From Bacteroidetes bacterium SW_4_67_19 (GTDB taxonomy: Bacteria > Bacteroidota > Rhodothermia > Rhodothermales > Salinibacteraceae): a DNA stretch of 35,900 nt. How positions within the stretch are numbered: position 1 is the first letter of the stretch; every line of letters starts with the position of its first letter. Below the pieces are notes generated by a model. The model was not told the DNA's origin. It was given only the letters and a program-made list of their open reading frames with translations, and did no database searches. Shown piece by piece: positions 1-35,900 of the stretch. Where the stretch lies: positions 1 to 35,900 of the forward strand of contig PXTX01000081.1 in NCBI GenBank assembly GCA_003023275.1, read 5' to 3'. Made by a program: the position numbers and the translations under genes.

Positions 1-348
1 GTCGCCGGCGAAGCCCTCGAAGCCGACGTCGCCGGAGAGCGTCGTGGTGTCGGCCGAGACGTCGCGCCCGCTGCGCTGGTCTTCGTTGCCCTCGAAGCCA
101 CCGTAGATGCCCACGCCGTCGCGGAGGGCGAAGCTGCTGTCGCGGGCGGCGTTAGAGGAGTTGTCGGGCACGTAGGTGCCGTAGGCGACCCACACGTCAT
201 CGCCAGACTGCGCGTCAGCGAGGCCGTCCTGGAGCTGGGTGTAGGCGTCATCCCACGAAGAGCCGTCGCCGGCCCCGCCGGCGTCTTCATCGACGTAGAC
301 GACGTCGGACTGCGCGCTCGCCGGCAGCGACTTCGGGGGAAGGGGCAT
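1..348 (-). CDS. Secreted parallel beta-helix (pectin-lyase-fold) protein, N-terminal part, truncated by the left edge
   Basis: The first 116 codons of a longer gene lie here; the rest is beyond the left edge. After a short leader ending in a plausible cleavage site (PASA-Q), the protein reads VVYVDEDAGGAGDGSSWDDA, then a repeat-rich stretch with WVAYGTY, IYGGFEGNED and TTLSGDVG. This order is typical of secreted right-handed beta-helix (choice-of-anchor Q type) proteins of Bacteroidota, which are often type IX secretion cargo with a C-terminal sorting domain; that end is not visible. The ATG at 348 gives a leader without a convincing hydrophobic core. The frame stays open upstream (a GTG lies at 354), so the true start may be further up or the signal peptide may be damaged. 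Family assignment is moderately sure; the substrate is unknown. Confidence 0.6.
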   Translation of the reverse strand, partial: MPLPPKSLPASAQSDVVYVDEDAGGAGDGSSWDDAYTQLQDGLADAQSGDDVWVAYGTYVPDNSSNAARDSSFALRDGVGIYGGFEGNEDQRSGRDVSADTTTLSGDVGFEGFAGD

Positions 349-678
349 TCTCACTACGAAGCCTGCGGGTCGGACAACCCCAACTGCAACTGTAGGGAGC
401 AGGTACCGCCAAAGACCCCTTTTTCGACTTCTTTTGCTCCCCGCCGAGTTTCGCTGGCCGGTCCTTCTGCGAAGCCGAGGACCACAGACCGATGCACAGC
501 AACGGGGTTTCCGATCCGCTGTGCGTCGGCTGCGATCCGTCTGCTCCGCCGGGGCACTTGCCGTCAGCCCAACCGACCGGTGTTGCTCCAGCGTTCGCTT
601 CCTGCCCCGCGCGGGCAAGGGGCGGCGGTGGGCCTTCGGTAGGGGAAGGGCGAACATTGCCCGTTCGAAAACGAAGAA

Positions 679-695
679 CCCTCGACAGTCGAGGG
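679..695. repeat. 17-bp near-perfect palindrome
   Basis: CCCTCGAC and GTCGAGGG form 8-bp arms around a single A. It lies in the spacer between the beta-helix gene and the PIN gene. It could be an operator or a hairpin; no downstream T-tract supports a terminator. Confidence 0.5.
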
Positions 696-850
696 CATCG
701 ACGAGCTCACCTCGCACGACGCGCGATCAGTTCGTCGAGTTCGCCGGCCCCGAAAAGCCCGACGGACCAACCGGGCGAGGTTGCTTCGGGCGAGGGGCGC
801 GCGGGAGACGAGTCGGGCATCGCAGCATCGGGCGTGTTGTCGCTCGAAAC

Positions 851-868
851 GTGTCATTTGCATGACAC
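851..868. repeat. 18-bp inverted repeat (7-bp arms, 4-bp spacer) just past the PIN gene
   Basis: GTGTCATTTGCATGACAC has 7-bp arms with a TTGC centre. It starts 32 bp downstream of the PIN-gene stop on the minus strand. The symmetry suits a dimeric DNA-binding protein; it lacks the U-tract of a terminator. Confidence 0.5.
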
Positions 869-900
869 GGGAGCCGAACGCCCCGTTCCGCAATTCGGCG

Positions 901-1311
901 TCATGCGCCTTCGGCAACGTCTTCCATCACCACCGCTGTCTCGGGAAACTGGCGAGTGAGCGCGCGGTCGCCGGTGACGAGCGGGACGCCCAGCGCCTGC
1001 GCCAGCGCGACGTACGCGGCGTCGCGGGCCGAGCACTCCGTCTCGTCGATGAGGCGGAGCACCGCGGCCGTCTCCACGTCGTGCTCGGCGCCGGGGCGGA
1101 GGTCCGCCTCGGCCTGCTCGGCGAAGCGAAGCGCCTCTTCCTGCGTCATCAGTCCGGTGCGCAGGTGCTCGCGCAGAATGGACCAGAACGCCTCGCGCCA
1201 CAGCGGCGGCACTACCCAGGCAGCGTCGCGCCGGCGCACGCGCCTCGCGGCCGCCGAGCGCGTCTGCTCGATCCAGAAGTAGGCCACGAGGTCGGCGTCG
1301 GCGACGAGCAC
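901..1311 (-). CDS. PIN-domain protein, VapC-like putative ribonuclease
   Basis: A 136-residue protein from a GTG start. PIN-family acidic residues are in place: Asp in LVADADLVAY near the N-terminus, Glu in LWREAFWSI (about residue 40), Asp in CSARDAAYVALAQ (about 97) and Asp in PLVTGDRALTRQFP (about 115). These coordinate Mg/Mn in VapC-type RNases that cut tRNA or rRNA. No ATG lies in frame nearby, and the GTG abuts a 14-bp stutter repeat, so the start is inferred from where PIN similarity begins. No complete antitoxin gene lies beside it. A fragment in the same frame just upstream (IREGDELSIEI) faintly resembles an AbrB/MazE-type antitoxin end but is too short to call. It could be a solitary PIN protein or a remnant of a toxin-antitoxin pair. 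Confidence 0.75.
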   Translation of the reverse strand: MLVADADLVAYFWIEQTRSAAARRVRRRDAAWVVPPLWREAFWSILREHLRTGLMTQEEALRFAEQAEADLRPGAEHDVETAAVLRLIDETECSARDAAYVALAQALGVPLVTGDRALTRQFPETAVVMEDVAEGA

Positions 1312-1316
1312 GGGGG

Positions 1317-1358
1317 GCGTGATGCGTATTGCGTGATGCGTATTGCGTGATGCGTGTC
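1317..1358. repeat. Three tandem copies of a 14-bp unit
   Basis: The unit GCGTGATGCGTATT is repeated at 1317 and 1331, with a diverged third copy at 1345 ending GTGTC. It fills the space immediately upstream of the PIN gene and belongs to the class of spacer-specific stutter repeats seen across the window. Confidence 0.85.
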
Positions 1359-1472
1359 GCGTCCCGATTTCGATTGACAGCTCATCCCCCTCTCGAATCG
1401 GGATAATTTCCCGACGATGCAGAAACGCAGGCGAAACCGCTCCTCGACGGCCTTCGAACGCACCGCGCCGTC

Positions 1473-4415
<2,943 letters not shown>

Positions 4416-4677
4416 GAGCGCGCGGCGGGTAGAATACGGAGGAAAAACAACCGTTTGGTCGAACGAGAGGGCGGGGCGGCGGTTCTGCCAAGATGGTGTT
4501 AGGGTCGTTGGTCTTTGTCGAAAAATGCGCCGGCGTTCCCTACCGGGTCACGGGCCGCGAGCCGGGGGAGAAGTCAATTTTGCTATTCCGTGCGCCGGCA
4601 GGGCCCGAACGGCAGCGGCAGTCGCGGCGTTTGTCAGTCCCTGCCGTCGCTCCACGCGTTTTCTCTCCCCAGCCCCC

Positions 4678-5850
4678 ATGCCCTGCCCCGACGACGCTTC
4701 TCCTTCGCGCCGCCGCTTCCTCAAACGCACCGCGCTGGGAGCTGCCGGGGCGGCGTTGTGGCCCGGCGCGGCTTGCGCTTCGCCCCAGCAGGACGAGCGC
4801 GCCTCCGGACGCGAAGGACGGCTCCCGGAAGGGCTGCCTCCAGAGGAGCAGCTGGGGATCGCGCTGGTGGGGCTGGGCAACTACGCCACCGGCCAGCTCG
4901 CCCCCGCCCTCCAGGAGACGCGGCGCTGCCACCTGTCGGCCATCGTCACGGGCACGCCGCGCAAGGCGAAGGCGTGGCAAAAGAAGTACGACCTCTCCGA
5001 AGCGCACACGTACGACTACGAGACCTTCGACCAGCTCGCCGGCGACGACGCCGTCGACATCGTCTACGTCGTGCTGCCCAACGGGATGCACGCGGAGTAC
5101 ACCGTCCGCGCCGCCGAGGCGGGCAAGCACGTCATCTGCGAAAAGCCGATGGCCACCTCGGTGGCGGAGGGCGAGCGCATGATCGGCGCCTGCGACGAGG
5201 CGGGCGTGAAGCTCTCGATTGGCTACCGGCTGCACTTTCAGCCGCACCACCGGCGCGTGATGGAATGGGGGCAAGAGCGGGTCTTCGGCCCGGTCGAGCG
5301 CATGAACAACGGCTTTGCCTTTCCCATCGGCTCGCCGGAGGGGAACCCGGCGGTGCAGTGGCGGCTCGACAAAGCGATGGCCGGCGGGGGCGCGCTGATG
5401 GACGTGGGCATCTACGCGGTGCAGGCCGCGCGCTACACGACGGGCGAAGAACCCGTCGCGGTGACGGCCGAGGAATTCAAAGAGCACCCCCAGAAGTTCG
5501 ACGAGGTCGACGAGACGATCCACTTCGAACTGGAATTCCCCGGCGGCGCGGTGGGGAAGGGCCGCACCAGCTACTCCGACAGCTACAACCGCCTGCGCGC
5601 CGAGGCCGCCGACGGCTGGATGGAGTTGGAGCCGGCCTACGGCTACGGCGGCGTCGATGGGCGCACCCATCGCGGCCCCATGCAGATCGAGAACGTCAAC
5701 CAGCAGGCGCGGCAGATGGACGCCTTCGCCGCGTGCATCCAGGAGGGGCGCGCGAGCCGCGTGCCCGGCGAGGAGGGCCTGCGCGACATGAAGGTGATCG
5801 AGGCGATTTACGACTCCATCGACGCGGGGCAGCGCGTGCAGATCTCGTAG
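4678..5850 (+). CDS. Tat-exported Gfo/Idh/MocA-family oxidoreductase (glucose-fructose oxidoreductase-like)
   Basis: A 390-residue NAD(P)-dependent sugar oxidoreductase. The N-terminus has a twin-arginine signal (SRRRFLKRTALGAAGAALWP, ending in Ala-Cys-Ala), so it is exported folded to the periplasm with its cofactor, as in Zymomonas GFOR. A Rossmann glycine motif follows (GLGNYATG, about residue 64), then the family signature with the catalytic Lys (CEKPMAT, K156) and the C-terminal domain with DVGIYAVQAARYTTGE. The ATG at 4678 is chosen because it places the Tat motif at the proper N-terminal distance; the frame is open further upstream. The substrate cannot be read from sequence. It is divergent from gcvP and convergent with the methyltransferase, so it is probably monocistronic. 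Confidence 0.93.
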   Translation: MPCPDDASPSRRRFLKRTALGAAGAALWPGAACASPQQDERASGREGRLPEGLPPEEQLGIALVGLGNYATGQLAPALQETRRCHLSAIVTGTPRKAKAWQKKYDLSEAHTYDYETFDQLAGDDAVDIVYVVLPNGMHAEYTVRAAEAGKHVICEKPMATSVAEGERMIGACDEAGVKLSIGYRLHFQPHHRRVMEWGQERVFGPVERMNNGFAFPIGSPEGNPAVQWRLDKAMAGGGALMDVGIYAVQAARYTTGEEPVAVTAEEFKEHPQKFDEVDETIHFELEFPGGAVGKGRTSYSDSYNRLRAEAADGWMELEPAYGYGGVDGRTHRGPMQIENVNQQARQMDAFAACIQEGRASRVPGEEGLRDMKVIEAIYDSIDAGQRVQIS

Positions 5851-5988
5851 CGGGAGCACGAGGGGCGGGGGCGCCGAACGGGTACGCGTCTTCGATCCGA
5901 TCGAAAAGCGGCGCGCAGTGAACCGCTTCGCTCATTCCATTTGCCGTTCGGCTTCAACACCCACGCCCCGAAACCCCCCAACACCGAA

Positions 5989-6660
5989 CTACCGTTTCCG
6001 CGCCAGGGTCAGCCCGTCGGCCACCGGGATCATCGACAGGTCGACGCGCTCGTCGTCGTGGAGCTTGTCGTTGAGCCGCTGGATGGCGCGCACGCTCTCG
6101 TCCACGTCGCCGGGCGCCTCGGCCACCTTGCCGCCGCGAAAGACGTTGTCGAGCAAGATGAGGCCGCCGGGGCGCACCAGTCGCAACGCGCGCTCGTAGT
6201 AGGCGTCGTACTGCTCCTTGTCGGCGTCGATGAAGGCGAAGTCGAACGTTTCGGCAGCGTCTTCCTCGCCCAGCAGCGCGTCGAGCGTCTGCCGGGCCGG
6301 GCCGATGCGCAGGTCGAGCGTCGAGCGGATCCCGGCTTCCTCGAAAAAGCGCTCGGCCACCGAGGTGTAATCGGGCGACACGTCGCAGCCGACGACCCGG
6401 CCGCCTTCGTCCGGCAGCGCGAGGGCCACACTGAGTGCGCTGTACCCGGTAAAGACGCCGATCTCGAGGGTGCGCTCCGCGTCGATGAGCGTCGCCAGCA
6501 GGCGCATGAACTGGCCCTGCTCGGGGGCGCTCTGCATCTCGGAGCGCGGGTGCTGGCGCGTCTCTTCGCGGAGACGCTCCAAGACCGGCGGTTCGCGCAG
6601 ACTCACCGACAGCAGGTACTCGTGAAACGCTTCGGAAAGGCCGTGGGAACGGTTGGACAT
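5989..6660 (-). CDS. Class I SAM-dependent O-methyltransferase (catechol/caffeoyl-CoA type)
   Basis: A 223-residue methyltransferase of the O-methyltransferase family 3 (COG4122-like). Motif I for SAM binding is TLEIGVFTGYSAL (residues 64-75). The acidic post-motif region is VVGCDVSP, and the divalent-metal ligands fit FAFIDADKEQYDAYY (D145) and LILLDNVFRGG (D171, N172). The RPGG turn is typical. It would methylate a hydroxyl on a small molecule such as a catechol; the physiological substrate is unknown. The ATG at 6660 is preceded immediately by a GAGCGAAGCGAGC-type repeat. It converges on the oxidoreductase and has no same-strand partner. Confidence 0.92.
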   Translation of the reverse strand: MSNRSHGLSEAFHEYLLSVSLREPPVLERLREETRQHPRSEMQSAPEQGQFMRLLATLIDAERTLEIGVFTGYSALSVALALPDEGGRVVGCDVSPDYTSVAERFFEEAGIRSTLDLRIGPARQTLDALLGEEDAAETFDFAFIDADKEQYDAYYERALRLVRPGGLILLDNVFRGGKVAEAPGDVDESVRAIQRLNDKLHDDERVDLSMIPVADGLTLARKR

Positions 6661-6840
6661 TTAAAGAGCTCGCTTCGCTCGCTGAAGGAAAGAGGGGGCG
6701 AGGATGGGGAAACCAACGTGAATAGCCCAACATCCTTCCTTCTCACCTGCAAGGCCCCCAAGCCCGTGGCCGTGAAATGCCAATCCTTTCGGAAACGGGG
6801 TCGTGCTTGCGCACCGCGGCGGTGGGATCAAACCGAGTAA

Positions 6841-6858
6841 GGCACGATATATCGTGCC
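6841..6858. promoter_or_regulatory. Perfect 18-bp palindrome upstream of porX, putative operator
   Basis: GGCACGATATATCGTGCC is perfectly self-complementary and lies 30 bp before the porX ATG. It is AT-centred in a GC-rich background, which suits a dimeric regulator or the promoter core. It has no T-tract, so a terminator is unlikely. The function is inferred from position only. Confidence 0.55.
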
Positions 6859-6887
6859 CCTGCATTTCCCCAACAGTCAATGAGGTC

Positions 6888-8462
6888 ATGCCCGACGACG
6901 CCGCGCGCATCCTGTGGGTGGACGACGAGATCGAGATGCTCCGCCCGCACCTGCTCTTTCTGGAAGAAAAAGGCTATGCCGTCGAGAGCGCCGCCAACGG
7001 GGCCGACGCGCTCGACGAGGTGCGCGCGCATCCCTACGAAGTCGTCTTGCTCGACGAGCAGATGCCGGGCATGGACGGCCTCCAGACGCTCGAGGAAATC
7101 AAGGAGGCGCGGCCCGGCACGAAGGTGGTCATGGTGACCAAAAGCGAGGAGGAGCGCCTGATGGAAGAGGCGCTGGGGGAGCGCATCAGCGACTACCTCA
7201 CCAAGCCGGTTAATCCCAGCCAGATCCTCTTGACGGTCAAGCGGCTCCTCGAGCAGGGGCGCCTGCAGGACGAAAAGGTGTCGCAGGAGTACCTCCAGTC
7301 CTTCAACGAGATCTCGCGCCGCCTCTCCGCGCCGATGCAGCACGCGGAGTGGACGGACCTGTACCGCGAGCTCGTCGGCTACGACTTGGAGTTGGGCAGC
7401 GGCGACGAGGGGGCGCGCCAGATCTTCGACGACCAGCGCCAAGAGGCCAACCGCGCCTTCGGGCGCTTCGTGGAGAAAAACTACCCGCAGTGGATCGAAG
7501 AATCCACCGAGTACCTGCCCGACGAGGAGCGCCCGCCGCTCTCCCACGAAATCGTTCCGCAGTTCGTGTTGCCGGAAACCGAAAAGGGCGATCCGGTGGC
7601 CTTTTTCATCATCGACTGCATGCGCTACGACCAGTGGCTGGAGTTCGAGGAACTGCTGCGGCCGCTCTTCGAGATCGAGACGGACTGGCACTACGGCCTC
7701 CTGCCGACGGCCACGCCCTACTCGCGCAACGCCCTCTTCAGCGGCCTCCTGCCGATGCAGATCCAGCAGCGCTACCCCGAGGTGTGGGCCAGCGGCGAGG
7801 AAAGCGAGCACAGCCGCAACCAGCACGAGGACGAACTGCTTCAGGACCTCCTGGACCGCCACAGCACCGGCTTCGACGCGCGTTACGACAAGCTCATCAC
7901 CGCCGAGGACGGCCGCGCCTTCGCCGACCGCGCCACCGAGCTGTCCCAGCAGCGCCTCTCGGCGATCGTGGTCAACTTCGTGGACATCCTTGCCCACTCG
8001 CGCTCCGACTCGGACGTGCTCAAGGAAATCGCCCCCGACGAGCGCGCCTACCGTGCTCTCACGCGCACCTGGTTCGAGCACTCCTGGTTGCTGGATACCT
8101 TCCGTACGCTCGCCGACGCCGGCGTCACCTGCGTGGTCACCACCGACCACGGCGCCATTCGCAGCCTGCGCGACACCAAGGTCATCGGCGACCGCGAGAC
8201 GTCGACGGCCCTGCGCTACAAGTACGGGCGCAACCTCAAGTGCAACGCCGAGCACGCCATCTTCGTCAAGGAGCCCGAGGACTACGGCCTGCCCAGCCAG
8301 GGGATGAACACCAACTACATCATCGCCAAGGAGGACTACTACTTCGTCTACCCGACCAACTACCACCACTACCAGCGCAAGTACCGCGACACGATGCAGC
8401 ACGGCGGCGCCTCGATGGAGGAGATGATTCTGCCGGCGCTGACACTTCGCTCGCGCTCGTGA
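6888..8462 (+). CDS. porX: PorX-type response regulator with PglZ effector domain
   Basis: A 524-residue protein. Residues 1-120 form a CheY-like receiver: acidic pair D12/D13 (WVDDE), phospho-acceptor D56 (VVLLDEQMPGMDG), T84 and K106 (YLTKPVN). The rest is an alkaline-phosphatase-fold PglZ domain with metal-site residues D243 (FFIIDCMRYDQW) and D420/H421 (VVTTDHGA). In Porphyromonas and Flavobacterium, PorX is the response regulator controlling type IX secretion, and its PglZ domain is reported to act on signalling oligonucleotides. The ATG at 6888 starts the receiver at the normal position. The partner kinase PorY is not in the window. porX next to tsaE is a familiar Bacteroidota arrangement; here a damaged gene sits between them. 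Confidence 0.93.
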   Translation: MPDDAARILWVDDEIEMLRPHLLFLEEKGYAVESAANGADALDEVRAHPYEVVLLDEQMPGMDGLQTLEEIKEARPGTKVVMVTKSEEERLMEEALGERISDYLTKPVNPSQILLTVKRLLEQGRLQDEKVSQEYLQSFNEISRRLSAPMQHAEWTDLYRELVGYDLELGSGDEGARQIFDDQRQEANRAFGRFVEKNYPQWIEESTEYLPDEERPPLSHEIVPQFVLPETEKGDPVAFFIIDCMRYDQWLEFEELLRPLFEIETDWHYGLLPTATPYSRNALFSGLLPMQIQQRYPEVWASGEESEHSRNQHEDELLQDLLDRHSTGFDARYDKLITAEDGRAFADRATELSQQRLSAIVVNFVDILAHSRSDSDVLKEIAPDERAYRALTRTWFEHSWLLDTFRTLADAGVTCVVTTDHGAIRSLRDTKVIGDRETSTALRYKYGRNLKCNAEHAIFVKEPEDYGLPSQGMNTNYIIAKEDYYFVYPTNYHHYQRKYRDTMQHGGASMEEMILPALTLRSRS

Positions 8463-8497
8463 GCGCGGGAGCGCGGGAGTGCGGGGTGCGGGTTTTT
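8463..8497. repeat. Stop-anchored GCGGGAGTGCGGG-type stutter repeat
   Basis: Immediately after the porX TGA the sequence stutters as GCGCGGGA, GCGCGGGA, GTGCGGG, GTGCGGG before a T-run. A closely similar run follows the pstC TGA (24344-24365), and the reverse complement lies before the gene at 29158. Confidence 0.7.
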
Positions 8498-8517
8498 GTG
8501 CCGAGGCGGCGTTGCTG

Positions 8518-9760
8518 ATGGAAACCAATCCAAAATCCGCAGCCCAAAATCCAAGACCGCTCTCGGTCCTGCTCGCGGCATTGCTTGCGCTGACGGGGCC
8601 ATCGGTGGCCCAGACGCAGCAGCGCGCGCAGGAGACGCCGCCGGTGCGCTACACGCTCACGGCGGATCCCCGTTTTTCCGCCCGCGCCGGCGCCGAGAGC
8701 CTGATCGCGCTTCACCGGGGCAGCTACGCGCTCACCGACCGCTTTCTGCCGCCGCGCCTCTTTCCCGAAGACACGTTCTGGTGCAAGGGCGCCGGCGTGC
8801 TCTACCGCCTGGGCAAGCTGTGGCTGCTGGAAGGAACGTTCGACTACACGACCGGCGTGGTACAGCACGAAGTCTTCGGGCACGGGGCACGGGTGCGCGA
8901 GTTGGACTTCCGAACGGAACAGTACTACATCGGCGTGTTGCCGCCTTACGGCTCCGGCGGCGGCTTCATTCGCTACGACGACCAAGGGGATGCGTCCACC
9001 CTGGAAAGCAACGCCGTCACCACCGGAGGTGTGACGTCTATGCAGCTACTGGCCTCGGGGCTGCGCGACCGGGGATTTTTGCGTGGCCGGCTGCACTACC
9101 GCGAAGCCGGGCTCTACCTCGGCGCCTTCCATAACTTCACCGAGTACGTCCTGAGCACCGAAGAGCCGATTGCGGTGCGCGGCAACGACATCGCCAGCTT
9201 CCTTCGGCGCACGCAGTGGCTCTACGACCGCGCCGCCGCACGCGGGGCCGCCGGCAACCGCCTGACGCTCGACGCCCTGAAGCGGCAAGTGCTCGTCAAT
9301 TTTCTCGACCCGTACCAGTGGTACGCGCTCTACACGCTGGCAGTGCGCTACGCCTGGCAGGGGCGTGCCGCGTTGCGCGTGCCTGCGCTGCACGTCCTCG
9401 GCGGACGCTACCTGGCGGCTCTTCGGGGTCTACGGGCGTTACGGCAACGGGCCGCTCGGGCGCTTCTGGGGAGCAGGCGCCCGCGCGAAAAACCTTGCGC
9501 GGCGCGGCGCCTTTACCCTCGGCGCGCGCCTGGACGTGTGGCGCCAGCCGCGACTGGCCTTCGGCGAGGGGGCTTCTTCTCCTACGCCCCCGCACCGGCT
9601 GGGCGCCGGGGCACGACTGCGGGGCAGCTACCGTCTCTCACTGGCGGGCCTGCCGCTACAGCTCACTGCCACGCTCGGCTACAAAACGCGCGGCTGGGTG
9701 CCGGGACAGCCTCTGCGCCGCGCGCCCTACGCCGCTGTGGGTCTCGGCCTGGTCGAGTGA
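8518..9760 (+). pseudogene. Envelope protein with HExxxH(GHG) motif, apparently frameshifted
   Basis: The first ~295 residues (frame of 8518) form a coherent protein: a hydrophobic signal (VLLAALLALTGPSVAQ), a conserved-looking VVQHEVFGHGARVRE (HExxxHG, possibly metal-binding), and aromatic-rich segments that fit an outer-membrane or periplasmic protein. From about 9410 this frame turns into Arg/Ala/Pro-rich nonsense. The next frame (+1) instead gives FGVYGRYGNG, GAFTLGARLDVW, LTATLGYKTRGW and a stop at 9758-9760, just before tsaE. The simplest reading is a single-base insertion (or -2) near 9395-9412, real or a sequencing error; no slippery heptamer is obvious. Because frame 1 stays open, the raw reading would fuse the front part to TsaE. 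I do not know the function. The start overlaps an AATCCAAAATCC stutter repeat. Confidence 0.6.
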
Positions 9761-9765
9761 ATCGT

Positions 9766-10302
9766 ATGTTTCTCTGGCCGACGCACACACGGCTCGTGGA
9801 ACGAAAACCAAAAGCTAAAAACCAAAGACCGAAAACGCTCTTCCCAGCTGAAACCGACGCCCCGGAAGCCACGCGCGCGCTGGGGCGACGGCTGGCCTCT
9901 CACCTCGTGCCCGGCGCGGTGGTGGCGCTCTACGGGGACCTCGGGGCGGGCAAGACGCAGTTCGTAAAGGGGGCCGCTGCCGCGCTCGGGATCGACGAGC
10001 GCGACGTGCGCAGCCCCACGTTCGTCATCGCGCGCGAGTACGACGGGCACTGGCCGGAAGGGCACACGCGGGCGGGCGCGACCGCACGGCTGTACCACCT
10101 GGACGCCTACCGCCTCGGCGGGCCTTCAGACCTGCGCGCCGTCGATTACGAAACGTATTTCTTCGGCGATGGCCTCTGCTTCATCGAGTGGCCGGAGCGC
10201 GTGGAGGCGCTCTTGCCCGAGGGCGCGCTGCGGCTGCGCCTGGAGCACCTCGACTCCGAACGGCGGCGCGTTTTCGAGTGTGGGAGAGAAGAAACGAAAT
10301 GA
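9766..10302 (+). CDS. tsaE: tRNA threonylcarbamoyladenosine biosynthesis ATPase TsaE
   Basis: A 178-residue P-loop ATPase that works with TsaB and TsaD to place threonylcarbamoyl on A37 of ANN-decoding tRNAs. Walker A is GDLGAGKT (residues 57-64). Other family marks are RSPTFVIAREY (switch-like SPTF), YHLDAYRL and FIEWPERVEALLP. Family members are usually about 150 residues; the extra ~25 at the N-terminus (from the ATG at 9766) are encoded by an ACCAAAA-type stutter repeat and look non-functional. A GTG at codon 11 is therefore an alternative start. It is probably transcribed from porX onward, with folC downstream. Confidence 0.93.
   Translation: MFLWPTHTRLVERKPKAKNQRPKTLFPAETDAPEATRALGRRLASHLVPGAVVALYGDLGAGKTQFVKGAAAALGIDERDVRSPTFVIAREYDGHWPEGHTRAGATARLYHLDAYRLGGPSDLRAVDYETYFFGDGLCFIEWPERVEALLPEGALRLRLEHLDSERRRVFECGREETK
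9796..9840. repeat. A-rich stutter repeat (ACCAAA-type) in the tsaE 5' end
   Basis: Imperfect iterations of AAAACCAAA, AAAACCAAA, GACCGAAAA occur inside or just before the start of tsaE, in sharp contrast to the surrounding GC-rich sequence. Confidence 0.65.
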
Positions 10303-10314
10303 GCTGGGGCGAAG

Positions 10315-10490
10315 CGGAACGAGCGATCGCCAATCGCGCCCCGAGCGCCAGCGAGCGCCCTGACCGAAGGGAGGAAGTACTCTCTGGGGTGGAAGTGCTT
10401 TTAGAGTGAAAATCGCCATTCGCCAATCGCGCCCTGAACGAAGTGAAGAAGTGCTCTTGGAGTGAAAATCGCCATTCGCCAATCGACGAA
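10315..10490. repeat. Direct-repeat array between tsaE and folC
   Basis: A 26-bp unit beginning GAGTGAAAATCGCCATTCGC occurs perfectly at 10404-10429 and 10460-10485. Each copy is preceded by a diverged GAAGTGCTCTTGGAGTG-type unit, and a related GGAAGTACTCTCTGGGGTG lies at 10374-10393. A shorter GATCGCCAATCGCGCC copy lies near 10323. The array runs into the N-terminal codons of folC. The GGAAGTACTC...GGGGTG unit recurs in reverse complement at 26270-26315. Confidence 0.85.
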
Positions 10491-11762
10491 CTGCTCGGGC
10501 TTCCGCGCTTTGCCGGGCGCGAGGGGGCGGCGTTCAAGCCGGGCCTCGGGCGCATCCGGGCGCTGCTGGGGGCGATGGACGATCCCCAGCAGCAGTTCCG
10601 CAGCGCGCACGTGGCCGGCAGCCACGGCAAGGGCACCACGAGCGCGCTCGTCGCGGCGGTAGGCAGCGCTGCCGGGCGGCGCACCGGGCTGCACACGTCG
10701 CCGCACCTCTTCGCCGTAAACGAGCGCATGCGCATCGACGGCGCGCCCGCCTCGAACGACTGGCTCGCCGGGGCCGTGCGGCGTCACCGCGATCTGTTCG
10801 AGCGCGTCGGCCCCAGCTTCTTCGAGGCGACCGTGGCGCTCTCGCTGCTCTATTTTGCTGAAAAACAGGCCGCCGCCGCTGTCGTGGAGGTGGGCCTGGG
10901 CGGGCGTCTCGATGCGACCAACATTTTGCAGCCCGCCGCCTGCGCGGTCACCTCCGTCCGCCTGGAGCACACCGCCCTGCTGGGGAGCACGCTCGCCGAG
11001 GTCGCGCGCGAGAAAGCGGGCATTTTCAAAAAAGGCGTACCCGCCGTCGTCGGTGCGGACGTGCCGCCCGAGGCGCTGGCGGCTCTGCGCGACATCGCCG
11101 GCGAGACGCGCGCGCCGCTACACCGTGTCGGCGAAGAAACGACCCTCCACCGCGTCGGGCAAGACGAAGCGGGCCTTCGGCTCGACCTCCAGACGCCCCT
11201 GCGCCGCTACCGCGGGCTGCGCGTGCCCCTCTACGGCCGCCACCAGGCCGGGAACGCCGCCGCCGCCGCGCGCTTCGCCGAACTGTTCTGGAGCGACGCG
11301 CGGTCCAGCGCCCAGCCCGTGCGCGACGGGTTCGCGGGCGTACGCCGCCTGGCGGGCCTGCGCGGGCGCTTCGAGGTGCTCGGTCGCCGCCCGCTCGTCG
11401 TGGCCGACGTGGCGCACCATCCCGACGCCCTCGCTGCCACGCTGCGCGCACGGGCCGATCACTTTCCCCGGCAGCAGGGCCGCCTCGTCGTCGCCTTCGG
11501 CCTGATGCGCGACAAAGACGCCGCCGCCTGCGCGAAGCTGCTGGCGGAGGCGGAGGCCGAAGTCTGGCCCGTCGCGCTGGAATCGGGGCGCGCCCTGCCG
11601 CCCGACGCGCTGGCGGACGTGCTGCGCGAGCGCGGCATCGCCCGGGGGCCGGCGGGCACGGCGGAGGCGCACCGGCAGCGCTTTCTCGCCGAGGCCGACC
11701 CCGACGACGTGCTGCTGGTCTGCGGCTCGCACCGCGTGGTGGCGGGAGCGTGTGACACGTAG
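10443..11762 (+). CDS. folC: Bifunctional folylpolyglutamate synthase / dihydrofolate synthase
   Basis: A 439-residue Mur-ligase-family enzyme that adds glutamate to dihydropteroate and to reduced folates. The ATP loop is VAGSHGKGTTSALV (residues 57-70), with SHGKGTT where most homologues have TNGKGST. THTSPH-type sequence (GLHTSPHLFAVNERM), VVEVGLGGRLDATN, the carbamylated-Lys-type EKAGIFKKGVP and a C-terminal domain with VVADVAHHPDAL follow; most homologues read GAHNPDA in that last motif. The start is unclear: no ATG precedes the conserved LLGLPRF, and the GTG at 10443 lies within the upstream direct repeats. The stop codon at 11760 opens a stutter repeat that is shared with the end of rho. 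Confidence 0.93.
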   Translation: MKKCSWSENRHSPIDELLGLPRFAGREGAAFKPGLGRIRALLGAMDDPQQQFRSAHVAGSHGKGTTSALVAAVGSAAGRRTGLHTSPHLFAVNERMRIDGAPASNDWLAGAVRRHRDLFERVGPSFFEATVALSLLYFAEKQAAAAVVEVGLGGRLDATNILQPAACAVTSVRLEHTALLGSTLAEVAREKAGIFKKGVPAVVGADVPPEALAALRDIAGETRAPLHRVGEETTLHRVGQDEAGLRLDLQTPLRRYRGLRVPLYGRHQAGNAAAAARFAELFWSDARSSAQPVRDGFAGVRRLAGLRGRFEVLGRRPLVVADVAHHPDALAATLRARADHFPRQQGRLVVAFGLMRDKDAAACAKLLAEAEAEVWPVALESGRALPPDALADVLRERGIARGPAGTAEAHRQRFLAEADPDDVLLVCGSHRVVAGACDT

Positions 11763-11846
11763 CGCGTGCCGCGTAGAACGGGTCACGTTCCCCCTTCCAC
11801 ACGCCACGCTTCACGCGATACGCGCCGGTCACGCGATACGCGCCGG
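11757..11846. repeat. Stop-anchored stutter repeat between folC and the convergent glycosyltransferase
   Basis: Two perfect tandem copies of the 18-bp unit TCACGCGATACGCGCCGG lie at 11811-11828 and 11829-11846; the second covers the glycosyltransferase stop. At 11757-11780 a 24-bp stretch starting CGTAGCGCGTG and ending CGCGTAGAACGG contains the folC stop TAG. It matches the reverse complement of 19860-19883 at 23 of 24 positions. Confidence 0.85.
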
Positions 11847-13019
11847 CTTCCCGGCCCGCCCGTCGCCGGACGGCCGGTCGATGGACGCCGGCGACCGGCC
11901 CGCCGCCCGCTCGATCTCGTGCACGAAGCGCGCCTCCGCTCCGCCCAGCCAGCGGCGGAAGCGCGGCGTCGGCGGGTCGTAGCGCTCGCCGGTGAGCGCC
12001 CGCAGGCGGCTCAGGCCCTCGTCGAAGCTCGCGGCGGCCACGCCGGCCCCGGCGCGCACCCCGTCGCGGGCGTTGCAGTGCTGTTCGTAGTGCCCCTCCA
12101 CCGGCACCATCAGGGCCGGCGTGCCCAGGTACATCGCCTCGGCGACCGACTCGAAGCCCGCCGTCGTCGCCAGCCCCCGGCAGCGCTTCATCATCGACAG
12201 GAATTTCTCGCCGTCGAGCGCGTGAAAGGCGAGCGTCTCGTCGTAGCGCTCGACCTCCGCCGCGCCGGGGCGGTCCCAGAAGCAGTGCAGCCGCACGCCT
12301 GGGTGGCGCCGGTGCCAGCGGACGACTTCCTCGGCGTAGCCGCTGTTCAAGAGGTACATCAGGAAAAACGGATCCTCTTCGACGCGCGGCCCCGCCGGCG
12401 GGGCGGTCAATTCCTCGCGCAAGAGCGGCGGCATCACGACGAGGCTCTCGTCGCGCCGGTGGGGAACCGGGTAGAGCGAAAGCGCCAGCCGCTTTTTCGC
12501 CCCCAGCTGCGTGGCTCCCACGAAAAAGCGCAGCCAGCCCCAGTCCACCCACCGCCCCGGCGGAAACGACGGATACGCCGGGTGCTGAAACAGGTACTGG
12601 TGCGCCACGCACACCATCGGCGGCGGCTCGCGGCGGCGGCGTAGCGCGTAGTGCACGCCCGCCAGCACCTCGTGAAAGTTGACGACCACGTCGGGACGGA
12701 TCGCGTCGATGGCGCGGCCCACCGTGCGCAGCCCCTCGCGGAAGCGCCCGATCAGCGGGACGTTTTTGCGGATCGTGCGGCCCAGCGTGGCCATCGCGCG
12801 GCGCCGCCCGTCCATGAAGAAGCTGGGGCTGTCGATCCGCTCGACGGGCGCGCCGATCTCATCGAGAAAAAAGGAGGGCGCCTCGCGGTTGGGGTTGCGC
12901 CCCAGCAGGACGAGCGGCACGCGGTGGCCGGCCGCTTCGAGGCTCTTCTTCAACGCCAGCGCCTGGGTGAGATGCCCGCGCCCTTCCCCCTGCACGACGA
13001 AAAGGCACCGTAGCGACAT
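11829..13019 (-). CDS. GT28/MurG-like glycosyltransferase
   Basis: A 396-residue GT-B-fold glycosyltransferase. The start at 13019 gives the classic N-terminal strand and loop RCLFVVQGEGRGHLTQALAL, where the Gly-rich loop contacts the acceptor or membrane in MurG-like enzymes. The donor-binding C-terminal half has TTAGFESVAEAMYLGTPALMVPVEGHYEQ, the GFES...P...EQ pattern of UDP-sugar transferases. No membrane helix is seen, so it is probably cytosolic or peripheral at the inner membrane. Donor and acceptor are unknown; glycolipid or cell-surface glycan is likely. It is downstream of a strong terminator and convergent with folC, so it is probably transcribed alone. Confidence 0.88.
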   Translation of the reverse strand: MSLRCLFVVQGEGRGHLTQALALKKSLEAAGHRVPLVLLGRNPNREAPSFFLDEIGAPVERIDSPSFFMDGRRRAMATLGRTIRKNVPLIGRFREGLRTVGRAIDAIRPDVVVNFHEVLAGVHYALRRRREPPPMVCVAHQYLFQHPAYPSFPPGRWVDWGWLRFFVGATQLGAKKRLALSLYPVPHRRDESLVVMPPLLREELTAPPAGPRVEEDPFFLMYLLNSGYAEEVVRWHRRHPGVRLHCFWDRPGAAEVERYDETLAFHALDGEKFLSMMKRCRGLATTAGFESVAEAMYLGTPALMVPVEGHYEQHCNARDGVRAGAGVAAASFDEGLSRLRALTGERYDPPTPRFRRWLGGAEARFVHEIERAAGRSPASIDRPSGDGRAGKPARIA

Positions 13020-13119
13020 GAACGAGCAGCGAGCGGATGGAAGAGCACAAGCGCGGCCCCCAGAGGCGAACCGGGCGCCGCCGCAACATGGCAACGTAGC
13101 CAAGCGCGCCCCTCTTGCG

Positions 13120-13184
13120 CAACAAACAAACGCCCCGGCCCCGCCCGGCAGGAATCGTTCCTGCGTGTGGGCGGAGCCGGGGCG
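13120..13184 (-). terminator. Intrinsic terminator after the TonB receptor / PKD-lipoprotein operon
   Basis: CGCCCCGGC-C-CCGCC (13131-13145) pairs with GGCGG-A-GCCGGGGCG (13170-13184), giving 14 bp with one mismatch. Inside it a second perfect hairpin forms, GCAGGAA-TCG-TTCCTGC (13148-13164). On the minus strand the stem is followed by GTTTGTTTGTT, a U-rich tail. It lies about 130 bp past the lipoprotein stop and insulates the glycosyltransferase. Confidence 0.75.
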
Positions 13185-13312
13185 CGTCGTTTGATCCCGA
13201 GGCGAGACGGGAAGAGCGCTCGCCTTCTGGGAAGAAGGGCGCTTCGTCGTCGCTTTCGCGTGGCAGCGCGGCGGTGTGTAGGCCGGCGGCGCGTGGAGCC
13301 CCCTCCTCCTGC

Positions 13313-15061
13313 TCAGTTGAAGAAGCCGTTCTGGCTCAGGGTCGTCCACCCCTCGGCCCAGTTCTCGTCGCCGAAGGCGCCGATGTAGTCGACGTCTTCG
13401 AAGAACCCGTCTGCGTTCGGCACGTCGGCCCTATCGCGCGAGAACGCCGCGCCGTCGGAGGCCGGGAGCGGGTCCAAGCCACCGTCGGCCGTGCGGCTGA
13501 TGCCGCCGAGCTGCGGATCGACGCCGAGGTGGTTGATGTCGGCGAAGGCGTCGATCACGTACTGCTGGCGGTTGCCTTCGCCGTCGGTCACGAAGACATC
13601 GCTGAATTCGTCGATGCCCACGCCGTTGATGTCGCCGAAGTCGTACCAGATGTTGCTGTCGAGCACCAAGTCGCCCTCTTCGAGGCGCTGGCGACTGTCC
13701 GCGCCGCTGGACAGGTCCTCGACGGTCACCCCCGCCCCGGCGAAGTCGCCGAAGATGGAGTTGTAGTACTTCCCGCCGGCGTTGTCGTCGATGGTGAGCG
13801 CGAAGTCGTTGCTGGTCACGTTCGCGTCGGCCCCCGAGCCGATGTACGTGACGTTGGCGATGGTGGGAATGGCAAACGGCTCGCCCGTTTCCGGGTTGGT
13901 CCCGCCGTCGTGCTCGCCGCCGGTGCCGGCTTCGTCGTCGTTGTGAAGAAGCATCCAGAACTGGTTCTCGCCGGTCCATCCTTCGTCGTAGTCGAAACCG
14001 TCGTCGCCGACGAAGGCAGAAACGAGGTGCTTCGTGTTGACGGTGCCGCCGAACCACTCGAAGCCGTCGTCTTTATTGGCGTAGACCTCGACGTACTCGA
14101 CCGTGGTGCCGCGACCGACCGAGCCCATCGTGAGGCCGTTGATTTCGTTGTCGCGCCCGAAGAGCGCCCCGCCATGGCGGATGGAGACGTAGCGGAAGGT
14201 ACCGCTGTCGTCATCGGGGTCGCTGCCGCCGTACACGTTGCGCGGGTCGCCCTGCGGGAGGCCCTCGATGAAGTTGGTGCCGCCGCCGACGTTGTTGGGG
14301 GCGCGGCCGTTGATGATCACGCCGCCCCAGAGCTGGCGGTCGGTAGGGCCGAGGTCGCTCGGGTCGCTCACGTCGTCGTTCTCGGCAGTAAAGACGATGG
14401 GGTTATTTGCCTCGCCATCGGCTTCGATCATGCCGTCGCGCGCTACGATCAGAGCGGACGCCTGGTCGCCGGTGGTCGGCTCGGTGATTCCCTTGATGAC
14501 GGTACCCGGCTCGATGGTGAGCGTCTGGCCGCCGTTGACGTAGACGTTCCCGTCGAGCAGGTAGGTGAAGTCGCTCGACCACGTCACTTCCTCTTGGCGC
14601 GAACCGTCGCCCTGCACGATGCCCACGCCCAGCGGGTCGCCCTGCCGGTCTTCGGTCGCGGCCACCGTGATGGTGCTGCCCGACGTGTCGTAGGGCGCGA
14701 CGACGGGTTGGCTGTCGCTGCTGACGGAGAACGTCTGCTGGTCATCGTTAGAGGTTCCCTCTTCGTCGGTGACGGTGAGGGTAACGTCGTAGTCGCCCTC
14801 AGAAGCATACGTGTGGCTGACCGTCTGCCCCGTTTCCGTGTCGCTTCCGTCCCCGAAGTTCCATTCGTACGAGGCGATGCTGCCGTCCGGGTCGCCGGAG
14901 GGCGAGGCGTCAAACTCTACCGTGAGGTCGTTCTGGCTGGAACTAAAACTCGCGGTGGGGGCTTGGTTGTCGCTGCCATCGCTGCTGTCACAGCCGGCGA
15001 TCCAGAAGAGGAGCGGCAACGCGAGCAAGGCCGGGAGCAGGCGCTTAAGCGAGCGGTTCAT
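13313..15061 (-). CDS. PKD-domain / beta-helix outer-surface lipoprotein
   Basis: A 582-residue lipoprotein. The start at 15061 gives a lipoprotein signal ending LLFWIAGC (lipidated C24). Residues ~33-115 are a clear PKD domain (APTASFSSS, DPDGSIASYEWNFGDG, HTYASEGDYDVTLTVTD). The rest is a repetitive, Asp/Gly/Asn-rich right-handed beta-helix-like region (VYVNGGQTLTIEPGTVIKG, PNNVGGGTNF, RYVSIRHGGALFG, NKDDGFEWFGGTVN, FVGDDGFDYDEGW). Such lipoproteins are commonly encoded after TonB-dependent receptors and are thought to capture substrate at the surface for them. It lies 115 bp downstream of the receptor gene on the same strand and ends at the terminator at 13120-13184, so the two probably form an operon. 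Confidence 0.88.
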   Translation of the reverse strand: MNRSLKRLLPALLALPLLFWIAGCDSSDGSDNQAPTASFSSSQNDLTVEFDASPSGDPDGSIASYEWNFGDGSDTETGQTVSHTYASEGDYDVTLTVTDEEGTSNDDQQTFSVSSDSQPVVAPYDTSGSTITVAATEDRQGDPLGVGIVQGDGSRQEEVTWSSDFTYLLDGNVYVNGGQTLTIEPGTVIKGITEPTTGDQASALIVARDGMIEADGEANNPIVFTAENDDVSDPSDLGPTDRQLWGGVIINGRAPNNVGGGTNFIEGLPQGDPRNVYGGSDPDDDSGTFRYVSIRHGGALFGRDNEINGLTMGSVGRGTTVEYVEVYANKDDGFEWFGGTVNTKHLVSAFVGDDGFDYDEGWTGENQFWMLLHNDDEAGTGGEHDGGTNPETGEPFAIPTIANVTYIGSGADANVTSNDFALTIDDNAGGKYYNSIFGDFAGAGVTVEDLSSGADSRQRLEEGDLVLDSNIWYDFGDINGVGIDEFSDVFVTDGEGNRQQYVIDAFADINHLGVDPQLGGISRTADGGLDPLPASDGAAFSRDRADVPNADGFFEDVDYIGAFGDENWAEGWTTLSQNGFFN

Positions 15062-15176
15062 GGCAGGGGGCGTTGGTTTGCGGAGAGACATGGTCTGTGC
15101 GGTTGGGAGTAGGTGCGAGCGTGAAAGGCGCGGAGGAAAGGGCGTGCGGGGGGCGTGCGCGCCGGGCACGCCAGGG

Positions 15177-18100
15177 CTACAGGTTGTAGGACACGGTGAG
15201 TTTGTAGGTGCGTCCGAGGTCGTATTCGTAGGTTTTGAAGAGCGTGCCGTTGTACTCTTGGCCTTCGACGAAGGAGTCGTTGAGGACGTTTTCGACGGAA
15301 AGCTTCGCCTCGATGCCTGCGAACAGGCGCTGGTTGACGGAGAAGCGCAGGTCGTTGCGCCCGAATTCGTAGATGTTGGGCGTGCCCCCGAAGCTGACCT
15401 CCACGAGACGCTTGCCGAAGCGGTTGAAGGAGACGTTCGCCGAGGTGCCGCTTCTCGGGATGTCGTACGCGAGGTTCAGGTTGAGCACGTAGGGCGACTG
15501 CCCTTGGAAGGGGCGCGTGTCCGAAATGTCGAACCCGCCCGCCTGCGCCACGTCCAGCTCGCGTTGCGGCACGTCCACCCGAGACTCGATGAGCGTCAAG
15601 TTGGCAGCGGCCGTCAGGTTTTCGAGCGGCTCGGCCAGCCAGCCCATACGCTGGCGCACCTCGAACTCGGCGCCAAAGACCTGCGCGCGCGGCACGTTCT
15701 GAAACGTGATCTGGTCGTTGTCGGAGATCAGCACGCGCTCGATGGGCTCCTGAAAATACTTGTAGAAGCCGCTGACGGCCAGCACCTCGCCGGGGTTGGT
15801 AAACCACTCCCAGCGCACGTCGTAATTGTTGATCAGCGTGCGATTCAAATCAGGGTTGCCCGAGATTACGGATCCCCCGGCGAAGCTGAACGACTGGAAC
15901 GGCGCGATCTCCCGAAATGTCGGGCGTGCCAGCGTGCGCGCGGCCGCCAGCCGCACGTTCATCTTTTCCGTGACCCCGTAGACGAGGTTGACCGAAGGAA
16001 GCAGGTCGCCGGTTTGCAGGCGGCCCGGCGCCACCGTCGAGTCGCGGCTCACGACCTCGATGTCGGTCTGCTCGAAGCGCGCCCCGGCGATCAGGCGCAA
16101 GTTGCTGAGGATGGGCACCTCGGCCATGCCGTAGGCCGCCGCGACCTCCGTGGTGCCGTCGTAGTTGTTGCGCTGGAGGGTGCCCTCCGTCAAGACGTTG
16201 CCGAACTGAAAGCGTCCGCCCGCGGTCGTGTCGGTGACGCCGAGGAATTCGTTTCCGAAGAACCGGCCCAGCGCCTCCCGAAGCGCATCGGTGCTTCCGG
16301 TGCCCAGCGTCACGTCGGTAAACAAGCCCGATTCGATGTCGTAGTCGAACTTGCGCTCTCTGAACGTGCGGTCCTTGCTTAGGTAGGAACCGCCCGTCTT
16401 GAACGTGACGGGGGAAGCGAGGCCCAACTCGACGGGCAGTTCGAGGTCGAGACTGGCCTCACGGTTGTCCTCCACCAGGTCGCGGAAGAGACGCGTGGGC
16501 GGGGTGGCGTTGCTCGATCCGAGGTTGATGTTGCGCACGCGCTCGGTGGTGCCGTTTCGCTCGGCGTCTCGGAACTGGTTGAAGAAGTAGCGCAAGTCCG
16601 GCTCTTCTTGCGTCGTCCGCGAATAGGACGCATTCCAGTCTGCGCGTAGCCCGAGCAGGTTCTCGAAGAAGTGTTCGCCCTGCAGCTGGTACGAACCAGC
16701 GCTACGCTCGGTGTACCCGAGCACGAAGGTCTCAAACGAGACGGTGGAGGCGGGCGAGTTCTTTGGGAAGGGTCCAGCCAGGCGCCGCCCCAACTGCTCG
16801 CCGCTCTGCGTGCGCAGGGCGGTGGCACTCAACTGATGGTTCGGATGAACCGCGTAGGAGAGGTTGCCCTGAAGTCCCCAGCGCGCTTCGTCAACGCCGC
16901 GCGTGTCGTCGAAGCGGTAGTTCGTGACTAATGAGTCGTTGGACGGGTCGGACGCCTGAAACTGCGCCGTCTGGCCACCGACGTACGCGTCGTACTTGCG
17001 GCTGTAGTTGCCGCTGGCGACGAAACCCAGCGACCGGCCGAAAAGCGACGCCTCGTTGCCCAGCGAGAACGAGTACTCGTTGTTCAGCCCGGACTGCCGT
17101 TCGACGGGAATTATCGTGTTGTTGAACGCCTGCGATGCGGTGTGCAAGTCCCGGGCGAGCGCGGGGTCGGTGCGGGCAACGGTCTCTTGGGGGATCTGAA
17201 CACTCGGGCTGCTGAGCACGCTGGGAATACTTCGAAGTCCGTCGTCGAAGCCCAAGAAGTCCGTGCCACCGGAGGGGCCGGTCAGGAAACTCTCGTTCAG
17301 CGAAGACTGCGAGTTGTACCCTGCCGACGTGCTGACTTTCCCTTTCAGCTCCGTCGGGAAATTACTCGTGCGAATGTCTACGCTCCCGCCGGAGAAGTTG
17401 CCGGGCTTGTCGGGCGTAAATGTCTTGGTCACGGCGATACTGGAAAGCAGCTCGGTCGGGAAGAGGTCGAGCTGCACGGAATTGCGGTCAGGGTCGGCGC
17501 TCGGCAGGTTGGCCCCGTTGAGTTGGGAGAGGCCGTAGCGTCCGCCCAGCCCGCGCACGTTGACGTACTTGCCCCCGGTGACGGTAGCACCGGTGACTTG
17601 GCTCATCGCGTCGGCCACGTCTCCGCTGCCCGTCTGCGACATCTTCTCGGCGCTAATGGCGTTGGAGACGGCCGCTGCGCCCTGCCGCTCTTGCAAGAGG
17701 CCCGCCTCGGAGTTGCGCGCCACCTTGGCGGTGACGACCACTTCCTCCCGTTCCTGCGTCTGGGCATTCAGCGTGACGTCGAGCGTGGCCGTTTCACCGG
17801 CGGCCACTTCCACGCCCGTGATCGTCTTGGGCTGGTAGCTCACGAACGAGCACTTCAGGTCGTAGGCCCCCGGCGCGAGGCCGTCGATGCGGTAGCCGCC
17901 GTCCACGCCGGTGGAGGCGCCCTTTTGCTCGCCGACGACCACGACGTTGGCGCCGGGGAGCGTCTTGCCGGTCTCCCCGTCCACGACGACGCCTTCGATG
18001 GCGCCCGTTTCCTGGGCGTCGGCGCTCTGCGCGTGCGCGGCTGGGAGTGCGAAGACGACTCCCACAAGCGCCAGAAACGAAAGGGCGAGCAACGTGGCAC

Positions 18101-18224
18101 GCCGGCCCGACGAGGAAGCGTGCGGGAGCAACGGCAGAAGGCGTTCCAAAACGGTTCGACGCAGCCGGTCGGAGAAGGGCAAGAGCAGACGGGTCGGGGT
18201 CGCTCCCGATTCGTCCACTGTCAC
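15177..18224 (-). CDS. TonB-dependent outer-membrane receptor with carboxypeptidase-regulatory-like N-terminal domain
   Basis: About 1015 residues. The hydrophobic signal segment (LLALSFLALVGVVFALPAAHA) is followed by a CarboxypepD-regulatory-like domain (IEGVVVDGETGKTLPGANVVVVG), a plug (GAAAVSNAISAEKM, GKYVNVRGLGGRYGLSQLNG, SGGSVDIRTSNFP) and a 22-strand-type barrel ending in YKLTVSYNL. It would import a large or scarce ligand using TonB energy. The ATG at 18224 leaves ~40 residues before the signal core, which is long; a TTG about 28 codons in is a plausible alternative. The upstream 11-bp repeats that resemble Pho boxes favour that later start, because they crowd the ATG. The PKD lipoprotein follows. 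The ligand is unknown; phosphate-containing compounds are a guess from the regulatory motif and neighbourhood. Confidence 0.93.
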   Translation of the reverse strand: MTVDESGATPTRLLLPFSDRLRRTVLERLLPLLPHASSSGRRATLLALSFLALVGVVFALPAAHAQSADAQETGAIEGVVVDGETGKTLPGANVVVVGEQKGASTGVDGGYRIDGLAPGAYDLKCSFVSYQPKTITGVEVAAGETATLDVTLNAQTQEREEVVVTAKVARNSEAGLLQERQGAAAVSNAISAEKMSQTGSGDVADAMSQVTGATVTGGKYVNVRGLGGRYGLSQLNGANLPSADPDRNSVQLDLFPTELLSSIAVTKTFTPDKPGNFSGGSVDIRTSNFPTELKGKVSTSAGYNSQSSLNESFLTGPSGGTDFLGFDDGLRSIPSVLSSPSVQIPQETVARTDPALARDLHTASQAFNNTIIPVERQSGLNNEYSFSLGNEASLFGRSLGFVASGNYSRKYDAYVGGQTAQFQASDPSNDSLVTNYRFDDTRGVDEARWGLQGNLSYAVHPNHQLSATALRTQSGEQLGRRLAGPFPKNSPASTVSFETFVLGYTERSAGSYQLQGEHFFENLLGLRADWNASYSRTTQEEPDLRYFFNQFRDAERNGTTERVRNINLGSSNATPPTRLFRDLVEDNREASLDLELPVELGLASPVTFKTGGSYLSKDRTFRERKFDYDIESGLFTDVTLGTGSTDALREALGRFFGNEFLGVTDTTAGGRFQFGNVLTEGTLQRNNYDGTTEVAAAYGMAEVPILSNLRLIAGARFEQTDIEVVSRDSTVAPGRLQTGDLLPSVNLVYGVTEKMNVRLAAARTLARPTFREIAPFQSFSFAGGSVISGNPDLNRTLINNYDVRWEWFTNPGEVLAVSGFYKYFQEPIERVLISDNDQITFQNVPRAQVFGAEFEVRQRMGWLAEPLENLTAAANLTLIESRVDVPQRELDVAQAGGFDISDTRPFQGQSPYVLNLNLAYDIPRSGTSANVSFNRFGKRLVEVSFGGTPNIYEFGRNDLRFSVNQRLFAGIEAKLSVENVLNDSFVEGQEYNGTLFKTYEYDLGRTYKLTVSYNL

Positions 18225-18244
18225 GGTAACCCCTGCGGACCGGC

Positions 18245-18288
18245 GTTGTGTTATCGTACCATTACCCGTTCATTATCCTTGCATTAAC
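18245..18288 (-). promoter_or_regulatory. Four 11-bp-spaced direct repeats, Pho-box-like, upstream of the TonB receptor
   Basis: On the minus strand the 7-mers GTTAATG, GATAATG, GGTAATG and the weaker GATAACA start exactly 11 bp apart, each followed by a 4-bp variable spacer. This 7+4 direct-repeat layout is the architecture of PhoB/PhoP boxes, with one protomer per 11 bp. The motif shares GNTAATS with two 11-bp-spaced copies upstream of pstS. Binding by a PhoB-like regulator is inferred; no such gene is in the window. Confidence 0.55.
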
Positions 18289-18365
18289 TGTCGTTTTTGC
18301 GCTCTCCGACGGGATTCCGCGCGCGCACCTGCCGCCCGAGCGGGCGCTCCGAGCAGGCGCTCCGG

Positions 18366-18407
18366 GAAAACAAAAAAACCCGCCGAGCCGCAAAAGGGCC
18401 CGGCGGG
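18366..18407 (-). terminator. Intrinsic terminator of the HAD phosphatase gene
   Basis: On the minus strand, CCCGCCG (18401-18407) pairs with CGGCGGG (18379-18385) around a 15-nt loop, followed directly by TTTTTTTGTTTT. It begins about 40 bp past the HAD stop and separates this gene from the TonB-receptor promoter. Confidence 0.85.
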
Positions 18408-18445
18408 CGCGAATCGGTGCCGACCGTGTGCTGCGAGAAGGAACG

Positions 18446-19216
18446 CTACGCCGCGCGGCGGGCGGCGGCCTCCGCGTAGGCGCCGACCCGCCGGTCGAAG
18501 GAGGCCAGCAGCTCCGGCAGCTCGTCGAGGTCGTCGATGACGACGTGTGCGCCGCGCTCGTTCAAGAGGGAGGCGTGATCGTCGTGGTCCACGTAGGGCG
18601 GCGTCATCCCCACGGCCCATACGCCGGCGGCGCGGGCCGCTTCCATGTCGTCGACGGTGTCGCCGACGTAGACGGCCTCGTCCGGCTCGGTGGGGCGGCC
18701 GGCGGCGCCCAGAATCGAGAGGGCGTGCTGGATGGGGAACGGGTTGGGCTTGCCGCGTCCTTCGTGCTTTTCGTGCGGGACCAGCAGCGGAAAGTGCTCC
18801 TTCCACCCGAAGCGCTTGAGGGTCCAGCGCGCCTCGGCTTTCGGGCGGCCCGTGACGATGCCCATCAGCGGAACTGCGTCGGCGAGGCGCTCGAGGACGC
18901 GGTCGGAGGCGAGGGCCGGCTCCTCGGCGATGAAGCCGTCCCAGTCGGCCCCGCGGTAGCGCTGCTGGAACTCTTCCTTGACCCGCGCGAAGGGCACCTC
19001 CATCGAGGTGTCGGTGATGATGGCGTGCGTGAGGCGCCAGTCGTTGTTGAAGCCGCCTTCGTTTTTGTAGCGCTGCACGGTGCCGGGCACCACCTGGCGG
19101 CCGGTGAAGTGGCCGACGGTTTCCTCGATGGCGCGGCGGTAGGAGCGCGAAACGTCGACCAGCACGCCGTCCATGTCAAACAGGAGCGCGCCGATGGGGG
19201 CGTCGTAATCGGCCAT
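18446..19216 (-). CDS. HAD-superfamily subfamily IA hydrolase (phosphatase)
   Basis: A 256-residue haloacid-dehalogenase-fold phosphatase. Motif I is GALLFDMDGVLVDVSRSYRRAI (nucleophile D14, acid/base D16). Motif II is the Thr in GIVTGRPKAE, motif III includes a Lys around RGKPNPFPIQ, and motif IV is VYVGDTVDDMEAARAAG. The DGVLVDVSRSYR start resembles the uncharacterised subfamily IA group sometimes found with histidine biosynthesis genes, but no his gene is here. The substrate is a small phosphate ester, unspecified. The ATG at 19216 fits the family N-terminus. The upstream region is unusually structured, and the gene ends in its own terminator. Confidence 0.9.
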   Translation of the reverse strand: MADYDAPIGALLFDMDGVLVDVSRSYRRAIEETVGHFTGRQVVPGTVQRYKNEGGFNNDWRLTHAIITDTSMEVPFARVKEEFQQRYRGADWDGFIAEEPALASDRVLERLADAVPLMGIVTGRPKAEARWTLKRFGWKEHFPLLVPHEKHEGRGKPNPFPIQHALSILGAAGRPTEPDEAVYVGDTVDDMEAARAAGVWAVGMTPPYVDHDDHASLLNERGAHVVIDDLDELPELLASFDRRVGAYAEAAARRAA

Positions 19217-19239
19217 AGGGGGGAGCGGGATTGAGAGAA

Positions 19240-19336
19240 AGGGAACGTCGCAGAGCAAATCTCTGGCCCCGTGGAGAGGACGTTCGTGTGCCAGAGACAC
19301 TCTCTTCTCACACTGCTCTGCCCGTTGCGGTTCCCT
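19240..19336 (-). ncRNA. Nested inverted-repeat leader upstream of the HAD gene (putative structured RNA)
   Basis: Three consecutive arm pairs nest in the right order: AGGGAAC/GTTCCCT (19240-19246 with 19330-19336), GCAGAGCA/TGCTCTGC (19250-19257 with 19314-19321) and TCTCTGGC/GCCAGAGA (19260-19267 with 19290-19297). All are perfect. The element ends 24 bp before the HAD ATG and could be a 5'-UTR control element, a terminator/attenuator for the upstream lipoprotein gene, or a small RNA. Its role is unknown. Confidence 0.5.
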
Positions 19337-19402
19337 TCGCCCCGACGCGCCCGGCCGGTCGCTATCGGTCGGCATCCCCGGTCCGCGCCGTGAACGCGCC
19401 GG

Positions 19403-19783
19403 TCAGTGAGGGTCTTCCCGGAGGCGCGTGTAGACGCGCTCCGCTCCGTCTCGGTGGGCCGCACTGACGGCGAGCGTGTCGTTGCTCACCCCGAACTGAA
19501 AGTTGTCGTACTCCGCTTCGTAGAGGCGGTCCCACGTCGGGTAGGTGCCCTGCTCACGTAGGGTGTCGTCGCGATACTGCTCGAACGTGACCCGCTTCGG
19601 ATCGCTCTGCTCGCTGAACGCGAGCGTCTCGGGACGTTCCGGGGGACCCGCCGTCCACCCCTCCTCCTCCCACGAATAGCCCCCCACGCGCTGCAACACC
19701 CACCCGGCGTCGCAGGCGGTCAACGCGGTCATCAGCGTCATCGAGAGCACCAGCAGGGCGGCCCAGCAGCAGCGCGTCGTCAT
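19403..19783 (-). CDS. Small hypothetical lipoprotein
   Basis: A 126-residue protein of unknown function. The N-terminus is a lipoprotein signal (WAALLVLSMTLMTALTAC; lipidated C24) after a short basic start. The mature part is acidic and aromatic (GGYSWEEEGWTAGPP, EQYRDDTLREQGTYPTWDRLYEAEYDNFQFGVSNDTL). It has no recognisable domain and no repeats or further membrane segments. It lies between rho and the HAD gene on the same strand, separated from rho by a 95-bp spacer with stutter repeats. The coding call rests on the clean lipobox and codon-like composition. Confidence 0.7.
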   Translation of the reverse strand: MTTRCCWAALLVLSMTLMTALTACDAGWVLQRVGGYSWEEEGWTAGPPERPETLAFSEQSDPKRVTFEQYRDDTLREQGTYPTWDRLYEAEYDNFQFGVSNDTLAVSAAHRDGAERVYTRLREDPH

Positions 19784-19817
19784 GGTTTCCTCTCCGGGGC
19801 GTTCGGAAAAGCGAGAA

Positions 19818-19885
19818 CGGCGTGCGTAGAAACGTTGCGCGTTACACGTTGCGCGTACTCCGTTCTACGCGCCACGCGCTACGAA
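19818..19885. repeat. Stop-anchored stutter repeat after rho
   Basis: TTGCGCGTTACACG/TTGCGCGTACTCCG-type iterations lead into 19860-19883. That stretch, read on the minus strand, begins with the rho stop codon (CGTAGCGCGTGG) and matches the sequence at the folC stop (11757-11780) at 23 of 24 positions. Confidence 0.8.
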
Positions 19886-21438
19886 TTCATTTTCTTCAAA
19901 AACGCCTCGTTGCTCTCGGTGCCCTCCATCTGGTCGAGCAGGAAGAGCATGGCCTCCTCGGTGTCCATGTCGGACAGGAGTTTGCGCAGGACCCACACGC
20001 GCGTGAGCGTCTCCTCGGGCAGGAGGCGCTCCTCGTTGCGCGTGCCGCTCTCCTGAAGGTCGAAGGCCGGGTAGATGCGGCGGTTGGCCAGCCGGCGGTC
20101 GAGGACGATCTCGGCGTTGCCGGTGCCCTTGAACTCCTCGAAGATCACGTCGTCCATCTTCGAGCCGGTGTCGGTCAGCGCCGTGGCGATGATGGTGAGG
20201 CTGCCGCCTTCGTCGACGTTGCGCGCGGAGCTGAAGAACGCGCGCGGGGCCTTCAGCGCTGCCGCGTCGAGACCGCCGCTGAGGGTGCGCCCGCTGCCGG
20301 ACTCCAGCTCGCGGTTGTGCGCGCGGGCCAGGCGCGTGATCGAGTCGAGCAAGATGACCACGTCCTGCCCGCCCTCGACGAGGCGCCGGGCGCGCTGGCG
20401 CACCGTCTCGGTCACCTTCAGGTGGCGCTCCCCTCCCTCGTCGAAGGTCGAGGCGATCACCTCTCCGTCGACCTGGCGCTGCATGGCGGCGGCCTCCTCG
20501 GGACGCTCGTCGACGAGGAGCACCATGAGGTGCGCCTGCGGATGGTTGGTCGACACGGCGCGGGCGATTTTTTGCAGCAGGACGGTCTTGCCGGCCTTCG
20601 GAGGAGAGACGACGAGCGCGCGCTGCCCCTTGCCAATCGGCACCAGCAGGTCGAGGATGCGAGGGGCGTACTCCTCGGAGACGGTTTCGAGGCGCAGCAG
20701 CTCGTCGGGGTAGACGGGCGTAAGCTCGTCGAAGGGCGTGCGCTCTTCGGAGCCGTCCTCGAGGTGGTCGTCGCTGGCGTCGGGGGAGCGGCCGTTGACG
20801 GCCTCGACCTGGATGAGGGCGAAGTACTTCTTCCCCTCGCGCGGCGGGCGCACCTGCCCGGTGACGGTGTCGCCGTCCTCCAGGCCGAAGCGTTTGATCT
20901 GCGAGGGAGAGACGTAGATGTCGTCCGGGCCGTTCTGGTAGTTGTACTCCGGCGAGCGCAGGAAGCCGTAGCCGTCGGGCAACACCTCCAGCAGGCCTTT
21001 CTTCTCGATCATGCCCGTCAGGGCCGTCTCATCGGGGTCGTACTCGGCCATGTATTCGGGGCGTTCGGTGGAGGGGTCGGGCGCGTCGTCGGAGGGCGCG
21101 TCGTCGGAGGGCCGAACCGACGCTTGCTGCGCGGCCTGTCCGTTGCGGCGCGGCGCCTGGCCGTTCTCGTTCTGGCCGTCCTCGGGGCGCGGCGGCGCGC
21201 TCGGTACGCCGTCGCCGGAGGGGGAGCCTCCGCCCGCCTCTTTTTCCGCGGGAGCGCGGTCGCGTGTGGGCGCGCTCGAAGAGCCGTCAGCGTGGGCGGC
21301 CCGCTCGGCGCGCGCTTCGAGGATGCGGTACACCAGGTCCTGCTTGTCCAGCGCGCCCGGGTCGCCGGGCAGGTCCAGGCGGCGCGCCAGGCGGCGCAAT
21401 TCATCGACGTTTTTTTCGCGGAGCGTAGAAATGTTCAT
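19879..21438 (-). CDS. rho: Transcription termination factor Rho
   Basis: A 519-residue hexameric RNA helicase. The N-terminal helical Rho_N region begins [20 protein letters not shown], then ~90 residues of Ser/Pro/Asp/Gln-rich low complexity (about 45-135; [16 protein letters not shown]). The cold-shock-like RNA-binding domain is [20 protein letters not shown]...[15 protein letters not shown]. The ATPase has Walker A PPKAGKT (K284), Walker [17 protein letters not shown] and the Q/R-loop region [16 protein letters not shown]. The insert makes it longer than the 419-residue E. coli protein, as often in Bacteroidota and high-GC actinobacteria. The ATG at 21438 gives the standard N-terminus. 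It is divergent from pstS. Confidence 0.97.
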
Positions 21439-21889
21439 AACGCATGAGCAGTAAAAAGCATAACCAGCCGCGAGAAGGCAGGCGACGAGGGAAGAGGCCG
21501 GAGGCGCCTTCACGCTCGCGGCGCAGGTCACGCGCCCGTCTCCGTGCCCTTGCCGCTCATTCACGCATCGGCAAGCGGGCGCGGGGAGGCTGGGTGAGGC
21601 CCCCTGCGACGCTGCTTCCCATTCGGCAACAAGCAAAGTAGAAGGCGGCGCGTGCAATGTACACCCGCTTTGTTCTGCTTCTTGCCGGGCCATTTCCTCG
21701 GGCGCGAACAGCTCTCCAGAGCGGCCCAGGCTCAGAGACGTCGGCAGCGGTCGCCGATGCGCAAACGGCAGAAATGTAGAGGGGAATGCGTTCTTATGAT
21801 TTCGGCCCGCGATGGTTCGCGGGCGGCGATGCTCCGACCGCCCGCGCGGGAGCGGCCTTCGCTTCCTGCTCTTTCCGGCTTTCTGGTTT
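21439..21889. other. Divergent rho/pstS spacer with mutually exclusive hairpins
   Basis: No credible gene is seen. GCCCGCGA-TGGT-TCGCGGGC (21805-21824, 8-bp stem) overlaps GCGGGCGG...CCGCCCGC (21819-21826 with 21838-21845, 8-bp stem); only one can form at a time. If rho transcription starts to the right of these, they would sit in its leader. Otherwise their role is unclear. Confidence 0.45.
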
Positions 21890-21911
21890 GATAATCATAT
21901 CATAATCTCGC
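21890..21911 (+). promoter_or_regulatory. Two 11-bp direct repeats, Pho-box-like, upstream of pstS
   Basis: GATAATCATAT and CATAATCTCGC are adjacent 11-bp units sharing ATAATC. They match the GNTAATS 7-mers found four times at 11-bp spacing before the TonB receptor. AT-rich in a GC-rich setting and about 170 bp before pstS, they are good candidates for the phosphate-starvation activator site. The regulator itself is not in the window. Confidence 0.55.
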
Positions 21912-21922
21912 ACGGGGAATTC

Positions 21923-21957
21923 CTCCCGGCAGCAGGCATTCAGGTAGCCTCCGGGAG
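21923..21957 (+). promoter_or_regulatory. Hairpin downstream of the pstS Pho-box-like repeats
   Basis: CTCCCGG (21923-21929) pairs with CCGGGAG (21951-21957), with an inner AGGC/GCCT pair. It lies between the 11-bp repeats and the pstS start, so it may be in the 5' UTR. It has no U-tract. Confidence 0.4.
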
Positions 21958-22080
21958 AGCCGTTGCGACCGGCCTCGCTATTCCATATTCTTTACAACGG
22001 TGCGCCGGTTCCCACCAGCGACTTGCTTTTTCTCCGCTCTGCGCTGCTTTTCCCTTCCCTGTACGCATGTTCCTGTACGC

Positions 22081-23307
22081 ATGAAGAACGGCCTGTCTCC
22101 CCGGCACAACCGATTTTTCGCGCTCTCGCCCGCCTCGGCGGCCTCCTGGGCGGGGGCGCTCGTCTTCGCCGCTGCGCTTCTGTTGCTGCTGGGCGGCTGC
22201 GGCGGCGGGGGCGGCTCCGGCGACCAGCTCGGCGGCGCGGTGCGCATCGACGGTTCCTCGACGGTCTTTCCACTCACCTCGGCGGTGGCGGAAGAGTTCA
22301 TGGACGAGCATCCGCGCGTGCGGGTGTCCATGTCGAAAAGCGGCACCGGCGGCGGCTTTGCCAAGTTTCTGCGCGGGGAGACGGACATCAACGACGCCTC
22401 TCGCACCATCACCGCCGGGGAGCGTAGCAAAGCCGAAAAGCAGGGCATCGAGTACATCGAGCTGCCCGTGGCCTACGACGGCCTCGCGGTGGTGGCGCAC
22501 CCGAAGAACGACTGGGCGCAGTGCCTGACCACCGAAGAGCTCGAGAAAATATGGAGGCCCGGCTCGAACGTGGACAACTGGAACCAGATCCGCGCGTCCT
22601 TCCCGGACCAGCCGCTGACGCTCTACGGCGCGGGCACGGCCAGCGGCACGTTCGACTACTTCACCGAGGTGGTCGTCGGGGAGGCCGGGGCCAGCCGCAC
22701 CGACTACAACGCCAGCGAGGACGACAACGTGCTCGTGCAGGGCGTGCAGGGCGACCCCGGCGCGCTGGGGTTCTTCGGGCTGGCCCACTACGAAGACAAC
22801 GCCCAGAACCTGAAGCTGCTGGGCGTGGACGACAATCCGCCGAAAGGCGCGCAGGCAAAAGGCGCGCAAGGCGGTTCGCGGGGCGGCGCCCGTTCTGCTG
22901 ACACCGCTTCGGCAGGGGGCGGGACGCGCACCGGCTGCGTGCAGCCCAGCGCCGAGACGGTGCGCACCGGCACGTACCAGCCGCTGAGCCGCCCGCTGTT
23001 CATATACGTCAACAAAGCCAAGTCCGACGACGCGGCCACCGAGGCATTCGTGGAGTTTTACTTGAAACACATCGGCGACCTGGCCGCCGAGGTCGGTTAC
23101 GTGCCGCTTTCGGAGCAGGAGTACCAACTGGCCCTGCAGCGCTTTCAGAACCGCACGACCGGGAGCATGTTTGAAGAAGACGGCGCGCAGGAGGAGATCA
23201 GCCTCCAGGAACACCTGCGCCAGGACCTGCCCGCCGACTCGGTCGCTGCCGATTCGGCGGCCGCGGCCGACACGAGCGTGACGGCGTCCGTCGTTGGTGT
23301 GTGGTAG
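22081..23307 (+). CDS. pstS: Phosphate ABC transporter substrate-binding lipoprotein PstS
   Basis: A 408-residue phosphate-binding protein. The ATG at 22081 gives a lipoprotein signal ending LLLLLGGC (C40). The phosphate-site motifs are present: IDGSSTVFPLTSAVAEEF, SKSGTGGGFAKFLRGETDI, DASRTI and TLYGAGTASGTFDYFTE. The C-terminal lobe has TYQPLSRPLFIYVNK. Two oddities stand out. A Gly/Ala/Lys-rich stretch at residues ~252-285, encoded by repeat-like DNA, is inserted between LLGVDD and CVQPSAETVRTG, which are contiguous or nearly so in ordinary homologues. The C-terminus also has a ~25-residue Ala/Asp/Ser tail. It heads pstSCAB, probably under the Pho-box-like repeats at 21890. Confidence 0.95.
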   Translation: MKNGLSPRHNRFFALSPASAASWAGALVFAAALLLLLGGCGGGGGSGDQLGGAVRIDGSSTVFPLTSAVAEEFMDEHPRVRVSMSKSGTGGGFAKFLRGETDINDASRTITAGERSKAEKQGIEYIELPVAYDGLAVVAHPKNDWAQCLTTEELEKIWRPGSNVDNWNQIRASFPDQPLTLYGAGTASGTFDYFTEVVVGEAGASRTDYNASEDDNVLVQGVQGDPGALGFFGLAHYEDNAQNLKLLGVDDNPPKGAQAKGAQGGSRGGARSADTASAGGGTRTGCVQPSAETVRTGTYQPLSRPLFIYVNKAKSDDAATEAFVEFYLKHIGDLAAEVGYVPLSEQEYQLALQRFQNRTTGSMFEEDGAQEEISLQEHLRQDLPADSVAADSAAAADTSVTASVVGVW

Positions 23308-23323
23308 ATGGGGAAACGGAAGG

Positions 23324-23372
23324 CGAATTACGAACCCACGAATTACGAACCCACGAATACGAGAACCCGCGA
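23324..23372. repeat. 15-bp stutter repeat between pstS and pstC
   Basis: CGAATTACGAACCCA is repeated perfectly at 23324 and 23339, with degenerate continuation CGAATACGAGAACCCG up to three bases before the pstC ATG. Confidence 0.85.
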
Positions 23373-23374
23373 AC

Positions 23375-24343
23375 ATGGAGCCGTCCGAGGCCCAGCCCGC
23401 CACCGCCGTTCCGCCCGACGTGGACGACGGGCTTTCCAATGAGGATGCTGACCTGACGAAGAACATCCTCCACAGCCCCGGGGAGCGCGCCATCGAGTAC
23501 GCGCTGGGGGCCTGCGCGCTCATCAGCGTGCTCACCACGCTGGGCATCGCGGCGGTGCTGATCGTCGAGTCGGTTCCGTTTTTTGCGGAGGTCTCGCTCA
23601 CGTCGTTCTTCGGCGACACGCGCTGGACGCCCGAGTACGCCGAGCAGCACTTCGGCATCTGGCCGCTCCTGGCGGGGACGCTGATGATTACCGCCCTCGC
23701 GGCGGTGGTGGCCCTGCCGCTGGGCCTGATGAGCGCGGTCTACATCTCGGAGTACGCGCCCCGCTCGGTGCGCACCTGGCTCAAGCCCGCGCTCGAAATC
23801 CTCGCGGGCGTGCCGACGGTCGTCTATGGCTACTTCGCGCTCACCTTCGTGACGCCGCTGCTGGACTCGTTCGTGTCGGGCCTCAGCACCTACAACGCGC
23901 TTTCGGCGGGCCTCGTGGTCGGCGTGATGATTATCCCGATGGTCGCGTCGCTGAGCGAAGACGCGCTCCAGGCCGTCCCGCGCTCGATGCGGGAGGGCGG
24001 CTACGCGCTGGGGGCCACCAAGATCGAGGTCACCAGCCGCGTGGTCGTGCCGGGGGCGCTGGGCGGCATCGTGGCCGGCTTCATCCTGGCGCTCTCGCGC
24101 GCCATCGGCGAAACGATGATCGTCACCATCGCCGCCGGCCAGCAGGCCAACCTCACCGCCGACCCCACGCAGTCGATTCGCCCCATGACCGCCTACATCG
24201 CGCAGATCGCCAGCGGCGACATCGCGCAGGGCACCATCGTCTACGACTCGATCTTCGCGGTGGGGCTGGTGCTCTTTCTCATCACGCTCGGGATGAACCT
24301 CTTCGCCAACGACTTTGTGCGCCGCTTTCAGGAGCGTTACTGA
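23375..24343 (+). CDS. pstC: Phosphate ABC transporter permease PstC
   Basis: A 322-residue inner-membrane permease, partner of PstA. A soluble acidic N-terminus of about 45 residues precedes six predicted membrane segments, starting with YALGACALISVLTTLGIAAVLIV. The cytoplasmic EAA-type loop that contacts PstB is SEDALQAVPRSMREGGYALGATKIEVTSRVVVPGALGGI, and SRAIGETMIVTIAAG is characteristic of the PstC/PstA family. The ATG at 23375 directly follows a 15-bp stutter repeat; there is no recognisable Shine-Dalgarno. It is second in pstSCAB. Confidence 0.95.
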   Translation: MEPSEAQPATAVPPDVDDGLSNEDADLTKNILHSPGERAIEYALGACALISVLTTLGIAAVLIVESVPFFAEVSLTSFFGDTRWTPEYAEQHFGIWPLLAGTLMITALAAVVALPLGLMSAVYISEYAPRSVRTWLKPALEILAGVPTVVYGYFALTFVTPLLDSFVSGLSTYNALSAGLVVGVMIIPMVASLSEDALQAVPRSMREGGYALGATKIEVTSRVVVPGALGGIVAGFILALSRAIGETMIVTIAAGQQANLTADPTQSIRPMTAYIAQIASGDIAQGTIVYDSIFAVGLVLFLITLGMNLFANDFVRRFQERY

Positions 24344-24390
24344 GTGCGGGGGGCGGGAGCACGGGAGATCTTCCCCGTCCCCACGCTCCC
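24344..24390 (+). repeat. Stop-anchored G-rich stutter repeat with hairpin between pstC and pstA
   Basis: The pstC TGA is followed by GTGCGGGGGGCGGGAGCACG, akin to the run after porX. GGGAGC-ACGGG (24355-24365) can pair with CCCGT (24374-24378) and GCTCCC (24385-24390), with AGATCT at the turn. There is no T-tract, so it is more likely an RNA-processing or stability element than a terminator. Confidence 0.55.
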
Positions 24391-24420
24391 TTTCCCAAAC
24401 GCCAACCTTGCCACGACAGC

Positions 24421-25257
24421 ATGAACCCGTCGGAATCGCCACAGACGACCCAAAACTTCGACCCGCGCCTCTCGCTGGTCGTGCTGTTGACGCTGCTGGT
24501 GGACATGGCCGTCGACGGCTACGACTGGGTCAGCGGCGACTTCCTGGCCAACTACCCGTCGTACCAGCCAGAGGACTCGGGCATCCTGTCCGCGATGGTC
24601 GGGTCGCTCTGGCTGATCGGGCTGACGGCCGCCTTTAGCGTGCCGGTGGGCGTGGCCTCGGCGGTCTATCTCGAAGAGTACGCCTCGGACGGGTGGTTCC
24701 GGCGGCTCATTCAGATCAACATCGCCAACCTGGCGGGGGTGCCCTCGGTGGTGTACGGCATCCTGGGGCTGGCGCTGTTCGTGCGCTTCGCGGCGATGGG
24801 CAACAGCCTGCTGGCCGGCGCGCTCACGATGAGCCTCCTGATCCTGCCGGTCGTCATCATTGCCACCCAGGAGGCGCTCCGCGCGGTGCCGCGGGGGATG
24901 CGCGAAAACGCCTACGCCCTCGGCGCCACGCGCTGGCAGGTCATCCAGGGCCACCTCCTCCCCACCGCCGCGCCCGGCATCCTCACCGGCGTGATCCTGT
25001 CGCTCTCGCGCGCCATTGGCGAGACGGCCCCGCTGATCGTGATCGGGGCCCTGACCTCGGCGCGCTTTCTGCCGCGCGGGGTGATGGACAACTTCAGCGC
25101 GCTTCCGCTTCAAATTTTCGATTGGACCAGTCGCCCGCAAAGCGAGTTTCAAGGGCTCGCCGCCGCCGGCATCATTGTGCTGATGGTGGCGCTTCTCTTG
25201 ATGAACCTGAGCGCGATTCTGCTGCGCAACTACTACGAGCAGTACCAGCCGACGTGA
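24421..25257 (+). CDS. pstA: Phosphate ABC transporter permease PstA
   Basis: A 278-residue permease. Membrane segments include [51 protein letters not shown] and the C-terminal [18 protein letters not shown]. The PstB-contacting loop is [39 protein letters not shown], and [15 protein letters not shown] is the PstA signature. It pairs with PstC to form the channel of the high-affinity phosphate importer. The ATG at 24421 is in operon order, 77 bp after pstC, across a spacer able to form a hairpin. Confidence 0.95.
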
Positions 25258-25318
25258 CTCGGTCTTTGGCCTTCGGTTTTGGGGCGTTGGTCCTCGCGAC
25301 GAGCCGTTGCTTTCTCGA

Positions 25319-25354
25319 AGCCCCAAGTCCCAATTCCCAAGTCCCAAACGCCCC
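25319..25354. repeat. CCCAAGTCCCAATT-type stutter repeat at the pstB start
   Basis: CCCCAAGTCCCAATTCCCAA followed by GTCCCAAACGCCCC runs straight into the pstB ATG. The first half of the spacer (25261-25290) holds a G/T-rich counterpart. Confidence 0.75.
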
Positions 25355-26233
25355 ATGCCTCCTTCCGTCGCTGCCGACGACGCGCCTTCCGAGCAACAGG
25401 ACGCGCCTCCTCCTCCCCCCGCGACCGAGGCGACGCGCCGCGAGCCCGACACGGCGCCCGAGCAGGACCGCGAGCGGGCGCAGACGCCGAAAGTCAAGAC
25501 CGAGAACCTCTCGTTCTGGTACGACGAGGGGGATACGCAGGCCCTCGACGACATCACGATGGCGATTCAGCCCAACGAGGTGACGGCGTTCATCGGCCCC
25601 AGCGGGTGCGGCAAGTCGACGCTGCTGCGCTGCTTCAACCGGATGAACGACCTGGTGCAGGGCACGCAAATGGAGGGGCGCGTGCTGGTGGACGGGGAAG
25701 ACATCTACCAGAAGGCCGACCCCATCATGGTGCGCCGCCGCGTGGGGATGGTCTTTCAGAAACCCAACCCGTTCCCCAAGTCCATCCGCCAGAACATCCT
25801 CTGGGGCGCGCGGATCAACGGCTTCACCGGCGACGAGGACGCCCTCGTGGAGCGCTCGCTGCGGCAGGCGGCCATCTGGGACGAGGTCAACGACCGCCTC
25901 GACGCCAGCGCCTACGGCCTCTCCGGGGGGCAGCAGCAGCGCCTCTGCATCGCGCGGGCGCTGGCGGTGCGCCCCGACGTGATCCTCATGGACGAGCCTA
26001 CCAGCGCGCTCGACCCGCAGGCCGCCGCGAAGGTCGAGGAGACGATCACCGAGCTCAAGAAGCGCTACACCATCGTCATCGTCACGCACAACATGCAGCA
26101 GGCCTCGCGCATCAGCGACGCGACGGCGTTTATGTACCTCGGGTGGCTCGTGGAGATGAGCCACACCGAAAAGCTCTTCACCCGCCCGGAGCACCAGCGC
26201 ACCGAGGACTACATCACGGGGCGGTTTGGGTGA
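25355..26233 (+). CDS. pstB: Phosphate ABC transporter ATPase PstB
   Basis: A 292-residue ATPase driving phosphate import. After a ~45-residue Pro/Glu-rich N-terminal extension, the ABC domain begins [13 protein letters not shown]. Walker A is GPSGCGKST (residues 81-89). The Q-loop region is [15 protein letters not shown] (a PstB hallmark), the signature is [15 protein letters not shown] (about 189), Walker B is [13 protein letters not shown], and the H-loop is [14 protein letters not shown]. coli PstB is about 257 residues, so the N-terminal extension is additional and of unknown role. It is last in pstSCAB; ppk1 follows after 186 bp. Confidence 0.96.
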
Positions 26234-26269
26234 CGCCCGTTCCGGGGTTGGGGTTTACTGGCGTGAGTC

Positions 26270-26315
26270 GCACCCCAGGAGTACTTCCTTCGGGGCGCAC
26301 CCCAGGAGTACTTCC
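26270..26315. repeat. 19-bp direct repeat pair between pstB and ppk1
   Basis: GCACCCCAGGAGTACTTCC occurs perfectly at 26270-26288 and 26297-26315. Its reverse complement, with a one-base insertion, occurs before folC (10374-10393), so it is a dispersed family rather than a local duplication. It is followed by a GCTTCGCTCGCCGGCTCG stretch. Confidence 0.85.
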
Positions 26316-26419
26316 GCCCGCTGGGCGGGGCGCTTCGCTCGCCGGCTCGTGAACAACCCTCCGGCCCTCATGTAGTAGCCTGCCACCTCGAACAAGCCCC
26401 CAGACGGAGGCCGCCCGTC

Positions 26420-29062
26420 ATGGCCCAATCGTCGTCGCCCCCTCCGCCCGCCTCTTCGCGCGCCCGTCGCGAGCGAAACGGTCGCTCGCCCGCGAACGCT
26501 TCCGGCGCGGATGCGTCCTCTGGCAGCGAAGCCTCTGGCAGCGAAGCCGACGACCTGCTGGACCGCGTGGCCGAGACCTGCGCGACCGAGGCGCGCCCTT
26601 TCCCCGAGGGCTTCGACCCGCGGGCCGAGGGCGCGCTGGAGCATCCGCACCTCTACTTCAACCGCGAACTGTCGACGCTCGACTTCAACCGGCGCGTCCT
26701 CGCGCAGGCGCTCGACGAGCACATCCCGCTTTTAGAGCGCGTCTTCTTTCTGGCGATCACCGCCTCGAACCTCGACGAGTTCTTCCAGAAGCGCGTGGGC
26801 GGCCTCAAGCGCCAGTCCGCCGCCGGCGTCACGGACCTCTCCATCGACGGACGACGGCCCGAGGAGCAGCTCCGGCTCATCCGCCGGGCCGTGCTCCAGA
26901 TGTACGCGGCGCTGGGGCGGCTCTGGGACGAGCGCCTGCGCCCGCGCCTCGGCGAGGAGGCGGGCGTTCACCTGCTCGACTACGACGCGCTTACCGACGA
27001 GCAGCAGGACCGGCTCGACCGCCACTTTCAGGAAAACATCTTTCCCATCCTCACCCCGCTGGCCGTGGGGCCGGGGCGCCCATTTCCCTTCCTCTCGAAC
27101 CTGAGCCTCTCGCTGGCGGTGATGCTGCGCCACCCGGAGCGCGGCACCGACCACTTCGCCCGCGTCAAGGTACCGGTCACGCAGGGGCGCTGGGTGGCTC
27201 TGACGGAGGCGTCGGCGGGCGAAGGCGACGCAGAAAGCGACCGCTTCGTTCCGCTCGAACAGCTCGTCGCTCAAAACCTGGGCGACGTCTTTCGCGGAAT
27301 GCAGATCGAGAGCGTGCACGCCTTCCGCGTCACGCGCAACGCCGACATCCGCCGCGAAGAGGAGGAAGCGGATGACCTGCTGGAGATGATCTCCGACGAG
27401 CTGCGCGAGCGCCGCTTCGCGCCGGTCGTGCGCCTGGAAATCGACGAGGCGATGCCGCCGGAGGTGCGGCAGCTCTTGATGCGCGAACTGAAGCTGGGCG
27501 ACGACGACCTCTACGAAACGAGCGGCCTGCTCGGCCACGCCGACCTGATGCCGCTGGCGCGCCTGCCCGGCCGGGCCGCGCATCGCTTCGCGCCGTGGAG
27601 CCCGGTGGTGCCGCCGCGCCTGCACCCTGACGCCGAACGGACCGGCGCCTTCGGCGCGCCCAAACGCGCCCACGTCGAAGCGGCCCCTGCCGCCAGTGCC
27701 TCCCCCGACGAGTTGCCGCGCGTGCACGCCCCCGGCGCGCCGGCCCCCGATGAAGCCATCGGGCAGAGCGCGGGGGGGCGCAGGCGCGAGCGCACCGGGG
27801 AAGAAACGAACGACGCCGGCAGCGCTTCCGCCGACGCCGCACCGCTTGCCGACACCGACGGGCGCGAGGCGCTGCCCCGGTACGCCACGCGCGCCGAGCA
27901 CGCCGCCTTCGCCGACGACGATGCCGACCGCACGCTCCCCGGCAGCGGCGACCGCCCCTCGGTGTTCCGCACCCTCCGCACGGGAGGCGACCTGCTGGTG
28001 CATCACCCGTACGACTCCTTCCAGGCCAGCGTGCAGCGCTTCATCGAAGAAGCCGCCGCCGACCCGCAGGTGCTGGCGATCAAGCAGACGCTCTACCGCA
28101 CCAGCGAGGACTCCCCCGTCGTGCAGGCCTTGATGCGCGCCGCCGAGCGCGGCAAGCAGGTGGCCGTGCTGGTGGAGGTGAAGGCGCGCTTCGACGAAAA
28201 AAACAACATCGAGTGGGGCCGCAAGCTCGAAAAAAGCGGCGTGCACGTCACCTACGGCCTCGTCGGGCTCAAAACCCACGCGAAGGTCACGCTCGTGGTG
28301 CGCCAGGAGGACAGCGGCCCGCGCACCTACTGCCACATCGGCACGGGCAACTACAACTCCGAGACGGCCCGCCAGTACACCGACCTCGGGCTGCTCACCA
28401 GCAAGCCCGCCACCGGCTACGACCTCATCAACCTGTTTCACTACCTCACCGGCTACGCGCCCGAGCAGCACTACCGCACCCTGCTGGTGGCCCCGCATAA
28501 CATGCGCGCCAGCTTCGAGCGCCTCATCGAAGCGGAAATCGAGCACGAGCGCTCCGGCAGCCCCGACGACGGGGGCGGACGCATCATCGCCAAGATGAAC
28601 GCGCTCAACGACAGGGGCGTGATCCGCGCGCTCTACCGCGCCGCGCGCGCCGGCGTCCAGATCGACCTGATCGTGCGTGGGCACAGCCTCCTGCGCCCCG
28701 GCCTGGAGGGCGTCAGCGAAAACATCCGCGTCACCAGCATCCTGGGGCGCTTCCTGGAGCACACGCGCATCTACTACTTCGGCAATGGCGCGGCACAGGA
28801 GCCGGACCGCGCCCCGAAGGTCTTCCTCGGCAGCGCCGACTGGATGAGCCGCAACCTCGACGACCGCGTCGAGGCGGTGCAGCAAGTCCACCAGGACGAC
28901 CTGCGCGACCGCCTCGTCGGCATTCTCGAGACCGCCCTCGCCGACCAGCGCTCGGCCTGGGACCTGCAATCCGACGGCCGCTACCGCCCGCCCCCCTCGC
29001 GCGAGGCCCCCGGCTTCCAGGAGCAACTCATGCAGCAGGCCCGCCAGCGCGCCGGTTCGTAG
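26420..29062 (+). CDS. ppk1: Polyphosphate kinase 1 with large internal insertion
   Basis: An 880-residue PPK1, against about 690 in typical bacteria. It polymerises the gamma-phosphate of ATP into polyphosphate through a phospho-histidine. The N-domain starts YFNRELSTLDFNRRVL, and FFLAITASNLDEFFQKRVGGL follows. The catalytic core has HHPYDSFQASVQRFI, LAIKQTLYRTSEDSP and LKTHAKVTLVVR (autophosphorylated H620), then YCHIGTGNYNS and FLEHTRIYYFGNG (second His, H781) and FLGSADWMSRNLDDRVE. About 110 residues (roughly 403-514), rich in Ala, Pro, Asp and Arg, separate VPPRLHP from FRTLRTGGDLLVHH, where ordinary PPK1s have a short link. The N-terminus also has ~70 low-complexity residues. It lies directly after pstSCAB, pointing to storage of imported phosphate. 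Confidence 0.96.
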   Translation: MAQSSSPPPPASSRARRERNGRSPANASGADASSGSEASGSEADDLLDRVAETCATEARPFPEGFDPRAEGALEHPHLYFNRELSTLDFNRRVLAQALDEHIPLLERVFFLAITASNLDEFFQKRVGGLKRQSAAGVTDLSIDGRRPEEQLRLIRRAVLQMYAALGRLWDERLRPRLGEEAGVHLLDYDALTDEQQDRLDRHFQENIFPILTPLAVGPGRPFPFLSNLSLSLAVMLRHPERGTDHFARVKVPVTQGRWVALTEASAGEGDAESDRFVPLEQLVAQNLGDVFRGMQIESVHAFRVTRNADIRREEEEADDLLEMISDELRERRFAPVVRLEIDEAMPPEVRQLLMRELKLGDDDLYETSGLLGHADLMPLARLPGRAAHRFAPWSPVVPPRLHPDAERTGAFGAPKRAHVEAAPAASASPDELPRVHAPGAPAPDEAIGQSAGGRRRERTGEETNDAGSASADAAPLADTDGREALPRYATRAEHAAFADDDADRTLPGSGDRPSVFRTLRTGGDLLVHHPYDSFQASVQRFIEEAAADPQVLAIKQTLYRTSEDSPVVQALMRAAERGKQVAVLVEVKARFDEKNNIEWGRKLEKSGVHVTYGLVGLKTHAKVTLVVRQEDSGPRTYCHIGTGNYNSETARQYTDLGLLTSKPATGYDLINLFHYLTGYAPEQHYRTLLVAPHNMRASFERLIEAEIEHERSGSPDDGGGRIIAKMNALNDRGVIRALYRAARAGVQIDLIVRGHSLLRPGLEGVSENIRVTSILGRFLEHTRIYYFGNGAAQEPDRAPKVFLGSADWMSRNLDDRVEAVQQVHQDDLRDRLVGILETALADQRSAWDLQSDGRYRPPPSREAPGFQEQLMQQARQRAGS

Positions 29063-29121
29063 AGGATGGGGGATGGGTTTCGGACTGCGACCGCCCTGCC
29101 CTTCAACGACCCGCGCTCGCC

Positions 29122-29157
29122 AACCGAAAAACCCCCCCGCACTCCCGCACCCAAAAA
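29122..29157. repeat. CCCGCACTCCCGCACC stutter repeat before the CYTH-like gene
   Basis: AAAACCCCCCCGCACTCCCG followed by CACCCAAAAA is the reverse complement of the G-rich run that follows porX (8463-8497). Here it precedes a start codon instead of following a stop. Confidence 0.65.
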
Positions 29158-29868
29158 ATGGACGCCACGCTCGAAGTGCGCTGGTTTCGCAAGGGCGCGC
29201 CGCCGGCAGCGGTCGACGACTGGTTCGCCGCGCTGGGGGCCGCAAAGAAGTCGGTGCGGACGGATCTGTACCTGCACACGCCCGACCCGGCGATCAACGT
29301 GAAGCTGCGCGCAGGGAAGGCGCAGGCCAAGCGGCGCCTGCCTCCCGACGGCAACGGCGGCGGCCCGGTGCAGCCGGCCGAGGGCGTCGAAGGCTGCGCT
29401 AAGCCGTGGCGCAAGTTCAGCTTCAAGACCCGAGACCAGCCCGCCCTCGGCGAAGCAGGGCAGGCCAGCGGCCTCTGGACCCCCGTCGAAAAAGACCGCG
29501 ACCAGCACACCCTGGACCCCGGCGAACTCGCCGCCGTCCTCGCCGACGACCCCGCCCCGTCCGACGCGAAGGCGGGCGACGTGGAGGCCGGCGACGTGGA
29601 GGCCAGCATCGAACTGACGCGCACTCGCGTAGACGACGGCCCGCCCTGGTGGACGATCTGCGTCGAAACCGAGGGCGCCCCCGATGCGCTCGACGCCCCG
29701 CTGGTCCCCGCCGCGCGCCACTTCTTCGCCGACTTTCCCGCCGCCTCCTGCCCCCTCGACGTAGACGCTTCCTTCGGCTACGCCGCGTGGCTGTGCCGAA
29801 TGGACCGTCCCGCCGCGCCGGCGCAACGCGGCGCGCAGCGCAGGGCGTTTCTCACTACTGACTCGTGA
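29158..29868 (+). CDS. Uncharacterised protein, possibly CYTH-like (triphosphate tunnel fold), next to ppk1
   Basis: A 236-residue cytosolic-looking protein. The N-terminus MDATLEVRWFRKGAPPAAVDDWFAAL with RTDLYLHTPDPAINVKLRAGKAQAKRRL resembles the alternating charged strands of CYTH/triphosphate-tunnel proteins (ExExK-like start, then a KxR strand). PWRKFSFKT and IELTRTRVDDGPPWWTICVETEG add further short charged strands. The canonical ExExK is imperfect here (EVRW), so this is a structural guess. CYTH proteins often accompany polyphosphate genes and hydrolyse triphosphate or polyphosphate; the position 95 bp after ppk1 supports that link. There is no signal peptide. The start is an ATG preceded by a CCCGCACTCCCGCACCC stutter. 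If not CYTH, I cannot name it. Confidence 0.6.
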   Translation: MDATLEVRWFRKGAPPAAVDDWFAALGAAKKSVRTDLYLHTPDPAINVKLRAGKAQAKRRLPPDGNGGGPVQPAEGVEGCAKPWRKFSFKTRDQPALGEAGQASGLWTPVEKDRDQHTLDPGELAAVLADDPAPSDAKAGDVEAGDVEASIELTRTRVDDGPPWWTICVETEGAPDALDAPLVPAARHFFADFPAASCPLDVDASFGYAAWLCRMDRPAAPAQRGAQRRAFLTTDS

Positions 29869-30006
29869 GAACATTTGCAAGCCTGCCCCCCGACGGCCGC
29901 TCGGTCCCCTTCCTTTCGAGTTTCCGACCTTCTCTCCGAAACATTCATCCTGGTATTCCGAATTTCAATTCCCAGACGCGCCACCTTCACGAGAGCCGAA
30001 GAGGAT

Positions 30007-30115
30007 GCCCCGCCCGAGAGGGGGGGAAGGAATCTTCTGGATTGGCCGGACTCGATGTCCGGACCATCCCAAGCCAAAAGTACATGACAACAATGCCCCA
30101 CCCGGAAAGGTGGGG
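30007..30115 (+). promoter_or_regulatory. Structured region before phoU with a terminator-like hairpin
   Basis: Three hairpins lie in a row. The first is a C/G-rich one near 30007-30027 (CCCCGCCC...GGGGGGG). The second is TGG-CCGGAC-TCGAT-GTCCGG-A-CCA (30043-30066). The third is CCCCACC-CGGAAA-GGTGGGG (30096-30115, perfect 7-bp stem) followed by TCGCTTTATT. The last resembles an intrinsic terminator with a weak T-tract, and the phoU ATG is only 30 bp beyond, so it may attenuate phoU or end the upstream transcript. Confidence 0.55.
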
Positions 30116-30145
30116 TCGCTTTATTCCGAATCTGCTGGAGATGCT

Positions 30146-30880
30146 ATGCCCGACCATCGCCCACTCGACGAAAAAATCGATGAACTGCGCCGCCTGCAAG
30201 AGGCCATGCTCCAGCGCGTGACCGGGCAGTTCGAGGAGGCCGCCCTGGCGCTGCTGGAGCGCGACACCGAACGCGCCGAGAAGGTGCGCCAGAGCGATGA
30301 CGAGATCGACGCCCTCGAGCTGCGCATCGACAACCTCTGCGAGCGCATCCTGGCGCTGCACACGCCCGTCGCGGTGGACTTGCGCCTCATCCTCACGGCC
30401 GTCAAGATCAACACCGACCTCGAGCGCATCGGCGACCACGCCAAGAACCTCGCCAAAAGCACCGCCCCGCTCGCCGACTGGGAGGCGTTTCTGGAACAGG
30501 CCGACCTGCGGGACCTGGCGCGCACGGTGCGCGACATTCTCACCGGCGCCTGCGAGGCCTTTCTCGAGGAAGACCCCGACCGCGCCCGCGCGGTCATCGA
30601 GCGCGACGAAGAGGCCAACCAGCTCTACAACAACATCTTCGACACGACCGCGCGCCTCAGCCGGGAACACCCCGAGGGCAGCGAGGCGCTGATCTACCTC
30701 GTCACGGCCGCGAAGGCGCTCGAACGCATCGGCGACCACGCCAAGAACATCGCCGAGAGCACCGTCTTTCTCGAAGAAGGCAAAGACATTCGCCACGGCG
30801 GGCTCGACGAGGAGGCCGCCGGCTTCAGCGGCGACCTCGACGGCGACGCGATCCCGCCCTCCCAGCTGGCGGGGAAGTAG
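30146..30880 (+). CDS. phoU: Phosphate-specific transport system accessory protein PhoU
   Basis: A 244-residue all-helical protein of two PhoU repeats. Each repeat carries the metal-binding E/D motif: LERIGDHAKNLAKS (about residues 92-105) and LERIGDHAKNIAES (about 197-210). PhoU restrains PstSCAB and keeps the PhoR kinase inactive when phosphate is plentiful; its loss is associated with polyphosphate overaccumulation in several bacteria. The start MPDHRPLDEKIDELRRLQ at 30146 matches the family; the frame is open further upstream but without similarity. It is separated from pstB by ppk1 and the CYTH-like gene, and preceded by a terminator-like hairpin, so it may have its own promoter or be attenuated. 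The C-terminus has a short acidic extension. Confidence 0.95.
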   Translation: MPDHRPLDEKIDELRRLQEAMLQRVTGQFEEAALALLERDTERAEKVRQSDDEIDALELRIDNLCERILALHTPVAVDLRLILTAVKINTDLERIGDHAKNLAKSTAPLADWEAFLEQADLRDLARTVRDILTGACEAFLEEDPDRARAVIERDEEANQLYNNIFDTTARLSREHPEGSEALIYLVTAAKALERIGDHAKNIAESTVFLEEGKDIRHGGLDEEAAGFSGDLDGDAIPPSQLAGK

Positions 30881-31353
30881 CGCAGGGCGCGCGGTTCGTG
30901 GCGCGCGGTTCGTGGCGCGCGATGCGTGTCTTGCCAGCGAGAACCTGCGGGCGACCGGGCGCTGCATTACTGCACTGTGAGCGGCTTGCTAAAGATTTGA
31001 GGGGTCCGGCGGTTCGTCCCTCGTGTTTGCCGAAGCCCAGCGGTTTGGAGGGGTGAAGGTATGGACGTGTGAACGTCCAAACGTCCAACCGTCCAAACCC
31101 TCGCAGAGGAGCACAACCTGAACGTTTAGCTACCTATGCACGGCTCAGTAGATGGGCGTCGTTTCGGATACGTCCTTTCTCGGAACGAGTTCGCGCGCTA
31201 TGCTGCTGACCGGCACCGAACGGGCGCATCGAAAGCTCCTCGAAGGGGACCACACCGAGAATCATTCAAAAAGCGCTGACGGCTGAATGCTGCTTCTGCG
31301 CCCGCAGACGAGCGGCCTCACGCCATACGCATCACGTCCCGTCCTTTCCAGCT
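30881..31353. other. Gene-free spacer (473 bp) with two tandem-repeat tracts
   Basis: No gene or RNA gene is recognised. At 30887-30928 there are three copies of the 14-bp unit GCGCGCGGTTCGTG (the third diverged), starting 7 bp after the phoU stop. At 31073-31096 there are three copies of the 8-bp unit ACGTCCAA (the third begins with C). The stretch 31100-31353 shows no structure I can interpret but must hold the aminotransferase promoter. Confidence 0.6.
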
Positions 31354-32547
31354 ATGCCTATCCAACAAGCAATGACCGCTGGCTTCAACGAGCGCGTTTC
31401 CAACATGAAACCCTCCGCCACGCTGGCCATGTCGGCGAAGGCGAGTGAGCTGCGCCGCGCCGGCAAGCCGGTGATTGCGCTCAGCGCCGGGGAGCCGGAC
31501 TTCGACACGCCCGTGCCGATCTCCGAGGCGGGCGTCGAGGCCATCCAGAGCGGCTTTACCAACTACACGCCCAACCCGGGTATGCCGGATCTTCGCGAGG
31601 CGATCTCGGAGAAGTTCGCCCGCGAAAACGACCTCGACTACGACCCCGAGCAGATCCTCTGCTCCAACGGGGCGAAGCAGTCGGTGGCGCTGGCGATTCA
31701 CGTGCTCTGCGGACCGGGCGACGAGGTCCTGATCCCCGCGCCGCACTGGGTGAGCTACCCCGAGATGACGCGCTTCGCCGGAGCCGAGCCGGTTATCGCG
31801 TCCACCACCGCCGAGAGCGGCTACCGCCTCTCCCCCCTGTGCTCGCCGTCGAACCCGACCGGCGCGGTCTACCCGCCCGACGAACTGGAAGCGCTGGCTG
31901 GCGTGCTGCGCGACTACCCGCACGTGCAGGTTCTCTCCGACGAGATCTACGAGCACGTCCGCTTCCCCGGCAGCGAGCACGTCTCCTTCGCCAGTCTGGA
32001 CGGGATGAAGGAGCGCACCGTCACCGTCAACGGCTTCTCGAAAGCCTTCGCCATGACGGGCTGGCGCCTCGGCTACCTCGCCGCCGAGCCGGCCGTGCGC
32101 GACGAGGCGGCGAAGGTGCAGAGTCAGTTCACCTCCGCCCCGTCGAGCATTTCACAGAAAGCCGGCGTCGCGGCGCTCCAACTCATGAAAGACGACCCCG
32201 CGCCGGTGCACGAGATGGTCGACGCCTTCGAAGAGCGGCGCGACTTCGTCCTCGGCCGCCTCGGCGAGCTGGACGTGCAGTGTCCCACGCCGGGGGGCGC
32301 GTTCTACCTCTTCCCCGACGTGAGCGCCTACCTCGGCGGCGAGACGCCCGGCGGTCGCTCCATCGAAAAGAGCGAGGACCTCTGCTTTTATCTCTTGGAG
32401 GAGCACCACGTGGCCCTCGTGCCGGGCGGGGCCTTCGGCGCGCCGAGCGGCCTGCGCCTCTCCTACGCCGCCTCGATGGAGGACCTGCGCACCGCGATGG
32501 ATCGCGTGTCCGAAGGGCTCGGGCGGTTGGCGAAGGAGGTGGCTTGA
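31354..32547 (+). CDS. PLP-dependent aspartate-type aminotransferase (class I) with apparent internal deletion
   Basis: A 397-residue class I/II aminotransferase of the prokaryotic aspartate aminotransferase group (aspartate/2-oxoglutarate or a related pair). Family marks: PVIALSAGEPDFDTP, NYTPNPGMPDLREAI, SNGAKQSVALAI, LCSPSNPTGAVY, LSDEIYEHV, and the PLP lysine K230 in VNGFSKAFAMTGWRLGY; GLRLSYA carries the substrate-carboxylate Arg. One segment is missing: SGYRLSP (to P161) runs straight into LCSPSNPTG. Ordinary family members have ~15-16 residues there (a helix plus the strand that leads into the SPNNPTG loop). The reading frame is intact. It may be a natural in-frame loss or an assembly fault; function is uncertain if real. 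Confidence 0.9.
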   Translation: MPIQQAMTAGFNERVSNMKPSATLAMSAKASELRRAGKPVIALSAGEPDFDTPVPISEAGVEAIQSGFTNYTPNPGMPDLREAISEKFARENDLDYDPEQILCSNGAKQSVALAIHVLCGPGDEVLIPAPHWVSYPEMTRFAGAEPVIASTTAESGYRLSPLCSPSNPTGAVYPPDELEALAGVLRDYPHVQVLSDEIYEHVRFPGSEHVSFASLDGMKERTVTVNGFSKAFAMTGWRLGYLAAEPAVRDEAAKVQSQFTSAPSSISQKAGVAALQLMKDDPAPVHEMVDAFEERRDFVLGRLGELDVQCPTPGGAFYLFPDVSAYLGGETPGGRSIEKSEDLCFYLLEEHHVALVPGGAFGAPSGLRLSYAASMEDLRTAMDRVSEGLGRLAKEVA

Positions 32548-32573
32548 CGCTGTGGCAGGCCTTTTCGGAAGAA

Positions 32574-32603
32574 CGTGATTCGTGACGCGTGATTCGTGAC
32601 GCG
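32574..32603. repeat. Two copies of a 14-bp unit between convergent stops
   Basis: CGTGATTCGTGACG is repeated exactly at 32574 and 32588, ending next to the porin stop codon. It is another spacer-specific stutter repeat with a 14-bp unit. Confidence 0.85.
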
Positions 32604-33575
32604 TCACCAGGACAGCTGCACGTCGGCGCGCAGGCGGTGATTGTCGAAGGCCGCGTCGCGGGCGGGCACGACGTAGTTGAACTGCACCTGCACGACGCTG
32701 GTGGGCCACAGGTTGTAGCCGGCGATCAGGAGGTCCGAGCCGGGGGCTTCGCCGAGGTCGCTCGTGAACGCGTCCCAGCGGAGGAGCACCTGCTGCCGCG
32801 CGCCGGAGGTCGGCAGGTCGTAGCCGAGCGTGACGTAGTGACCGAAGGGTTGCGGGGCGCCGCTGCCGTCGTCGCTCCGGTCGATGCGTCCGTAGATGGC
32901 CTCCGCGCCGAGGAGCCACGCGCCGCGGTCGACGTGCGCGTCGGCCCCCAGCAGCAGCTTACTGCCGACGGCTTCGACGTCGGCGGGGGGCGCGGTGCGG
33001 CCGTTGCCGTTGAAGATGCCGCCTTGCAGCGTCACGCCCGGCGTGGGGCTGACGGCGGCGCTGATGCCGACGTGCCGCCGGGGGACCAGCGCGCCGATCA
33101 CCTGCGGCCGGCCCACGAACTTCACGTCGGGGGCGGAGACGAGGTATTCGTAGCTGAAGGGCGCCTTGAACAGGCCCGCGCTCCCGCCGAACCCGTCGGT
33201 AGGCTCGTAATTGACCACGGCGTCGAGCAGCGCGATCTGGCGCGAGAAGTCGGTTTGCAGCTTGTAGCCCCAGCCGCCGTCGAGCGTGCCGCCGGCCTTG
33301 AGGCGGGCCTTCGCCAGCTGAAAGCCGTTGACGCCGTTCGGGCGCTCGGGCTGGAAGTCGGCCACGCCCTGCACGAGCGCACCGAGGCTGAAGTATTTGT
33401 TCTTGAGCGCATTGTTGAGATCGTTCAGCAACGGCTCTTCGACGGATTCCTCCGCCTCGTCGCCGCTGCCGCCATTGCCGGACGCGGACTGCGCCGCGGC
33501 GTGCGGTGCGAGCGGAAGGGCGAGCGTGAGAGCAAGCGCGAAAAGAGCAGTGGAAAAGCGGGTAAGCGTTCGCAT
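32604..33575 (-). CDS. Outer-membrane porin of the phosphate-selective porin O/P family
   Basis: A 323-residue barrel protein. The signal peptide is RFSTALFALALTLALPLAPHAAAQ. The mature part has KNKYFSLGALVQGVADFQPE, FQLAKARLKAGGTLDGGWGYKLQTDF, LDAVVNYEP, SAGLFKAPFSYEYL and a C-terminal FNYVVPARDAAFDNHRLRADVQLSW ending in an aromatic residue, typical of beta-barrels. The family name comes from Pseudomonas OprP/OprO, but specificity is not predictable from these motifs. It follows the rhodanese lipoprotein by 59 bp on the same strand with no terminator between, so both are probably under the Cys-leader attenuator. A sulfur-containing anion is therefore as plausible a substrate as phosphate. 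Confidence 0.85.
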   Translation of the reverse strand: MRTLTRFSTALFALALTLALPLAPHAAAQSASGNGGSGDEAEESVEEPLLNDLNNALKNKYFSLGALVQGVADFQPERPNGVNGFQLAKARLKAGGTLDGGWGYKLQTDFSRQIALLDAVVNYEPTDGFGGSAGLFKAPFSYEYLVSAPDVKFVGRPQVIGALVPRRHVGISAAVSPTPGVTLQGGIFNGNGRTAPPADVEAVGSKLLLGADAHVDRGAWLLGAEAIYGRIDRSDDGSGAPQPFGHYVTLGYDLPTSGARQQVLLRWDAFTSDLGEAPGSDLLIAGYNLWPTSVVQVQFNYVVPARDAAFDNHRLRADVQLSW

Positions 33576-33634
33576 CAGTTGGTTGAAGGGGGAAGGTGAA
33601 AGGTCGAAGGTTCGTCGGGCCGAGACGGATTGTG

Positions 33635-34723
33635 TCAGCGTCCGCCGCCGGAAACGCCCTGCGCGGACCCTTGCGCGTCGCCGGTCACGATGGGGGTATC
33701 CTCGCGGTTGCCCCAGTCGTGCCAGCTGGCGTCGTAGACGGCCACGTTTTCGTAGCCGAGGTCTTTCATCACGAGGTAGTTCTCGCTGACGCGCGTGGCC
33801 GTCTGGCAGTGAAGCACGTAGGTCGTGTCTGCTTTCGCGGAGAGGCCCTTCTCGTCGAGCACGGCCTGCGCCTTCTGCGGCGAGAGCGTGGTGCGGTCGG
33901 GCCAGTGCATCAGGTCACTGTAATTGACGCGCACCGCGCCGGGGATGTGGCCGCCGCGGTCGTTTTTGCGCGCGTTCTCGCCGGTGTACTCCGCCTTCGA
34001 GCGCGTGTCCACGATGACCACGTTCTTCTTGTCGAGCGCGGATTTCACTTCCTCGGTCGTCCAGAGGAAGTTCTTCTGCGGATCGGCCGTGAAAGAGGCT
34101 TCCGAAAGCGTGCGCGGCTCGGTGGAAACCTCGTAGCCGGCCTGCTTCCATTGCTGAAGGCCCACGCCGTCGAGGAAGTGGGCGTCCTCGTGGCCGAGCC
34201 AGCGCAGCAGCATGACCGGCAGCGTGCCCGTCTTGTTGCCCCCGTAGTCGCCGTAGACGACCACGCGGCTGCTGTCGTCGATGCCGTTCTTCGAGAGAAA
34301 GCGCTCGTAGCGCGCCACATCCGGCTTGTTGCCGCCTTCGGTGCGGAAGATGTACTTGCTGGGGCCTTCGCCGGGGGAGCGGCTGGGCGTGCGCCACTGG
34401 CTGCCGGGCACGTTGACGGCGCCGGGAATGTGGCCGGCTTCGTATTTTTTAGCAGGCCGCGCGTCTACGATAACGAGGTTCGATTCGCTCGCTTTCCAGT
34501 TTTTGAGCGTCGGGGCGTCGATGAAGGCGTCCCAGGAGCCGGCCGCGTCAGCCGCCGAAGCCGCTTTCGCTTTCGAGGCGGCGTCGGCCTTTTCGGCAGA
34601 GTCCGCCTTTTCAGCGGAGGCGGTGCGGTCGGGAGAGCACCCGCCGAGGCTGCCGACGAGGACCGCACCGGCGAGCAGGAGGAGAGAAAAAAGACGAAGA
34701 GGGGGGGAAGCGTGCGTACGCAT
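33635..34723 (-). CDS. Double-rhodanese sulfurtransferase lipoprotein
   Basis: A 362-residue thiosulfate/3-mercaptopyruvate-type sulfurtransferase. A lipoprotein signal (LLLLAGAVLVGSLGGC, lipidated C29) is followed by an Ala/Lys/Asp repeat linker (SAEKADSAEKADAASKAKAA) and two rhodanese domains. The N-terminal domain (NLVIVDARPAKKYEAGHIPGAVNVP) has lost the catalytic Cys: RVVVYGDYGGN. The C-terminal domain (VVIVDTRSKAEYTG, GHIPGAVRVNY) keeps it: C306 in TYVLHCQTATRVSENY. Lipidation places it at the inner or outer membrane facing the periplasm. It would transfer sulfur from thiosulfate or a similar donor. The gene is preceded by a five-Cys leader peptide and an attenuator, so expression is probably induced by cysteine shortage; the OprP-type porin follows. 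Confidence 0.93.
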   Translation of the reverse strand: MRTHASPPLRLFSLLLLAGAVLVGSLGGCSPDRTASAEKADSAEKADAASKAKAASAADAAGSWDAFIDAPTLKNWKASESNLVIVDARPAKKYEAGHIPGAVNVPGSQWRTPSRSPGEGPSKYIFRTEGGNKPDVARYERFLSKNGIDDSSRVVVYGDYGGNKTGTLPVMLLRWLGHEDAHFLDGVGLQQWKQAGYEVSTEPRTLSEASFTADPQKNFLWTTEEVKSALDKKNVVIVDTRSKAEYTGENARKNDRGGHIPGAVRVNYSDLMHWPDRTTLSPQKAQAVLDEKGLSAKADTTYVLHCQTATRVSENYLVMKDLGYENVAVYDASWHDWGNREDTPIVTGDAQGSAQGVSGGGR

Positions 34724-34785
34724 GGTGTCGGGGGTCGGTGGAGGGTGAGGGAAAAGGGCTGCCGGAGGGCAACCGGAGGAGGAGT

Positions 34786-34825
34786 GAAATAAAAAACCCG
34801 CTCACCTCACGGGGAGATGAGCGGG
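34786..34825 (-). terminator. Attenuator: intrinsic terminator between the Cys leader peptide and the rhodanese gene
   Basis: On the minus strand, CCCGCTCA (34818-34825) pairs with TGAGCGGG (34797-34804), and an inner CTC/GAG extends the stem, with a CCCGT loop. TTTTTTATTT follows at once. The 5' arm overlaps CGCTCATC (34816-34823), which can instead pair perfectly with GATGAGCG inside the leader ORF (34877-34884), an antiterminator. It is 60 bp upstream of the rhodanese start, so as a plain terminator it would silence the operon; that argues for regulation. Confidence 0.85.
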
Positions 34826-34856
34826 CGGCCAAAGGGCCGGGGAAGCGGCGGGCTCG

Positions 34857-34940
34857 TCAGCGAGCGTCGCCGTCGTCGCTCATCGCGCGGGGGGGAGGCG
34901 TGGTCGTCCCACAGGGACAACAACAGCAACACACACGCAT
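34857..34940 (-). CDS. Cysteine-rich leader peptide (27 codons), putative cysteine attenuator
   Basis: A short ORF beginning MRVCCCCCPCG: five consecutive Cys codons (TGT TGC TGT TGT TGT), then Pro and a sixth Cys, followed by a Thr/Pro-rich stretch and a stop. It lies 134 bp upstream of the rhodanese lipoprotein, ahead of an intrinsic terminator. Leader peptides with runs of the regulated amino acid are the hallmark of ribosome-mediated attenuation, and polycysteine leaders are known to control sulfur operons in actinobacteria. A ribosome stalled at the Cys run would leave GATGAGCG (34877-34884) free to form the antiterminator; one that reaches the stop would cover it. The frame is open upstream, but without similarity to anything. 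The mechanism is inferred from sequence. Confidence 0.75.
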   Translation of the reverse strand: MRVCCCCCPCGTTTPPPRAMSDDGDAR

Positions 34941-35052
34941 TCGCGTGGTGCACACGGCGCGAGAACGACGAAGCGTGACGGGAAGCACGGGCGCTTTTTC
35001 TTTGTGAGACAGGAAAGAGTGATCTAAGGTGTTATCCGAACGCAGGAAACGT

Positions 35053-35081
35053 ATAATCAGAACGCGAGGCTTCGAATACAA
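35053..35081 (-). promoter_or_regulatory. Candidate promoter for the Cys-leader/rhodanese/porin operon
   Basis: Minus strand: TTGTAT (35076-35081), a 17-bp spacer, then GATTAT (35053-35058). This would start transcription about 100 nt before the leader ATG. It overlaps the stop of the upstream gene. The match to sigma-70 consensus is only moderate, and Bacteroidota promoters differ, so confidence is low. Confidence 0.3.
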
Positions 35082-35900
35082 GGCGTCCCGGACGATTCGC
35101 CTGCTCTTCGTTTTTCTTGTTGCGAATGCAGATCGGTCGCGCCGCCCGTGGTCTGGTCGCCGGCGACGACTTTCAGAAGCGGGCGGTAGGGGCTGTCGGC
35201 GCCGCGCCAGTACGTTTCGAGCGTGTCGGAGGGGCCGCCGGCCAGCGGGGTGGGCACGGGGGCGTCGTAGCGCACGGCGATCTTTTCGGCGCGCGTGGTG
35301 CCGGCGGGCGTCTGGACGGACTCGACGCCCAGCAGCTCGGCCTCGGCGCTCGTGTAGGTGCCGCCGGAGTGGACGAGCGAGAAGGAGCGCGTCGGCTGCG
35401 CTTCGGAGAAGGACAGGCCGCGCGCCAAGAGCGGAACCTGCGCCGCCGGGTAGGCCGGGGCGCGGTAGTCGTACGTTTTTTTGCCGTTGCCGTAGTCGTC
35501 GCTGCGTTTGAGCCAGCGCACCGTGCCGTCGGGGGAGAAGGCCTGCTCGCGGTACAGATTCGAGCACCAGTCGAAGCTGGTGAGCGCATGCTTGAACGGG
35601 TGCAGGTTGCGCTGGCGGGCATTGGTCACGTGGCTGCGCTTGTACTGGTAGGAGCCGCTCTCGAACTCGAAAAACTGCGCATACTTGAAGGCCGGCACGC
35701 CGCCGTCGGAGTCGGTGGCTTTCGACATGTCCTGCGGGTCGAAGTTGTGTTTGACGAGATAGGTGCCCATCACGAACTGTTGGTCGCTCGGCTGGCCGGC
35801 TTGGTCGACAGTGCGCTCCACGTCGTAGAAGGCAATTTCGGCCTGTCCGTCGTTCCAGTGATCTCCTGTTAGGTATGACTGATCGGTCAACTCGGCAGAC
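35057..35900 (-). CDS. Secreted protein of unknown function (Bacteroidota 'septum formation inhibitor Maf'-like family), N-terminus beyond the right edge
   Basis: 281 codons are visible; the frame is open to the right edge, and the TTG at 35890 is probably internal. Conserved-looking features: GDHWNDGQAEIAFYDVERTV, MGTYLVKHNFDPQDMSKATDS, FKYAQFFEFESGSYQYKRSH and LTSFDWCSNLYREQAF, then a Gly/Asp-rich beta-strand half (SFSLVHSGGTYTSAEAEL, YWRGADSPYRPLLKVVAGDQ). This pattern (HW.DG.AE...Y, EDF/HNF, F..G.Y.Y) matches a family in Bacteroidota often mislabelled 'septum formation inhibitor Maf'; it has no Maf nucleotide pyrophosphatase motif. Its function is unknown, probably envelope-associated. 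The last ~25 residues are Arg/Ser-rich and may be a degenerate tail. No terminator lies right after its stop; the next one downstream is the attenuator at 34786. Confidence 0.7.
   Translation of the reverse strand, partial: SAELTDQSYLTGDHWNDGQAEIAFYDVERTVDQAGQPSDQQFVMGTYLVKHNFDPQDMSKATDSDGGVPAFKYAQFFEFESGSYQYKRSHVTNARQRNLHPFKHALTSFDWCSNLYREQAFSPDGTVRWLKRSDDYGNGKKTYDYRAPAYPAAQVPLLARGLSFSEAQPTRSFSLVHSGGTYTSAEAELLGVESVQTPAGTTRAEKIAVRYDAPVPTPLAGGPSDTLETYWRGADSPYRPLLKVVAGDQTTGGATDLHSQQEKRRAGESSGTPCIRSLAF

Follow-up and report, generated by a model that had tools for sequence, protein, structure and literature searches.

We propose that the cysteine-rich short ORF on the minus strand of the window – the whole stretch of 35,900 nucleotides that we analysed – is the leader of a ribosome-mediated transcription attenuator, which would read the supply of charged Cys-tRNA and form part of a cysteine regulon centred on the cysM operon. 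As judged from the sequences, we put the probability of this reading at roughly 0.86. Ribosome-mediated cysteine attenuation, as put forward in the original prediction, is supported by an architecture conserved in relatives and by leader-specific pairing of the RNA segments, and the window leader is probably one member of a family-wide cysteine-supply switch.

The leader and the genes around it

A 27-codon poly-Cys ORF is followed on the minus strand by a strong intrinsic terminator, just as originally described, and all the coordinates given for these elements proved correct (Table 1). The leader has six Cys codons (codons 4–8 and 10, that is, five consecutive ones and then PC), five of which are TGT; six Cys codons out of 27 make up the cluster for a single amino acid that is typical of an attenuator leader ORF. 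The ATG start remains putative because the leader frame stays open further upstream. Segment 2 lies within the ORF, 5' of its stop codon, and we confirmed its perfect 8-bp pairing with the 5' arm of the terminator. The terminator (–21.5 kcal/mol, with a 13-pair stem when the outer pair 34826-34796 is included, or 12 pairs from 34825-34797) sits between the leader ORF and the structural gene, as it does in attenuators.

Table 1. Features of the window leader and its neighbouring genes (window coordinates).
Feature	Position	Strand	Remark
Leader ORF MRVCCCCCPCGTTTPPPRAMSDDGDAR, 27 codons	34940 (ATG) to 34857	minus	no recognisable Shine-Dalgarno sequence seen before the ORF; start putative
Stop codon TGA of leader ORF	34859-34857	minus	
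Putative regulatory Cys codons TGT TGC TGT TGT TGT CCC TGT	34911..34931	minus	cluster kept in 53 related leaders
Segment 2, predicted antiterminator strand GATGAGCG	34877..34884	minus	8-bp perfect complement of 34823-34816
Small hairpin GCTCG-CTGA-CGAGC between segments 2 and 3, stop codon in loop	34852..34865	minus	predicted fold
Segment 3 CGCTCATC, common to antiterminator and terminator 5' arm	34816..34823	minus	
Intrinsic terminator stem-loop (segments 3:4)	34796..34826	minus	covarying stem in 33 leaders
Terminator U-tract TTTTTTATTT	34787..34796	minus	
Rhodanese, lipobox (LGGC), active-site Cys in HCQTATR; putative regulated gene	33635..34723	minus	PF00581 7e-35
Porin_O_P outer-membrane porin; second gene of putative operon	32604..33575	minus	PF07396 8.5e-12
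Gene 5' of leader, runs off contig end	35057-35899	minus	no Pfam or NCBIfam match

The genes 3' of the leader have the identities first assigned to them, a lipoprotein rhodanese (by its rhodanese domain and lipobox) and then a porin, and their control by the leader is predicted. The rhodanese is a protein of 362 aa with two rhodanese repeats; it can be aligned to the solved sulfurtransferase 1e0c, and the HCQT motif is present in both. An aminotransferase adjoining the operon is 60–75% identical to homologues of the same order, which places the contig in the order to which it is assigned. We also looked for a promoter between the terminator and the rhodanese, which would speak against the proposed control: nothing promoter-like was found there, although the regions 5' of the leaders showed no recognisable promoter either, the search in these giving no excess over shuffles.

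The original prediction proposed to look for the conserved leader upstream of orthologous lipoprotein rhodaneses. The genomes searched contain no close ortholog of the window's lipoprotein rhodanese (the best match is about 35%), nor an ortholog of the rhodanese-porin pair in which the leader association could be checked, but leaders are conserved mainly before cysM operons and before a cytosolic-type sulfurtransferase unlike the window's rhodanese. Since there is no close rhodanese ortholog, we tested conservation through other genes with the same type of leader. One lipoprotein rhodanese gene from another order (L175, G134) is preceded by a mini-ORF, MCCRCLE, with an AAGGAG-like site; no terminator was seen there, and the occurrence could be due to chance.

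Related leaders before cysteine and sulfur genes

When we first looked for the regulon through TGYx4 sites, five genomes gave a single sseA leader and nothing else; this approach performed poorly because many leaders have interrupted Cys runs, and a gapped pattern and a covariance model (CM) served better. The pattern search, which covered 22 genomes, asked for three Cys codons with a suitably spaced T-run; its matches lie before operons for cysteine synthase, before sirohaem synthase and before a sulfone-monooxygenase-like operon. When cysM was surveyed across the order (114 genomes), 41 loci emerged, and at 38 of these a Cys-rich mini-ORF and a terminator were found by script (35, plus G002, plus G021 and G100). 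Outside the 38, one locus has a leader with a GTG start that was seen by eye (G103), one is without a leader (G055), and the third is G046. The genes of the cysM operon, as judged by NCBIfam matches several of which score under their equivalog cut-offs, encode a cysteine synthase, a JAMM desampylase-like protease, a SAMP1/MoaD-like carrier and a MoeB/MoeZ-like (ThiF) activating enzyme, a set that we take to be the carrier-protein cysteine pathway known from mycobacteria. In mycobacteria, too, cys operons have poly-Cys leaders, which act by a different mechanism. At the cysM locus of one genome (L219/L228, G003) segment 2, GGGAGAAGAC, pairs perfectly just 5' of the terminator and not with its 5' arm; as the pairing site differs, the switch there may work differently.

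A poly-Cys mini-ORF and a terminator also precede 14 sseA-type sulfurtransferase genes in several families of the order (examples are MCCCCCRKPKGAVPRRSQAR, from a congeneric genome, and MTSPARTSCCCCVSAGRGRSAWFMTCSH, from another genus), including the sseA gene of the window's own genome (G000, at C29). In most of these leaders the segment just 3' of the Cys run pairs with the terminator 5' arm over up to 12 bp; the pairing is weak in a few (G032 and G000 C29). None of the sseA relatives examined in other orders of the class has such a leader. The Salinibacter-like genus g8 (L002, L004–L006, L009 and L010) carries conserved Cys-rich leaders, CLCSCLCG...SCRG, some 400–490 nt 5' of sseA and without an intrinsic terminator, and its genomes have the full attenuator before cysM. 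Very short leaders of the form MCCCR..., followed by a terminator, stand before an operon made up of an ORF of no assigned identity and a gene for an SfnG-like dimethylsulfone monooxygenase in two genomes (L212 and L220, in G012 and G006).

Membership of the window leader was judged with a CM built on 27 cysM leaders, the window leader being left out. The top match of this model in the window is the leader under study (26.3 bits, E 3e-7), followed by a runner-up of 10.8 bits (E 0.012). In the window's genome the leaders of cysM and sseA score best and the window leader comes third, with two non-leader matches close behind; the genome has three poly-Cys leaders (cysM, sseA and rhodanese-porin). 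The matches at G000 C66 and C82, and the weaker ones that we inspected, are not poly-Cys leaders; they fall into antisense or coding sequence, ordinary terminators and a SAM riboswitch terminator. Across 24 genomes, the cysM leaders are followed in the ranking by sseA, sirohaem and sulfone leaders.

As a control, we looked for the architecture before a further 329 ORFs (250 aa or longer) from all the loci retrieved and found it before nine. All nine are previously unlisted cysM, cysK, sirohaem synthase or serine acetyltransferase genes, and as these are cysteine- or sirohaem-synthesis genes no false positive was seen; because sulfur genes are over-represented in these loci, this is a test of specificity and not a genome-wide rate. 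The genes behind the leaders include ones that lie in the pathway of the amino acid thought to be sensed (cysM operons, serine acetyltransferase and sirohaem synthase), and a link of the window's rhodanese-porin pair to the same pathway is plausible.

With a cut-off of E 1e-5, all CM matches in 196 genomes of the class fell within the order, except for one terminator-only match. In 198 genomes of the phylum the model found two further poly-Cys leaders with terminators, both distant: MSHQ...CCCCCCALPLERTVC before a peroxiredoxin-cysM pair (L319, G221) and MANCCCCCKTCQSEREACI before cysK (L318/L324, G304). Other families of Bacteroidota have Cys-rich mini-ORFs before serine acetyltransferase or cysK (L350 in G200, L333, L342, L335, L340, L341 and L346), some of them with no obvious terminator. 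We narrowly favour the broader view that these leaders reflect an ancient, undescribed cysteine-attenuation regulon of Bacteroidota, in which poly-Cys leaders and intrinsic terminators would control the carrier-protein cysteine pathway (CysM, a MoaD/CysO-like carrier, a JAMM protease and a MoeZ-like E1), and which in the window's lineage would have come to include an exported lipoprotein sulfurtransferase together with a porin that may import external sulfur. With dozens of loci in one Bacteroidota order sharing one architecture, and signs of it in other families, a cysteine regulon is defined by sequence alone; it predicts a role in cysteine supply for uncharacterised genes, namely the lipoprotein rhodanese, the porin and the sulfone monooxygenase operon, and offers testable targets that include cultivable Salinibacter-type organisms.

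Segment pairing, proposed mechanism and alternatives

We compiled 53 leaders and, for set-level statistics, used 39 representatives, one per genus and gene. Segment 2 of a leader pairs better with its own segment 3 than with the segments of other leaders (z –7.2, 0 of 100000 permutations among the 39 representatives). For 25 leaders tested earlier against shuffles, the combined p was 5e-17, which is not fully independent because the leaders are related. Compensatory changes are seen within genus g11, where antiterminator pairs go from CG to UA and from GC to AU, and 97.8% of the antiterminator cells are paired vs 36–58% when the alignment is slid; the pair counts for 2:3 are confined to this genus since segment 2 of different genera is not aligned by MAFFT. 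In 14 of 33 leaders, one pair of the terminator stem differs on both sides, UA being replaced by CG or GC. The spacing is also kept: the stop codon lies 28–38 nt 5' of the terminator in 47 of 53 leaders, and the distance from the Cys run to the stop is 51 nt in the window and 21–69 nt in the set, typically about 50. The Cys codons of the leaders are TGT in 214 cases and TGC in 79; in the window's genes the proportion is 3 to 9. The conservation in relatives that the original prediction called for – of Cys runs, of terminators and of leader-specific antiterminator pairing – was thus found. An antiterminator that is specific to its leader and shares the terminator 5' arm is a property of the set; taken alone, the 8-bp match of the window leader (p about 0.06 vs dinucleotide shuffles of the leader) is only suggestive, and the attenuator interpretation of this leader holds because of its relatives.

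We infer translation of the leader, stalling, termination, the direction of the response and a service of the rhodanese and porin to sulfur supply as follows. When cysteine is short, the ribosome would stall on the leader Cys codons, and segment 2 would pair with segment 3 as the latter leaves the RNA polymerase; this pairing would block the terminator hairpin and allow transcription of rhodanese and porin. The onset of segment 2, typically 5–15 nt after the Cys run and 25 nt in the window, is such that a stalled ribosome should leave the segment free. When cysteine is ample, the ribosome would pass segment 2 and reach the stop codon between segments 2 and 3, where it would keep the two apart, so that the local 3:4 hairpin would fold and stop transcription. 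The stop codon often lies in the loop of a small hairpin between the two segments, a position from which a ribosome finishing the leader would separate them. In one respect this departs from the original prediction, in which the ribosome at high cysteine simply covers the antiterminator segment: segment 2 lies 18–40 nt 5' of the stop codon, which itself is in or beside the intervening hairpin, and a ribosome at the stop would therefore not simply cover it.

Timing would be set through the coupling of ribosome and polymerase. Equilibrium folding of the window leader with ribosome masks favours the terminator in all three states modelled, with the ribosome on the Cys codons, with the ribosome at the stop and with no ribosome (P at least 0.98), so that switching in this leader must be kinetic. 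Constrained folding of other leaders gave the expected switch in G007, G033 and G045, and the opposite in G006.

The lack of a clean equilibrium switch in the window leader would also suit a different account, in which cysteine is sensed but control is mainly translational or Rho-dependent, as proposed for actinobacterial poly-Cys ORFs, and the intrinsic terminator is a side feature. The terminator-less Cys-rich sseA leaders of the Salinibacter-like genus point the same way. Against it, a strong terminator with a U-tract follows the stop codon at constant spacing in nearly all of the 53 leaders, the terminator stems covary and the antiterminators are leader-specific; we consider this account improbable. 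Very improbable, too, is that the hairpin merely terminates the upstream gene (35899-35057) and that the Cys ORF is accidental. That gene is on the same strand, no other strong terminator was seen after it in the window, and the chance expectation for the 8-bp match has been given above; moreover, TGYx4 runs are no commoner than a reversed-pattern control in five genomes, which means that the Cys run alone is no evidence. Yet the upstream gene is divergent at 27 of 49 homologous leaders (by a longest-ORF criterion), whose terminators therefore cannot serve it, a CM trained on other loci recognises the window leader, and the control scan finds the architecture only before sulfur genes. Hardly credible, finally, is a Cys-rich peptide or nascent chain that senses metal or redox state, or stalls at PPP, instead of reporting Cys-tRNA charging: Cys clusters could bind metal (Cys-rich copper-responsive leader peptides exist), the window leader has a PPP stretch and one distant leader precedes a peroxiredoxin, but PPP is not common to the other leaders, most of the genes controlled serve cysteine synthesis, and the arrangement of the Cys residues is free to vary (CCCCC, CRCWCRCC, CTCCC) with constant codons and genes, as one would expect if it is the codons that count and not a peptide motif.

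Comparison with known systems

The attenuation by Cys-tRNA supply that we favour would be a mechanism of a known kind, and its regulon and targets appear undescribed within the literature that we searched and Rfam. The claim that no such poly-Cys leader has been described for Rhodothermia-like genomes stands within the same bounds: that literature yielded no account of cysteine leaders from Bacteroidota, Rhodothermia included, and neither the window region nor eight related loci gave an Rfam match at the gathering score. Sub-threshold Rfam matches to sRNAs were judged to be chance.

The SAM riboswitch (RF00162) is likewise a cis-acting RNA that controls sulfur amino-acid genes, but acts through a ligand-binding aptamer and has no leader ORF. 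The window's genome contains a SAM-I riboswitch of this family (L300, 2734-2919 on the minus strand at C20; 78.6 bits) with a terminator before a metY-like gene, and the organism would thus use separate RNA switches for methionine and cysteine genes.

Cysteine leader-peptide attenuators had previously been known from actinobacteria and also from Rhodobacterales, where they precede one gene. The Rhodobacterales case is the uORFC-8-2 motif, a leader of cysS with tandem Cys codons and an intrinsic terminator, for which attenuation by uncharged tRNA-Cys was proposed (PMC8632094). Our leaders share with it the short tandem-Cys ORF followed by an intrinsic terminator. However, uORFC-8-2 is found before cysS only, in one alphaproteobacterial order, and usually has two Cys codons at positions 14-15, whereas here there are mostly 3–6 clustered Cys codons, before other genes and in another phylum; the window leader neither precedes cysS nor has two Cys codons at about 14-15. 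The actinobacterial poly-Cys leader ORFs are similar in being short, in containing consecutive Cys codons and in standing before cysteine and sulfur operons, but their Cys run is near the stop and they lack conserved terminators (PMC1262725); translational or Rho-dependent control has been proposed for them (PMC1262725; Canestrari et al. 2020, cited in PMC13236596). Our leaders, in contrast, have both an intrinsic terminator and an antiterminator paired with it, and typically some 50 nt separate their Cys run from the stop; the window leader, with its terminator and distant stop, is not of the actinobacterial type. Within the same phylum, leader-peptide attenuators have been suggested for amino-acid operons of Flavobacterium psychrophilum, the consulted portion of that paper naming no cysteine leader or sulfur genes (PMC9723704).

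The classical trp and his attenuators also combine a leader ORF carrying regulatory codons with mutually exclusive antiterminator and terminator at fixed spacing. Unlike in these, the amino acid is cysteine, segment 2 is inside the ORF and the stop codon falls between segments 2 and 3, a geometric variant that is open to direct test.
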